Shown one piece after another: positions 1 through 64,000 of a DNA stretch of 64,000 nt. Position 1 is the stretch's first letter. Each line of letters opens with the position of its first letter. Below the pieces are notes generated by a model, which saw only the letters and a program-made list of their open reading frames with translations, was not told where the DNA came from and made no database searches. The position numbers and the translations under genes were made by a program. The stretch comes from Prochlorococcus marinus str. MIT 1013 (GTDB taxonomy: Bacteria > Cyanobacteriota > Cyanobacteriia > PCC-6307 > Cyanobiaceae). Where the stretch lies: positions 1,302,001-1,366,000 of the forward strand of contig NZ_CP114778.1 of the NCBI RefSeq assembly GCF_027359395.1, written 5' to 3'.

Positions 1-1066
1 TGTCTGGAGACACCCAAAGTAATTTTTGACTAGCTAAAGGTTTTGGCTCTCCTGATATCCATTCACAAATATGAACAGTAAAATAAAGTTTCTTATGAGT
101 ATAAGCGTGTTCAAAAGATAAAAGCTTTTGCCCAACTTTGACAACAATCCCTAGTTCTTCTTTTAATTCTCGCTCGATAGTATTTTCAATAGATTCACTG
201 GAGATTTTTTTTCCTCCTGGGAATTCCCACATCCCACCCATACTTGAACTTTCCAATCGCTGGTCTATTAGCAATTCGCCATTTTTATTAAAAACAAGTC
301 CAATACCAATTTCTTGAATAGGTTTTATTCTGGTCATTTCTTTTTTAGGAAAATTATTAGGATCGTAGTCTGCATAAGCAACACAAAATTTTTGTAGTGG
401 GCAAGAAGAACAACTTGGTTTTTGGGGAGTACAAATATTTGCCCCCAAGTCCATCAAAGCCTGATTAAAATTCCTCGGACTAATTTTAGAGATCAATAAA
501 GAGCTAAATTCCCATAATTTTTTCTCATCCTTAATAGATTTTCGCTCAATCGCAAGCAATCTAGACAAAATTCTTTTTACATTTCCATCCAGAATTGGTG
601 CAGGCAGGTCAAAGGCAGAAGAGACGATACTACCTGCAGTGCTTCTACCTATACCAGGAAGAAACATCCACTGATCTATTCTATTTGGCCAAGAATATGG
701 ATCTTGGTCAGTATTTTCCCCAAGAAATTCAATTAATTTTTTAGAGGATTGATGTATTCGATTAGCACGTGAATAATAGCCAAGACCTTGCCATAGCATA
801 AGGACACTCTCTAAATCAGCCTCTGTTAGAGAAGGCAAAGAGGGAAAAACCTCCATCCATTTTTCCCAGTAAGGAATAACGACCTTCAATTGAGTCTGCT
901 GAAGCATTACCTCTGCAATCCAAATGCCATAAGGAGATAGACTTTCACCTGATTGAGGAATAGAACCATCTTTCTTCAATTTCCAGGGTATCCAATGTCT
1001 ACCATTTTCTCTAAACCATTCCAGAAGTGAATTTTGGATACTTTGTGGAGAAACAATCATGTCCAT
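1..1066 (-). CDS. mutY: A/G-specific adenine glycosylase MutY with C-terminal NUDIX-like domain (3' end cut by window)
   Basis: Removes adenine mispaired with 8-oxoguanine in base excision repair. Reading leftwards from the ATG at 1066 (a second ATG at 1060 is equally possible) I see the glutamate of AEVMLQQT (E52), the helix-hairpin-helix LPGIGRSTAGSI (136-147), the catalytic aspartate of LDGNV (D160), and a [4Fe-4S] motif C-x6-C-x2-C-x5-C at C212, C219, C222 and C228. After this comes a NUDIX-like region with GGMWEFPGGK and a following acidic REL.EELGI stretch, the 8-oxoG-sensing domain usual in bacterial MutY. About 355 codons are inside the window and the last residues are missing. It is transcribed away from the hydrolase at 1247, so their promoters share the 180-base gap. 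Confidence 0.93.
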   Translation of the reverse strand, partial: MDMIVSPQSIQNSLLEWFRENGRHWIPWKLKKDGSIPQSGESLSPYGIWIAEVMLQQTQLKVVIPYWEKWMEVFPSLPSLTEADLESVLMLWQGLGYYSRANRIHQSSKKLIEFLGENTDQDPYSWPNRIDQWMFLPGIGRSTAGSIVSSAFDLPAPILDGNVKRILSRLLAIERKSIKDEKKLWEFSSLLISKISPRNFNQALMDLGANICTPQKPSCSSCPLQKFCVAYADYDPNNFPKKEMTRIKPIQEIGIGLVFNKNGELLIDQRLESSSMGGMWEFPGGKKISSESIENTIERELKEELGIVVKVGQKLLSFEHAYTHKKLYFTVHICEWISGEPKPLASQKLLWVSPD

Positions 1067-1246
1067 CAAAATAAATCAAAATTTACAAACATATTTTTTT
1101 AATACTATCATTATTTTAATAATTTTATCGACTCAAAATAATACTTTCTAAATGGCTAATACATGGAATAATATGAATAAAGAAATTATTTACTTTACTA
1201 AAGATATACCTTTAAGTAAAAATAATTTATATTGCTCTCTAAAGTT

Positions 1247-2146
1247 ATGAAGCAAGTCTGGAATTGGAAAAATTATCAAATTGCATGGCAAGTAGAAGAG
1301 AAAGATAATACATCTGAAATTGCAATATTGTTTATTCATGGCTTTGGAGCATGCAAAGATCATTGGAGATTCAATCAAAAAAATATCAGCTCAATTGCAC
1401 CATGCTATGCATTAGATTTAATAGGTTTCGGAGAAAGTAGTCAACCAAATTCACAGATTTCATATGAAAATAAAAACTCTAAAAATTTCAATTATTGTTT
1501 CGATAACTGGAGTCAACAAGTTAATGATTTCTGTCAAGAAATAGTTAAAAAGCCTGTCTTATTAATAGGTAATTCAATTGGGGGAGTGATTGCATTAAAT
1601 ACATCAAAACAATTATCTCAGAAATGCGTAGGAGTAATACTAATTGATTGCGCACAAAGGACAATGGATGATAAGCGCTTAGCGGAACAATCATTATTGA
1701 TGAGATTTCTTAGACCAGTGATTAAAACTTTAGTAAGACAAAGAATTTTAAGTTCAAAACTTTTTAAAAACGCAGCAAATCCAGCTTTTATTGAAAAAAT
1801 CTTAAAAGTTGCTTATCCAAGTGGAAATAATGTTGATGAAGAGTTAATTCATATGCTCTTCAAACCAACACAAGGGAAAGGAGCTCATGAGGCGTTTAGA
1901 GGATTTATTAATCTATTTGATGATTATCTTGCTCCAGATTTACTAAAGAAATTAAATAAACCCGTACATTTAATATGGGGAGAAAAAGATCCTTGGGAAC
2001 CAGTAAAAGTAGCCCAAAAATGGTTTGAAACTTTTGAGTGTATAAAATCTCTAGATATTATTCCTGAAGCGGGGCATTGTCCCCATGATGAAATGCCTGA
2101 AAAAGTTAATCCTATTCTTAGAAAGATAATTCAAGAAACCATATAA
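1247..2146 (+). CDS. alpha/beta hydrolase fold protein
   Basis: This is an alpha/beta hydrolase of about 299 residues with no signal peptide, so probably cytosolic. The nucleophile elbow GNSIGG places the catalytic serine at S110, the acid is D248 in WGEKDPWEP, and the histidine is H277 in EAGHCPHDE. An HGFGACKDHW stretch near the N-terminus supplies the oxyanion loop. Similar proteins in cyanobacteria and plastids include pheophytinase-like esterases, but the substrate cannot be read from the sequence. I prefer the ATG at 1247; a TTG at 1232 would add five residues. Its last 16 bases overlap the end of the convergent sigma factor gene. Confidence 0.85.
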   Translation: MKQVWNWKNYQIAWQVEEKDNTSEIAILFIHGFGACKDHWRFNQKNISSIAPCYALDLIGFGESSQPNSQISYENKNSKNFNYCFDNWSQQVNDFCQEIVKKPVLLIGNSIGGVIALNTSKQLSQKCVGVILIDCAQRTMDDKRLAEQSLLMRFLRPVIKTLVRQRILSSKLFKNAANPAFIEKILKVAYPSGNNVDEELIHMLFKPTQGKGAHEAFRGFINLFDDYLAPDLLKKLNKPVHLIWGEKDPWEPVKVAQKWFETFECIKSLDIIPEAGHCPHDEMPEKVNPILRKIIQETI

Positions 2147-3138
2147 GCTTGAACTGAATCTCCAGTTTTTCTTAAACCGCGTAAACCATCTCTTTCTAAA
2201 TTTCTAACTCTATCTCTACTAATACCCAATACTCTTCCAATACCAGTAAGGCTCATTGGATCATCACCATCCATGCCATATCTCATTCTTAAAACACGAT
2301 TTTGTAATTCAGGTAGTTGTTCTAATAATGTTTCTAAGTCACCTTTCATGCAATCACTTTCTATTTGCTCAGAAGGCATATCAATTTCGTTAGATAATAA
2401 GTCCAATAAAATAGTGTCTTCACCGTCACCAATTTTTGTTTCTAAGCTGACAGGCTGTCCAGCTTTGCTCATTAGATCTTTCACATCACTTTCAGGCAGT
2501 TCAACATATTCTGAAAGCTCTTTAATAGTTGGGGTCCTGGAAAGTTCTTGGCTTAATTCTCTTTGGCCCTTTTTGAGCTTGTTTAACATTTCTGTTATGT
2601 GAATTGGCAACCTTATTGATCTGCTTTTTTCAGCTATTGCTCGCGTGATACCTTGCCTAATCCACCAGTAGGCATAGGTTGAAAACTTATATCCTCGAGT
2701 AGGATCAAACTTTTCTACACCTCTGACTAATCCAATTGTACCCTCTTGAATTAGATCTAATAATTCCATATTCCTTTTTGTATATTTCTTCGCGACACTG
2801 ACAACCAAACGAAGATTGGCTGCAACCATCCTTTCTTTGGCTCTTTTACCACTTTTCAACTTCTTTTTTAATTGAGCAGAAGAAATTCCCGCTTTATCAG
2901 CAAAAATAGCAAGATCAGGTTTTTCACCTAAATCGCTTTCCAACTCTGACTCAAGATTTTCAAGAACCATGAGATCTTGAACCTGTCTACCTAAAGTTAT
3001 TTCCTGCTCATGTGACAACAACGGGACTCTTCCAATATCTCTTAAATATGAGCGGACGAGATCAATATCTGTTAATGACCTAGTAGAAATAGTAGTAGAT
3101 GGTTTTTTTGCCTGAATTGCCTCTACTGCCGTTGTCAT
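2131..3138 (-). CDS. RNA polymerase sigma factor, group 2 (RpoD/SigA-like)
   Basis: A sigma-70 family factor of 335 residues. It has region 1.2 (VRSYLRDIGRVPLLSHEQE), a clear region 2 (AANLRLVVSVAKKYTKRN, then LLDLIQEGTIGLVRGVEKF and YAYWWIRQGITRAIAEKSR), region 3 and a region 4 helix-turn-helix (LTGIGRVLGISRDRVRNLE). The long acidic N-terminus of the principal sigma factor is missing, which fits the non-essential group 2 factors (SigB-E type) that cyanobacteria use for stress, light and nutrient responses. Which paralogue it is cannot be decided here. The gene ends inside the convergent hydrolase gene (16-base overlap), so transcripts from the two sides must collide or terminate within coding sequence. 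Confidence 0.93.
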   Translation of the reverse strand: MTTAVEAIQAKKPSTTISTRSLTDIDLVRSYLRDIGRVPLLSHEQEITLGRQVQDLMVLENLESELESDLGEKPDLAIFADKAGISSAQLKKKLKSGKRAKERMVAANLRLVVSVAKKYTKRNMELLDLIQEGTIGLVRGVEKFDPTRGYKFSTYAYWWIRQGITRAIAEKSRSIRLPIHITEMLNKLKKGQRELSQELSRTPTIKELSEYVELPESDVKDLMSKAGQPVSLETKIGDGEDTILLDLLSNEIDMPSEQIESDCMKGDLETLLEQLPELQNRVLRMRYGMDGDDPMSLTGIGRVLGISRDRVRNLERDGLRGLRKTGDSVQAYMVS

Positions 3139-3238
3139 AAGTTTGTTGAGTTTTGTTAAGCCTACTACTAAGAATTGTAAAGATCAATTAAGTAGGGCCC
3201 GGCTTCCACCACTTTGAGTAGAAACACTCATTCGGCTT

Positions 3239-4648
3239 CTACACCAGTCTTCCCAAAAGCCAAGAAGCTGTTTTCAAGTAAATCAACACTCCTGCAACAT
3301 CTGTAGCAGTGGTTATGAATGGAGCAGACATTAGTGCAGGGTCTAATCCCATGCGATGAAAAAGCAAAGGCAATGATGCTCCTGCAGTCGCAGCCAAAGT
3401 TGTAATAGCCATCAAGCTTATTCCTACAGCTGTTGCGACCAAAGGTCCTTGTCCTTGCCACCAGGCGAAAGGCACAACAAATAGAGCCATCAAAATTCCT
3501 AGTAAAACCCCTGCCAAAGCTTCTCTTGCAATAGCTCTAAAAAGACCAAGTCGCTGAATTCGCTGAGTACTTAAACCTCTAATAACAACTGTCGAACTTT
3601 GAGCTCCAACATTGCCCCCAGCACCAATTAACAAAGGAATGAAAGCAGCTAACAAAACCACTTGTTTTAAAACCTCATCATTCATTGCAATAACTTGAGT
3701 TGTTAATCCATTAGCCAAGACCAAAACAGCAAGCCAGACGATGCGCCTTCTAGCTACAACAAATAAATTACTTTGAAAATAATCATCTTCATCCCCTGCT
3801 TGAACGGCACCAGCTGCATAAATATCTCTAGTTGCTTCTTGTTCAATAACATCAATCACATCATCCACAGTAACTATGCCAACTAATCTTTTTTCAAGGT
3901 CTACAACTGGCAAGGCTAAAAAATCATATCTTTGAATTGCTCTTGCAACTTCTTCCTGATCAGTATCTGTTCGCACGTTAACAACTTCCCTTGTCATGAC
4001 CTCTCCAATGCGTGATTCAGGGTCAGCAACTACTAAGTCCCTCAGCGATAAAATTCCAGTTAAGTGCCTTTCTTTATCCGTAACATAAAGACTATAGATA
4101 GTTTCAGAAACAGTAGCTCGTTGTCGAACAAGATTCAATGCTTGTGAGACACTAAGGAATTCTTTCAGATCTATAAATTCAGTGGTCATTAATCTGCCAG
4201 CCGTCTCAGATTCATAACCTAGAAGTTGAGCAGTTACACGTCTCTCCTCAGGGCTGAGTTCAGAAAGCAAGCGCCTAACAACTTTTGCAGGCAACTCATC
4301 AAAAAGACGGACTCGATCATCAGGTGACATCTCTTCCACCAAGTCCAGTACTTCATTTGATCTCAATCGATCTAAAAGATTTTGTTGAACTGATGGTTCT
4401 AAATATTCATAGACTTCTATTGCTTCATTTTTATTCAATAACCTAAATGCCAAAGCCTGCAAAATCATTGGCAATGTCCCAATCGCCTGGGCAATATCAA
4501 CAGGTTGGACAGGACTGAGTAATGATTTAACGCCATCGTAATTCCCTGCTGAAAGCATTGCCTCCAATTGTTCAGCAACTGCCTCGGCAACCAAACTGCC
4601 ATTATCCAAAGATCGAGTCTCATTGTATGCCCCTAATTGTTCTTTCAT
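3239..4648 (-). CDS. mgtE: magnesium transporter MgtE
   Basis: A Mg2+ channel/transporter of 469 residues in the inner membrane. The order is the classic one: an MgtE N domain of helical repeats (about 25-150, with LVEEMSPDDRVRLFDELP), two CBS domains (about 155-280, including YDFLALPVVDLEKRLVGIVTVDDVIDVI) and a C-terminal five-helix membrane domain (about 305-469) with the PLLIGAGGNVGAQSST stretch of the conducting pore. In this family the cytosolic N and CBS domains bind Mg2+ and gate the pore. The gene is divergent from the peroxidase at 4711, with only 62 bases between them. No M-box riboswitch fits in that gap. Confidence 0.95.
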   Translation of the reverse strand: MKEQLGAYNETRSLDNGSLVAEAVAEQLEAMLSAGNYDGVKSLLSPVQPVDIAQAIGTLPMILQALAFRLLNKNEAIEVYEYLEPSVQQNLLDRLRSNEVLDLVEEMSPDDRVRLFDELPAKVVRRLLSELSPEERRVTAQLLGYESETAGRLMTTEFIDLKEFLSVSQALNLVRQRATVSETIYSLYVTDKERHLTGILSLRDLVVADPESRIGEVMTREVVNVRTDTDQEEVARAIQRYDFLALPVVDLEKRLVGIVTVDDVIDVIEQEATRDIYAAGAVQAGDEDDYFQSNLFVVARRRIVWLAVLVLANGLTTQVIAMNDEVLKQVVLLAAFIPLLIGAGGNVGAQSSTVVIRGLSTQRIQRLGLFRAIAREALAGVLLGILMALFVVPFAWWQGQGPLVATAVGISLMAITTLAATAGASLPLLFHRMGLDPALMSAPFITTATDVAGVLIYLKTASWLLGRLV

Positions 4649-4710
4649 ATTTGGAGCAGCAAGCCTCTATTATTTTATGACTAACATCTAATTTTGTTAC
4701 TTCAATATCC

Positions 4711-5187
4711 ATGTCCGTAAATATCAGCAAAGTTGAGGTCCTCTCTTTCGAGAATGAAAAATTAACTTTTGAACATTTCAAAGGAGATGTTTTGTTAATT
4801 GTTAATGTCGCCAGCAAGTGCGGATTTACGAAACAATACAAAGCACTCCAAAATCTTCAAGACAACTACGCTTCTAGAGGTTTCAGAGTCCTAGGTTTTC
4901 CTTGCAATGATTTTGGAAACCAAGAGCCTGGTGAGTTAAAAGAAATCAAAAAATTCTGTTCAATGTCTTTTGGGGTGAATTTCCAACTTTTTCAAAAAGT
5001 TCATGCAACAGGTCAAACAACAGAGCCATTTACAACCTTGAATAAAGTCAGTCCATCTGGCGATGTGCAATGGAACTTTGAGAAATTTCTAATTAATCAA
5101 GAAGGAGAGGCAATCGCAAGGTTTAAAAGTGCTGTAGAACCGGAAAGTAGAGAGATCAAAAAAGCTATTGAGGCTTTACTAAATTAA
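4711..5187 (+). CDS. glutathione peroxidase family protein (non-selenium)
   Basis: A thiol peroxidase of 158 residues that reduces hydroperoxides. The catalytic tetrad is complete: C37 in ASKCGFT, Q71 in GNQEPG, and W121-N122 in WNFEKF. The usual FPCNDFGNQEPG signature is intact. The active-site residue is encoded as cysteine rather than selenocysteine, as in other cyanobacterial and plant enzymes. Many such proteins accept electrons from thioredoxin or NADPH instead of glutathione, so the reductant is open. No signal peptide is seen, so it should act in the cytosol. Its 3' end overlaps the end of the convergent crcB gene by four bases. Confidence 0.93.
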   Translation: MSVNISKVEVLSFENEKLTFEHFKGDVLLIVNVASKCGFTKQYKALQNLQDNYASRGFRVLGFPCNDFGNQEPGELKEIKKFCSMSFGVNFQLFQKVHATGQTTEPFTTLNKVSPSGDVQWNFEKFLINQEGEAIARFKSAVEPESREIKKAIEALLN

Positions 5188-5555
5188 TTTATTATTTTCT
5201 TAGCAACGAAATGGCCTAAACAAACAGCAATAAATCCGATTAATACAATTAATAATATATTTAAAAAAAATAATTTGTAAAAACTATTATTTATTAATTC
5301 AAATAACTGAAAGGACCATCCACTAAATGTAGTAAAAGATCCACAAAAACCAAATCCAAAAATTAATTTCAATCTCCTACGAATTGGCAATGCATTAATA
5401 AAACCTAACAAAAAGCAACCGATTGCATTCACAAAAAAAATCTGATCAATTTGCCATCGAAATAATGCAGCAGGAATAGCACCGATAGAAATAAAAACAA
5501 AATCATTGTTTTTCAAAAGATTATCCACTGTATTGATTAGATAAGAACAATCCAA
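5184..5555 (-). CDS. crcB: CrcB/Fluc fluoride channel subunit (second of pair)
   Basis: A four-helix membrane protein of 123 residues in the CrcB/Fluc family of fluoride exporters. Typical pieces are GAIPAALFRW near the start of helix 1, VNAIGCFLLGF (the conserved asparagine of helix 2) and GFCGSFTTFSGWSFQ in helix 3, which holds the phenylalanines and the break that binds the central Na+. It overlaps the upstream crcB copy by 35 bases in another frame. The N-terminal dozen residues lie within that overlap and a later start cannot be excluded. With its neighbour it probably makes a heterodimer with the two subunits in opposite orientation. Confidence 0.88.
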   Translation of the reverse strand: MDCSYLINTVDNLLKNNDFVFISIGAIPAALFRWQIDQIFFVNAIGCFLLGFINALPIRRRLKLIFGFGFCGSFTTFSGWSFQLFELINNSFYKLFFLNILLIVLIGFIAVCLGHFVAKKIIN

Positions 5556-5904
5556 ACGCCAAAGAAACTATTCCAGAAGCAATTGAGATAATTAATAATT
5601 TTAATGCCCTAAAAAATTTAAATTTAATAAATAAATCAAATAGGTTATGTATAAACGAAGAAAAAGTACTTAGGCTTCCCAAAAAACCTATTGAAAAAAA
5701 TAATACTAATTCAAAAGAAAAATTGAAATATCTAATCTGGGGGACAGCAGAAAGAAAAAAACCCAGAAGAAAAGAAGAAAAATTATTGATGATTAGAATA
5801 GCTACATAATTAGCTATTTTTAATTTTTCTAGTTTCTTATACAATATAAATCTCATATTAGCACCGAATGCTGCACCTATAGAAACCAAAAAAACGTCTT
5901 TCAA
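5521..5904 (-). CDS. crcB: CrcB/Fluc fluoride channel subunit (first of pair)
   Basis: A second CrcB/Fluc protein, 127 residues, four predicted helices. It has SIGAAFGANMRFILY at the N-terminus, INNFSSFLLGFF with the conserved asparagine, and GFLGSLSTFSSF in helix 3. It is clearly diverged from the partner at 5184-5555, which is what is expected when the homodimer has split into two single-topology subunits. It starts one base after the end of the small SH3-like gene, so gyrB, the SH3-like gene and both crcB genes may be one transcript. I looked for a fluoride riboswitch in front and saw no room for one. Confidence 0.88.
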   Translation of the reverse strand: MKDVFLVSIGAAFGANMRFILYKKLEKLKIANYVAILIINNFSSFLLGFFLSAVPQIRYFNFSFELVLFFSIGFLGSLSTFSSFIHNLFDLFIKFKFFRALKLLIISIASGIVSLAFGLFLSNQYSG

Positions 5905-5905
5905 T

Positions 5906-8256
<2,351 letters not shown>

Positions 8257-8385
8257 TTAGTCGAAACCTTTCCTGCAATTTCAATTTAACATTGGTGACA
8301 GAAAAATCTTAGGAAAATTTTAAAACCCAATCAAAAAAATTAATTGTCATGCACTTACTGCTAATAAACCTTCTGAACGTGAATT

Positions 8386-9285
8386 ATGCAAGCTAATAAA
8401 CCTGTTGTCATAGCTCTAATGGGTCCAACTGCTAGCGGTAAAACTGAACTAGCAATTGATATTGCTAGAAAACTCAACACCAATATTCACAATGTTGATT
8501 CGCGTCAAATTTACATTGACATGAATATTGGGACGGCGAAACCAACTCGAGAGCAACAAGAACAAGTTCCTCATTTTTTAATTGATTTATGCTTCCCTTC
8601 TAATCCAATAAATCTTCATGAATTTCAATTGATTGCAATTAGTTCTATGGAGAATGAATTAAAAAAAAGAAATTTAATACTGCTGGTAGGAGGAAGTGGA
8701 TTATATCTTAAAGGCTTGATTGGAGGACTTAATCCCCCAGCCGTATCACCCCAAAAATTCTTACGAGATCAGCTCTACAAAATCAAAAAAGTTGAAAGGC
8801 ATAATTTATTAAAATGTTGTGATCCAATTGCTGCAGAGAAAATTCATCCAGAAGACTCAATCAGAACAATTCGTGCTCTAGAGGTTTTTTATGCTACAGG
8901 AAAAACATTTTCTAAACAAAAGATCCAGACCTCTATTCCATGGAAAGTTTTAGAACTTGGATTAAATCCAGACAATTTACAAACAAGGATCCAAGATAGA
9001 ACTAAAAAAATGTATAAAAATGGCTTGATCGAAGAAACGGAAAATTTGATTATTAAATACGGCAATGATTTACAGTTGCTTAAAACTATTGGATATGGTG
9101 AAGCAAAGTCTATTATCAATGGAAAGACTAACTTTGAGGAGGCTTTAGCAATAACAATCCAACGAACATGTCAATTAGCCAAAAGACAAAAAACTTGGTT
9201 TAGAAATAAGCATAATTCTAAATGGCTAAATAATAAGAACGCATTACCTGATGCTTTATCGATTATTGATGAGTTTCTAGGTTGA
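8386..9285 (+). CDS. miaA: tRNA dimethylallyltransferase MiaA
   Basis: Transfers a dimethylallyl group to A37 of tRNAs reading UNN codons. The protein has 299 residues, the usual length. The P-loop [11 protein letters not shown] is at 13-23, followed by [18 protein letters not shown], the substrate-binding [11 protein letters not shown] and the C-terminal [12 protein letters not shown] motif that contacts the tRNA. The start ATG at 8386 leaves a clean N-terminus just ahead of the P-loop. infC follows 60 bases downstream in the same direction. Confidence 0.95.
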
Positions 9286-9345
9286 TTAGTTCATATATGC
9301 TTAGAATCGATTCAAAAGGTACTTTTCCCATAAATTAGTCACTGA

Positions 9346-9954
9346 ATGCCACCACGTCCTCGTTTTGATCGTCGCGCTCCAGAAAGAGAGCTGCCCAACA
9401 TAAATGAAAGAATCAGCTATTCAAGCTTAAGAGTTGTTGATTCAGATGGAACACAACTTGGTGTCATAAGCCGAGAAGAAGCTCTAGAAGTTGCTAAAGA
9501 CAGAGAACTAGATCTTGTTTTAGTCAGCGAGAAGGCAACCCCCCCAGTATGCCGAATCATGAATTATGGAAAATTTAAGTTTGAGCAAGAAAAAAAGGCT
9601 AAAGAAGCAAAAAAGAAATCACATCAAACCGAAGTCAAAGAAGTAAAAATGAGATACAAAATTGATCAGCACGATTATCAAGTTCGTATTAGTCAAGCGA
9701 CTCGATTCTTAAAAGCTGGAGATAAAGTTAAATGTACAGTGATTTTCAGGGGTCGAGAAATTCAGCATACTGCTCTTGCTGAAACGCTTTTGAAAAGAAT
9801 GGCTAAGGATCTTGAAGAAAAAGCAGAAGTCCAACAATCGCCTAAAAGAGAAGGAAGAAATATGATTATGTTTTTAACTCCGCGTAAAACGCCATTATTA
9901 AAGAAAGAAACAGATACTACTGAACCCCAAAAAGCCAAGAGAACAATCAATTAA
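9346..9954 (+). CDS. infC: translation initiation factor IF-3
   Basis: IF-3 binds the 30S subunit and checks the start codon-initiator tRNA pairing. The 202-residue protein has the N-terminal domain ([20 protein letters not shown], and [17 protein letters not shown]) joined by a lysine-rich helix to the C-terminal domain ([29 protein letters not shown]). The C-terminal tail is charged and a little longer than in E. coli. In many bacteria infC heads an infC-rpmI-rplT operon; here rpmI-rplT lie about 49 kb away at 59166-59763, so the operon is split. The frequent ATT start of infC is replaced by ATG. Confidence 0.95.
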
Positions 9955-10012
9955 ATTAAATAAACTTTTCTTTAGACAAAGAAATAATTGTCACTAGTCA
10001 TTCTATTAACTA

Positions 10013-10024
10013 ATGTGGCCACAT
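10013..10024. promoter_or_regulatory. candidate operator, perfect 12-bp palindrome upstream of the GntR-type gene
   Basis: ATGTGGCCACAT is a perfect palindrome lying about 20 bases before the GTG start at 10045. Winged-helix GntR regulators bind palindromes of this size and many regulate themselves. The link to this gene is inference from position only. Confidence 0.35.
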
Positions 10025-10044
10025 TCACACCTGGCATATAGCGC

Positions 10045-11034
10045 GTGAGATTCCACATACAACAGGAAAGTGAAATCCCTGCATCAAGTCAATTATATAA
10101 TCAAATTTGTTTTGCCATTGCAGCAAGGCATTACCCTCCTGGTCATAGATTGCCCAGTACTAGGCAACTGGCAATGCAAACAGGTTTACATCGAAACACT
10201 ATAAGTAAAGTTTATCGACAACTTGAGACTGATGGCGTCGTTGAGGCTATCGCTGGCTCAGGTATCTATGTTCGAGATCAACAAAAACAAAAAGACCTCA
10301 GAAGTAGCTCTCATTCAATACGTAAAAAAGGCATCAAAGACATAGACCATGAAGTGAGGAAAAGTATTGATGAATTGTTAAATGCTGGATGCACTTTGCA
10401 GCAAACCAGAGAGTTATTTACTCGTGAAATTGATTGGAGATTAAGATGTGGAGCTCGCTTACTTGTTAGTACACCCAGAGAAGATATTGGGGCATCGTTA
10501 TTAATTGCTGAAGAATTGGCTCCTCATTTAGATGTCCCAGTCGAGGTTGTACCAATGGAGGAATTAGAAAGTGTTTTAGAAAGTTCAAGTAAAGGTACCG
10601 TTGTAACAAGCAGATATTTCTTACAACCTTTAGAAGAATTAGCCAAGCGACACAAAGTGAGAGCAGTCGCTGTAGATCTCAGTGATTTTCAAAAAGAACT
10701 AACTATTTTAAAAAAGCTGCGCTCAGGGAGTTGTGTAGGAATAGTAAGTATAAGTCCAGGGATCCTGAGGGCTGCAGAGGTTATCTTGCATAGCATGCGT
10801 GGCAATGAAATACTTTTGATGACTGCAAATCCAGATGTAGGAAGCCGATTAATTGCTTTATTGAGAGCTGCTAGTCATGTGATTTGTGATAGCCCTAGCT
10901 TGCCTGTTATTGAACATACTTTGAGACAAAATAGATCTCAATTAATGAGAATGCCACAAATTCATTGTGCACAAAAGTATCTTAGTGACTCTACAATTGA
11001 AGAGTTGAGTAAGGAGATTGGTCTCCTCGAGTAA
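10045..11034 (+). CDS. GntR family transcriptional regulator
   Basis: A DNA-binding protein of 329 residues. Residues 1-75 are a GntR winged helix: SQLYNQICFAIAARHYPPG, LPSTRQLAMQTGLHRNTISKVYRQLE and GVVEAIAGSGIYV. The remaining 250 residues are not the aminotransferase domain of MocR regulators, nor an FCD or UTRA domain that I can recognise; they include a helical segment and a Rossmann-like alternation (VVTSRYFLQPLEELAKRH, VGIVSISPGILRAAEVI). The start is GTG. It ends 18 bases before the ATG of cysE, so both are probably co-transcribed, which hints at a role in sulfur or cysteine metabolism. The ligand is unknown. Confidence 0.88.
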   Translation: MRFHIQQESEIPASSQLYNQICFAIAARHYPPGHRLPSTRQLAMQTGLHRNTISKVYRQLETDGVVEAIAGSGIYVRDQQKQKDLRSSSHSIRKKGIKDIDHEVRKSIDELLNAGCTLQQTRELFTREIDWRLRCGARLLVSTPREDIGASLLIAEELAPHLDVPVEVVPMEELESVLESSSKGTVVTSRYFLQPLEELAKRHKVRAVAVDLSDFQKELTILKKLRSGSCVGIVSISPGILRAAEVILHSMRGNEILLMTANPDVGSRLIALLRAASHVICDSPSLPVIEHTLRQNRSQLMRMPQIHCAQKYLSDSTIEELSKEIGLLE

Positions 11035-11052
11035 ACATTGCATTTTAAATCA

Positions 11053-11787
11053 ATGTTTAGATCACTAAGATCCGATTTCGCAATAATAAAAGAAAGAGAT
11101 CCAGCCGCAAGAGGTGTTTGGGAAATATTATTCTGCTATCCGGGCTTTCAAGCTTTATCAATACATAGAATCAGCCATAAACTTTGGAAATACAATCTCC
11201 CTCTTCTTCCAAGGTTACTCAGTCACTTCACTAGATTTTTGACTGGTGTAGAAATTCATCCAGGTGCCCAGATCGGTAAAGGTGTTTTTATTGATCACGG
11301 AATGGGTGTGGTTATTGGAGAAACAAGTGAAATAGGTGATCGATGCTTGCTATATCAAGGAGTCACTTTGGGCGGCACTGGAAAAGAAAGTGGCAAGAGA
11401 CACCCAACTCTTGAAGCAAATGTAGTTGTAGGTGCAGGAGCTAAAGTCCTTGGAGGAATTTGCGTAGGAACTAATACAAGAATCGGGGCTGGTTCAGTAG
11501 TAGTAAAAAATGTGGAGGCAAATAGCACTGTTGTTGGAATACCTGGAAGGATAGTTCATCAGAGTGGTGCCAAAATAAATCCCTTAGCTCATTCTGCACT
11601 GCCAGATACAGAAGCAAACGTTCTTAGAAATCTTATGGAAAGAATTGATCAATTAGAAAGTGATATTATGGGACTTCAAGATTTAGTGATTAATATTCAA
11701 ACCAATAGAAAAAAAGAAGATATAATTATTGGGGAGTCACAGAACTTAAGAGATAAAGAAATTATAGAATTCATTGGAGATGATTAA
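11053..11787 (+). CDS. cysE: serine O-acetyltransferase
   Basis: Makes O-acetylserine from serine and acetyl-CoA, the first step of cysteine synthesis. The central part is a left-handed beta helix of hexapeptide repeats (VEIHPGAQIGKGVFIDHG, VVIGETSEIGD, YQGVTLGGTGKESGKRHP, NVVVGAGAKVLG, IGAGSVVVKNV). The histidines in the FIDHG and GKRHP stretches fit the active site. It lacks the long N-terminal helical domain of E. coli CysE, like many cyanobacterial and Bacillus enzymes. I chose ATG at 11053 (MFRSLRSDF) because that start matches the family; an in-frame TTG at 11038 adds five residues. The C-terminal 70 residues are a helical extension. Confidence 0.93.
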   Translation: MFRSLRSDFAIIKERDPAARGVWEILFCYPGFQALSIHRISHKLWKYNLPLLPRLLSHFTRFLTGVEIHPGAQIGKGVFIDHGMGVVIGETSEIGDRCLLYQGVTLGGTGKESGKRHPTLEANVVVGAGAKVLGGICVGTNTRIGAGSVVVKNVEANSTVVGIPGRIVHQSGAKINPLAHSALPDTEANVLRNLMERIDQLESDIMGLQDLVINIQTNRKKEDIIIGESQNLRDKEIIEFIGDD

Positions 11788-11825
11788 CTGAGAAAATCGA
11801 TTCATTGATAAGCTTAAAATCCTAT

Positions 11826-12605
11826 TTAAAGTAAGAAAGGTAATCTTTTACTCTCAAAATTGAGTAACCTAATCGTACAAAATAGTCCTATCAAATTAAA
11901 TAGTAAAAGTAAGATTGAATTTTGATAATTTATAGAGCCATTAATAATACTATCTCTAAGAGGATCTAAAATCTGATAAATAAAGTTTAAATTTGTAATC
12001 CACTCTAAAGCTCCTAAGCTTTCTTTCCTATAAAGTATTGGTGAAATCAAAAAAACCAACTGAAGTACTATAGGAACCAACTGTGCAAAATCTGTAAATC
12101 GAACGCTAATTAGACAAATTATTACAGGGAACCAATATATAAAAATAAATAAATTCAAAAATGGTATCCATGAATATATTAATACATTACTTATCAATGA
12201 AAATTTTAAAAAAAGAAATACAAAAAAAACTAATATGAAAGACTGAACAAAAGTTTGTAATTGAAAAGACCATTCTTCTAAAGTATAAAAAATAGGCTTT
12301 AGATTCATATTCTTAATATTCGATGAATTATATGAAAAAAGATTAGGTGAATTAGAAATTGATGCACTGATTGTATTCCAAATAACCAAACCAAAGCCTA
12401 AGTATATAAAGTAAGACTTAAAATCTTCTACTGAAAAAACTGTACCATAAACAATTCCTAAAGTACCTATAGATAATAGATTTGAAAAACCTAACCAAAA
12501 ACTTCCAAGGGTGGTTCTAGCAAACCTTGCTCTTGATCTTGAAGTTGCTGTATACCACCATGCCTTCCTAGTTTTAAAAGCAAATTTAAAATTATCAAAT
12601 AACAT
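11826..12605 (-). CDS. polysaccharide ABC exporter permease (Wzm/KpsM-like)
   Basis: An ABC-2 type membrane protein of 259 residues with about six predicted helices. The N-terminal part (ARFARTTLGSFWLGFSNL, TLGIVYGTVF) and the C-terminal reentrant region (QLVFLISPILYRKESL, LNFIYQILDPLRDSIING) are typical of permeases that export lipid-linked O-antigen or capsule, such as Wzm, RfbA and TagG. Its start overlaps the end of the ATPase gene by 11 bases, so the two are translated together and form the exporter. It would move the finished glycan across the inner membrane. Confidence 0.88.
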   Translation of the reverse strand: MLFDNFKFAFKTRKAWWYTATSRSRARFARTTLGSFWLGFSNLLSIGTLGIVYGTVFSVEDFKSYFIYLGFGLVIWNTISASISNSPNLFSYNSSNIKNMNLKPIFYTLEEWSFQLQTFVQSFILVFFVFLFLKFSLISNVLIYSWIPFLNLFIFIYWFPVIICLISVRFTDFAQLVPIVLQLVFLISPILYRKESLGALEWITNLNFIYQILDPLRDSIINGSINYQNSILLLLFNLIGLFCTIRLLNFESKRLPFLL

Positions 12606-13968
12606 TTTGACGATAATAGTCTTGAGTATGATAATAATTCAAAGCCGCATCTAAAGGACCATCATATGCAATAGAACCATGACTAAAAACAATTCCTCTA
12701 TTACAAAACTGTTTTAAAAGTTCTTCAGAATGACTAGCTAAAAACAAAGTTGCAGCTGATTCCATAAATTGCTTCATTCTCTCTTCAGCACGATCACAAA
12801 AATCAGCATCACCAGTACCAAAGCCTTCATCTATAGCTAAACAATCATGAGGACTTGAAGTGAGAATTGAAAAAATTAATCTTGCAGACATACCCTCACT
12901 ATAGGTTTTTATAGGTAAAGAGATATATGAACCAAGTCCTGAAAAATCTACTATTTCATCTATAAAAGATTCAAATCCATCTAGGCTATGGTTTTTGAGT
13001 AAATAATGAGCTTTGCACGCATCAACTCCAGAAAGTTCTGAACTAGTCAAAAAAGTCTTTTGAAGCATAGGATAAACATCAACTAACACTCTAATACTTC
13101 CACTGGTAGGCAAATAAATACCCGAAATCAGCCTTAAGAAACTACTTTTTCCAGACCCATTATGACCAATCAAGCCTACCCTCTCTCCTTTCATAATAGT
13201 CAAACTAATATTATTTAGAGCGATAATATTAGTCCTATTCCTTGATTGATCCAATGCTCCACCTGTAATATTTATTACTTTTTTTGTAAGTTTTTTGGTT
13301 AAAGATCTATTTTCTAAATGATAGATAGGAATAGATAAAGAAATATTTTTAATTTCTATAGCAGTATTATTAAGATTGCTTATTGAGGCTTTAGATAATA
13401 AAGAAATCATATTTTTTACCTTATCAATAGAGACTCTCTTATAGGTAATATTATTTAGAAAATTAGATACTCGAATGAATGATTTCCCTGATCGCCAAGG
13501 TGAGATAGAATCGGGTTGATACAAATCAATTAAAGATATACTTTTACTAATTTGCTTTGTAAATAATTCTGCAGCAAAAATCTTATTCTCCAATATTTGA
13601 TAATCTTTTCTTTCTTGTTCAAAATTAATTAAGTAAGGTTTTTGCCTTGAAGAAACTAATTCAAATACAATATCTGCAATTTTATAATCATGTCTATTAA
13701 CCATCTCCATCCAATAATTCAAACCATCAAAATCTGCTTTTCTATGAAATAAATTTGAATATAATTTATTAATCTTAAATTCAAAAGATTTATCATGAGC
13801 AATATATTTTGTATACTCATCTTGCCTTGAAAGTTCATCAGATATTTGTCTTAAAGTAAATGATTCATTACAGCGTGAAAGCCAATAATTTATACCTGAG
13901 GGATCTCCTGGTCTTCCAAAATAGGCTATATATAGTTTTTGTAAATCATTCGAACCAACCTTAATCAT
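12595..13968 (-). CDS. DUF4214-type domain fused to polysaccharide exporter ATPase (Wzt/KpsT-like)
   Basis: A 457-residue fusion. Residues 1 to about 195 resemble DUF4214: YIAYFGRPGDPSGINYWL, RQDEYTKY, LFHRKADFDGLNYWMEMV, KIFAAELFTKQI. Residues 200-450 are an ABC ATPase of the Wzt/KpsT type with Walker A GHNGSGKS (about 263-271), the signature YSEGMSARL, Walker B LAIDEGFGTGD and the H-loop ASHSEE. The C-terminal carbohydrate-binding domain that gives E. coli O9a Wzt its chain specificity is missing; the protein stops about 30 residues after the H-loop. There is no signal peptide, so the whole protein is cytosolic. The same N-terminal region opens the large surface protein at 23844-27986. It pairs with the permease gene directly downstream. 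Confidence 0.88.
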   Translation of the reverse strand: MIKVGSNDLQKLYIAYFGRPGDPSGINYWLSRCNESFTLRQISDELSRQDEYTKYIAHDKSFEFKINKLYSNLFHRKADFDGLNYWMEMVNRHDYKIADIVFELVSSRQKPYLINFEQERKDYQILENKIFAAELFTKQISKSISLIDLYQPDSISPWRSGKSFIRVSNFLNNITYKRVSIDKVKNMISLLSKASISNLNNTAIEIKNISLSIPIYHLENRSLTKKLTKKVINITGGALDQSRNRTNIIALNNISLTIMKGERVGLIGHNGSGKSSFLRLISGIYLPTSGSIRVLVDVYPMLQKTFLTSSELSGVDACKAHYLLKNHSLDGFESFIDEIVDFSGLGSYISLPIKTYSEGMSARLIFSILTSSPHDCLAIDEGFGTGDADFCDRAEERMKQFMESAATLFLASHSEELLKQFCNRGIVFSHGSIAYDGPLDAALNYYHTQDYYRQNVI

Positions 13969-13990
13969 ATAACTAAATTCAATTCTTATT

Positions 13991-16825
13991 TTATACTTCT
14001 ACTTTCTTTTTGGCTGGTTGAAACATAAACATAGAATAAATCACATTCCTTCTCATATTTATCATCATGTCTAAAAACATATCATATCCTTCATTTTTGT
14101 ATTCGATTAAAGGATCTTTTTGTCCATATCCTCGTAAGCCAACTGATTCACGAAGTGAATCCATAGATTGCAAATGCTCTCTCCAAAGAGTATCTAACTG
14201 TTGAAGTATAAAGAATCGCTCAGCTTGCCTCATTATTCCTGGATGAGTTTGTTCTACTTTAGCTTCCTTAAAATCGTAAGCATTTCTTAATTGCTCTTTC
14301 AAAAAATCCTTTAATTCATTTTTATTTAATCCAAGGACATCTTTAGTTTGAAGATCTTCTAATATATAAACAAATTCTTTTACTTTAGATACTAAATTAT
14401 TTAAATCCCATTCTTCGGGTGGCAGATCTTCGTTAACATATGCCTCGACTATTTCTTCCATTGTTCTTTGACCATATCCAATAACTTGAAGTTTCAATTC
14501 TCTACCATCTAATACTCTTCTTCTTTCTGAATAAACAGCTTTTCTCTGATTATTCATTACTTCATCATACTCAAATATTTGTTTTCTTATATCGTAATAA
14601 TATGTTTCTACTTTCTTTTGAGCACCCTCTAAAGACCGAGTAAGCATTCCTGACTCAATTGGCATATCTTCTTCTACGCGAAATGCATTCATAAGACCTG
14701 CAACTCTATCTCCACCGAATATACGAAGGAGATTATCTTCTAGTGATAGAAAGAATCGAGTACTGCCCAAATCACCTTGACGCCCAGCCCGACCTCTTAA
14801 TTGATTATCAACCCTTCTTGATTCATGTCTTTCAGTGCCAATTACATGAAGTCCCCCAACTGCTTGAACATTAGTTGCTTCTTGACTAAGTACCTCTTCA
14901 TATTCTTTTTTTATTAATTGTATTGCACTTCTCAAATTCTCTATGTTTTTATCTTGAGTAGGTGTTTTTTCAGCAGCTGTAGCAATATAGTCATCTAATT
15001 CTATGGAGCTTAAGCTTCTATCTCCCCATTCCTTAACTAACTTGGAGGCTAATGCAACAAGTTTTTGTTCAGTTTGATCAGTCAACAAGACAGGAAAAAT
15101 ATTTTTTAAAGATAGAGATTGAATCTTTTTTTTACTCTTAGATTCCTGATTATTATTTTCCTTAAATCCAACTGATTCAGAATTTCTCTGAAGAGGTATG
15201 GGGGGTTTATGGCCTTCTTCAGGTTTTACCAAACGAGAACTAAGAATTTCTTTAATCTTCAATCTAGACATGTAGTCGCTATTTCCTCCAAGAATAATAT
15301 CTGTTCCTCTTCCAGCCATATTTGTAGCAATAGTTACTGCTCCTGATCGTCCTGCTTGCGCGACTATTTCAGCTTCTCTCTCAACATTTTCAGGTTTTGC
15401 ATTTAATAAATTATGCTTTATTTGTTGCTCTGACAGAAGAGTACTTAGAAGCTCGCTCTTTTCAACACTTGTTGTACCCACAAGAACTGGTCGTCCTTGT
15501 TTATGTATCTCAGCGGTTTCCTTAGCTACCGCTCTCCATTTTGCTGATTCAGTTTTAAATACTTGATCCACCCAATCATCTCTTGAGACTTTGCGATTAG
15601 TAGGAATAACAGTTGTCTCTAATTTATATGTTTTTTCGAATTCCACTTCTTCGGTTTTCGCAGTACCTGTCATACCTGACAGCTTTGGGTAAAGAAGAAA
15701 GAAATTCTGATATGTAATTGAAGCTAACGTTTGAGTCTCAGGTTGAATAGGCAGATTTTCTTTAGCCTCTATTGCTTGATGTTGGCCATCACTCCATCGT
15801 CTTCCTGGCATTACCCTCCCTGTAAATTCATCAACAATTACCGCTTCCTCATTGCGAACTATATAGTTGACATCTTTAACAAAAAGCTCTTTAGCTTTTA
15901 GTGCATTAGTTACGTAATGTGCCCAAGGATCTTTTGGATCAAATAAGTCTGTAACTTTTAATAGTTGTTCAGTTTTAGCGAAACCTTCATCCGTAAGAAT
16001 ACAACTCCTTTGTTTCTCATCTACTTCATAATCCCCTTCAGGATCAATCCCGTCTTTACTACTATCTAGTGACCTTTGTAATTTTTCTACAACTGCTGCT
16101 GCTGTTTGATATTTTTCCTGCGGCCGTTCTACCTGTCCCGAAATAATTAAAGGAGTTCGAGCTTCATCTATCAAAATGGAATCAACTTCATCGATCACAC
16201 AAAATTGAAAATCTCTTTGAACAATTTCGGATTTATCAGCTGCCATATTATCTCGCAAATAATCGAAGCCCAACTCTGAATTCGTTGCATAGGTGATATC
16301 ACAGTCATAATTTTTTTTTCTTTCCGATGGTGACATGGATTGCTGCACTAAACCCACACTTAGGCCAAGAAAACGGTGGACTTGTCCCATCCATTCAGAA
16401 TCTCTTCTTGCCAAATAATCATTAACAGTCACTACATGAACTCCCTTCCCCGTTAATGCATTTAAATAACTTGGAAGTGTTGCAACTAATGTTTTACCCT
16501 CTCCAGTTTTCATTTCTGCAATTTGACCCTCATGTAAAACCATTCCACCAACAAGCTGCACATCGAAATGTCTCATTCCTAAAACCCTTAAAGAGGCTTC
16601 TCTAACAACTGCAAATGCTTCCGGCAATATTTGTTCCATTAGAGAAATTTCATCTTCTATAGAAGAAATTTTTCCAAATTTTTCTCGAAAAGTTATCGTT
16701 CTTGCTCTCAACTCATCATCAGAAAGACGAGTTATGTCCTCTTCTAGGATATTTATATCTGAAACTATTGGGTTGTAACGCTTGATTTTCCGAGCATTTG
16801 GATCACCAAGTAAGTTCTTAAACAT
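13991..16825 (-). CDS. secA: preprotein translocase ATPase SecA
   Basis: The motor ATPase of the Sec pathway, acting with SecYEG at the plasma and thylakoid membranes. The protein has about 944 residues from the ATG at 16825 ([17 protein letters not shown]); this start matches other SecA N-termini better than the upstream TTG at 16855. Landmarks are the Walker A stretch [53 protein letters not shown], and [21 protein letters not shown] cyanobacterial insert of charged sequence sits near residues 550-600. The C-terminal zinc-binding tail found in E. coli SecA is missing; the protein ends in a short lysine-rich stretch. Confidence 0.96.
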
Positions 16826-17043
16826 TAAAGCTGTGGGATCAATTATACCAATCAATACAATATACTCTCTTTGACTTGAAAGTTGTAAAGTAAAAGTATT
16901 CGTACTCAGAAAGTATTTATTAAAGAGTTAACGATTTAAGGAATTACGACTATTATTTAAAAACCAACGAATAGAAATAAATATCAATTTATATAGTACC
17001 AATAATAATGTAAAATAAAAATAGGAAATTTAAACTTTTTCGC

Positions 17044-18093
17044 ATGAAGACGGCACTAATAACAGGCATTACAGGACAAGATGGTAGTTATCTTGCAGAA
17101 TTATTATTAAAGAAAGGTTACACTGTTCATGGCATAGTCAGAAGAAATAGTGTATCAAATACATTAAGGGTGAAAAACATTGAAGATAAAATTAAATTAC
17201 ATTATGGAGATCTAACTGATAGTCTTAATATTGTAAGAATAATAGATGAAATTAGGCCTGATGAAATTTACAATTTAGGTGCACAAAGTGATGTGGCTGT
17301 TAGTTTTCAATCTCCTGAATATACAGCGCAAACAGATGCATTAGGACCACTTAGAGTGCTTGAATCAGTAAGAGTACTAAATCTTATTGATAAAACAAAA
17401 GTTTATCAAGCTAGTACTTCTGAACTTTTTGGAAAGGTGGTAGAAAGTCCGCAAACTGAAAACACTCCTTTTTATCCTAGAAGTCCATATGGTGTAGCAA
17501 AATTATATGCTTACTGGATAACAATTAACTACAGAGAATCTTATGGAATATATGCATGTAATGGTGTTCTATTTAATCACGAATCTCCAAGAAGAGGAGA
17601 AACATTTGTTACTAGAAAGATTACTAAAGGCTTAACTAGGATTGACGCCGGGCTACAAGAATATATAGAGATGGGAAATCTTGATTCATATCGAGATTGG
17701 GGACATGCGAAAGATTATGTAGAGATGCAATGGAGAATGCTGCAACAAGATAAACCTGAAGATTATCTAATTGCTACTGGGCAACAAGCCAGTGTAAGAG
17801 AATTTATCAATTTGTCTGCTATACAATTAAATTGGGGTGGAATACAATGGGAAGGCAAAGGTATAAATGAAATTGGAAAAAGATTAGATACCGGCGAAAT
17901 CGTAATTAGAATTAATTCTAATTATTTTCGTCCAGCAGAAGTTGAAACTTTACTCGGAGATCCTCGCAAAGCATTTCTAAAGTTATCTTGGACCCCCAAG
18001 ATAACTTTAGATGAACTAATCTCAGAAATGATTATCGAAGACAAGAAGCAAGCTCAAATTGAATTGTATCTAAAGAAAACAAATTCTAATTAA
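17044..18093 (+). CDS. gmd: GDP-mannose 4,6-dehydratase
   Basis: Converts GDP-D-mannose to GDP-4-keto-6-deoxymannose, precursor of GDP-fucose, GDP-rhamnose and perosamine. The 349-residue extended SDR has the nucleotide-binding motif [16 protein letters not shown] at 7-22, the arginine pair of VRRNSVSN for NADP, the catalytic STSELFGKV, and [10 protein letters not shown] with Y149 and K153. [17 protein letters not shown] is the diagnostic Gmd segment. It is a full-length copy. No fucose synthase (fcl/wcaG) is next to it, so the final sugar is open. It stands alone between secA and the secretion operon on the same strand as the latter. Confidence 0.95.
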
Positions 18094-18270
18094 TTTTTAA
18101 TATTAATGATTAAAAAAATTAATAAAAGCAATTCCATTTAAATTTTGATTAATACTAAACATTTGGAAAAGAAAAATAGAAATAGAAGTAGAAAAAATGA
18201 ATTAAATATTTTAAAGTAAAGTTAAAAAGATAAATTTTTAAAAAATAAATAATTGCATATGATTTAACCT

Positions 18271-18276
18271 TATAGT
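18271..18276 (+). promoter_or_regulatory. possible -10 element for the secretion operon
   Basis: TATAGT lies 73 bases before the ATG of the small DUF6447-like gene, in a 255-base AT-rich gap with no coding sequence. A TTGCAT at 18253 is too close for a standard -35 box. The leader after it carries GTAC half-sites on both sides of a short loop. Assignment is by eye only. Confidence 0.3.
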
Positions 18277-18348
18277 ACGGCTATCCGATCTGTACGTAAT
18301 CTCCTCAATTGAATAGTTTTGCTAAGGATTTCTTATTTAATTTTAAAA

Positions 18349-18531
18349 ATGGCAAAAATTACAATTGATGGAACAGAGTACGACACAGATGAACTTTCTG
18401 AAGACTCCAAAGCTAATCTAGCAAGTTTACAATTTGTAAGATCTGAACTTAACAGACTTCAAGCTCAAACTGCTGTTTACAAGACTTCAGAAGTGGCTTA
18501 TACTAATGCATTAAAGCAATCAATTAGTTAG
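18349..18531 (+). CDS. small DUF6447-like protein
   Basis: A 60-residue acidic protein starting at the ATG at 18349 (MAKITIDGTEYDTDEL). The upstream in-frame codon at 18319 adds a poorly conserved hydrophobic stretch and is rejected. The pattern is a short beta hairpin carrying ITIDGTEYD, then a long helix (SLQFVRSELNRLQAQTAVY, ending in YTNALKQ). I associate this pattern with DUF6447, a family of unknown function, from memory. It is the first gene before a parvulin-like protein, an ABC transporter and a HlyD adaptor in the same direction, so it may help type I secretion. A perfect hairpin follows its stop codon. Confidence 0.75.
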   Translation: MAKITIDGTEYDTDELSEDSKANLASLQFVRSELNRLQAQTAVYKTSEVAYTNALKQSIS

Positions 18532-18537
18532 CTTCAG

Positions 18538-18567
18538 GATGTATTATTATCTTTATAATAATACATC
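18538..18567 (+). repeat. perfect 12-bp stem-loop between the first two genes of the secretion operon
   Basis: GATGTATTATTA (18538-18549) and TAATAATACATC (18556-18567) are exact reverse complements around a six-base loop. There is no T-run after the stem, so it is not a standard intrinsic terminator. It could stabilise the mRNA of the small gene or reduce read-through so that the small protein is made in excess. Confidence 0.6.
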
Positions 18568-18584
18568 GCGTTCGTTAATAAAAA

Positions 18585-19316
18585 ATGAATAGTCTTATTT
18601 GCTTGAATAAAGCAAGCATTGATTTACTTAATAAACATGGTTTATTGAGAAATTTAATAAGTGCAGAAATATTAGAAAATTCAATAAAGGAGGTTTCACT
18701 TTCAGACATACAAAAGGAAAGAGCTTTTACTAGATTTTGTAAAAGTAATAATTTATCAACCAAAGAATCTCTTGATAAATTTCTCGAGAAAAATTCTTTG
18801 ACAATAGACACACTTAACCAAACATTACAGATCTCTTATAAAAAAGCTCTTTACTCAATAGACAAATTTAGTGGTAGAGCTGAGAGCAGATTTTTAGAAA
18901 GAAAAGAAGAACTTGATTCAGTAATATATAGTTTAATAAGAGTGAGAGAGAAATATAAAGCCCGAGAAATATGGGTTCAAATTAACGAAAAAGAATCTGA
19001 ATTCAGTGATATGGCTTCCAAGTTTTCTGAGGGGCCAGAGAAAATGAAGCAAGGTATTATTGGCCCAGCCCCTTTAATCCAAGCAAACCCAAAAGTATGT
19101 GAGACACTCAGATCTCTCGAGCCTGGCGAGTTAGCTCAGCCAATTTTTCTAAATGGATTTTACCTAATTATAAGACTTGAAAAATATTTTCCAGCCACCT
19201 TAGACGAAGAAACAAAGAAAGCCATGGCGATAGAACTCTTTGAGAAGTGGTTAAAGGAAGAGACAGAGCTTATGCTCAATGAGATACTTTCTTCGACAAA
19301 AACTCCAATCACATAA
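18585..19316 (+). CDS. parvulin-like peptidyl-prolyl isomerase
   Basis: A 243-residue protein. The N-terminal 110 residues are helical, like the chaperone part of SurA/PrsA-type proteins. Residues about 120-210 look like a parvulin domain: FSDMASKFSEGPEKMKQGIIG, LRSLEPGELAQPIFLNGFYLIIRLEKY. There is no signal peptide and no lipobox, so it should stay in the cytosol, unlike SurA. A cytosolic foldase in front of a type I transporter could hold the large secreted protein in an export-ready state, since these substrates must leave unfolded. The next gene begins four bases after its stop codon. Whether it has isomerase activity or acts only as chaperone is not visible. Confidence 0.8.
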   Translation: MNSLICLNKASIDLLNKHGLLRNLISAEILENSIKEVSLSDIQKERAFTRFCKSNNLSTKESLDKFLEKNSLTIDTLNQTLQISYKKALYSIDKFSGRAESRFLERKEELDSVIYSLIRVREKYKAREIWVQINEKESEFSDMASKFSEGPEKMKQGIIGPAPLIQANPKVCETLRSLEPGELAQPIFLNGFYLIIRLEKYFPATLDEETKKAMAIELFEKWLKEETELMLNEILSSTKTPIT

Positions 19317-19320
19317 AAAT

Positions 19321-22281
19321 ATGACAAAAAAACACGATATAAATCTTAGAGAGATTGAGGGTTTTAAAAACATCAATGAAGAGTCAATTGAAAAAATAAA
19401 CGAAAACAGTGAATTACTTCAATATGATTTCAGTCAAGTATTATCAACCTCTCAGATTATTTCTAATAAAATACTTTTTTTACTTGAAGGTGAAGCAAGG
19501 TTACTAATACAAAATGAAGAAAATCTGATTACATTAGATAAATTGAAAAGCCCAACAACAGTTGGGCTTATTTCTCTACTACGTGCTGAGCCTTGCGAGG
19601 AAGTAAGCGCAGTTTCAGACGTCACCGCAATAGCTATTCCAGACAAGTTAATACTAGAAATATATCAAAATGATCAAATATTTAGAGATTGGTGTAATAA
19701 ATTAATTTACTCTGTTGAAATTTATTCAGTCCTATCTAGATGTAATATAGAATACCTTAAATCTGGCATAAACCAAGATATTATATTTAGTTTAATCAAA
19801 TCCAACTCAAATATAAAGACTTATACAAATAACGAATTAAGTATCACGAAGAAAAATTATTTCAGCTTTATAAGTAGTGCCAATTTAATAGATTTAAAAC
19901 CTGGCGACTTACTAAACAATAATCAGAAGATAGAATCTAGACCTCCAATGAATGTTAGAGTACTAGAAGTTTCAAAAGATGTAGAACATTTAATAGAAAA
20001 ACTTAGCACTAACAAGTCAAACTTGAATCAAAATATAGAAACGACCGGATCACTGAATACAAAAAATAATATCTCGAAAGCGCCAATTGCTCCCTACGTC
20101 AGTGCTATTGAGTTAGGAAATTACAGTACTAATCAACCATTCACAATCATCAAAGCAAATGGGAAGTTAGAAGAAACACTAGCCTGTTTACAAATGCTAT
20201 CTTCTTTCATGAAGCTTCCATTCAGGAAAGATAGTATTGAGAAAATTCTTCGAGATACAGTATCAAGGAACCAAACTATATCTATTGAGTTGTGTGGTGC
20301 AATTGCTTCAATGCTTGGCTTACATACAGCAATTGCAAATAAAGTTAATTTTATTGCAGCAACAAGACTTCAAACACCATGTTTAATTACGTGGAAAGAT
20401 AGTTTTGCAATAGTCACAAAAAGCGATTCAAGTGGTCTTGAAATAGCATCTCCAAGTGCAGGTTCAATAAGAATCGAGCAAGATAATCTTGAAAATGAAT
20501 TCCCAGAAGGATTTGATATTTTAATGGTAGATAGAACAAATGCAACGCCCAATAAAAAGTTTGGAGTCAATTGGTTCTGGCCATCTTTAAAGAAATATAG
20601 AGCAAGTCTCATACAAGTTTTAATCGCATCTTTTGTCGTTCAACTTTTCACTTTAGCTAACCCTTTATTAATACAAGTTATTATTGATAAAGTCATTTCT
20701 CAAAGAAGTCTAGATACTCTTCAAGTTTTAGGAATTGCTCTTGTTGTTGTTACAATAATTGGTGGTTTAATTAGTAGCCTGCGAACATTTCTATTTACTG
20801 AAACAACCAATCGCATTGATGTAAGGTTAAGTGCAGAAGTTATCGATCATCTTTTAAGACTCCCATTAAATTATTTTGATAAAAGAGCAGTTGGTGAATT
20901 AGGAAGCAGAGTTGCAGAATTAGAACAAATTAGAAACTTTTTAACAGGTCAAGCCCTAACGACGATACTTGATGCTGCTTTTTCAATTATTTATATAGTT
21001 GTTATGGTTATGTATAGTTGGCTTTTAACTATAGCCGCCTTATTTGTAGTCCCTATTCAAATAGGTCTGACACTTTTAGGTGCTCCAATAATTAGAAGGC
21101 AAATTAGAGAAATAGCAATAGAGAATGCAAAAACCCAGAGTCATTTAGTAGAAGTATTAACAGGTGTACAAACAGTTAAAGCACAAAATGTTGAAACAGT
21201 TAGTAGATGGAAATGGCAAAATTTTTACAAAAAATATATTTCAAGGTCATTTGAAAAAACAATTACAGGAACAACACTTAGTGAGATAAGTAATGTGATG
21301 CAACAGTTATCTCAATTAATAGTATTGTGGATTGGTGCAACATTAGTTTTAAAAGGTCAGCTTACTTTAGGTCAATTAATTGCATTTAGAATAATCTCAG
21401 GTTATGTGACACAACCATTACTTAGGTTAAGTACTATTTGGCAAAATGTACAACAATTAAGGGTTTCGTTTGAACGTTTATCAGATATTATTGATACTCC
21501 AGAAGAATCAAGTGAGGCAGATAAAGCTAATTTGACATTACCAACTATAGAAGGAAAAGTATCATTTAAAAACGTCTCATTTAGCTTTCCAAATAGTGAT
21601 AAAAAAATACTTTCTAATGTTTCGCTAAATATTAAACCTGGCACTTTTGTAGGCATTGTGGGTCAGAGCGGAAGTGGTAAAAGCACATTGATGAAACTTT
21701 TGCCTAGGTTATACCAAACAAATTCAGGTAAGATTTCAATAGATAACTATGACATAGATAAAGTTGAACTATATTCTTTGAGACGACAAATTGGGATTGT
21801 TCCTCAAGACCCATTACTTTTTGCAGGAAGCATTAGCGAAAATATTTCTTTAGCAGATCCAAATGCGAAAAGTGAAGATATTGCTAATGCAGCAAGGATT
21901 GCATCCGCTCATGATTTCATAATGGATTTACCTCTTGGATATAGTAATGACGTTGGAGAGAGAGGATCTGGACTTTCAGGGGGGCAAAAGCAAAGAATAG
22001 CAATTGCAAGAACAATTATGAGTAATCCAGGAATGATTATTTTAGATGAAGCAACAAGTGCTCTTGATTATGAGACAGAGAGAAAAGTATGTGAAAATTT
22101 GAGAAAATCATCCAAAGGTAAAACAGTATTTTTTATTACACATAGGCTATCAACCATAAAGAATGCGGATCTAATAGTTATGCTTCATGATGGTGTAATA
22201 GCTGAAACTGGTACTCATACAGAGCTAATAAATAGAAAAGGCCGTTACTTTGCACTTTATCGTCAACAAGAGTCAACTTAA
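19321..22281 (+). CDS. type I secretion ABC transporter with cNMP-binding-like and degenerate C39-like domains (HlyB-like)
   Basis: A 986-residue transporter. Residues about 10-130 have the beta-roll pattern of a cyclic nucleotide-binding-like domain (ILFLLEGEARLLIQNEENL, VGLISLLRAEPCEEVSAVSD). Residues about 270-400 form a C39-like domain (ISIELCGAIASMLGLHTAI, LQTPCLITWKDSFAIV) that lacks the catalytic cysteine motif of bacteriocin exporters, as in HlyB. Membrane helices span about 425-720. The ATPase has GQSGSGKS near residue 781, LSGGQKQRIAIARTI near 885, LDEATSALD and FFITHRLS. I start at ATG 19321; an earlier ATG at 19279 would overlap the PPIase gene by 38 bases. It overlaps hlyD by one base. 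The outer membrane TolC partner is not in this window. Confidence 0.92.
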   Translation: MTKKHDINLREIEGFKNINEESIEKINENSELLQYDFSQVLSTSQIISNKILFLLEGEARLLIQNEENLITLDKLKSPTTVGLISLLRAEPCEEVSAVSDVTAIAIPDKLILEIYQNDQIFRDWCNKLIYSVEIYSVLSRCNIEYLKSGINQDIIFSLIKSNSNIKTYTNNELSITKKNYFSFISSANLIDLKPGDLLNNNQKIESRPPMNVRVLEVSKDVEHLIEKLSTNKSNLNQNIETTGSLNTKNNISKAPIAPYVSAIELGNYSTNQPFTIIKANGKLEETLACLQMLSSFMKLPFRKDSIEKILRDTVSRNQTISIELCGAIASMLGLHTAIANKVNFIAATRLQTPCLITWKDSFAIVTKSDSSGLEIASPSAGSIRIEQDNLENEFPEGFDILMVDRTNATPNKKFGVNWFWPSLKKYRASLIQVLIASFVVQLFTLANPLLIQVIIDKVISQRSLDTLQVLGIALVVVTIIGGLISSLRTFLFTETTNRIDVRLSAEVIDHLLRLPLNYFDKRAVGELGSRVAELEQIRNFLTGQALTTILDAAFSIIYIVVMVMYSWLLTIAALFVVPIQIGLTLLGAPIIRRQIREIAIENAKTQSHLVEVLTGVQTVKAQNVETVSRWKWQNFYKKYISRSFEKTITGTTLSEISNVMQQLSQLIVLWIGATLVLKGQLTLGQLIAFRIISGYVTQPLLRLSTIWQNVQQLRVSFERLSDIIDTPEESSEADKANLTLPTIEGKVSFKNVSFSFPNSDKKILSNVSLNIKPGTFVGIVGQSGSGKSTLMKLLPRLYQTNSGKISIDNYDIDKVELYSLRRQIGIVPQDPLLFAGSISENISLADPNAKSEDIANAARIASAHDFIMDLPLGYSNDVGERGSGLSGGQKQRIAIARTIMSNPGMIILDEATSALDYETERKVCENLRKSSKGKTVFFITHRLSTIKNADLIVMLHDGVIAETGTHTELINRKGRYFALYRQQEST

Positions 22282-22592
22282 TGAAAAAAGAGATTAACAA
22301 AAATGATGGTTCAGTAAACCAATCTAAAAAAGATGCAACTACAAAGAGAGATTTTATAAATCAAACTAAGTCAGTATTGACATGGATTGAGAAAAAATTA
22401 AACAGTAGAGAATCAGATAAATCAAAAGTAAAGATAATGAAACAAGAAATTAAACAAATTGATAGTTCAGAAAGCCATTCTGAAACAGATAAAACCAGAA
22501 GAAAAGATTATCTAAATCAAACCAAGTCAGCAATTGCATGGATTGAGAAAAAGCTAACCAGTAGAAGCTCAGAAGAAACAATACTCAGCCAA
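22281..22592 (+). repeat. in-frame tandem duplication (two units of 156 bases) in hlyD
   Basis: Unit 1 is 22281-22436 and unit 2 is 22437-22592. Their translations match from the initiating methionine (MKKEI / MKQEI) through NQTKS and WIEKKL to the serine-arginine stretch. The nucleotide sequences have diverged, mostly at third positions, so the duplication is not recent. Confidence 0.8.
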
Positions 22593-23471
22593 TCTCAATA
22601 CTGGACAAGAGCAATCACGTGGTCATTAATTGGTACCACTGCTTTTGGTGTTGGATGGTTATTTATAGCTAAAACCGAAGAAATAGTAATTGCTACCGGC
22701 AAACTAGAACCAATTAAAGGAGTCGTGGACGTTCAAATGCCACTAAAAGGAGTTGCTAAGGAGATCTTGGTAAAAGAGGGCGATATAGTGAAAGAAGGGC
22801 AACTCTTAATCAGATTAGATTCAGAAATAACTAATAGCCAATTCGCTTCTATACAGCAGAGATATGAATTAAACAAAAATATCCTTAACAGAATGGAAAA
22901 ACTAGTTGATGAAGGCGCAGTAGCGGAAATTCAATATTTAGAGCAGAAAAATAAAATGATCGATTTAAAAAGCAAATTAACAGAAAGCGAAGTAATACTT
23001 AAATATCAGAAGATTTTATCTCCAGTCGATGGAAGAGTATTTGATCTAAAGCCATGGGGGCCAGGTTATGTAGCTCAATCTAGCGAGCCAGTTCTAAAAA
23101 TAGTTCCATTTGATAATTTGCACGCTAAGGTTGAAATTGAAAGTAGAACAATTGGTTTTGTTAGTTTAAATAAGCCAGTAGATGTAAGCGTAGATTCATA
23201 CCCAGCAACAGATTTTGGAGTAATAACAGGAAAGGTTGTAAAAATCAGTTCTGATGCATTACCACCAGATCCAAGATTAAACAAAGGATATAGATACCTT
23301 GCGAATATAGACTTAGACAAACAAGCTTTAAATACTAAACAAGGGATAAAACTTGCATTACAACCAGGAATGAGCATAACAGCCAACATAAAACTTCGAA
23401 AGGTCTCTTACTTACAGCTTCTTTTAGGAACATTCAAGAACAAATCAGATTCATTAAGAGAGATCAATTAA
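22281..23471 (+). CDS. HlyD family type I secretion adaptor with duplicated N-terminus
   Basis: A membrane fusion protein of 396 residues that would link the ABC transporter to an outer membrane channel. After a long cytosolic N-terminus there is one transmembrane helix (about 108-126, SLIGTTAFGVGWLFIA), then the biotinyl/lipoyl halves (VVDVQMPLKGVAKEILVKEG and ILSPVDGRVFDL) around a short hairpin of only about 60 residues, and a beta-barrel region ending near LQPGMSITANIKL. The N-terminus carries a tandem repeat: residues 1-46 and 53-98 align throughout, with NQTKS followed by WIEKKL in both. Each copy begins with methionine, so translation could also start at 22437. The coiled-coil hairpin is shorter than in E. 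coli HlyD. Confidence 0.9.
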   Translation: MKKEINKNDGSVNQSKKDATTKRDFINQTKSVLTWIEKKLNSRESDKSKVKIMKQEIKQIDSSESHSETDKTRRKDYLNQTKSAIAWIEKKLTSRSSEETILSQSQYWTRAITWSLIGTTAFGVGWLFIAKTEEIVIATGKLEPIKGVVDVQMPLKGVAKEILVKEGDIVKEGQLLIRLDSEITNSQFASIQQRYELNKNILNRMEKLVDEGAVAEIQYLEQKNKMIDLKSKLTESEVILKYQKILSPVDGRVFDLKPWGPGYVAQSSEPVLKIVPFDNLHAKVEIESRTIGFVSLNKPVDVSVDSYPATDFGVITGKVVKISSDALPPDPRLNKGYRYLANIDLDKQALNTKQGIKLALQPGMSITANIKLRKVSYLQLLLGTFKNKSDSLREIN

Positions 23472-23801
23472 TACAAACAAGTTAAAATAGAAGAATAAAG
23501 ATTTAATGAAATAAAAAATTAAAGTACTGATAAAGGAATATAAAAAGTAAATAACAGGTGACTTTAAAGTAAATTAGATGAAAAAAATTATAGAAGAAAA
23601 CATAATATTATTAATGAAAGAATAAAGGTAAGGAAAGCCTCAATTTAGATAAATAAAAAATAGATAACATTTCAACTCTAAAAATCTATGAACACAGTAA
23701 ACAGTGTTTTGTTAATTAAAAACGATAAAAGATATCAATAAAAATATCCCTTTTATTAGTCTATGAGTGAATACTTAATTTGAGGTAAAAAATAGACAAA
23801 A
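23472..23801. other. non-coding AT-rich spacer
   Basis: The gap between hlyD and the convergent surface-protein gene. It is dominated by A-rich runs and holds no ORF longer than about 15 codons. A weak inverted repeat AACAC..GTGTT at 23691-23708 followed by several T residues might end the hlyD transcript. I see no tRNA, small-RNA signature or insertion sequence in it. Confidence 0.5.
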
Positions 23802-23828
23802 AAAAACCACCCTTGAAGGGTGGTTTTT
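23802..23828 (-). terminator. intrinsic terminator of the surface-protein gene
   Basis: AAAAACCACCC and GGGTGGTTTTT form an 11-bp stem around TTGAA. On the minus strand the stem runs into an uninterrupted T-run, and it starts about 15 bases after the stop codon of the large gene. The plus strand also gives several T residues after the stem, so it may stop transcription from both sides. Confidence 0.88.
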
Positions 23829-23843
23829 AATGTTAAATGAGAT

Positions 23844-26800
23844 TTAGTAGAAAGCCATGTTGGAAGTACTGAATGTACCAGTAACATCAAGAACCGATAC
23901 AAGAGTTACATCATCATCTCCTGTCATAACGGTATTGGTATTAGCAGCGTGGGCGTCAATTTTGTAAACACCAACTTGCGTACCAGCAGCATTTTGAACA
24001 GCAACGAATGATGCATCATCAGCAGTGGAGTGTACCGCGCCAAGAGCAGCGTAGAAACCAGCTTCTGAAGTGAAATCATTAAGCGTTGCACCAGTTAGTA
24101 GAGCAAAACCAGCACTAGTAGATGAGTTGAAGGCACCACTAGCAACTGAACCTACAATTGCTGGAGTGACTTCAATATCACCAGTAGCGACTGCAATTTG
24201 GTCTTTAGTTGCATCGAAGTCAGTAATTCTAACTGCGTCAGCAACTATAGCGGTGAAGGAACTTGCGCTATCAGAGTGCAAGTTACCTGCGTCCTCACCA
24301 CCGATTCTAACAATGTCAACACCAGTTCCAGTTGCGATACTAAGTGTACCTGCAGCGTTGGTTGCGAAGGTTTCAATAGTATCGTTACCTGATGTACCAA
24401 CGATACTTGTTGAAGTCATCGCTGAAGTAGTGATACCACCTAAGTTTATAGATGCAGCCGCATCCATGTTATAGGTAAGGGTAGCGTTAGTGTTACCAGT
24501 AATTGAGTTTATAGCTCCAGCAAAGAAACCATTATCAACTGTGAGGTTTATACCAGCTGTTAGGGCTACATCATCAAATTGAGAAGCAGTGATTGTTACA
24601 TGTGAAAGGTCAACAGTTTCAGTGATAGCGATGTCAGTGCCTGCATCACCAACAAGAGTAACCGCTGTGGAACCTAAGGTTGCTGCATCTAACGTAAGGT
24701 CACCATTACCAGCATTAGTAGTAATAGTATCGAAACCACTAATTGTTGTGTTGCTAAGGTCAACTGCGTTGTTAGCAGCACCAACTCCATTAATTGTCAA
24801 GTTTGAATCGCCACCACCAGTAACAGTAGTGAAGTTAGTAGCTGAGAAGTCAGCTTCATCAACTGTAAGTGTCTGGTCTGTTCCACCGATTGTCACTGTA
24901 TCGATGTTTGTAATCGTATAGAGCGAGATGTTGTCGGAATCGTTGAAATTGATCCTAGTAACGACGTCTGCGAATTCACCGGTTACACCACCAGCGAAAC
25001 CAGTGAAGTCAGCCGCATCAACAGTAAGAGTCTTAGCTAGGGTATCAGCTGTGTTTAGATCAAGAGTACTAGAAGCTGTAGTAGCCAATGTTATTGCAGA
25101 GAAGTCATATGTTCCTCCAGCAAGTTCGATGGTATCTACACCACCAGCATCTAAATCAAGACTAGTTACGTCAGTTAAGTTGTCGGTATCAAATTCGTAT
25201 AAAACAGCCTCATTTACAGTGACAATGGTCTCAATCTTACGAAGGGTAATAGGCTTAAGGTCTACTGTTCCACCAGTAAGAGTTAGAGACTGAGTAGAAG
25301 TAGATACACCAGTGATGCTATTAGTCTCAGCAGCTGTTAAATCAGCCACATTCATTGTGATGCCTGAGATGTTACCGCCAAGTGTCATCGTCTCAACGTC
25401 GCTATATGCGATTCCGGAGAAACTAAATGTTGTACTAGGAGATGCGGCTGTGACATTAATAGTGTCATCACCTCCTTTACCATCAATTGTTGAACCTGCT
25501 AGGTGAGCAACAGTAGTAACAATAGTGTCATCTTCGTTTGTTAGGGCCTTGCCTTCAGTGAAGTGAGTCTTAGTTGCTGTATTGAAAGCTGCTTGTTTTG
25601 AAGTAGCTGTCACACCACTTCCTAATGTTAGGTCTGAAGATGTAATAGAGGTAACTCCATCGAGCTTGACCTGAAAATCAGTAGCACCTTCTAGAACTGA
25701 GTCTTCATCAATGTCAACCCAAAGAGTACTGGTGGCTGCGTTGAATACTGCAACCTTTGTTCCGTCAAGTAAACCTTGTGCTTCAGAGAAACTTGCTCCT
25801 ACACCAGCAAACTGGGAACTAGAAATAATTCCAGCGAGACCAGAATTTAGAGCAAGTCCAGTTAGGTCAATATCATCTGAACCGCTTACAAATCCCTTAA
25901 CTGTGTCTCTATCAGTATCTGACTGGAGTTTCGCTGTGTAAACAATAGTGTCTTCACCACCTTGAGAAAGGTCAATGGTGTCAGCACCAGTTGCAGTTGC
26001 GAAAGTTAATGTGTCATTAGCAGAACCTAATGTGATTGTAGCTCCACCTTTAGCAAAGTCAGTCCCAGAAATAACTACTTTATCTGTAGCAGCACTAGCA
26101 TCTAGTGTTGCAAGAACTGGAGTTGATGGGTCTGTTGTAGCTGTAAGTGTAATTTCTGAATCACCACTTAAAACAATACTAGTTGCGTCTGATGCAACCA
26201 AAGTAGCGATGGTGAAAGTACCTTTCGCATCTGTGGTGTCATCGTCGACTGAAATATTCAGAGTTTCAGCATCAGCAGCATTCAGTGTTGCAATTCCTTC
26301 ACCGGCTGCAACTGCGTCTATCGCAACAGTTACAACATCAGTTGATCCATCAGTCTTAAGGTCGACAACTAAAGAACCATCAGCAGCTACAAGGTTGGCC
26401 GCATCAACTTCAACAGTTATGCCTGAAACAGCATCATCAACAGTAGCTGTACCATTCGCAGTGATACCAGCGTCGTATACAACTCTAGTGATACCAGAGA
26501 AACTATCCATATCGATAGTTCCTGTACCTGAATCTGAGACTGTTAAATTCTCAACGCTAGATAAAGTTCCATTGATAGTTCCTGAAGCAACTGCCTGAGT
26601 CAACTTGATTGAGTCAGTTCCATCTCCTCCAGTGAAACTATCGCTTGCTTCGAAACCATCGGTAAAGTCTGCTGTGTCATTACCAGATCCACCAGTAACA
26701 ACAACATCCTTAGTTGTTGTATCAGAATCAACTACAACGGAAAGATTTCCAGTAAATGCATTAGCATCGATCGTAGTTACACTGGCAAGCGCTCCAGAAA

Positions 26801-27986
26801 TAGTTAGGTCTTTATCTCCAGTAACATTAAGAGTAGTTAAACCACCAGCTATTGTTGTGATTTCACTTGCGGCGCCTGAAGAATTGACGTTAACAGTCTC
26901 AACTCCTGCAGATGAATTATTACCTAATGTGATAGTACCAATGGAACCACCAGCAGTAGTTACGTTTCCATCAAGGTTAAGGGTGATAGCGTCTGAAGAA
27001 CCCTTTAAAAGATCATCGTTGAACTTGATTGTTGTATCGCCAGCCTGAACATCTTTCAATTCAACAGTTGTTAGAGCTTTCAATCCATCTACGGTTACAT
27101 CAGTAGTAGAGAGAGTGTTTATAACTGTGCTTACATCTGTAGAACCAGTAGCAGTGAAAGTAGTACCGCCAGTTGCATCAGATTGAATTTTGAGAGTCTC
27201 AACAGATGAGGTTGTAAAACCGTTCTCCGTTACCGCAGCAGCACCAGTAGCTGTATATCTAAGAGTATCTGTACCTGAACCACCAGTTAATGAATCACCA
27301 GTTGTCAATGTAGCGTTACTTCCTACGAAAGTATCGTTGTAAGCTCCACCAGAAACTGAATCAACTTTGTCAGTTAGAGTTACAGTTGTTCCCGTTGTAG
27401 TAGTACTTGCAGAAGTCATGTCAGAGACTGCTGTATCAACGGCTGCATCTGTCGCAGCAGTTGAAGTTACAGTCGCTAGCCATGTTTTTGCTGAATCAAA
27501 AGCTGCACCGGCTTTAAAGTCTGCTCCAGTTGTCTCAGGCACATAAGCAAGAATCGCAGCAGTATCAGCTTTTACATCAGCTGTGAATAATTCAGCTGCT
27601 GCAACCTTATTGGTGAGAGCTAATGCATCAGCTGCACCTTGTACTTCGTTACCTTCTATTGGGTTAGCAGTTGACCAAATCAAATCAAGAGCAAGACTTG
27701 AAAGAGATTTTCTACCAGCCTTAACTTCGCCAGTCCAGAAGAGTAATCCTTCAGCTTCTGCTGACCGACCAAAAAGATTTATAAATAACGAATTTACTTG
27801 ATCTTGTTCCGACTTTGAAGCGATAGTTGTGTTCTTATATTCGTCCTGAGCGTAAATTTTTTCAGCAAATTCAGTTTCAGTAAGGCCACTTTCTAACCAG
27901 AAAGTAATTCCTGTTGGATGTCCAGGCCTTCCAAAGTAAGCGATGTACTGTTGTTGAAGCTGGGTAGTAGTTAGTGTTGTTGACAT
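23844..27986 (-). CDS. large RTX/S-layer-like surface protein with N-terminal DUF4214-type region
   Basis: A 1380-residue protein rich in T, A, S, D, G and V, with almost no cysteine. I start at ATG 27986 (MSTTLTTTQLQQQ); a TTG at 28079 lies inside the leader and is rejected. Residues 1 to about 200 are DUF4214-like (YIAYFGRPGHPTGITFWL, AQDEYKN, LFGRSAEAEGLLFWTGEV, NKVAAAELFT). The rest is beta-strand repeats with scattered RTX-type pieces (LTGGSGTDTL, VTGGSGNDTADF, FTGGDGTDSI). There is no N-terminal signal peptide, and the C-terminus (VTLVSVLDVTGTF..) fits a type I secretion signal. Cargo of the adjacent transporter by inference. Base composition is visibly less AT-rich and codon choice more uniform than in the neighbours, as in highly expressed genes. 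Confidence 0.88.
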   Translation of the reverse strand: MSTTLTTTQLQQQYIAYFGRPGHPTGITFWLESGLTETEFAEKIYAQDEYKNTTIASKSEQDQVNSLFINLFGRSAEAEGLLFWTGEVKAGRKSLSSLALDLIWSTANPIEGNEVQGAADALALTNKVAAAELFTADVKADTAAILAYVPETTGADFKAGAAFDSAKTWLATVTSTAATDAAVDTAVSDMTSASTTTTGTTVTLTDKVDSVSGGAYNDTFVGSNATLTTGDSLTGGSGTDTLRYTATGAAAVTENGFTTSSVETLKIQSDATGGTTFTATGSTDVSTVINTLSTTDVTVDGLKALTTVELKDVQAGDTTIKFNDDLLKGSSDAITLNLDGNVTTAGGSIGTITLGNNSSAGVETVNVNSSGAASEITTIAGGLTTLNVTGDKDLTISGALASVTTIDANAFTGNLSVVVDSDTTTKDVVVTGGSGNDTADFTDGFEASDSFTGGDGTDSIKLTQAVASGTINGTLSSVENLTVSDSGTGTIDMDSFSGITRVVYDAGITANGTATVDDAVSGITVEVDAANLVAADGSLVVDLKTDGSTDVVTVAIDAVAAGEGIATLNAADAETLNISVDDDTTDAKGTFTIATLVASDATSIVLSGDSEITLTATTDPSTPVLATLDASAATDKVVISGTDFAKGGATITLGSANDTLTFATATGADTIDLSQGGEDTIVYTAKLQSDTDRDTVKGFVSGSDDIDLTGLALNSGLAGIISSSQFAGVGASFSEAQGLLDGTKVAVFNAATSTLWVDIDEDSVLEGATDFQVKLDGVTSITSSDLTLGSGVTATSKQAAFNTATKTHFTEGKALTNEDDTIVTTVAHLAGSTIDGKGGDDTINVTAASPSTTFSFSGIAYSDVETMTLGGNISGITMNVADLTAAETNSITGVSTSTQSLTLTGGTVDLKPITLRKIETIVTVNEAVLYEFDTDNLTDVTSLDLDAGGVDTIELAGGTYDFSAITLATTASSTLDLNTADTLAKTLTVDAADFTGFAGGVTGEFADVVTRINFNDSDNISLYTITNIDTVTIGGTDQTLTVDEADFSATNFTTVTGGGDSNLTINGVGAANNAVDLSNTTISGFDTITTNAGNGDLTLDAATLGSTAVTLVGDAGTDIAITETVDLSHVTITASQFDDVALTAGINLTVDNGFFAGAINSITGNTNATLTYNMDAAASINLGGITTSAMTSTSIVGTSGNDTIETFATNAAGTLSIATGTGVDIVRIGGEDAGNLHSDSASSFTAIVADAVRITDFDATKDQIAVATGDIEVTPAIVGSVASGAFNSSTSAGFALLTGATLNDFTSEAGFYAALGAVHSTADDASFVAVQNAAGTQVGVYKIDAHAANTNTVMTGDDDVTLVSVLDVTGTFSTSNMAFY

Positions 27987-28116
27987 CGAATGTAAAAGAG
28001 TCAGAGCTTTTAGATAGGGGACTCCGCAATTGCGGTGCGGGTGCCGAGAACCCTGTCTTTGGGTCTGGCATTGATGCAATTGGTTACTGCATGAAGCAAT
28101 TACCTATTGCAGTAGG
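27987..28116 (-). promoter_or_regulatory. structured 5' leader of the surface-protein gene
   Basis: About 130 bases with higher GC than the surrounding spacer. It holds a perfect palindrome CCGCAATTGCGG (28024-28035) and three blocks read on the minus strand as ACCC (28061-28064), GGGT (28050-28053) and ACCC (28039-28042), so the middle block can pair with either neighbour across seven-base loops. A TACTGCA/TGCAGTA stem lies at 28085-28114, at the 5' end of the leader. It does not match any riboswitch consensus I know. Function is inferred from position. Confidence 0.45.
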
Positions 28117-28123
28117 CCGGCTA

Positions 28124-28129
28124 AATATA
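28124..28129 (-). promoter_or_regulatory. possible -10 element of the surface-protein gene
   Basis: Read on the minus strand this is TATATT, which would put the transcription start near 28116, just ahead of the structured leader. No convincing -35 box lies at 17 bases; many Prochlorococcus promoters lack one. Confidence 0.35.
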
Positions 28130-28477
28130 CACGCAGACAGGATCAAGTAAATAGGAACTCGTATTATCAGTAGTGATTTCAACACAAGTAATTAGGTACT
28201 AACCGACCACAGGGACCTTAATCTCTAAAGCATTAAAAAATCTATAAATCTAGTTATTGCAGGCACTCTAAGGATATTTGAAATTGTTAAGTTTGACAAA
28301 ACGATTCAGCTTTTTACCTAATAATTTCCATAAAAAAAGGATACACTAATTTAACTGTCACATAGAATTTATTCAATTCTCACAGTGGTTTTCGAATTTT
28401 TTTGATCTTCGTGTTTTTCTTATTCAATGAGATAAGAATAATTAGTGAAATCAATTCGCCAATCAGAATTATTAATT
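28130..28477. other. non-coding spacer between divergent surface genes
   Basis: About 350 bases between the leader of the large protein gene and the gmd-like gene. It becomes more AT-rich towards the right, with TTTTT and ATAAG tracts near 28390-28440. I see no ORF above 25 codons with a plausible start, no tRNA and no insertion sequence. It must hold the promoter of the gmd-like gene. Confidence 0.5.
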
Positions 28478-29440
28478 ATGAGACCCAAAGCACTTGTCAT
28501 TGGATGCTCGGGACAGGACGGTTCGTATTTATGCAAGCATTTACTTGGTCACGGTGAAAAAGTTATAGGCACATCAAGAAGTAACAATTGTACTTTTAAA
28601 AACCATCTTTTACTTGGAATCAACGACAAGTTTCCCATAAAAGCTATTAATCTTTTTGATTTAGGTGAATTAAAAGAACTTTTGATTAAAGAAAACCCGA
28701 CTCATATATATAATTTTTCAGCCCAATCATCCGTAGGCTATTCTTTTAGTAATCCAATCGAAACGCAAAAAAGCATTTCACTAGTCACTATTAATTTATT
28801 AGAGGCGTGTAGACAAATTTCATATAGTGGAAATATTTTTTTTGCAGGAAGTAGTGAAGTGTACGGTAATACAGAAATGGCTGCCAAAGTCGAATTTCCC
28901 TTCGACCCACAAAATCCTTATGCGATTGCGAAAGTAGAGAGTATGTATCTGATTAAATTATATAGAGAAATATATAACTTACGAGCTGCAACCGGGGTAC
29001 TGTTTCCACATGAATCACCACTAAGAAATGAAAATTTTATAATTCATAAAATCATCGCTGGAGCTGTTGAATGTACAAGAAACAAATCGCATAAAATAAC
29101 TATTGGGAATATCAATATAGAAAGAGATTGGGGCTGGGCTGAAGAATATATAAAAGGAGTACACAAAATGAATAACCTTAAAATTTTTAAAGACCAAATT
29201 ATTTGTACTGGTGAATCGACAAAGTTAGAAGAATTTATTAATATAACTTTCAATAAATTAAACTTAAATTGGAAGGAACACGTTATTGTTGATAAAAGTC
29301 TATTTAGAGGAAAGGATATCAATAAAAGTATTGGTGATCCTTCACAAATGTTTTTAGATAGCAATTGGAAAGCAACTATAAAAATTGATCAGATAATTGA
29401 AAGGCTGCTGGAGAGTAAGATAAATAAGTCTCCATTTTAA
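28478..29440 (+). CDS. GDP-mannose 4,6-dehydratase-like NAD(P)-dependent epimerase/dehydratase
   Basis: A second extended SDR enzyme of 320 residues, diverged from the gmd at 17044. It has VIGCSGQDGSYLCKHLLGHG, SAQSSVGYSF, SSEVYGNTEM with a serine-serine-glutamate catalytic block, and NPYAIAK with Y148 and K152. LFPHESPLRNENFIIHKI corresponds to the Gmd segment [17 protein letters not shown]. The shorter length and altered RxR region suggest either a GDP-mannose dehydratase with different partner enzymes or an enzyme on a related NDP-sugar. I start at ATG 28478; the GTG at 28445 adds eleven residues that lack family features. It converges on the glycosyltransferase gene three bases later. Confidence 0.85.
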   Translation: MRPKALVIGCSGQDGSYLCKHLLGHGEKVIGTSRSNNCTFKNHLLLGINDKFPIKAINLFDLGELKELLIKENPTHIYNFSAQSSVGYSFSNPIETQKSISLVTINLLEACRQISYSGNIFFAGSSEVYGNTEMAAKVEFPFDPQNPYAIAKVESMYLIKLYREIYNLRAATGVLFPHESPLRNENFIIHKIIAGAVECTRNKSHKITIGNINIERDWGWAEEYIKGVHKMNNLKIFKDQIICTGESTKLEEFINITFNKLNLNWKEHVIVDKSLFRGKDINKSIGDPSQMFLDSNWKATIKIDQIIERLLESKINKSPF

Positions 29441-29442
29441 TT

Positions 29443-32400
29443 TTAATTAATTTCCAAGCTCTTAATCATTTTAAATAGTCTTTGACTAACTTTAGAGAAA
29501 CTTCTATTATTAATGAGATCAATTTTTTTTGCCTCTAAAACCTCGGTATAATGCCTAGACATATTTGCAGATTCGATAACGTTCAAAATACCATTAGCTA
29601 TATCTTGAGGTGAAAACCCTTTCAGCCTATGAACCAAATCAGAGACATCATCAAATATTGGTAAAGGTGTTACTAAAACAGGTCTTAAAGTTGAAAGACC
29701 ATATCTAACTGCAGCACTCGAGGATTCATTTGAGAACTGATAAGGGAATATTAAATAATCATTGTGACTTAATAGATCTAATGATTGATTATCCGTCATA
29801 TATTTTGAATTAATTGTAACAAATTCTGATAGATTTAAAGTATTAACTAAATCAATTAATTCATCAAAAGTGCTTTGATAATTTTGATTATAAATCGCAG
29901 AATATATACTTAAATTGATATTTAAACCTTTTTTGATAAGCAAATTTGTAGCTAATATTAATTCTTTGAATCCTTTATTCGGCAGACAAAAGCCATAGGA
30001 TCCAATATTTAAAGTTTTAGAAGTTGAAGAAGATATATCTATTGATTTTATTTTTTTGTACTGATATTTATTACATAAAAGTGGATGAGGAAGTAAGCAT
30101 ACATTATCTATTAAACCAATTTTTTTAAGTCGATTTAAATCGCTTATAGTATGAACAATTAGTCGTTGACATTTGCTAAAAGCATCAAATAATAAAGAAA
30201 GTTTTTTTGAATGATCGTCCTCTGGGTCAATCGTAGAATGAAGAATAATGAATATATTAATATCTCTCTTATAGATTGTATTAATAAATTTAGATAAACA
30301 TTCAAAGTCAAAAAAACCATAATTAAACTGAATAACCAAAGAAGTTATATTAGAAGTAAATACTCTTTGTGCGAGGTCTAAAAGTTTATCCTGATCATCC
30401 CAAGAAGGAAAAACTTTTTCTCCCTTAATCGGAGACAACTCTTCATCATAAGGAGTAAAAAATAAAACTTCATCATTTATAAATTTAAATAAATTCTTAG
30501 AATATGAAGCGATTCCACATTTTGAGTTCCATGTAGTAATACATCCTAACTGGGTTTTATGATTATTAAATACAGAAAGTTCATTGTTAACGAAGTTCAA
30601 ATTATTTTTGGCAACTTCATCCCAGGTGAAATTATTAATTTCCTCTTTTGCTTTAAGAGTTTTCTTTTTTAAGACTTTAGGATTAGCATCATAGACTTGT
30701 CGTAATAAATAGCTTAAGTGATCTACTGAAGGTTCAGCCCAATATGAACTATCTAAATTAAAATGAGATTTAGATGGAACAAAATCATAATCAATTAGCC
30801 AACTATTATCTTCATTACAAAAATCCAGCTGTCCTCCCCAATTAGTTGTTACAACTGGAACTCCTATCCTCATAGCTTCACCAATGGGAAGTCCAAAGCC
30901 TTCTCCTCTACTCGGTGCTACTAGCATGTCTATTTTTAAAAAGAGTGCTTTAATTTCTTGATCAGTTAAATCTTTTTTAATTAATAAAACATGAGGAAAT
31001 AAAGGATTAGAAGAAATTAATTTTTGAATTTGCTGATCTACATTATTATGAGGATTATCGAAAGTTTTAATAATTAAAGTAATATCATCATTAATGGAAA
31101 AAGATTTCTCATATGCCTTAAGTAAGATATCAATACCTTTCCTAGGAAAACAAGAAGATATGTGTAAAATCTTATAATTTTTTACATCTAAAGCATCTAA
31201 ATTATAACCTCTATCTAATTCATTATCTTTTGTACTATCTAAATGATCTAAACCCAAGCCAGTTACTTGAATAGGGATACATACACCATTATCAATGAGT
31301 ATCTTTTTAACCTGTGAAGACATAACTGTTATTCCCTGCAAGTAACTATTAAAATCATCTACCCAATTAGAAGGGAATTCTGATTCTTCCCATCCATAAC
31401 AATGAAGTAAATTAAATTTAGAACTCAGGTCATGAACTCTTGGAGGATAAAGATTGCGGCTCACCACATCGGTAATTAGATTTGAGTTAAGCGAATTTTT
31501 ATACAAAGAATAGATTTCAGTATATTTGCTCAAAAAAGGAAGATTAGGCTCATAGTCACCAGGTCCCTCTGTTATGTGTATTGAAAGATTATCTATTAAT
31601 TTATGCATTGAATTTATAAAACACCTATTTAGAATGGCTAAACTGTATGATGAATCGATAGGACCTTCAATTCTCCAAGATAGATTATTATTTTTAGTTG
31701 ATATTTTCCTGGCTAGGTTATCTAATTCACTAGTATTTTTATCAATAGAAGCTGCTACTTGAAAATGAAATTCTTCATCAGTAATTTTTCTAAATAATTT
31801 AAACTTATTGAGCTTTTGTATTAATAAATTCAACTGTTCGATATTATTTATAGAAATAGTTTTCCAATCTAATAAATGAGATTTTGGTTTACTTGAATCA
31901 ATTATAATTTTACAAGCATTTACCGCAGCCTTTGCTGTACTCTTCCATGAAAACTTTTGACTTTGTTTAATTGAATTTGCTTTGAGAAAATAATTAAAAT
32001 TCTTATCTAACAATGCCCTTGTAATTAAATTGCTAATTTGATCGACATCTTTTGGATCAAACATTGCAGATTCAAGCTCTATAACCTCAGGAATACTTGT
32101 AGTATTTGAACCTATAACAGGTGCCCCGCAACACATAGCCTCTAAGACAGGCAAACCAAATCCTTCATGTAAAGAAGGAAAAACAAACAAAGAACATTTT
32201 CTATAAAGTTCTACCAAATCAAAATCCGTTACATAACCTATATGAACAATCTTATCTGAATCAATATTGAATAATTTTATCCAAGAATTCAGAAGTTCAG
32301 ACTCAGCCTTTAATAATTTACCAACAAGAACTAATTTATATGTACGAAGTTCCATTGGAAGCAAACTATAAGCTTCTAAAAGGCTTTTAACATTTTTTCG

Positions 32401-33099
32401 TGGGTCATTAGCACCAGAATATAAAATAAATGGAGTATAATCACTAACATCAATTAAATTAGAAGTCTCTATCTGAGTAAAAGTATTAAAAGTCTTTTTA
32501 TCACATGCAGATGAAATATTAAATATCTTATTTTGATGATAACGTAAATGTTTCTTTGCTTCTTTTAAAGCTGAATTTGAAATAGCTAATAATCCATCAA
32601 GATTTCTAATCTTTTTAATCTTAGATCTATAATACTTTTCAAAATCTGGATTATTGTTTAAATATAAATCTGGATTGATTAAAGGTATTAAATCATAAAA
32701 TATTGCTACTGTTGGTACATCTAGAATATCATAATCAAAATCAACACAGCAATTGTCAGAAAAGCCTTCAAAATAACTTGTAATTAGAATAATATCAACA
32801 TGGAGACAATTAAATACATATGACCTTAAAAATATAGCAAGTTTAGTTTTTATTTTATCCATCGAAACATAATCATATGGAGCTGGTGAATACCATTGAA
32901 GATAAGTAACATTACCATTATCAATATAATTTTTTAAATCTAATCTAATGTCAAATAGTAAAGAGTTAGCAACTAGAATTATTTCATCTTCTGGATGTTC
33001 TTTGATAATATTTTTAATCACCTCTAAAGAATATCTACCAATGCCCCGTGTCCGACTACCTTCACTTTGAACACCTTGAAGATCTATGGCAATTCTCAT
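29443..33099 (-). CDS. multi-module glycosyltransferase (three GT-B/GT4-like units)
   Basis: A 1218-residue protein with three consecutive GT-B modules. Module 1 (about 1-400) has YSGANDPRKNVKSLLEAY and EGFGLPVLE, an E-x7-E motif at E312 and E320. Module 2 (about 470-830) has LHISSCFPRKGIDILLKAY and EGFGLPIGE with E733 and E741. Module 3 (about 840-1218) keeps NSKCGIASYSKNLFKF, IGSYGFCLPNKGFKELI and GLSTLRPVLVTPLPIFDDV, but its E-x7-E is broken (ESSSAAVRY). Multi-module enzymes of this shape, such as WbdA of E. coli O9a and WsaE, polymerise O-chains with two or more linkages. It overlaps the methyltransferase gene by four bases. Cytosolic, probably membrane-associated through its partner. Confidence 0.88.
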   Translation of the reverse strand: MRIAIDLQGVQSEGSRTRGIGRYSLEVIKNIIKEHPEDEIILVANSLLFDIRLDLKNYIDNGNVTYLQWYSPAPYDYVSMDKIKTKLAIFLRSYVFNCLHVDIILITSYFEGFSDNCCVDFDYDILDVPTVAIFYDLIPLINPDLYLNNNPDFEKYYRSKIKKIRNLDGLLAISNSALKEAKKHLRYHQNKIFNISSACDKKTFNTFTQIETSNLIDVSDYTPFILYSGANDPRKNVKSLLEAYSLLPMELRTYKLVLVGKLLKAESELLNSWIKLFNIDSDKIVHIGYVTDFDLVELYRKCSLFVFPSLHEGFGLPVLEAMCCGAPVIGSNTTSIPEVIELESAMFDPKDVDQISNLITRALLDKNFNYFLKANSIKQSQKFSWKSTAKAAVNACKIIIDSSKPKSHLLDWKTISINNIEQLNLLIQKLNKFKLFRKITDEEFHFQVAASIDKNTSELDNLARKISTKNNNLSWRIEGPIDSSYSLAILNRCFINSMHKLIDNLSIHITEGPGDYEPNLPFLSKYTEIYSLYKNSLNSNLITDVVSRNLYPPRVHDLSSKFNLLHCYGWEESEFPSNWVDDFNSYLQGITVMSSQVKKILIDNGVCIPIQVTGLGLDHLDSTKDNELDRGYNLDALDVKNYKILHISSCFPRKGIDILLKAYEKSFSINDDITLIIKTFDNPHNNVDQQIQKLISSNPLFPHVLLIKKDLTDQEIKALFLKIDMLVAPSRGEGFGLPIGEAMRIGVPVVTTNWGGQLDFCNEDNSWLIDYDFVPSKSHFNLDSSYWAEPSVDHLSYLLRQVYDANPKVLKKKTLKAKEEINNFTWDEVAKNNLNFVNNELSVFNNHKTQLGCITTWNSKCGIASYSKNLFKFINDEVLFFTPYDEELSPIKGEKVFPSWDDQDKLLDLAQRVFTSNITSLVIQFNYGFFDFECLSKFINTIYKRDINIFIILHSTIDPEDDHSKKLSLLFDAFSKCQRLIVHTISDLNRLKKIGLIDNVCLLPHPLLCNKYQYKKIKSIDISSSTSKTLNIGSYGFCLPNKGFKELILATNLLIKKGLNINLSIYSAIYNQNYQSTFDELIDLVNTLNLSEFVTINSKYMTDNQSLDLLSHNDYLIFPYQFSNESSSAAVRYGLSTLRPVLVTPLPIFDDVSDLVHRLKGFSPQDIANGILNVIESANMSRHYTEVLEAKKIDLINNRSFSKVSQRLFKMIKSLEIN

Positions 33100-34364
33100 T
33101 TATTTCTTCCTGATAATTTTTTTTTATATTCCTTAGCCTTCGGTGAACCTTCAAAATGTAATGATAATTTTTGATTAAATCTAGTAAGATTATTATCAAG
33201 TTTTATTATCTTGTTGGCTTTATTAAGAATATGATTAGCATTAATATTTATGGGGTTACCTAATAGCCTATTAAGTATAAAATTTATTATAGATAACACT
33301 ATTTTTGAGGTAAGGAAATTACGTGTAAGTTTATACTTAACTAATATCTTAAAAATCTTATTACATAAAAGAAGCATTAATCTTCTAATTAATTTTAAAA
33401 TAAAAACAATTGGTCTAATGATTAATCTGAAAAAACCAGCTATATAAATAATATATTTTAATCGAGCTTTTAATAATCTAATTTCCTCTTTAGATAAAGT
33501 TACTTCTTCATTTAGGAGATAAATCTTGTCTTCTAACTCTCGTTTCTCAAGTTTTATTTTTTCTTTATAATCCTTCCTGTAAGTCTCGTATTGATTTATT
33601 AAAGTTTCTAACTTAAGATCATAATCTGTAGCAGCTTCAAATGTATTAACACCAATATTTAAGCTTGATTGCCAATTAGTATTATCAGAAAATATGAGAT
33701 CATATTTTTCTTGTTTTTTAGTAGAAATAATGCATAAATCCTGAGCTACTCCATTTAGTATTCTTGTTATTTTTAATGGACTAGCATTTTCTAAAGGTCC
33801 ACCATTTAAATACAAATATTTAGCGTTAGTAAAACCTGCTTTTTCTAAATGAAAGCATATGCCATCTGGGTTGATCGGACTAATATGTGTAGGATCAACA
33901 TAAAAAGTTTTTGATGAAACTATTAAATTATCAATACTTGGAGTCTCCATAATAAGAAATCCATTATCACTCAAAACTCTTTGGCATTCACTAATTAATG
34001 TAATTAAGTTTTCATACTCAAGATGTTCAATCATATGAAATATAGTTATTACAGTAACGGATCCATCTGAGAAATTAGATAATTTTTCAATCGCGTCGCC
34101 CTCTATCACATTCAAACCATTATCTTTACAAAGATTTATCATTGACAAGTCAGATTCTATACCAATGCAATTATTAAATTTTTTACTACATTTCTCAAGC
34201 CACTCTCCTCTTCCACAACCAATATCAAGAAGACTAGCTAATGGATCTTGTTCTAAAATTAAATCAATCAAAGAATCATAAGTAACAAATTTTTTCAAAA
34301 TGTTTTCACGCTCGCCTCTGAATTTATTTTCAAATTCAAGATAATAGTTAGATTCCATGATCAT
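33096..34364 (-). CDS. SAM-dependent methyltransferase with C-terminal coiled coil (WbdD-like)
   Basis: A 422-residue protein. Residues 1-210 are a class I methyltransferase: FENKFRGERENILKKF, LLDIGCGRGEWLE (motif I), the acidic end of strand 2 (CIGIESDLSM), and VTVITIFHMIEHLEYENL. The N-terminal part resembles the methyltransferase of WbdD, which caps polymannan O-chains. Residues about 240-300 are a charged coiled coil and the last 120 residues are basic and hydrophobic, possibly membrane-binding. The kinase domain of WbdD is missing. It is translationally coupled (ATGA overlap) to the multi-module glycosyltransferase, so a role as chain terminator and length gauge is likely. A second ATG two codons later is an alternative start. 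Confidence 0.85.
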   Translation of the reverse strand: MIMESNYYLEFENKFRGERENILKKFVTYDSLIDLILEQDPLASLLDIGCGRGEWLEKCSKKFNNCIGIESDLSMINLCKDNGLNVIEGDAIEKLSNFSDGSVTVITIFHMIEHLEYENLITLISECQRVLSDNGFLIMETPSIDNLIVSSKTFYVDPTHISPINPDGICFHLEKAGFTNAKYLYLNGGPLENASPLKITRILNGVAQDLCIISTKKQEKYDLIFSDNTNWQSSLNIGVNTFEAATDYDLKLETLINQYETYRKDYKEKIKLEKRELEDKIYLLNEEVTLSKEEIRLLKARLKYIIYIAGFFRLIIRPIVFILKLIRRLMLLLCNKIFKILVKYKLTRNFLTSKIVLSIINFILNRLLGNPININANHILNKANKIIKLDNNLTRFNQKLSLHFEGSPKAKEYKKKLSGRNK

Positions 34365-34523
34365 TATATTTAGACATGAGATAAGTTAGTATTTATCAAA
34401 TCAGATTGAAGATCAATAGATAATAAATAGAATGACTTTTGAGTTATAATTATAGCATTCATAGAATCAAAAATTAAATTGATGGCTTACTAATGATTTA
34501 TTCTCTTGTATAGATTTTACAAT

Positions 34524-34985
34524 ATGAAAGATTTTATCCTAGTAAAGCATGCCACAGGTGCACCTGGCTTAAGACTACTTGGATTAGGTCCAATGCTCTT
34601 ACCTCAAAGAGGGGTTATAAAGCTTAAATCCTTTTTAGATAGAAATACCTTATGGGCAAAAAGGCGAAGAAATGATGAAATCAAAAAAATGTTATCAAAT
34701 AGTGTTTGTACTGTAAGTGTTTGGAAAAATAATCAGATTATTGGATTTGGTAGAGCCACAAGCGATGGTATATATAGAGCCGTTTTGTGGGATATAGTTG
34801 TTGAAAAAAAATATCAAAAATATGGGATAGGTAAGTTAATAGTTAATTCAATATTAGAAAATAATTCAATAGTTAAAGTAGAAAAAGTTTATGTAATGAC
34901 AACAAATTGTGAAAGATTCTATTTAAGTATGGGCTTTAAAACTGAAAGAGATCAAACACTTATGATTTTAAAAAAAGGAAGATAG
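34524..34985 (+). CDS. GNAT family N-acetyltransferase
   Basis: A 153-residue acetyltransferase. The GNAT core is VSVWKNNQIIGFGRATSDG, VLWDIVVEKKYQKYGIGKLIVNSIL (the Q/RxxGxG/A acetyl-CoA loop is reduced to KYGIG) and YVMTTNCERFYLSMGFK. A basic N-terminal region (GLGPMLLPQRGVIKL and KRRRND) precedes it. I start at ATG 34524; a TTG at 34506 adds six residues. Its position at the border of the polysaccharide genes suggests a sugar or amino-sugar substrate, but many unrelated GNAT genes sit in such places and the substrate is unknown. Cytosolic. Confidence 0.85.
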   Translation: MKDFILVKHATGAPGLRLLGLGPMLLPQRGVIKLKSFLDRNTLWAKRRRNDEIKKMLSNSVCTVSVWKNNQIIGFGRATSDGIYRAVLWDIVVEKKYQKYGIGKLIVNSILENNSIVKVEKVYVMTTNCERFYLSMGFKTERDQTLMILKKGR

Positions 34986-35142
34986 TTTGATTTTTTTTGT
35001 AACTATATATTGATTTAATTAATCTATAGCTAGATTTGAATATCCTAAAAAAATAATTTTCTAAATAAATTAAATTTAAATTATTTCTTGCTTTTATTTG
35101 AATGAATATAAGTACTGAGATTTTATTTCACTTGTTACATAA

Positions 35143-35214
35143 AGCGGATGAAGAGATTCGAACTCTCGACATTCTCCTTGGCAAGGAGATGCTCTACCAC
35201 TGAGCTACATCCGC
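35143..35214 (-). tRNA. tRNA-Gly (anticodon GCC)
   Basis: Read on the minus strand the acceptor stem is GCGGATG with CATCCGC and a T discriminator. The D arm contains AGCTCAGTGGTAGAGC, the anticodon arm CTCCTTGCCAAGGAG with anticodon GCC, and the T arm contains GTTCGAATC. The length is 72 bases and no CCA is encoded, as usual in cyanobacteria. It reads GGC and GGU codons. Confidence 0.97.
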
Positions 35215-35298
35215 ATAAACATTGTTAGTGTTTAATATATTAAGCATGCCTTAAAAGAGGTGTTGTGGTCAAATAATTCTCTCAATTGACAAGATTAT

Positions 35299-35775
35299 TT
35301 AAGTCACTGCCTTCATTAACGAACCCATTTCAAGGGCTTGCAAAGCATAGTTCCACCCTAGATTGTTCTTAATCCCTGCTCTCTCAAGTGCTTGCTGCAT
35401 AGTATCGGTGGTTAAAACACCAAAAACAATTGGCACCCTAGTTTCTCTTGAAACAGTAGCAATACCTTTGCTCGCCTCTGACACCACCACATCAAAGTGT
35501 GGAGTGTCTCCTCTAATCACTGCTCCCAAAGTAATTAAAACCTCGTATTTACCCGTTCGAGCAAGTTCTTGAGAAATAATTGGTAATTCAAAAGAACCAG
35601 GCACCCATGCAATATCCAATTGCTTGCTTGACTCTGACACATCAATCCCATGCCGAGACAAACAATCTAGACATCCACTTAAGAGCTTATTTGTAATTAG
35701 ATCATTAAATCTAGCTATAACAATAGCCACTCTTAAAGACGATGATTTTTGAAAGGTACCCTCTATTGTCGCCAT
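35299..35775 (-). CDS. ribH: 6,7-dimethyl-8-ribityllumazine synthase
   Basis: Condenses the pyrimidine intermediate with dihydroxybutanone phosphate in the last but one step of riboflavin synthesis, forming icosahedral or pentameric shells. The 158-residue protein has [40 protein letters not shown] with the catalytic H93, and [20 protein letters not shown]. The length is typical. psbZ-like lies upstream on the same strand about 105 bases away. Confidence 0.96.
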
Positions 35776-35880
35776 TTTTTAAAGGCTTTTACCACCTACT
35801 AACAGTAACCTCTTATGAGTAAAATTAAAACATTCAGTTGAAAATTATTCCATATAAGCAATTCTTCTTAAACGTTTTTC

Positions 35881-36096
35881 TTACACACTCATTTGATGAG
35901 TGATGTATTCGCCAACTAAGGCTTGAAGTAGTACTAAATGAAACCATACTCCCGCAAGGATCTCGATCTTTTTAATGTTGGGATTTCTATTGTCCTCAGG
36001 ATTGGTTTGGGTCATGTAAAAAACAGGAACACCAATTACCAAAAGCAATGATGAGAACAAAAGTGCGTTCGCGACGATTGAATTAATAGCCAGCAT
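35881..36096 (-). CDS. psbZ: PsbZ-like photosystem II membrane protein
   Basis: A 71-residue protein with two predicted helices. Helix 1 (ANALLFSSLLLVIGVPVFY) resembles PsbZ/Ycf9, which has a similar SxxLxxxVPV stretch, and helix 2 (LAGVWFHLVLLQALVGEYI) is in the expected place. PsbZ sits at the edge of the photosystem II core. The protein is about nine residues longer than usual PsbZ, and its loop (QTNPEDNRNPNIKKIE) and C-terminus are unusual. Position next to ribH is, from memory, seen for psbZ in related genomes. I choose the ATG at 36096; the TTG at 36123 is unlikely. Confidence 0.6.
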   Translation of the reverse strand: MLAINSIVANALLFSSLLLVIGVPVFYMTQTNPEDNRNPNIKKIEILAGVWFHLVLLQALVGEYITHQMSV

Positions 36097-36246
36097 AATT
36101 GAAGCTGCAGAAAAATTTCTCAATATTCAATAATTCTCCCATGTAAGTGTTTTTTTGACGTATTCCTCTTCATATTTGTAGCGAGGCTTCACATGCAAAA
36201 AAAGTTAATTCTTCTAAAATGCATTGATTGAATAGTGAGCAATTAA

Positions 36247-39021
36247 ATGGCTGCCAGCCAAAACCCCATACAAGGCAGTCTGTTTGGGGCAAATGAAAAG
36301 AGTGGTGCCAATGAAACTGAACAACTTATTAGTTCAAAAACATCTAACGAAAATCTTTCAAATCAACAACTGAAAGATGACGCATCACTAAGACCTCGCA
36401 GAAAAAATACTTCTAAAAATCGAAATCAAAAAATAGATCTCGATGCGTTTTCTCATGCTGAGATCGAAGAGCCAAAATGGTCCCATCATAATTTGCCAGA
36501 AATTGATGATCTCACTCCTGCATTAAGACATTATGTCGAATTAAAAGTAGAGAATCCTGATCGAATTCTGCTTTATAGGCTTGGAGATTTCTTCGAGTGT
36601 TTTTTTGAAGATGCAATAACACTTTCACAGCTTCTAGAAATAACACTCACCAGTAAAGAGGGTGGTAAAAAAATTGGCAAAGTGCCTATGGCTGGAATAC
36701 CGCACCATGCATCTGATCGATATTGCACAGAGCTCATCAAAAAAGGTTTATCAATTGCTATTTGCGATCAACTTGAAGCAGCCCCATCAAAAGGCAATAA
36801 ATTAATAAAAAGAGGCATAACTCGATTAATCACCCCTGGTACAATTTTAGAGGAAGGGATGCTTAGGGCTAAACAAAATAATTGGCTAGCTTCTGTTCTA
36901 ATAGAATCAAAAACGACAAAAGACACAATTAACTGGTCTTTAGCAAAGATAGATGTCAGTACAGGTGAATTTATTGTTCAAGAAGGAAAAGACACTAAAG
37001 ATTTACGTCAAGAATTAATTAAACTAAATGCAGCTGAAGTGATATCAGAAAAAAAATCAATTTCAAACAAAAACTGGCATGAAGGATTACTAGATATAAC
37101 GGAGTTTAATCAAACATCATTTTCCCAATTAGAAGCAACAGCAACTATTAAAAATCATTATTGTTTAAATAATATTGATGGATTAGGTATTGAGTCAGAT
37201 TCTCTATCAATAAGAACAGTTGGAGGTTTGATAGAATATTTAAACAAAACTCATCCAAATCTAAATGATAATTTCAAAAAAGGAATCAAGACAAATATAT
37301 GTATTGATTTTCCTAACATAAAAAATAATCAAACAGAACTAATTATAGATAATCAAACAAGAAGAAATTTAGAAATTACTTCAACTCAAAAAAATGGTCA
37401 ATTTCATGGTTCATTACTATGGGCAATTGATAAAACATTGACTGCAATGGGGGGTAGATGTATGAGGAGTTGGTTAGAAGAACCTTTAACAGATCTTTAT
37501 ACTATCGAAAGTAGACAAAAAATAATAGGCTTACTAGTCCAATCCTCAAGGTTAAGAAGAAATATCCGAAAAGTTTTGAAAGCAATGGGTGATTTAGAAC
37601 GACTCGCAGGTAGAGCAGGAGCCCAACAAGCTGGAGCAAGAGATTTAGTTGCTATCGCTGAAGGTATTAACCGTTTTCCTATCATTAAAAAGTATCTTAA
37701 TGACCCAATATTTGAAGAAACTAAATTTTTCGAAGCTCTAATAAATTTAGATCAAGACTTAATAGATCTTGCTTTAAAAATAAACAATCAAATCATAGAA
37801 AACCCACCTCTTAGCCTTACTGAAGGCGGATTAATTTATGATGGTATTAACCCTATACTTGATGGACTTAGAAATCAACTTGATGATCACAATTCATGGT
37901 TAAGATCTCAAGAACTAGAAGAAAGAAAGAACAGTAATATTAATAATTTAAAGCTTCAATATCATCGGTCTTTTGGTTACTTTTTATCAGTAAGCAAAGC
38001 AAAGTCTATTAATGTACCAGATCACTGGATCAGAAGACAAACATTAACAAATGAAGAACGATTTGTCACACCAGATCTCAAAGAAAGAGAAGGAAAGATC
38101 TTCCAAGTAAAAGCTAGAATATCACAACTTGAATATGAACTTTTTTGCGAACTTAGAATTCTTGTTGGAAATAAATCAAATATTATTAGAAAAGCTGCCA
38201 AAGCAATATCTTACTTAGATGTTTTATCTGGACTATCTGAATTAGCAGCTACAAATAACTACGTTCAACCAAAGGTAGTTGGTAATCAAAATAAAAATCA
38301 ATCAAGAAAATTATCAATTGTAGAGGGGCGTCACCCTGTGGTTGAGCAGATTCTAATAGATAAAGAGTTCGTTCCTAATGATATTGAGCTTGGATCTAAG
38401 ACAGATCTAATAATTCTTTCAGGCCCCAATGCAAGTGGCAAAAGTTGTTACTTAAGACAAGTAGGTGTCTTGCAAATCATGGCTCAAATTGGCAGTTGGA
38501 TACCAGCTAAATCTTGCACTTTAGGAATTGCTGATCAACTTTTCACACGCGTCGGAGCAGTAGATGATTTAGCGGCAGGTCAATCAACTTTTATGGTTGA
38601 AATGATTGAAACAGCATTCATTTTAAACAAAGCGACTGAAAAATCATTGGTTTTATTAGATGAAATTGGACGAGGAACCTCAACTTTCGATGGCTTATCT
38701 ATTGCTTGGTCAGTGAGCGAATTTTTAGCAAAAAAAATCAAGAGTCGTTCAATATTTGCAACTCATTATCATGAATTGAATCAAATTTCGGAATATATTG
38801 ATAATGTAGAAAACTATCAAGTTCTGGTTCAACATAAAAATAATACACTTTCATTTCTTCATAAAGTTGAAAGAGGAGGAGCGAATAAAAGTTATGGAAT
38901 TGAAGCTGCGCGCCTTGCTGGCGTCCCCAGAGAAGTAATAAATAATGCAAAGATGATATTAAATAATCTTGAAAAAAATAGCTCGAAAACTATTCAAATA
39001 ACCAAATCAGTTAAAAGCTGA
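36247..39021 (+). CDS. mutS: DNA mismatch repair protein MutS
   Basis: Recognises mismatches and starts repair with MutL. The 924-residue protein has a charged N-terminal extension of about 95 residues before the mismatch-binding domain. The F-x-E motif is intact in GDFFECFFEDA (F115, F116, E117). The clamp and lever regions follow, then the ATPase with GPNASGKS near residue 726, STFMVEMIETAFIL, LLDEIGRGTSTFDGLSIAW and ATHYHEL. It is a MutS1 type, not MutS2, because there is no Smr domain. The C-terminus is short. cobH converges from the other side 21 bases later. Confidence 0.96.
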   Translation: MAASQNPIQGSLFGANEKSGANETEQLISSKTSNENLSNQQLKDDASLRPRRKNTSKNRNQKIDLDAFSHAEIEEPKWSHHNLPEIDDLTPALRHYVELKVENPDRILLYRLGDFFECFFEDAITLSQLLEITLTSKEGGKKIGKVPMAGIPHHASDRYCTELIKKGLSIAICDQLEAAPSKGNKLIKRGITRLITPGTILEEGMLRAKQNNWLASVLIESKTTKDTINWSLAKIDVSTGEFIVQEGKDTKDLRQELIKLNAAEVISEKKSISNKNWHEGLLDITEFNQTSFSQLEATATIKNHYCLNNIDGLGIESDSLSIRTVGGLIEYLNKTHPNLNDNFKKGIKTNICIDFPNIKNNQTELIIDNQTRRNLEITSTQKNGQFHGSLLWAIDKTLTAMGGRCMRSWLEEPLTDLYTIESRQKIIGLLVQSSRLRRNIRKVLKAMGDLERLAGRAGAQQAGARDLVAIAEGINRFPIIKKYLNDPIFEETKFFEALINLDQDLIDLALKINNQIIENPPLSLTEGGLIYDGINPILDGLRNQLDDHNSWLRSQELEERKNSNINNLKLQYHRSFGYFLSVSKAKSINVPDHWIRRQTLTNEERFVTPDLKEREGKIFQVKARISQLEYELFCELRILVGNKSNIIRKAAKAISYLDVLSGLSELAATNNYVQPKVVGNQNKNQSRKLSIVEGRHPVVEQILIDKEFVPNDIELGSKTDLIILSGPNASGKSCYLRQVGVLQIMAQIGSWIPAKSCTLGIADQLFTRVGAVDDLAAGQSTFMVEMIETAFILNKATEKSLVLLDEIGRGTSTFDGLSIAWSVSEFLAKKIKSRSIFATHYHELNQISEYIDNVENYQVLVQHKNNTLSFLHKVERGGANKSYGIEAARLAGVPREVINNAKMILNNLEKNSSKTIQITKSVKS

Positions 39022-39042
39022 AAATAAAAATATTCTCTTAAT

Positions 39043-39675
39043 TTAATTTTCAGCAGCTCTCAATAAGGCATTTATAGCGGCTGCAGCTGTAGATGCACCT
39101 CCTTTGGAACCCTCCAAGACAATATATTGACATTCACTATTCAATAATCGAATTTTACTCTCAGAAACACCTATAAAACCAACTGGCATTCCAATAATTA
39201 AACTAGGTATTTTATAACCAGCTTCAACAAGATCTAATAAAGACATTAAGGCTGTTGGCGCACTCCCAATCACAACTAAAGGAGCATTCAATAAATTATC
39301 TTTCTCCTCAAAATCTAACCATACATTTCTCATCCCAATTGCACTTCTAGTAGATGAAGTCGAATCACTGGACTTGGGAGCCTCAGCTAAAATGCATTGA
39401 ACGTCTGAATTTAAAGTTCTTTTAGCCATGGGAGATATTGCCGCCTTTGCCATATACGTATCAGTCAAAATCTTTGCCCCATTTCGCAAAGCATTAATAG
39501 CGTCCTCGCAAGCCCTGGAACTAAACCTCACGGATGACTTCAAGCTAAAATCTCCACTTGAATGAATAATCCGTTCTAAAATTGATTGCTGAACCTGATC
39601 CAGTCCGGTGAAGCCGAGTTTAGATCTAATATATTTAACACTTTCAAGAAAAATTGGATGCTCTGGTGTTTTCAC
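39043..39675 (-). CDS. cobH: precorrin-8X methylmutase CobH
   Basis: Moves a methyl group from C11 to C12 of precorrin-8X to give hydrogenobyrinate in cobalamin (pseudocobalamin) synthesis. The 210-residue protein has the proton-donor histidine H38 in IIHSSGDF, TDTYMAKAAISP, VIGSAPTALMSLLDL, and IGMPVGFIGVSESK with a downstream GSKGGASTAAAAINALL. The length is typical. It is divergent from holA with 57 bases between the starts. Confidence 0.94.
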   Translation of the reverse strand: MKTPEHPIFLESVKYIRSKLGFTGLDQVQQSILERIIHSSGDFSLKSSVRFSSRACEDAINALRNGAKILTDTYMAKAAISPMAKRTLNSDVQCILAEAPKSSDSTSSTRSAIGMRNVWLDFEEKDNLLNAPLVVIGSAPTALMSLLDLVEAGYKIPSLIIGMPVGFIGVSESKIRLLNSECQYIVLEGSKGGASTAAAAINALLRAAEN

Positions 39676-39732
39676 TGTTAAATTTCTCTAGTTAATTTAA
39701 GATCAGTTCTTTTAACAACATATCTCTAAGTA

Positions 39733-40761
39733 ATGCCGATACATTTAATATGGGGGGATGATTATGAAGCCAGTAACAGGGAAATAAAAGAAATAATTGA
39801 AAAGGTTATTGATCCAGTATGGAAAAGCTTTAATTACAGTCAAATAGATGGAAATGATCCAAAACAAAATTTCAGAGCTCTTGAAGAAGTTCAAAGTGCT
39901 CCTTTAGGAAGCGGAGGAAGAATTGTTCTTGTTCGAAGAAGTCCATTTTGTAACGGATGTTCTCTTGAGCTTGCTGAGAAGCTTGAACAAGCAATTAAAT
40001 TAATTCCTGATAATACACATCTGATTCTAAATAATTCAAATAAACCTGATAAAAGACTTAAAACTACTAAATCAATACAAAAAAGTATCCAATTAAATTC
40101 ATTCTCTAAGGAAAAAAGTTTTATTCTTCCGCTACCATGGGATATCAATGGACAGCGGAACTTAGTCAAGAATAATTTACATAGATTAAATCTAAAAATG
40201 AATCATGAAACAATTGATTTAATAGTAGAAAGTATAGGTAATGATAGCTCTTTAATAAATACTGAGCTTCAAAAACTTGCATTATTATCAGAAGCACTTA
40301 ATGAACAATCAAAGACAGATAAAGTACAAGAAATATCAAAAGATTTAGTCATCCAACTAGTTCAAAATAATTCGACTAATGCTCTTGAAATTGCAAATTC
40401 ACTACTTAAAGGAGAGAGAATTATAGCTCTAAACCAAATTCAATCCTTACTTGATAATGGAGAACCAGCTTTAAGGCTCATTACAACGTTAACTGGTCAA
40501 TCTAGAGGATGGCTTTGGGTACATCTCTTAGACTCAGAGGGAAATCAGGACGTCAAAGAAATAGCCAGACTTGCTGGGATTGCTAATCCAAAACGTATTT
40601 TTGTTATACGCAAACAAATTCAAACCAAATCGTTGGAAACGTTGCTTGAACTAATGAAAAAATTGTTAAAAATCGAAGCCTCAATAAAATCAGGAACCAA
40701 TCCAATCGATTCTTTTAAAGATAATCTGCTAACAGAAAGTAAAATTTTGACTAATAACTGA
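39733..40761 (+). CDS. holA: DNA polymerase III delta subunit
   Basis: The delta subunit opens the beta clamp within the clamp loader. The 342-residue protein has the pattern of HolA: an N-terminal PIHLIWGDDYEASNREI start, a RIVLVRRSPF strand, an alpha-helical region with IVESIGNDSSLINTELQKLALL, and a C-terminal domain with GEPALRLITTLTGQSRGWL and RLAGIANPKRIFVIRKQI. The sequence is weakly conserved, as usual for this subunit. lysC follows 27 bases later, a pairing common in cyanobacteria. dnaX, encoding another loader subunit, is at 54447. Confidence 0.88.
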   Translation: MPIHLIWGDDYEASNREIKEIIEKVIDPVWKSFNYSQIDGNDPKQNFRALEEVQSAPLGSGGRIVLVRRSPFCNGCSLELAEKLEQAIKLIPDNTHLILNNSNKPDKRLKTTKSIQKSIQLNSFSKEKSFILPLPWDINGQRNLVKNNLHRLNLKMNHETIDLIVESIGNDSSLINTELQKLALLSEALNEQSKTDKVQEISKDLVIQLVQNNSTNALEIANSLLKGERIIALNQIQSLLDNGEPALRLITTLTGQSRGWLWVHLLDSEGNQDVKEIARLAGIANPKRIFVIRKQIQTKSLETLLELMKKLLKIEASIKSGTNPIDSFKDNLLTESKILTNN

Positions 40762-40788
40762 AATAATCAATACATTAACGAGAGTTCA

Positions 40789-42555
40789 ATGACTTTGCTG
40801 GTTCAAAAATATGGCGGCACCTCTATAGGAAGCATTGAGCGAATAAAAGCTGTCGCCCAAAGAATCAAATCAAGCAAAGAGAAAGGAAATGATCTTGTAG
40901 TTGTTGTGTCGGCGATGGGAAATACAACTGATGAATTAACACAGCTAGCAACACAAATAACAGTTAAACCTCCTCAGAGAGAGATGGATATGCTCCTATC
41001 CACTGGAGAACAGGTTTCAATAGCATTATTAACAATGGCCCTTAATGAATTGGGCACACCAGCAATCTCCTTAACTGGAACTCAAGCTGGAATTATTACA
41101 GAATCAGTCCATGGGCGAGCAAGAATACTGGAGATAAGAACAGAACGAATAAAAAATCTCATAAATCAAGGTAAAACCATAGTTATTGCTGGATTCCAAG
41201 GGACAAGCCTTGGTATGGGAGGAATTGCTGAAATTACAACTTTAGGACGAGGAGGATCAGATACGTCTGCAGTCGCATTAGCAGCATCTCTTGAAGCTGA
41301 AAAATGTGAAATTTATACTGATGTTCCTGGCGTTTTAACAACTGATCCAAGAATTGTTAAAAACGCACAATTAATGAAAAGTATTAGTTGCGATGAAATG
41401 TTAGAACTTGCAAGCCTTGGAGCTGCTGTTTTGCATCCTCGAGCAGTTGAAATAGCAAGAAATTTCGGCCTAACTCTTGTAGTGAAGTCAAGTTGGGACA
41501 ATCTTGATGGAACCACTTTGACTAGTAAAAAGAATCATGTGTTTTCTAAAGCCGGGATAGAACATCGCAGTCCTGTCGATGGTTTAGAACTTGTTGAGAA
41601 TCAAGCAGTCGTAGCTCTATCTAATATTCCAGATCGTCCAGGAATTGCTGCTGAGCTTTTTGAATCTTTATCAACAGGTGGTGTAAATGTAGATCTAATT
41701 ATTCAAGCAACCCACCAAATCAACTCGAACGATATTACGTTTACTGTTGCAGAACATGAATTAAACAATGCACAAGATCAATGCAAAAAACTCATGCATA
41801 CTATTGGAGGGGAAATATCTTCTCAAAAAAGTCTGACCAAACTAAGTATTTATGGAGCTGGAATAATGGGGAGAACTGGAATAGCATCATCTCTATTCCA
41901 AACTCTTTCTGATTCTGGAATTAATATAAGACTTATAGCAACTAGTGAAGTCAAAGTAAGTTGTGTTATTGATGCAGAATTAGGAAAAAAAGCATTACGT
42001 AGCGTAGGAGAAGTATTCAAGCTTACAGATAAACAAATTACTCTTAATCCTATTATTGAAACTAACAACGAGCCAGAAGTAAGAGGTATAGCTTTAGACA
42101 AAGATCAAATCCAAATCAGTGTTAAAAATGTACCAGACAAGCCAGGGACTGCTTCAACTATATGTTCCACATTAGCTGAAAAGAATATCAGCTTAGATAC
42201 AATAGTTCAATCAGAAAGAAAGCATCAGGATAAAACTAAAGATATTAGTTTCACATTAAAGAAAAATGATAGAAGCGATGCTAAATATGCATTAAGAGAA
42301 TTAATTTCCAATTGGAAAGGGGCAACACTTGAAGAAGGAGAATCCATAGTCAGAATTAGCGCAGTAGGATCTGGAATGCCTTTCACAAAAGGAACCGCTG
42401 GTAAAATATTTAGAGCGCTAGCAAATCAAAAAATCAATATCGAAATGATCGCTACGAGTGAAATCAGAACAACTTGTATTATCTCAGAAAAATATGGTGA
42501 AAAAGCATTAAATGAAATTCATTCCTGCTTTAAATTAGGAAAAAATCAAATCTAG
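40789..42555 (+). CDS. lysC: aspartate kinase with four ACT domains
   Basis: Phosphorylates aspartate, the entry to lysine, threonine and methionine synthesis. The 588-residue protein starts with LVQKYGGTSIGSIERIKAVA, and has GRGGSDTSAVALAASLEAEKCEIYTDVPGV in the kinase domain (about 1-245). After it come two pairs of ACT domains (about 265-420 and 440-588), the arrangement typical of cyanobacteria, against two ACT domains in most bacteria; they bind lysine and threonine for feedback control. asd and dapA at 48.6-50.6 kb are the next steps, though not in the same operon. uvrB converges with seven bases between the stop codons. Confidence 0.96.
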   Translation: MTLLVQKYGGTSIGSIERIKAVAQRIKSSKEKGNDLVVVVSAMGNTTDELTQLATQITVKPPQREMDMLLSTGEQVSIALLTMALNELGTPAISLTGTQAGIITESVHGRARILEIRTERIKNLINQGKTIVIAGFQGTSLGMGGIAEITTLGRGGSDTSAVALAASLEAEKCEIYTDVPGVLTTDPRIVKNAQLMKSISCDEMLELASLGAAVLHPRAVEIARNFGLTLVVKSSWDNLDGTTLTSKKNHVFSKAGIEHRSPVDGLELVENQAVVALSNIPDRPGIAAELFESLSTGGVNVDLIIQATHQINSNDITFTVAEHELNNAQDQCKKLMHTIGGEISSQKSLTKLSIYGAGIMGRTGIASSLFQTLSDSGINIRLIATSEVKVSCVIDAELGKKALRSVGEVFKLTDKQITLNPIIETNNEPEVRGIALDKDQIQISVKNVPDKPGTASTICSTLAEKNISLDTIVQSERKHQDKTKDISFTLKKNDRSDAKYALRELISNWKGATLEEGESIVRISAVGSGMPFTKGTAGKIFRALANQKINIEMIATSEIRTTCIISEKYGEKALNEIHSCFKLGKNQI

Positions 42556-42562
42556 CAAAAGT

Positions 42563-44599
42563 TTATTTACCAACTAATCTATGCCTTAATTTCTTTATAC
42601 GATCTCTGAGAATTGCAGCTTTTTCAAAATCTAAATCTTTGGCCTTTGTTTTCATTTTAGATTCTAATTTTTCAATTAATTCTGGCAATGAGTCTAAGGA
42701 TATGCCGCTATCGGAATCTTTAGAACTATGATCAATTAACTTATCTGCAATATCAACAAAATCATCTGAATTTCCATCCTGATTTAATCTTCTTGAGAGC
42801 TCTAAAAAAGAAAGAATTGAATTATTAGCTTTCTTACCTGCTGGTTTAGGAGTTATATCATTTTCAATATTATAAATATTTTGTATTTCACGGCGTCTTT
42901 CTGTCTCACTAATAGCCTTTGCCATAGAGTCTGTCATTTTATCTGCATAGAGCAAAGCTAAACCTTCAACATGCCGTGCTGCTCGTCCGATTGTTTGAAT
43001 CAAAGATCTTTGAGCTCTTAAAAATCCTTCTTTATCTGCATCGAGAATTACTACAAGAGAGACTTCAGGTAAATCTAGACCTTCTCTTAAAAGATTAACT
43101 CCTACTAATACATCATATTCACCCAGTCGCAAATCTTGAATAATTTCAATTCTTTCTATCGAATGAATCTCTGAATGTAAATAACGAACTCTTATTTTAT
43201 TTTCAGATAAATAATCTGTAAGATCTTCAGCCATTCTTTTCGTAAGAGTTGTTATAAGTATTCTTTGATTTTTCGATGCTCTTTTTCTAATTTCGAAAAG
43301 TAAATCTTCAACTTGCCCCTCGGTTGGACGTACTTCAACCAAAGGGTCTAGAACTCCAGTAGGTCTAATCACTTGCTCAACTATATTACCTATACTTTGA
43401 GACAATTCCCAATCACCAGGAGTCGCACTTATAAAAACAGTTTGTTTGGCTTTTTTCCAAAATTCAATATCCTTTAAAGGACGGTTATCAGCAGCACTTG
43501 GTAGTCTAAAACCATGATCAATTAACACTTTTTTTCTAGCTTGATCACCATTATACATAGCTCTCAATTGAGGACAGGTAACATGACTTTCATCAATAAG
43601 TAATAACCAATCTTTAGGAAAATAATCAATTAGACACTCTGGAGGAGAACCAGGCTCTCTTGCAGAAAGATGACGAGCGTAATTTTCAACTCCATTACAA
43701 TAACCAACTTCTTTTAGCATTTCTAAATCATAAATTGTTCGTTGTTCTAATCTTTGAGCTTCAAGTAATTTTCCTTCTTGATTAAAAAACTCTAATCTAT
43801 CTTTTAATTCTTTTTTTATTGCTTTGATTGCAGATTCTAAACGATCTTTTGGTGTTACAAAATGTTTTGCCGGATATATATTTATTGAGTCAAGTCTATT
43901 TAATATTTCGCCAGTAGTAGGATCGACATAAGAAATACTTTCAATTTCATCTCCAAATAACTCAATTCTAACAAGTCTGTCATCATAGGCTGGGCCTATT
44001 TCTAATACATCTCCTCTTACTCTAAATCTACCTCTACTGATTTCTATATCGTTGCGTGTATATTGATTTGAAACTAATGATCTAAGGCAAGATCGTAAAT
44101 CAATACTTTGACCAACTTTAAACTTAACAGAAGCTTTTAGATATTCGCTTGGAATTCCTAGACCATATATACAACTAATTGACGCGACGACAATGACATC
44201 ATCTCGTTCAAATAACGATCTAGTTGCAGAGTGACGTAACATATCAATTTCTTCATTAATTGATGATGTCTTTGCTATATAAGTATCACTGACTGGAACA
44301 TAAGCTTCTGGCTGATAATAATCATAGTAAGAGATAAAATATTCAACAGCATTCTCAGGAAAAAATTCCCTTAATTCATTACATAATTGAGCTGCAAGTG
44401 TTTTATTGTGAGCTAAAACCAGAGCTGGCCGACCAGTTTGCTCTATCACATTAGCTATCGTAAAAGTCTTTCCTGTTCCAGTTGCACCTAATAAAGTTTG
44501 AAACTTTTCGCCATCATTTACGCCTCCAACTAGTTCTTTTATAGCTGCAGGTTGATCGCCTTTTGGAACATAAGGAGCTTTAAGTTGATAGTCAGGCAT
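42563..44599 (-). CDS. uvrB: excinuclease ABC subunit B
   Basis: The damage-verification helicase of nucleotide excision repair. The 678-residue protein has Walker [18 protein letters not shown], the beta-hairpin region [38 protein letters not shown]-like [10 protein letters not shown], the helicase motif [18 protein letters not shown] and QTIGRAARH. The C-terminal UVR motif ([20 protein letters not shown]) binds UvrC. Full length and without oddities. Confidence 0.97.
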
Positions 44600-44689
44600 A
44601 TACTTAATTTATTGCTAAAAAAGGCCTATTTATTAATTCCATATTCTTCAAATTGTGATCAAAAAAAATTATAGATTACTTTATAAAAT

Positions 44690-45469
44690 TCATTGACTAA
44701 TCGTGGAAGCCAATTTAAAAGAATTTAAAGCCTGGCGAAGACCTTTTACAGTCGCAATCATAGCTAATTCAGTATTCAATTTATTAACAGCCGAACCAAT
44801 ACCAACCCCACTAGCTCCAACTGATATAGCCATTGGGACAGTCACTTCAGAGAGTCCAGAAGCACAAATGACAGGAATATCACAATGACACTCCTTTAAA
44901 GCAGCGGCAATAGCGAAAGTTCCAGCCAAAGTAGGTGAAGCTTTTTCTATTAAACCTAAAGTTCCAGGACTAATGGGATGAGAGCTCGTCCCTCCCTCTG
45001 TCTGGATCAAGTCGATCCCTCTATCAATAAGATTTAACGCTAATTGAGCTTGACTATCTAAAGGCAAAAAATGGGGAACGGTGACTGACAAAACAACTTC
45101 AGGTAAAAGACGTCGAGATTCAACTGCCAATGAGAGCACCTCATCAGCTGAGAAAAAACGTCCATCTGGATAAAAAGAATCAAAGTTCCCAATTTCAATA
45201 ATTGATGCTCCTGCTTTAACGGCTTCAGGGAAAAGTTTTGGTTCAACAGAACTTACGCAAACAGGAGTATTCGAAGCCTCCACAGCTAGCTCTACTAAAT
45301 TTGGTTCACAAGCAATGTCCAATAAATCTGCACCCCCAAGACCTGCCGCTTTTGAAATTCTCAATACTGATTCTGGATTAAAATTATTCAAACCAGAAAT
45401 TACTTTCAATAAAGATCTATCTTGAATACTCTTTTGAAGTGAAACTGGCAATGTCTGCAAACGTGTCAT
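44690..45469 (-). CDS. ycf23: Ycf23/DUF561 family TIM-barrel protein
   Basis: A 259-residue protein of the DUF561 family, which is encoded as ycf23 in red algal plastids. It folds as a phosphate-binding TIM barrel by its pattern (LLKVISGLNNFNPESV, AGLGGADLLDIA, AGASIIEIGNFDSFYPDG, GIDLIQTEGGTSS, VICASGLSEVTVPMAISVGASGVGIGSAVNKL). The function is not established. It occurs in oxygenic phototrophs. It is divergent from tilS with about 85 bases between the starts. Confidence 0.88.
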   Translation of the reverse strand: MTRLQTLPVSLQKSIQDRSLLKVISGLNNFNPESVLRISKAAGLGGADLLDIACEPNLVELAVEASNTPVCVSSVEPKLFPEAVKAGASIIEIGNFDSFYPDGRFFSADEVLSLAVESRRLLPEVVLSVTVPHFLPLDSQAQLALNLIDRGIDLIQTEGGTSSHPISPGTLGLIEKASPTLAGTFAIAAALKECHCDIPVICASGLSEVTVPMAISVGASGVGIGSAVNKLNTELAMIATVKGLRQALNSFKLASTISQ

Positions 45470-45554
45470 AAAAGCATTAACTATTAATCTGATTGTGACA
45501 CTGACTAAGCAAAAGAACTAAAAAAATGCGAATAGAGCTCTGAAACCAAAGCAA

Positions 45555-46580
45555 ATGTCACAATCTTCTAAAAATGACAGGTCTTGGAGTAAATGGCATA
45601 TGCGTTTGCACAAAAGGCTGAAACAAAATAAATCTTTGCTTCCCAGAAACTCCACCCTTCTTCTAGCTATATCTGGTGGGCAAGATTCGATGGCTCTTCT
45701 TAAATTAATTATTGATTTAAGAAGACTATATCAATGGCAAATCGAAATCTGGCATGGAGATCACCAATGGCATGCAAAATCCGAAAGAACAAAAGAAGAA
45801 CTAAAACGTTGGTGTCTTAATGAGCAAATATCATTTCACTCTAAAAAAGCACCTAAACAAGATGTAACTAATGAAAAAAAAGCAAGAGATTGGAGATATA
45901 AAAACCTAATAATTAAAGCTAAATTATTATCATCAAAAAATATTTATTATCCTTGTACAAGAATATTAACTGGTCATACAGCTACTGATCGAGCAGAGAC
46001 AATAATTATGAACTTAGCCAGAGGCAGTGATCTAATTGGCCTTAGTACCCTCAGAGAGCAAAGAGCTTTAGAGAGTAATTTAGAATTAGCTAGGCCTCTA
46101 CTAATTTTCAATAGAAACGAGACTCTCGAAATTTGCAAAGAGTTTAATCTACCAATTTGGATTGATCCTTCAAATGAAAATATAAATTTAACAAGAAATA
46201 AAATTAGAAAAGAAATTTTACCAATTTTAAATTCAATCTATAAAGGTGCAGACTCAAGAATAGCCTCTTTAGCTAATAGACTTGAAAGTTACAGCGAAGA
46301 CCAACAATCATTAGCAAAAATAGCAATAAAATTTTGCCAAGGAGACGAAATCAATTCTCTTTCCAGGCAAAAACTTAGCGATTTCAGCAACTCTATAAGA
46401 AAAGTAATACTCGCTAATTGGTTAAAAATGTTAGGAGTAACAAGATTAACTGCTTTGCAAATCGAAGAAATAAATACAAAAATATCTCAAAGAAATCCAC
46501 CAGGGAATATCCATCTACATGGGAATTTCCTAATAAGTTGGAACAAAAAAACTATCTATATCTCAAGCAAGACTCAATAA
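45555..46580 (+). CDS. tilS: tRNA(Ile)-lysidine synthetase TilS
   Basis: Ligates lysine to C34 of the CAU-anticodon isoleucine tRNA so that it reads AUA. The 341-residue protein has the PP-loop [11 protein letters not shown] (S40-S45), [14 protein letters not shown], and [24 protein letters not shown], followed by [20 protein letters not shown] and [15 protein letters not shown]. The C-terminal part is short compared with E. coli TilS and lacks its last domain, as in many cyanobacteria. AUA codons are abundant in this AT-rich genome. I use ATG 45555. Confidence 0.93.
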
Positions 46581-46590
46581 GATAAGTTTT

Positions 46591-46619
46591 TCGTAGATCA
46601 GCTAATTGCTGATCTACGA
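46591..46619. repeat. perfect 12-bp inverted repeat across the rnj stop codon
   Basis: TCGTAGATCAGC (46591-46602) and GCTGATCTACGA (46608-46619) are exact reverse complements around TAATT. The stem contains the end of the rnj reading frame and lies eleven bases after tilS. No T-run follows on the minus strand. It may serve as a two-sided transcript end or RNA stabiliser. Confidence 0.55.
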
Positions 46620-48547
46620 CGTCTTGTTCTTCCAGTTGGCATTTCTTCAGGGTTGACTTCGCTATTTGTTTTTTGTTCTGTTCCTGAACTTATCTCTTTT
46701 TTTGTTACGGAGGCATTAGTCGCATTAGGTGCTTTATCTGCAGTCTTCTTAACTACTTTTCGAGAATCTGGCTGTTGATCAAGTTGAGGTTTATATGCAC
46801 GAGTCCCACCAGGAGCAGGTTGAACAAGGCAAAGAATTAATGGCTCAGCTTGAACCTCTCTTCTCAATCGACGAGATAATCCTGATTCAACCTCTCTTTG
46901 TAATCCAATCCAATCGACCTCTACTGACTTACCTCCAGTTTTAAGAACAAGCTGTTTCCATCGATTTTCCAAGACCCAATTAATTTCTCTTTCAGTCCAA
47001 TTGACCATTGTTTTGGCATCAACATTAGTAATCACACCTCGAAGATTCACCCTCGGTGGTGCAACCATTACGCCATCAGTGCTAATTGGGGTAAGAACCG
47101 TGATGACTCCATCATCAGCAAGTTGCTGACGTTCTTTTAAGACTCGAGTATCGACAATCCCTGTTCTAGAAGAATCGAGTAATTCCACGCCTGATTTAAC
47201 TGGTGACCCTTGAACGAGAGAGTCAGGTCTTAATTCAGCAACGTCCCCATTTTCCATAACCAATACATTATCTGGATGAACCCCCATTGATACTGCAGTT
47301 TTCCCATGAAGAACTTGCATTCTGTACTCTCCATGCACAGGAATGAAATATTTAGGTCTAGTTAAGCCAAGCATCCATTTTTGATCTTCTTGACATCCAT
47401 GCCCTGAGACATGAATACCTTTGTCTTTGCCATAAATAACTTTTGCACCCAATTTTATTAATTTATCAATCGTATGCATTACGGATATAGTATTTCCAGG
47501 AATAGGACTAGCAGAAAAAATGACAGTATCACTAGTTTTCAACTGAACATGTTGATGCTCGCCTCTCGCGATACGGCTCAAAGCAGCCATTGATTCTCCC
47601 TGGCTACCTGTCATCAATAAAAATGTCTCTCTATCCGGCAAATCTCTGATCTGTTTAATTGGGAAAAACAAATCATCAGGGAAACGCATGTATCCAAGTT
47701 CTCTTGCTTTCCCAACCACATTCAGCATTGAACGACCTAGTAAACCGACTTTTCTACCATTTTTCATTGCTAACTCTAAAAGCATCGCTACGCGATGAGT
47801 TGAACTAGCAAAAGTCGTTACCATCACTCTGCCCTCAGCAGTAGCAATGTATCTATCTAAATTTGGAAAAACAGAATATTCAGAAGGCGTGAATCCTGAA
47901 ACTTCAGAGTTGGTTGAATCAGAAAGAAGACAAAGAACACCCTTATCTCCATAGTGGGCCATTCTAGCTAAATCTGAAGGCTGTCCATCAGGTGGAGTAT
48001 GATCGAACTTGAAATCACCCGTGAAAAATACTATTCCGACTGGAGTCGTTACCGCGAAAGAATAACTATCAGAAATTGAATGTGTATTTCTAACAAATTC
48101 GACTGAAAAATGTTGCCCAACTTTGATTACTTCTCTAGGTCCACATACTTGTATTGTTGTCCGATCAGCAACTCCTGCTTCCTCCATTTTCCCCCTCAGC
48201 ATAGACATGGCAAGAGGCGGTCCATAAACAATTGGAATATTAAAACTCTTTAAATGATGAGAAATTCCACCGATATGATCTTCATGTCCATGAGTCACAA
48301 CCAAGCCTCTTATTCGACTTTGATTTTCACGTAAATAAGTCGTATCTGGCATAACAACATTTACCCCATGCATCCCATCAGTTGGGAATGCCAGCCCAGC
48401 ATCAAGAATCATGATGTCGTCACCATATTCAAATACACAAGTATTTTTTCCAATTTCCCCTAGGCCACCTAAGGGAATAATCCTCAAACAAGGAGATTTT
48501 GATTGATTATTTTTTGAACCTTGAAAATTGATTGAACTTGATGTCAT
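46598..48547 (-). CDS. rnj: ribonuclease J
   Basis: An RNase with endo- and 5'-3' exonuclease activity, of the metallo-beta-lactamase/beta-CASP group. The 649-residue protein has the HxHxDH motif in VVTHGHEDHIGG (H86-H91), FTGDFKFDHTP, LLSDSTNSEVSGFTPSE, a beta-CASP region (VTTFASSTHRVAMLLELA), and IHVSGHGCQEDQKWMLGLTRPKYFIPVHGEYR. The C-terminal 70 residues are a low-complexity, basic tail ending in GRTRRRRSAIS, a form usual for cyanobacterial RNase J. dapA lies about 70 bases upstream on the same strand. Confidence 0.95.
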   Translation of the reverse strand: MTSSSINFQGSKNNQSKSPCLRIIPLGGLGEIGKNTCVFEYGDDIMILDAGLAFPTDGMHGVNVVMPDTTYLRENQSRIRGLVVTHGHEDHIGGISHHLKSFNIPIVYGPPLAMSMLRGKMEEAGVADRTTIQVCGPREVIKVGQHFSVEFVRNTHSISDSYSFAVTTPVGIVFFTGDFKFDHTPPDGQPSDLARMAHYGDKGVLCLLSDSTNSEVSGFTPSEYSVFPNLDRYIATAEGRVMVTTFASSTHRVAMLLELAMKNGRKVGLLGRSMLNVVGKARELGYMRFPDDLFFPIKQIRDLPDRETFLLMTGSQGESMAALSRIARGEHQHVQLKTSDTVIFSASPIPGNTISVMHTIDKLIKLGAKVIYGKDKGIHVSGHGCQEDQKWMLGLTRPKYFIPVHGEYRMQVLHGKTAVSMGVHPDNVLVMENGDVAELRPDSLVQGSPVKSGVELLDSSRTGIVDTRVLKERQQLADDGVITVLTPISTDGVMVAPPRVNLRGVITNVDAKTMVNWTEREINWVLENRWKQLVLKTGGKSVEVDWIGLQREVESGLSRRLRREVQAEPLILCLVQPAPGGTRAYKPQLDQQPDSRKVVKKTADKAPNATNASVTKKEISSGTEQKTNSEVNPEEMPTGRTRRRRSAIS

Positions 48548-48620
48548 GGAAAAATTTATGTAAAAAAACTTGGTTGTTACCTAAATGAAAGTCTGATCCA
48601 CTCGGAAACGAGGGAACAGA

Positions 48621-49529
48621 TCAAATCAATCTCATAGAAGAGAGTATCTTCAAGAGTTCTTCTTTCATTTCGCTGTTTAAAGAGACTAAAGGACTTCGAG
48701 GAGGGCCAACAGACCAACCAATTAATTGAAGTGCCGCTTTAACAGGAATAGGATTTGTGGTTGCAAAAAGAGATTTAAAAAGAGGTTGTAATATCTCATG
48801 CAAATAAAGTGCCTCAGCGTATTTACCTTCTAAAAAACTCTCTATGATTAATTTCAAATTTGGACCAACTAAATGACTTGCAACACTAACCACACCTACT
48901 GCCCCTACTGAAAGCATTGGTAAAACCAAAGCATCATCACCGCTATAAATAGCTAAGTCTGATCCACAATAGTTTCTTAATTGAGTCACTTCCTCGGTTG
49001 TTCCACTTGCAGCTTTAAAACTGACTACATTACTGCAATCCATAAGCTTACTTACAATACTAGGCGATATCGAACATCCTGTCCGCCCTGGAATGTTATA
49101 GAGCATCAAAGGTAACTTAGGAGCTGCATTTGCTATAGCGCGAAAATGAACTTCTAATCCTTCTTGCGGTGGTTTGTTGTAATAAGGAACAACTACTAAT
49201 GCACCATCAGCCCCTGAACTAGCTGCTTCCTTTGTGGCTGCAATAGCTTCAGAGGTAGAATTACTTCCTGTTCCAGCCAAAACTTTAGCCCTGGAGCCTA
49301 AGGCATTTCTCACTGTTTCCAGCATCTTTTGTTGTTCTTGCCAGGTTAAAGTCGGTGACTCTCCTGTAGTGCCACATACAACGATGCCATCTGAACCTTG
49401 ATCTACTAAATAATTTGCCAAATCAGCTGCAAGACCATAATCAACTTTCCCGTCTTCATTAAATGGAGTCACCATTGCGGTTAACATCCTTCCAAAGGGT
49501 GCTGGTGATAATAAAGCTGACTTATTCAT
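48621..49529 (-). CDS. dapA: 4-hydroxy-tetrahydrodipicolinate synthase
   Basis: Condenses pyruvate with aspartate semialdehyde, the first step specific to lysine and diaminopimelate. The 302-residue protein has [15 protein letters not shown], the tyrosine Y144 in YNIPGRTG and the Schiff-base lysine K172 in [33 protein letters not shown] completes the signature. Its ATG overlaps the asd stop codon by four bases, so translation of the two is coupled. Confidence 0.96.
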
Positions 49530-50560
49530 GATTTTCTTGGCAATAAAAGTTCAGCAATCTGCACTGCATTAAGTGCGGCTCCCTTACGGATTTGATCACC
49601 ACATAACCATAATTCCAAAGCATTGGGGTTACTTATATCCTGCCTTATACGGCCAACAGATATTGGGTCTCTACCAGTTACATCTAGTGGCATCGGAAAA
49701 CGATTGTTTCCAAAATCCTCAAGGATCTCAACTCCTGGTGCAAATTCTAAAATCTCATAAGCTTCTTTTAATGGAAAAGGCTTTGTAAATTCAATATTGA
49801 CCGCTTCAGAATGCGCTCTGAAAACAGGAACTCTTACACATGTTGCGGTCAGAGAAAGCTCGGGATCATCAAGAATCTTTCGGGTTTCGTTTACCATTTT
49901 CATCTCTTCCTCGCAATAATTATTCGATTGCAAAGGTGAATTATGCAAAAAAAGATTAAATGCCAAAGAATGAGGAAGAACTTTACTTTTTGGAGTTATT
50001 CCATCTAAAACTTCTTGACTTAATTTTCCTAATTCTTCCATTGCCATTGCACCTGCACCACTAGCGGATTGATAGGTTGATACAACGACCCTCTTTATAG
50101 GAATATGCCTGGTCAATGGAGATAGAACCAACGCTAATAAAATAGTGGTGCAATTAGGATTAGCAATTAATCCTTTGTGCTTACTCGCTTCGACAGGGTT
50201 GACTTCGGGAACGACTAAAGGAACATTCTCGTCCATTCGAAATGCACTGGAGTTATCAATCATCAAAGCTCCAGAACTTAGAATTTTATCTTTCCACTTA
50301 CGTGATATTGAACCACCAGCTGAAGCTAAAACTAAATCTACATTTTCAAAACTTTCTTTAGTTGTCTCTTCCACTTTCAACTCATTTTCACAAAAGCTCT
50401 GAATCCCTCCTGCTGAACGATGAGAGGCCAATAAAATTAATTTTTCAATAGGAAAAGATCTCTCTTCAAGCAAAGTTAATAATTCCTTACCTACAGCTCC
50501 ACTCGATCCAAGGATCGCAACTGTAAGAGGTCTATTTGGAAGAAGAAACTGTGGGTTCAA
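49526..50560 (-). CDS. asd: aspartate-semialdehyde dehydrogenase
   Basis: Reduces aspartyl phosphate to aspartate semialdehyde. The 344-residue protein has the nucleotide-binding [12 protein letters not shown] at 17-28, and IANPNCTTI with catalytic C137, then [35 protein letters not shown] and [36 protein letters not shown]. It is the first of the asd-dapA pair and its product is the substrate of DapA. The gap to tig (about 150 bases) holds divergent promoters. Confidence 0.96.
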
Positions 50561-50713
50561 ACTTAATGCAGAGAATTAAAAGGTTTAACAAAAAATTTTT
50601 TCTTATTGGAAAAATCAACAAATAACAAATTTTTCGATGCTTTTTAGGCCACAATAGCTTTGGAAGTGAATTAACGCTTTCTTACGCTAACCAAATTTGA
50701 GAATTCCGTTTCA

Positions 50714-52132
50714 ATGAGTGCTGCAAAATTAAAAGTAAAAACCAGTTCGAAACCTAATAGCAGAATTGCTGTAGAGGTAGAGGTACCAGCAGATAGATGC
50801 AAAAATAGTTATGACGAAGCTTTAAGCAAACTCAGCAGATCTATCTCAATACCTGGCTTTCGCAAAGGTAAAGTCCCAAAAGCAGTAGTAATCCAGCAAC
50901 TTGGAGTCAAAAGAATACAAGCTTCTGCATTGGAATCACTCTTGCAAAAAGTATGGACAGAAACATTAGATCAGGAAGGAATTGAACCTTTATGTGAACC
51001 TGAACTCGAAGAGGGCTTTGAAACTATTTTAGAAAATTTCAACCCTGACAAACCTCTTACATTAAAACTTGAAACTGATATAGCCCCTATCCCAATTTTA
51101 AAAAAATCTTCAGGGCTAACTGCTGAAGTAGAGAATTTAATCTTTGATCCAAAAAAAGTAGATGAACTTATTGAACAATCCCGATCTCAACTAGCAACTA
51201 AGGTGCCAGTTAGTGATCGTGCCGCAAAAAAAGGAGATATTGCTTTAGTAAGCTTTAAAGGAAGTTTCTCGGATAATGGAAGCGAAATTGAAGGTGGAAG
51301 CGCAGATTCGATAGAAATAGAACTTGAAGAAGGCCGAATGATTCCTGGTTTTATTGAGGGTGTCATTGGAATGAAGATTAACGATAAAAAAATATTAAAA
51401 TGTGAATTTCCAAAGGATTATCATCAAGAAGATGCCAAAGGCAGAAAAGCTGAATTTAATGTCAGTTTGGAAGATTTGAAAATCAAGGAATTACCAGAAC
51501 TCAATGACGACTTTGCAAAGCAAGCGAGTGATAAAGAAAATATGTCGGACTTACGCGCAGATCTTGAAAAAAGGCTGAAGGAGGATACTGATAGAAAACA
51601 AACGAAAAATCGACAAAATTCACTTCTTGACGCTTTGGTCAAAGAACTTGAAGTTGATCTACCAAAAAGTCTTATTGACCAAGAAGTGCGCGTAATTGTT
51701 GAGCAAACAGCTCAAAATTTTGCTCAGCAGGGTATTGATGTCAAATCAATGTTTACTCCAGATCTGGTTAAATCGCTAATGGAATCTTCAAAAGGCGAAG
51801 CAGAGACAAAGCTCCGTCAAAAACTCGCTCTAAATGCTTTGGCTGAGTCGGAAAAAATTGAAGTTTCACAAAAAGAAATCAATTCAAAACTTAAACAAGT
51901 TGAAGCTGATATCAAACTTTCAAACGAAAAAAATATCGACAAAGATCGTCTCAAAGAGGCGATTACTGATGATTTATTGCAAGAAAAATTGTTTGTTTGG
52001 CTCGAAGAAAATAATACTGTTATAGAAAAAGCCCCAGAAAAAACTAAAGACCAAAGCAAAGAGAAAAGTTCTAAAAAGACAACAACAAAAAAAAATAAAG
52101 AAAAGAAAAGTTCTAAAACACCCAATTCCTAG
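50714..52132 (+). CDS. tig: trigger factor
   Basis: Ribosome-bound chaperone for nascent chains with a peptidyl-prolyl isomerase domain. The 472-residue protein has the ribosome-binding signature GFRKGKVPKAVVIQQLG at about 54-70, the FKBP-like domain (about 165-255, KKGDIALVSFKGSFSDNGSEIEGG, MIPGFIEGVIGM) and a helical C-terminal chaperone part (about 265-440). The last 35 residues are a lysine-, serine- and threonine-rich tail typical of picocyanobacterial homologues. It heads the tig-clpP-clpX group, a linkage conserved in many bacteria. Confidence 0.96.
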   Translation: MSAAKLKVKTSSKPNSRIAVEVEVPADRCKNSYDEALSKLSRSISIPGFRKGKVPKAVVIQQLGVKRIQASALESLLQKVWTETLDQEGIEPLCEPELEEGFETILENFNPDKPLTLKLETDIAPIPILKKSSGLTAEVENLIFDPKKVDELIEQSRSQLATKVPVSDRAAKKGDIALVSFKGSFSDNGSEIEGGSADSIEIELEEGRMIPGFIEGVIGMKINDKKILKCEFPKDYHQEDAKGRKAEFNVSLEDLKIKELPELNDDFAKQASDKENMSDLRADLEKRLKEDTDRKQTKNRQNSLLDALVKELEVDLPKSLIDQEVRVIVEQTAQNFAQQGIDVKSMFTPDLVKSLMESSKGEAETKLRQKLALNALAESEKIEVSQKEINSKLKQVEADIKLSNEKNIDKDRLKEAITDDLLQEKLFVWLEENNTVIEKAPEKTKDQSKEKSSKKTTTKKNKEKKSSKTPNS

Positions 52133-52175
52133 TTTCTACACATAGATTACAAGTAACAGCTATCTACAGTTCAAG

Positions 52176-52832
52176 TTGATTGAAGCAAGACAAAATCACC
52201 TGGTTAATAGTTTATGGAATAACTCCTGTCTGTTTTCAGGACCGGGAGTTCTACCAACAGTAATCGAACAATCAGGTCAAGGAGATCGGGCATTTGATAT
52301 TTACTCTCGATTACTTCGAGAAAGAATCATCTTTCTTGGAACTGATGTAAACGATCAAGTTGCTGATGCATTGGTGGCTCAAATGCTTTTTTTAGAAGCT
52401 GATGATCCAGAAAAAGATATTCAGTTGTATATCAACTCTCCTGGAGGGTCTGTAACTGCGGGACTAGCTATCTATGACACGATGCAACAAGTTAGTCCTG
52501 ATGTCATAACAATTTGCTATGGCCTTGCAGCAAGCATGGGGGCTTTTCTTTTATCTGGAGGAACAAAAGGAAAAAGACTTTCATTGCCCAATTCCAGAAT
52601 AATGATTCATCAACCTCTTGGTGGAGCTCAAGGTCAAGCTGTGGAAATTGAAATTCAAGCCAAAGAAATTCTCTATTTAAAAGAGACTCTGAATTCACTT
52701 TTAGCTGAACATACTGGGCAAAATATTGAAAAGATTTCAGAAGACACTGATAGAGACCACTTTCTTTCTCCCCAAGAAGCGGTTGAATATGGCCTGATCG
52801 ACAAAGTGGTTTCAAATCTCAACTCCATATGA
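52176..52832 (+). CDS. clpP: ATP-dependent Clp protease proteolytic subunit
   Basis: A serine protease subunit of 218 residues that forms heptameric rings. The triad is S120 in [12 protein letters not shown]145 in [12 protein letters not shown], and D194 in TDRDHFLS. It starts with TTG at 52176 ([10 protein letters not shown]); no in-frame ATG lies before residue 70, and marine picocyanobacterial ClpP proteins commonly start with a similar MI-acid-ARxxH stretch, so I accept the rare start. The position between tig and clpX fits the copy that works with ClpX. Confidence 0.94.
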
Positions 52833-52937
52833 ATCATTAAGGAAAGCTGACAAGGCATCAATCCTCAATGATCCTATTAATTGAGACTGAATAAAATTAA
52901 TTATCGGTCTATCTAACCTGTTTTTTCTTAGAGCTCG

Positions 52938-54293
52938 ATGGCAAAATTTGAGGCCCATCTTAAATGCTCCTTTTGTGGCAAGGCACAAGATCAGGTGAGG
53001 AAACTCATTGCTGGTCCGGGAGTTTACATATGCGATGAATGTATCGACTTGTGCAACGAAATTTTGGATGAAGAATTAATTGATAATCAAACTCATCAAA
53101 GGAATGGAAATGATCAAAGCCGTAAAGGTAAAGCTCCCAAAACAACAGCTAAACCTGCTCCAACTTTGGCTTCCATACCAAAGCCTATTGAAATTAAAAA
53201 GTTTTTAGATGAACAAGTAGTGGGGCAAGAACCAGCAAAAAAAATCTTATCAGTAGCTGTTTACAACCACTATAAGAGACTTGCATGGAAAGGTGATGGA
53301 TCTGGTGAGACTGATTTAACAGCAACAAAATTACAGAAATCTAATATTTTATTAATTGGCCCAACGGGATGCGGAAAGACATTACTTGCACAAACATTAG
53401 CTGAAATGCTAGATGTTCCATTTGCTGTTGCTGATGCAACAACTCTTACTGAAGCCGGATATGTTGGTGAGGATGTAGAAAACATTCTCTTACGTCTCCT
53501 ACAAAAAGCAGATATGGATGTCGACTTAGCACAAAGAGGGATTATATATATCGATGAAATTGACAAAATTGCTAGAAAAAGTGAAAACCCATCTATTACC
53601 AGAGATGTTTCGGGAGAAGGCGTCCAACAAGCTCTATTAAAAATGCTTGAGGGTACTGTTGCTAACGTGCCACCACAAGGAGGCAGGAAGCATCCTTACG
53701 GTGATTCTATTCAAATTGATACCAGCCAAATACTCTTTATATGTGGTGGAGCATTTGTTGGTTTAGATGATGTAGTACAAAAAAGACTTGGAAAAAATTC
53801 AATTGGTTTTATACCAAATGAAAATAGAGCTAGAACCAAATCAAATCGAGATCGTATTGGTGCAGACTTAATTAATGACCTAGAGCCTGATGATCTAGTG
53901 AAATATGGCTTGATTCCAGAATTTATTGGAAGAATGCCTGTAAGTGCAATATTAGAACCATTAAATGCTAAAGCTCTTGAATCTATTCTCACAGAGCCAA
54001 GAGATGCCTTGGTAAAACAATTTAGAACCTTATTAAGCATGGATAATGTAGAGCTTTCATTTGAAGAAGATGCTGTTGAAGCAATTGCACAAGAAGCCTA
54101 TAAAAGAAAAACTGGTGCTAGAGCTTTGCGAGGAATAGTTGAAGAAATAATGCTAGATTTAATGTATAGCCTTCCATCTCAAACTAAGATTAAAAGCTTC
54201 AACGTAACAAAAAAAATGGTTGATGAAATTACAGGCGGAAAAGTTGTTCCGCTATTATCAAATGAAAAGCGGATCGTTAAAGAATCTGCCTAG
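52938..54293 (+). CDS. clpX: ATP-dependent Clp protease ATP-binding subunit ClpX
   Basis: A AAA+ unfoldase that feeds ClpP. The 451-residue protein starts with a zinc-binding domain, C10-x2-C13 and C32-x2-C35, followed by a charged linker (about 45-75) and the AAA+ module with Walker A GPTGCGKT (141-148), [28 protein letters not shown] and [19 protein letters not shown]. The IGF-type loop that binds ClpP is seen as NSIGFIP. The sensor 2 block [18 protein letters not shown] is near the C-terminus. Full length. Confidence 0.97.
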
Positions 54294-54446
54294 AAAGAAT
54301 AAACTTTTTGAATATCTTTTTTGAGGGCAATAGAAAAATCATAAAATCTTGAAGAATTAAATTGGTCAAGTATTTCTTAAATAATTTTCAACTTAGATTA
54401 TGATCAATTAAATCAAAATTAAATTCATAAATATTTTTAATTGCAA

Positions 54447-56147
54447 ATGATAAATAATTATGAGCCATTACACCATAAATATCGTCCTAATAGCTTTGAC
54501 GAGCTTGTTGGGCAAGGTCCAATTACATCTACATTAAAACAGGCTTTAACCAGTAATCGTATTGCACCTGCATATATATTTACTGGTCCTAGGGGAACAG
54601 GTAAAACATCAAGTGCAAGAATTTTTGCAAAATCTTTAAATTGTTTACGAAGTGAAAAAGCTACAACCGTACCTTGTGGTGAATGTGAACTCTGTAAAGG
54701 GATTAACTTAGGCAATGCATTGGACGTAATTGAAATTGATGCTGCTTCCAATACTGGTGTGGAAAATATTCGTGAATTAATAGAAAGGTCTAAATTTGCT
54801 CCTGCAAAAGCTCGCTGGAAAGTTTATGTCATAGATGAATGCCATATGCTTTCAACTGCAGCTTTTAATGCACTTCTAAAAACCCTAGAAGAGCCACCTC
54901 GTCAAGTTGTATTTATTCTTGCGACAACAGATCCTCAACGCGTTTTACCTACAATTCTTAGTAGATGCATGCGCTTTGATTTTAAAAGAATAGGTTTGAA
55001 TCATTTAGAAAGTCATTTAATCAATATTGCTAAAAAAGAAGAGATTGTGATCAACAAAGAGGCAATAGCATTGATTGCAAAGCATTCTCAAGGAGGATTA
55101 AGAGATGCAGAAAGCTTACTTGATCAAGTCAGTTTACTTCCTCAACCAATAACTCAATCAAATATCATTAACCTAATAGGTTCTGTTCCAGAAGAAGAGT
55201 TAATTATATTAGCCAAATCATTATTAAATAAAGATCCTAATTCTATTTTAAATATTTGCACTCGCTTAATTAACCATGGTAAAGAACCAATTGCTATTTT
55301 ACAAGGAATAGCATCTATATTACGAGACTTAGTTGTCAAAAAAGTCTCAAATAACCCAACAAATTTATATAATATTTCACAAGAGAATAGTGAGAATTTA
55401 AAAGACTTAGCAGATTCAATCAAACTTGATCAAATACTGAGGCTTCAGGCTAAATTAAAAGGGTCAGAAAGCTATATTAGAAATAGTAATCAGCCAAACT
55501 TATGGTTAGAAATTCAATTACTAGGAATGCTCTCAGATGAAAATTCAAAAGAAAATAATAAAGAAATAGAAACCTTTAGTAAAACAACAAAAATAAAACT
55601 TTCTGATTTTGAAAATAAGAATGATACTGCAGAGAAAACAGAATCAAATAATCAAAAAGAATTAATACAAAAGACCTCTTTTGAAGAAGAAACACAACTA
55701 AGAGAAAATAGAAATCTTGATACTATTTGGAAAAATGTGATAGCGATGTTAGAACTTCCTTCAACCAAAATGCTACTTTCACAACAAGCAAAATTAATAA
55801 ATTTGAACTCAAATTCTGCTGAAATTTTGATTTCAGAAAAGTGGATCAATATGATTCAAAGTCGAAAAAGTCTTATTGAAGATGCTTTTTACAAAGCAAG
55901 AGGATCCGCAACTAAAGTTATTTTAAAACAACAAAAAGAAAACTTCTCTAATTATAAAAAAAGTGAAAACAATTCTAATCAAATTGAACAAAAAAATGAA
56001 TTTAAAATTGATAGAGAAATCAATGAAAATAATTTAGAGGAAAAGAAAAAAATACAATCAAATAATAATTTAGATGCAAGCTCTATTGATCAAAAAGCTA
56101 GGCAATTTGCAGACTTCTTTAATGGAGAAATAGTCAATCTTGAATAA
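54447..56147 (+). CDS. dnaX: DNA polymerase III subunits gamma/tau
   Basis: The clamp-loader ATPase. The 566-residue protein has YEPLHHKYRPNSFDELVGQ, Walker A GPRGTGKTSSARIFAKSLNC, a zinc-binding cluster around CGECELCKG, DEFHM-type VIDECHMLSTAAFNALLKTLEEPP and TILSRCMRFDFKR. The C-terminal 200 residues are asparagine-, lysine- and glutamate-rich with little conservation, the tau-specific part that contacts the polymerase. There is no intein, although some other cyanobacteria carry one here. I use ATG 54447 and not the TTG six bases earlier. Confidence 0.94.
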   Translation: MINNYEPLHHKYRPNSFDELVGQGPITSTLKQALTSNRIAPAYIFTGPRGTGKTSSARIFAKSLNCLRSEKATTVPCGECELCKGINLGNALDVIEIDAASNTGVENIRELIERSKFAPAKARWKVYVIDECHMLSTAAFNALLKTLEEPPRQVVFILATTDPQRVLPTILSRCMRFDFKRIGLNHLESHLINIAKKEEIVINKEAIALIAKHSQGGLRDAESLLDQVSLLPQPITQSNIINLIGSVPEEELIILAKSLLNKDPNSILNICTRLINHGKEPIAILQGIASILRDLVVKKVSNNPTNLYNISQENSENLKDLADSIKLDQILRLQAKLKGSESYIRNSNQPNLWLEIQLLGMLSDENSKENNKEIETFSKTTKIKLSDFENKNDTAEKTESNNQKELIQKTSFEEETQLRENRNLDTIWKNVIAMLELPSTKMLLSQQAKLINLNSNSAEILISEKWINMIQSRKSLIEDAFYKARGSATKVILKQQKENFSNYKKSENNSNQIEQKNEFKIDREINENNLEEKKKIQSNNNLDASSIDQKARQFADFFNGEIVNLE

Positions 56148-56156
56148 ACAACTTAC

Positions 56157-57473
56157 TCAAGAACCAACATGATCAGTTTTCTCCCAAATCAAAGTCTTAC
56201 GAAATAATGACATCTTAAATACTATAAATGGTATTACAATAAACCAATGTGCAAGATAAATTGTGGCTCCAAGTATATTAATAAAATTAGGGGAAGGCAA
56301 TCTTGGACCTTCACTATTTCGAGAACATCCTTTCCAATAGGCTAGACTAGAAATACCAAAAGCAACTATAGATAAAGGCCAGTATAAGGGCATTTTAAAT
56401 AAAATAATTGATACAGTAAAATCTATAAATGACACAACTGGCAAGACATATTGTAATAAGAAAAAACAAGCTAAATCTAATTTTTTAAAATTTGATAAGC
56501 GCTTTGAAATCAATAAAGGCCAATAATCAAAAAACCTTTGCAAGCCTCCTTCAGCCCATCTTTTTCTTTGTCGAAATAAAGCCGACAATGATTCCACTGC
56601 TTCCTCTTGAATTGGTGGATCCCACATAATTACTATTGGCGATCGGGTTAATAAAAACCGGAAACTTAAATCTAAATCATCAGTGATAGTTTGTTCATTA
56701 AATCCTCCACAAGATTCAAGAGCTTTTCTATTAATCAATTGACCATTTCCTCTTAACTCCGATACACCACCACAAGCAAGTCTCCCTCTTTGAATAACAG
56801 CATCCATTGCCATTTCCATTGCTTGATACGCAGCAATTGGATTCAAGTCACAATTTACAACTGATTTTCTTAACTGCACACCAGACCATCCACCATCCAA
56901 AGCAAGTGCTATTGCTCTAAGTAAAATATTGCTCTGTAATTGTGCATCAGCATCAAGAATAAATAACCATTCTCCATCCGTTTTATTCAATACAGAATTG
57001 AGAGCTCCTGATTTACCACCACCACTCATAAATGGACGACTTAAGACGTTAATTCTAGAGAAGCTTGTACGTAATTTTTCTAATAAATCAGATGTTCGAT
57101 CTTGACTTCCATCATCAATTATCCATAGAGAAAGCTTCTCCTCTGGGTATTCAATTGATAAAAGTCTTGAAATTAATCTCTCTATTACATTTTCTTCATC
57201 ACGTGCTGCCACCAGCACATCAACTTTGGGAAGAGTTTCTAAAAATTTTTCATCCTTAATTAGGTAATCTTTTTGTAATTGATAATTTTCCCTGCGATCT
57301 CTTAAAACAACTCTTAACCCATACCCACCCAATAAGACTGCCAAGGTAATTGAAGGGAATAAATTCTTGCTAGGCTCCACCAGATGAGGAGTAACACCTG
57401 CCAAAGCACAGCAAATCAAAAACAATATTGATTTAATGCGTCGGTTTTCTCCACTGATTTTGGCTAAAGCCAT
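56157..57473 (-). CDS. membrane glycosyltransferase family 2
   Basis: A processive-type GT2 enzyme of 438 residues. One or two N-terminal helices (ILFLICCALAGVTP and ITLAVLLGGYGL) are followed by a catalytic domain with VDVLVAARDEENVIERLI, WIIDDGSQDRTSDLLEKL, DADAQLQ (the DxD) and QRKRWAEGG (QxxRW), and then about four C-terminal helices. The layout resembles BcsA and NodC-type synthases that make and extrude beta-linked chains or glycolipids. The acceptor and sugar are not known. It ends nine bases from the convergent dnaX stop. Confidence 0.88.
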   Translation of the reverse strand: MALAKISGENRRIKSILFLICCALAGVTPHLVEPSKNLFPSITLAVLLGGYGLRVVLRDRRENYQLQKDYLIKDEKFLETLPKVDVLVAARDEENVIERLISRLLSIEYPEEKLSLWIIDDGSQDRTSDLLEKLRTSFSRINVLSRPFMSGGGKSGALNSVLNKTDGEWLFILDADAQLQSNILLRAIALALDGGWSGVQLRKSVVNCDLNPIAAYQAMEMAMDAVIQRGRLACGGVSELRGNGQLINRKALESCGGFNEQTITDDLDLSFRFLLTRSPIVIMWDPPIQEEAVESLSALFRQRKRWAEGGLQRFFDYWPLLISKRLSNFKKLDLACFFLLQYVLPVVSFIDFTVSIILFKMPLYWPLSIVAFGISSLAYWKGCSRNSEGPRLPSPNFINILGATIYLAHWFIVIPFIVFKMSLFRKTLIWEKTDHVGS

Positions 57474-57518
57474 GGAGTAGTCCTTTTATCAACTAGTCAC
57501 TCTAAGAGGCTTTCATCA

Positions 57519-59072
57519 CTAAGGCAAAAATCCATATTTAGTTTTTGGATAATAATGAGAAAGAATTTGTTTGGTAGTCCATCCATTTTTTGCCAATTCT
57601 ATAGCCCCAGACTGAGACATTCCTGCTCCATGGCCAAAGCCTCCACCAGAAAAAAGCCATTTACCTTCTTTAATTTCTTTAACAACAAATAATGTGCTCG
57701 GTAATTGTCTAAGAACACGTCGTATTTCATCAAGTTTAAGGAAAATTTCTGAACCACTCTTTCCTTCAATTTTCAAAGAAGTAACTCTCCCACTACTTCC
57801 TCTCTTATCAACCTTGATTTTACTTGGATAAAAGGAACTGCTAACTTTTTTAGCTTGATTGAACTGTTTAGATATCTGAGAGGACTCTAGCGTTCTTTCC
57901 CATCTGAAAAGTGGATGATCAGAACCAAAAGCCTCAGACTTTGAAAATAAAAAAGATTTCAAATATTTTTCATTTGTTAGAGGTAAATCAACCAGACGTG
58001 TCCAACGTGTTGGCCCATCCAAGCGCATTTGCAGATAAGGAACTTGATTGATTGACCAAGCTTCATCGACTGAGGCCATTACTCCACCATTTGTAGCGTG
58101 ATAAACGGTATTTATTGGCTTTTTATTCCAGGTCAAAATTTTACCAGCAGTTTTTTTTATGGCCGTTTTAATTTTTTGATTGGCTTTAGATGGATCCTTG
58201 TAAACCTGACATTGGGTATCACTGCAAAGATTGTATCCATCAACTTTGAATCTATGACTATTAGCCACAGCCCAAGTTCTAGCTAAAACAGCCTGCGCTG
58301 CTAAAGCTGCTGCTGGAGAGTTTGCTCCAATTTCATAAGGAACTACTCCATTTAAATATCTCTCAATAGGGACATGCTCAACTAAAGTCCAACTTCCATA
58401 TGCATCTGGCTGTATGGAAAAAGGACCCAAGTATATTCCCTTCTCCCAGCGCAACCCATCAGGGGCTCGCAAAGAAATAGGCCCTTTGAGAACAATCTTT
58501 CCATTATTTCCATCTAGATAAGGAAAAACAGTGTTTGAAACTTTTATTTTTTGATAGATCGACTTAATTGATGGTGGAATTTTGATGTGAGCCGAAACCC
58601 AAACCTCCCAATCAAACGGATGAGCAATAGTTGATTCAATACCTTTATCTTTTAAATCATTTGCCAATCTTTCAGCAGACTCGAAACTTGCAAAGGGACC
58701 AATTGTCTGACGAACAAATACTTTTGGTTTTAGCAATTTTTCTGCTCGCCAACCAATATTAATTTCTTTAGCCTTTCGAATGATTCCATCAGCATCTTTC
58801 AAAATCAAATTTCTGCCATTACTTAAAAGTCTCAAAGATGGCGAATTATTATTACCAATGATCTCCTTTCCTAAATATGGCTTGATCCCAACAAGCAGTA
58901 CATTTTTTTCTAGGCTAATTAAAGGCGTATTAGGAAGTGCCTGATGAGTTGCAAAAACCTCAACTTTGCCAGGATTAGCTATACAAACTTGATTTGAATC
59001 ATATCCGCCAATCAAGAGAAGCAAACCACAAATCAAGAAACGTTTTTGAACCGGTAAATAACTTTTAATCAC
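57519..59072 (-). CDS. SpoIID/LytB domain protein with SPOR-like segment
   Basis: A probably periplasmic or outer envelope protein of 517 residues. The N-terminus is a signal peptide (KRFLICGLLLLIGGYDSNQV). Residues about 115-155 look like a SPOR-type repeat (IGPFASFESAERLANDLKDKG), which binds denuded peptidoglycan. The SpoIID domain covers about 215-510: VPIERYLNGVVPYEIGANSPAAALAAQAVLARTWA is its start, then NTVYHATNGGVMAS and GGGFGHGAGMSQSGAIELAKNGW. In Bacillus, SpoIID is a lytic transglycosylase; in cyanobacteria the role is not shown. Cell wall remodelling is the likely function. Confidence 0.88.
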   Translation of the reverse strand: MIKSYLPVQKRFLICGLLLLIGGYDSNQVCIANPGKVEVFATHQALPNTPLISLEKNVLLVGIKPYLGKEIIGNNNSPSLRLLSNGRNLILKDADGIIRKAKEINIGWRAEKLLKPKVFVRQTIGPFASFESAERLANDLKDKGIESTIAHPFDWEVWVSAHIKIPPSIKSIYQKIKVSNTVFPYLDGNNGKIVLKGPISLRAPDGLRWEKGIYLGPFSIQPDAYGSWTLVEHVPIERYLNGVVPYEIGANSPAAALAAQAVLARTWAVANSHRFKVDGYNLCSDTQCQVYKDPSKANQKIKTAIKKTAGKILTWNKKPINTVYHATNGGVMASVDEAWSINQVPYLQMRLDGPTRWTRLVDLPLTNEKYLKSFLFSKSEAFGSDHPLFRWERTLESSQISKQFNQAKKVSSSFYPSKIKVDKRGSSGRVTSLKIEGKSGSEIFLKLDEIRRVLRQLPSTLFVVKEIKEGKWLFSGGGFGHGAGMSQSGAIELAKNGWTTKQILSHYYPKTKYGFLP

Positions 59073-59116
59073 AACAAAAATCTCCTTTCAGCAAGAATTT
59101 AATAATTTTGGGTTGG

Positions 59117-59148
59117 CTTAAGTGAACTTAAGGACGTATTCTTATAAT
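59117..59148 (+). promoter_or_regulatory. candidate promoter of rpmI-rplT with overlapping inverted repeat
   Basis: A consensus TATAAT (59143-59148) lies 17 bases before the rpmI ATG. The inverted repeat CTTAAG-TGAA-CTTAAG (59117-59132) covers the place of a -35 box. The very short leader leaves no room for the L20-binding autoregulatory RNA known in Bacillus. Confidence 0.4.
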
Positions 59149-59165
59149 CTAACTATGCTTTATCA

Positions 59166-59363
59166 ATGCCAAAGCTCAAGACCCGCAAAGCTGCTGCAAA
59201 GCGGTTCAAAGCAACAGGCACTGGCAAGTTCATGAGACGTCGTGCATTTCACAATCACTTACTCGACCACAAGAGTCCTAAATTAAAAAGGCACCTTAAA
59301 ACAAAAGCAGTCGTAGATGAACGTGATGCAGAAAACGTAAGCCTCATGCTTCCCTATGCATAA
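59166..59363 (+). CDS. rpmI: 50S ribosomal protein L35
   Basis: A basic 65-residue ribosomal protein. It starts [20 protein letters not shown] and continues with [16 protein letters not shown], both characteristic of bL35. It is followed by rplT after 52 bases, the usual pair. Confidence 0.97.
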
Positions 59364-59415
59364 GACTTCTTAAAAACGTTTATTAATTCAATTTCTTGAT
59401 TTCTGATTATTAATT

Positions 59416-59763
59416 ATGGCACGCGTTAAAAGAGGTAATGTTGCTAGAAAACGTAGAAACAAAATCCTTCGTCTAGCCAAAGGATTTAGAGGCGGAAATG
59501 GAACTCTTTTCCGAACGGCAAATCAAAGAGTAATGAAAGCACTTTGTAATGCATATAGGGACAGAAGAAGAAGAAAGCGCGATTTCAGAAGGCTTTGGAT
59601 TGCAAGAATCAATGCAGCAGCTAGATTAAATGGCTTAAGTTATAGCAAGTTTATGGGTAGCTTAAAAAAAGCTGATGTAATAATAAACAGAAAAATGTTG
59701 GCTCAATTAGCTGTTACTGATCCTAAAACATTCTCAAATATTGCAGTTAATTCAAAAAGTTAA
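59416..59763 (+). CDS. rplT: 50S ribosomal protein L20
   Basis: A 115-residue basic protein that binds 23S rRNA early in 50S assembly. It starts [20 protein letters not shown], and has [35 protein letters not shown] and [15 protein letters not shown], all diagnostic of bL20. The usual third partner, infC, is elsewhere in the window at 9346. Confidence 0.97.
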
Positions 59764-59906
59764 ATATGCTTGAACCTTTTTTCATTATTAAACTTATAAA
59801 TGATTAATTAAGATAAAAGAATACAGAAGAAATTCCAAAAATTAAGAATATGATGATTAGGAATAATTAGCATATGCTCAACAAATTAGTATTTTAGCTT
59901 TAGACG

Positions 59907-60464
59907 ATGATTGTTAATCTTCCTCAAACTTATTTAATAGGACTATGTCTGCTTTTAGTAATTATCGCTATTTTAGTAGGAAAACAACTGTATAAAGTAA
60001 GAAAAGATGAGATGAAGCTAATAAAATTAGAGAAAGAAGATTCAAATACAAAAGAAGATTCAGCTAAAATGTATGAATTAGCATCTGTTCAATTAAAGAA
60101 AAGATTATATCCTCAAGCCACATCAACTTTAAAACAAGCCTTAAAGAAACTAGATGGAGAACCACAAGAAGCTAAAGCACTAATAGAGAATGCATTAGGC
60201 TTTGCACTCGCTGCTCAAAATGACTTTAAATCAGCAGTGATTCATTACAAAAAAGCATTAACTGCAAAATCTGAATATCCAGTTGCACTAAATAATCTCG
60301 GTTTTGCTTATCAACGACTACTAAAAGAAGATGAAGCTTATAAAAACTATCAAGAGGTTTTAAAGCTAGATCCTAATAACAAAACTGCAATATCTCAAAT
60401 TAAAAGACTTGAACGTATAATTGGAAAAGATAAAGATCAATTATTGAATAAAAAAGGTTTCTAA
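59907..60464 (+). CDS. TPR-repeat membrane-anchored protein
   Basis: A 185-residue protein with one N-terminal transmembrane helix (LIGLCLLLVIIAILVGKQLY), a charged linker, and about three tetratricopeptide repeats (AKMYELASVQLKKRLYPQA, ALIENALGFALAAQNDFKSA, YPVALNNLGFAYQRLLKEDE). TPR arrays bind partner proteins. Homologues near thiG are known to me in picocyanobacteria, but the function is unassigned. thiG starts 29 bases later on the same strand, so the two may be co-transcribed. Confidence 0.85.
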   Translation: MIVNLPQTYLIGLCLLLVIIAILVGKQLYKVRKDEMKLIKLEKEDSNTKEDSAKMYELASVQLKKRLYPQATSTLKQALKKLDGEPQEAKALIENALGFALAAQNDFKSAVIHYKKALTAKSEYPVALNNLGFAYQRLLKEDEAYKNYQEVLKLDPNNKTAISQIKRLERIIGKDKDQLLNKKGF

Positions 60465-60493
60465 ATAAATCTTAATTCATCATATTTTTACCA

Positions 60494-61300
60494 ATGAAAA
60501 AAACAAATCAATTTCTCAAAATAGGAAATAAAGAATTCAAAAGTCGGCTTCTTGTTGGAACTGGTAAATACTCATCCTTAGAAGTCATGAAACAAAGCTT
60601 GGTAAATACAAAATGTGAAATAGTTACTGTCGCAGTTAGAAGAATTCAAGGACTAGAGCATGGACATAAAGGATTAATGGAGTCAATAGACTGGAAAAGT
60701 ATATGGATGCTCCCAAACACTGCAGGATGCTCAAATGCTGAAGAAGCTATACGAATAGCACGACTAGGCAGAGAGTTAACCAAGTTAGCTGGTCAAGAGA
60801 ATAATAATTTTGTCAAATTAGAGGTCATTCCTGACAAAAAATATTTATTACCCGACCCAATTGGAACTTTAAAAGCCGCAGAACAACTAGTTAAAGAAGG
60901 ATTTACTGTCATGCCATATATAAATTCTGATCCATTAATTGCTAAACAACTTGAAGAAATTGGATGTGCAACTGTTATGCCTCTTGGTTCTCCCATTGGA
61001 TCTGCTCAAGGCATAAAAAATGCAGCAAACATTGCCATAATTATCGAAGAATCTCGAATTCCAATAATTATTGATGCAGGCATTGGAGTTCCCAGTGAAG
61101 CAGCTCAAGCATTGGAAATGGGCGCAGATGGAGTTCTAATAAATAGTGCTATTGCTTTGGCTAAAAACCCCGCTTTAATGGCTGAAGCCTTTTCTAAGGC
61201 CACTGAAGCTGGTAGAGATGCTTATCTATCTGGAAGGCTCGAAGAGCAACTGCTTGCCCACCCTAGCTCTCCATTAGATGGAGTTATTTCAAATAATTAG
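60494..61300 (+). CDS. thiG: thiazole synthase
   Basis: Forms the thiazole phosphate part of thiamine from deoxyxylulose phosphate, dehydroglycine and ThiS thiocarboxylate. The 268-residue TIM barrel has [68 protein letters not shown] with the Schiff-base lysine near K113, [17 protein letters not shown] and [22 protein letters not shown]. No TPP riboswitch motif is visible in the short gap in front. Confidence 0.95.
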
Positions 61301-61349
61301 AGGAATTCGTTAAAAATTAGTAACGTAATAGGCTAATAAACAAAAAATC

Positions 61350-61517
61350 ATGGCAGTCACTAAAGAAAGTCAAGGCAGGCTTAACGTTTTTGCAGATGAA
61401 CCAAGAATTGAAATACTTACAAAAGAAAGCAGTGGCAACAAAGGTTCTTGGCTTTTTACCCTTGCTGGAGTTATCCTTGTAATTGGGCTTATCGCATATT
61501 CTTTAACAATCAAGTGA
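61350..61517 (+). CDS. small single-pass membrane protein, conserved in picocyanobacteria
   Basis: A 55-residue reading frame with ATG at 61350 and TGA at 61515. It starts MAVTKESQGRLNVFADEP and ends with one transmembrane helix (SWLFTLAGVILVIGLIAYSL) and a short TIK tail. I recall proteins with the same QGRLNVFA-acid-P start in related genomes, which supports it as a real gene, but I cannot name the family. It lies between thiG and sqdB on the same strand. The orientation and size would suit a small thylakoid or plasma membrane subunit. Confidence 0.65.
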   Translation: MAVTKESQGRLNVFADEPRIEILTKESSGNKGSWLFTLAGVILVIGLIAYSLTIK

Positions 61518-61573
61518 AACCCTTGTAGTAGCTTGAATAATATGAGCATTTGCTCTGTCTTTTGGAGTTTAGA

Positions 61574-62767
61574 GTGAAAGTTTTCGTTCTTGGTGGTGAC
61601 GGCTTCTGCGGATGGCCTTGTGCAGCAAATCTTGCTGACAAAGGTCATGATGTATTCATCGTGGATAATCTCAGTCGTCGAAAAATCGATATAGACCTTG
61701 AAGTTGAATCCTTAACTCCCATTACCAGTATTGGAGAAAGGATTAAAGCTTGGTCTGAGATAGGTGGAAGACCTATTCAATTTATTCATTTAGACCTTGC
61801 CTCTGAATATCAAAAACTATTAGATCTGTTAATCGAGGAACAGCCTGATTCAATAATTCATTTTGCTGAACAGCGTGCTGCTCCATATTCAATGAAAAGC
61901 AGTGCAACAAAGAGATATACGGTTGATAACAATGTCAATGGAACTCATAATCTCCTGGCCGCAATTGTTGAATCTCAATTAGATATTCACATTGTTCATC
62001 TTGGAACAATGGGGGTTTATGGATATGGGTCTCATAGAGGTGCGACCATTCCAGAAGGTTACTTAAAGGTGGAAGTGCCTCAACCGGATGGCAGTCGTTT
62101 TGAAGAAGAAATCCTTCATCCAGCAAGTCCTGGAAGCGTTTATCACATGACAAAGACGCTTGATCAATTGCTCTTTCTTTACTACAACAAAAACGACCAG
62201 ATAAGAATCACTGATCTTCATCAAGGAATTGTATGGGGAACAAATACTGATGTCACAAGCCGTGATCCAAGACTGACTAATCGATTTGACTATGATGGTG
62301 ATTACGGAACAGTATTAAATCGATTTTTAATGCAGGCTGCTATTGGATATCCACTAACAGTTCATGGTACTGGTGGTCAAACGAGAGCTTTTATTCATAT
62401 TCAAGATTCAGTAAAATGTGTTCAACTGGCACTGGAAAACCCTCCAGAAAAAGGTGAAAGGGTAAAAATTTTCAACCAAATGACTGAAAGTCACCAAGTC
62501 GGAGAATTAGCTAAAAAAGTAGCCTCTCTCACTGGAGCAAAAATTAATTATCTTCCAAACCCAAGAAACGAAGCAGTAGAAAATGATCTAATAGTAGATA
62601 ATCGATGTTTTATTGAACTTGGATTAGATCCCACAACTCTCGATAATGGACTTTTAGAAGAAGTTGTTAATGTCGCAAAAAAATTCTCCAATAGATGTGA
62701 TTTAAACCGAATACCTTGTGTATCTGCATGGACATCAACCCAAGCAAAAGCAATCAATAAAACCTAA
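61574..62767 (+). CDS. sqdB: UDP-sulfoquinovose synthase
   Basis: Makes UDP-sulfoquinovose from UDP-glucose and sulfite for the sulfolipid SQDG of thylakoids. The extended SDR protein has 397 residues from the GTG at 61574 (VKVFVLGGDGFCGWPCAAN); a TTG at 61550 is the only earlier start and adds eight unrelated residues. Diagnostic parts are NLSRRKID, FAEQRAAPYSM, TMGVYGYG, YHMTKTLDQLLF (YxxxK catalysis), and HQGIVWGTNTDVT. sqdX follows after about 36 bases, so the two steps of SQDG synthesis form an operon. Confidence 0.96.
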   Translation: MKVFVLGGDGFCGWPCAANLADKGHDVFIVDNLSRRKIDIDLEVESLTPITSIGERIKAWSEIGGRPIQFIHLDLASEYQKLLDLLIEEQPDSIIHFAEQRAAPYSMKSSATKRYTVDNNVNGTHNLLAAIVESQLDIHIVHLGTMGVYGYGSHRGATIPEGYLKVEVPQPDGSRFEEEILHPASPGSVYHMTKTLDQLLFLYYNKNDQIRITDLHQGIVWGTNTDVTSRDPRLTNRFDYDGDYGTVLNRFLMQAAIGYPLTVHGTGGQTRAFIHIQDSVKCVQLALENPPEKGERVKIFNQMTESHQVGELAKKVASLTGAKINYLPNPRNEAVENDLIVDNRCFIELGLDPTTLDNGLLEEVVNVAKKFSNRCDLNRIPCVSAWTSTQAKAINKT

Positions 62768-62803
62768 ACCTAACTAGTACAAAATCTTGAAAATACACGC
62801 TCA

Positions 62804-63949
62804 GTGAAAATAGCTTTCTTTACAGAAACTTTCCTACCCAAAGTCGATGGGATAGTCACTCGTCTAACTAAAACAATTCAGAATTTAGTTGAATCAGGCG
62901 ATGACGTTACTGTTTTTTGTCCAGAAGGCTGTCCATCAAGCTATCTGGGTGCAAAAGTTATAGGTGTCCCAGCGATGCCATTACCCTTATATCCAGAACT
63001 CAAATTAGGGCTGCCTGGTCCAGGCGTTTCAGATGAATTAGAAAAGTTTAAACCTGATCTAATACATGTAGTTAATCCTGCTGTACTTGGATTAGGTGGT
63101 ATTTGGCTAGCTAAAACGAACAATATTCCCCTTATAGCCAGTTACCACACTCACTTACCTAAGTATCTAGAACACTATGGAATGGGGATGTTAGAGCCTC
63201 TTTTATGGGAGTTGTTAAAAGCTGCTCATAATCAAGCAACTCTTAATCTATGTACTTCCACTGCAATGGTGCAAGAACTTTCAGAAAAAGGAATTCAAAA
63301 TACCGCCTTATGGCAAAGAGGAGTTGATACAGATATTTTCAAGCCAGAACTAAGAGACGAACAAATGAGAAAGCGTCTTTTAGGAAAATATAGCGATAAA
63401 GGCTCTTTATTGATTTACGTTGGAAGACTCTCAGCAGAAAAACAAATTGAAAGAATTAAACCTGTACTTGAAGCACTGCCAAACACTCGACTAGCTCTTG
63501 TTGGAGATGGTCCATATAGACAACAATTAGAAAAAATTTTTCAAGGAACCTCAACTACCTTTGTGGGATATTTAAGTGGAAATGAATTAGCAAGTGCTTA
63601 TGCCTCTGGTGATGCTTTCCTTTTTCCCTCAAGTACAGAAACTTTGGGATTAGTTCTTTTAGAAGCAATGGCTGCTGGATGCCCAGTCGTAGGAGCAAAT
63701 AAAGGTGGAATACCAGATATCATTTCAGATGGAGAAAATGGATGTTTGTACAATCCTGATGGAGAAAATGATGGGGCTTTAAGTTTAATTCAAGCTACAA
63801 AAAAATTATTGGGCAACGAAGTAGAACGCATAGCGATGAGAAAAGCTGCTCGTTCAGAAGCTGAGAGATGGGGGTGGGCAGGTGCTACAAAACAATTAAA
63901 AAGTTATTACGAAGAAGTTCTAGACAAAAAACAAAATGTTGCTGCTTAG
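62804..63949 (+). CDS. sqdX: sulfoquinovosyldiacylglycerol synthase (GT4)
   Basis: Transfers sulfoquinovose from the UDP-sugar to diacylglycerol. The 381-residue GT-B enzyme starts with GTG at 62804 (VKIAFFTETFLPKVDGIV), the usual N-terminus of SqdX. It has ASYHTHLPKYLEHYG, WQRGVDTDIF, YVGRLSAEKQIERI, and ETLGLVLLE (E-x7-E of retaining GT4). Sulfolipid spares phosphate, which matters in oligotrophic seawater. It is the second gene of the sqdBX operon. Confidence 0.95.
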   Translation: MKIAFFTETFLPKVDGIVTRLTKTIQNLVESGDDVTVFCPEGCPSSYLGAKVIGVPAMPLPLYPELKLGLPGPGVSDELEKFKPDLIHVVNPAVLGLGGIWLAKTNNIPLIASYHTHLPKYLEHYGMGMLEPLLWELLKAAHNQATLNLCTSTAMVQELSEKGIQNTALWQRGVDTDIFKPELRDEQMRKRLLGKYSDKGSLLIYVGRLSAEKQIERIKPVLEALPNTRLALVGDGPYRQQLEKIFQGTSTTFVGYLSGNELASAYASGDAFLFPSSTETLGLVLLEAMAAGCPVVGANKGGIPDIISDGENGCLYNPDGENDGALSLIQATKKLLGNEVERIAMRKAARSEAERWGWAGATKQLKSYYEEVLDKKQNVAA

Positions 63950-63952
63950 TTT

Positions 63953-64000
63953 TTATGCCGCATGAGGCGGCGGAGTTGGGGAATCAAATGATTGCAAAGG
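63953..64000 (-). CDS. possible C-terminal end of a convergent gene (cut by window)
   Basis: On the minus strand an open frame enters from the right edge and stops at TAA (63953-63955), ending in SPTPPPHAA. It starts right after the sqdX stop, where a converging gene is plausible. Only 15 codons are visible, so no family can be named. Confidence 0.35.
   Translation of the reverse strand, partial: PLQSFDSPTPPPHAA

Follow-up and report, generated by a model that had tools for sequence, protein, structure and literature searches.

The window comprises 64,000 nucleotides (positions 1302001-1366000 of a 2.05 Mb one-contig Prochlorococcus genome), and gene coordinates below are those of the window. 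Four genes on the forward strand face a fifth on the reverse strand, with gaps of 53, 4 and -1 bases between the four in the ORF listing; all five are present as an earlier note on this DNA had stated. The first encodes a small acidic protein of 60 residues with a pI of 4.6 (18349..18531, +), inside a listed frame at 18319-18531. It is followed by a SurA/PrsA-like protein of 243 residues (18585..19316, +), referred to here as the PPI, in which Pfam and a predicted model place a parvulin-fold domain between roughly residues 111 and 200. The third gene encodes a type I secretion ABC exporter of 986 residues (19321..22281, +) with cNMP-like, C39-like, transmembrane and ATPase parts, its ATG at 19321 lying within a longer frame from 19279. 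The fourth encodes a HlyD-type membrane fusion protein of 396 residues (22281..23471, +) whose N-terminal tail has a unit of some 45 residues duplicated in tandem. The reverse-strand gene (23844..27986, -) encodes a probable cargo of 1380 residues. Upstream of the small gene lies gmd, assigned by Pfam to the GDP-mannose 4,6-dehydratase family (17044..18093, +), whose distances track the exporter block.

An AT-rich strong hairpin is predicted at 18539-18566 (+) in the spacer between the small gene and the PPI gene, and the spacer folds at -14.1 kcal/mol. As a conserved element it was rejected: of 25 spacers folded, most had a weak hairpin or none, with a strong counterpart at locus L029 and different strong hairpins at L039, L042 and L048. 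Beside the cargo gene stand a second GDP-mannose dehydratase-like gene (28445-29440, +) and a gene for a 1218-residue protein with two group 1 glycosyltransferase stretches (29443-33099, -). Elsewhere in the window, an ABC ATPase of 457 residues (12595-13968, -) matches DUF4214 towards its N-terminus, as the cargo does; next comes the gene for an ABC-2 type permease (11826-12605, -), giving a polysaccharide-type exporter with a domain common to the surface protein.

The ABC protein passes the Pfam cut-offs for ABC_membrane (173.9 bits, cut-off 28), ABC_tran (115.8 bits, cut-off 25) and Peptidase_C39 (25.7 bits, cut-off 22), and carries the intact ATPase motifs GQSGSGKST, LSGGQKQR and ILDEATSALD. 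Residues 301-998 of the longer frame matched the HlyB model TIGR01846 with 706 bits, narrowly missing the curated cut-off of 725.55. The protein had been described as a cNMP/C39-type transporter. The C39 domain is present, but its cysteine is lost: the site of the catalytic Cys is Glu in the window protein and in 51 of 74 ABC proteins, and Cys in one of the 74. Peptide cleavage by this domain was rejected as a candidate function, the site being without Cys. The cNMP-like domain stayed below threshold (cNMP_binding, PF00027, 21.1 bits against a Pfam cut-off of 27.5) and its usual contacts are changed; of the two ligand contacts, Glu and Arg, the Glu is replaced by Leu in 42 of the 74 proteins. 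At the usual Arg position, within residues ~79-95, there is a conserved Cys-Glu (Cys in 62/74, Glu in 70/74).

The membrane fusion protein matched HlyD_3 in Pfam (62.1 bits, cut-off 22.2) and scored 144.1 bits with the HlyD model TIGR01843, under the curated cut-off of 208.65. The duplication in its N-terminal tail, already reported in the earlier note, was confirmed by a local score of 128 compared with a highest score of 53 in 1000 shuffles. In five of 26 HlyD tails from the genus (the window, L029, L033, L043 and L052) internal repeats outscored all 100 shuffles, and the repeat units differ from one tail to another. The N-terminal tails of L033, L043 and L052 are Lys-rich and predicted to be cytosolic. 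A TolC-type gene is present in the same genome, where PF02321 matches twice within one 545-residue frame (G000:C1:1615476-1616702).

The cargo frame extends over 23844-28079 (-); from a start reading MSTTLT it yields the 1380 residues, which are Thr-rich and acidic (pI 4.05), contain no Cys and have a DUF4214 match near the N-terminus (25.5 bits, Pfam cut-off 23.2). The label of RTX cargo fits weakly, as four RTX-like nonapeptides are present but no RTX family is matched. A cargo-like match was obtained at eight of 26 genus loci, some of which are cut short. We regard this protein as the probable cargo of the neighbouring exporter.

The PPI matched Rotamase in Pfam (31.4 bits, cut-off 21.7). 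Its model (pLDDT 91.0) resembles PrsA and SurA in structure alignments (6vj4, Z 16.6, rmsd 7.2, 200 aligned; 6xd8, Z 15.8, rmsd 1.5, 93 aligned), and the domain superposes on parvulins such as 1yw5, 6xd8 and 1f8a with an rmsd of 1.2-1.9 over approximately 90 residues. Catalysis was judged by the two conserved active-site histidines of parvulins, using E. coli SurA as the yardstick for both positions and PpiC for the second. The window protein has neither. Among 79 distinct homologues the first histidine is found in none (Leu in 70), and the second is missing in all 79 or in 71, depending on which of two neighbouring alignment registers is used; in the other eight a His lies one place earlier than the second position, where HMMER places it. 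Both histidines are missing in at least 71 of the 79. The fold, the Rotamase score and the eight homologues with a His beside, or at, the second position would all suit a working isomerase acting on the prolines of the cargo, but the first histidine is absent throughout, whereas Tyr115, Gly160 and Pro161 are invariant, and we consider such an activity improbable. We conclude that the PPI probably does not work as a normal isomerase. An escort role is the likelier one because the active-site histidines are missing from the homologues. Inspection by eye revealed no signal peptide in either of the first two proteins, as had been claimed for the parvulin. The designation 'cytosolic parvulin' is apt for the fold and the domain match and presumably for the location, but probably not for a normal parvulin enzyme. 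Similarity of the PPI to TIGR04500 is weak (37.3 bits against a curated cut-off of 180), and homologues scored 54.6 and 27.1 bits.

The small protein is predicted to form a β-hairpin and one helix of 42 residues (pLDDT 95.1, pTM 0.65). Foldseek returned a single PDB match for this model (E 7.9), which does not establish a new fold. The earlier note had called the protein DUF6447-like, a relationship that the window protein alone did not demonstrate (no Pfam match at E<=1, the PF20045 cut-off included) but that its relatives support: PF20045 was matched by 20 of 27 orthologues at E<=1, with a best value of 2.2e-8, its cut-off was exceeded at the orthologous places in G030, G002, G012 and G008, and hhalign aligned the small-protein profile with DUF6447 over 60 columns (probability 95.5, E 1.6e-8). 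These profile comparisons identify the small protein as a divergent DUF6447 relative.

Canonical DUF6447 was found in at least 136 of 151 family genomes and at least 94 of the 95 good ones, and the class sample contained it in 21 genomes, all of Cyanobiaceae. A same-strand ABC exporter lies within 0.4 kb upstream of the canonical gene at 29 of 30 loci; in the genome studied here this neighbour is MsbA-like, below the cut-off of that model. Given its small size and the operon-like spacing with an exporter, the window protein might itself be the exported substrate or signal, but it has no Gly-Gly leader, the C39 domain of the exporter is without its catalytic Cys, and the paralogue is near-universal and mostly sited elsewhere. 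We consider it very improbable that the small protein is such a substrate or signal.

That DUF6447 genes as such are tied to type I genes did not hold, since family-wide most copies lie away from them, the outcome that the earlier note had named as refuting its reading: among the matches listed, two of 135 best copies fall within 20 kb of a PPI gene. Second copies, again among the matches listed, do so in five of 15 cases compared with an expectation of about 0.42, an approximate figure that takes 2.3 Mb per genome and ignores contig ends; without the window-type orthologue in G002 the count is four of 14 listed. Second copies occur in varied arrangements, some of them directly adjoining HlyD (L115, L121, L156 and L176); L133, L155 and L156 were drawn from ABC or PPI searches and are not independent evidence for a DUF6447 link. 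Twenty regions around DUF6447 matches other than the window type contained the full PPI-ABC-HlyD trio in four cases (L106, L112, L115 and L121) and the PPI with part of the ABC in one (L113); the other 15 were without the trio, and in two of these (L123 and L124) the neighbour is the ABC gene typical of canonical copies. Outside the genus, the small-protein profile matched in G131 and G212 with the nearest listed PPI 34 and 289 kb away, respectively, which argues against a fixed link between the small gene and the PPI. Taken together, a link of DUF6447 to export is suggested.

Several further features were seen around DUF6447 genes. Divergent copies adjoin very large ORFs at L111 (1413 residues), L119 (over 3147), L125 (1530) and L157 (1104, the DUF6447 here being a tandem pair); the L111 ORF, with FG-GAP and Calx-beta, is the only one of the four with Pfam matches at E<=0.001. 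A cyclophilin-type isomerase gene (L122:6911-8158) adjoins a 2295-residue frame with a DUF6447 gene near, a similar setting with another isomerase family. One base after the DUF6447 gene of L106, a 265-residue protein without a Pfam match is encoded (L106:8918-9715, -), and L110 has a possibly related gene after DUF6447, the resemblance being judged by eye.

Conservation was assessed by single-protein searches of 79 genomes, 41 of them of the genus. The small protein was found in 27, all within the genus and including the genome studied here. At all 26 further genus loci the small gene, PPI and ABC are consecutive on one strand, and HlyD follows at 25, the remaining contig ending inside the locus; the small gene lies from 0 to approximately 100 nt upstream of the PPI gene, with a 4-nt overlap in L052. 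This recurrence of order and strand across orthologous loci is beyond chance. A profile search of the 41 genus genomes detected the small protein in 28 and the PPI in 29, each in all 17 good genomes, and the 12 genomes without the PPI are all incomplete. The two genes are neighbours in 27 of the 29 PPI-bearing genomes. The earlier note was right that neither of the first two proteins belongs to the standard type I set. Within the genus both stay linked to the exporter. The two other genomes have lower-scoring, more distant PPI and ABC proteins: G027, of the same genus, has the trio but not the small gene, and in G007 the trio is more distant and a canonical DUF6447 gene converges on HlyD, a different contig carrying two copies in tandem.

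Beyond the genus the PPI is widespread. Its profile matched in at least 102 of 151 family genomes (at least 71 of 95 good ones) and in 146 of 194 class genomes, representing 91 of 109 genera. PPI, ABC and HlyD stand together at 20 of 20 loci sampled from other family genomes (20 of 150 listed places) and at 13 of 20 sampled from other cyanobacterial families, with the ABC split into two frames at one of the 13 (L186) and the PPI lacking these neighbours at the other seven. The small gene was found with the trio at none of the 20 sampled family loci and none of the 13 class trio loci, and an ORF listing of 27 loci from other genera, read by eye, disclosed no recurring small gene upstream of the PPI. 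Given the frequency of the trio in both samples, the PPI is a customary companion of this kind of exporter. The proposal that the parvulin marks a special variant at this locus was rejected, the trio being widespread and the PPI the usual neighbour of such exporters in cyanobacteria.

Pairwise distances were compared across 22 genomes. Those of gmd, the small gene, PPI, ABC and HlyD intercorrelate (small gene with ABC 0.42, PPI with ABC 0.83), whereas correlations with secA are slight (small gene -0.03, PPI 0.19); secA correlates at 0.87 with a gene on its other side. The simplest reading is a surface cassette exchanged as a block beside secA, in which case the small gene can travel with the exporter without sharing its function. 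Partial correlations with the small gene were 0.485 for gmd and 0.424 for ABC, values that make a co-varying block visible and in which function and linkage are inseparable; since gmd, a sugar enzyme, tracks the small gene no less closely than does the ABC, linkage may suffice. These distances, the standing of the trio elsewhere without the small gene and the upstream ABC exporter of canonical DUF6447 are what would be expected if an ordinary type I exporter with its usual PPI were accompanied by a small gene that is a passenger of the recombining cassette and acts elsewhere, for instance with an MsbA-like exporter, as its paralogue may. Two observations speak against a passenger: the excess of listed second DUF6447 copies near PPI genes, and the lower-scoring, more distant PPI and ABC of G027 and G007, whose PPI genes have no adjoining small gene. 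On balance we regard the passenger account, the chief alternative, as possible but rather unlikely.

The account that we favour, with somewhat better than even confidence as a whole, is type I secretion with a dedicated cytosolic PPI escort for a large surface protein. The ABC would power export of the large, acidic, Cys-free, DUF4214-bearing protein; it would do so without cleaving a leader, given the degenerate state of its C39 domain. The rest of the conduit would consist of HlyD and the TolC-type channel encoded elsewhere. The PPI, with its SurA/PrsA build, would bind either the cargo by itself or the cargo along with the ABC, and keep the chain fit for export, so that the cargo would be handled in the cytosol. 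The DUF6447-like small protein may be a lineage-specific accessory of the same escort step. In favour of this account are the adjacency of the trio, the lost histidine, the PrsA/SurA-like model, the weak likeness to TIGR04500, the close spacing of the small gene and the PPI gene, and the TolC-type gene; against it weigh the seven class loci where ABC and HlyD do not adjoin the PPI, the trios that lack the small gene, the scarcity of RTX motifs and of cargo-like matches, the tracking of the small gene by gmd, and the narrow miss of the HlyB model. A broader and doubtful extension would make DUF6447 proteins small adaptors of picocyanobacterial ABC exporters, the near-universal copy serving an MsbA-like exporter, and divergent copies having been drawn more than once into the service of type I systems or of giant secreted proteins, there to join the catalytically dead parvulin in a dedicated cytosolic complex that holds very large cargo.

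Accounts of type I secretion generally name three parts. Should a cyanobacterial version found across the class include a dedicated cytosolic SurA-like partner as well, the question arises of what holds a cargo of at least 1000 residues unfolded ahead of its export. In Prochlorococcus, a very abundant organism whose surface is exposed to phages and grazers, a cassette in which sugar enzyme, exporter and surface protein are exchangeable would bear on how such surfaces change. Motility mutants of Synechococcus WH8102 reportedly mapped to transport genes required for the placement of SwmA. A literature search that covered a minority of subscription papers turned up neither a treatment of the PPI-ABC-HlyD trio nor any use of the word DUF6447, and the layout, partly common in cyanobacteria, seems little studied. 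Cyanobacterial RTX surface proteins include SwmA and Sll1951 (PMC3034196).

The conduit is type I-like, and its proteins are not filed under the NCBIfam HlyB, HlyD or TIGR04500 families, whose curated cut-offs exceed their scores. The type I reading of the earlier note stands as regards exporter likeness, but not its 'undercharacterised variant' in so far as this rested on a PPI that is widespread. Like HlyB/HlyD/TolC, the system has a dead C39-like domain on the ABC, a HlyD, a TolC-type gene and a large acidic Cys-free candidate cargo; unlike it, the locus has a cNMP-like domain, SurA/PrsA-like and DUF6447-like genes, a cargo with few RTX motifs and a HlyD with a long tail containing a duplicated unit. 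The PPI shares with SurA and PrsA a predicted helical N-terminal part and parvulin-fold domain, and differs from them in having no signal peptide visible by eye, no active-site histidines and a gene tied to an ABC exporter. For TIGR04500, a report on its member MirC (PMC13097080) describes a required partner of a peptide synthetase for which a chaperone role is proposed, encoded in a cluster with a peptidase-containing ABC exporter, and gives its C-domain as unlike the PPIase domain of Cj1289. MirC and the PPI are alike as divergent PpiC/SurA-like proteins encoded beside a peptidase-domain ABC exporter; they are set apart by the TIGR04500 score given above, and no peptide synthetase was seen at the locus. 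Finally, the small protein is homologous to DUF6447 (PF20045) over the aligned columns, but its gene, rather than lying beside an MsbA-like exporter, stands in a type I operon.
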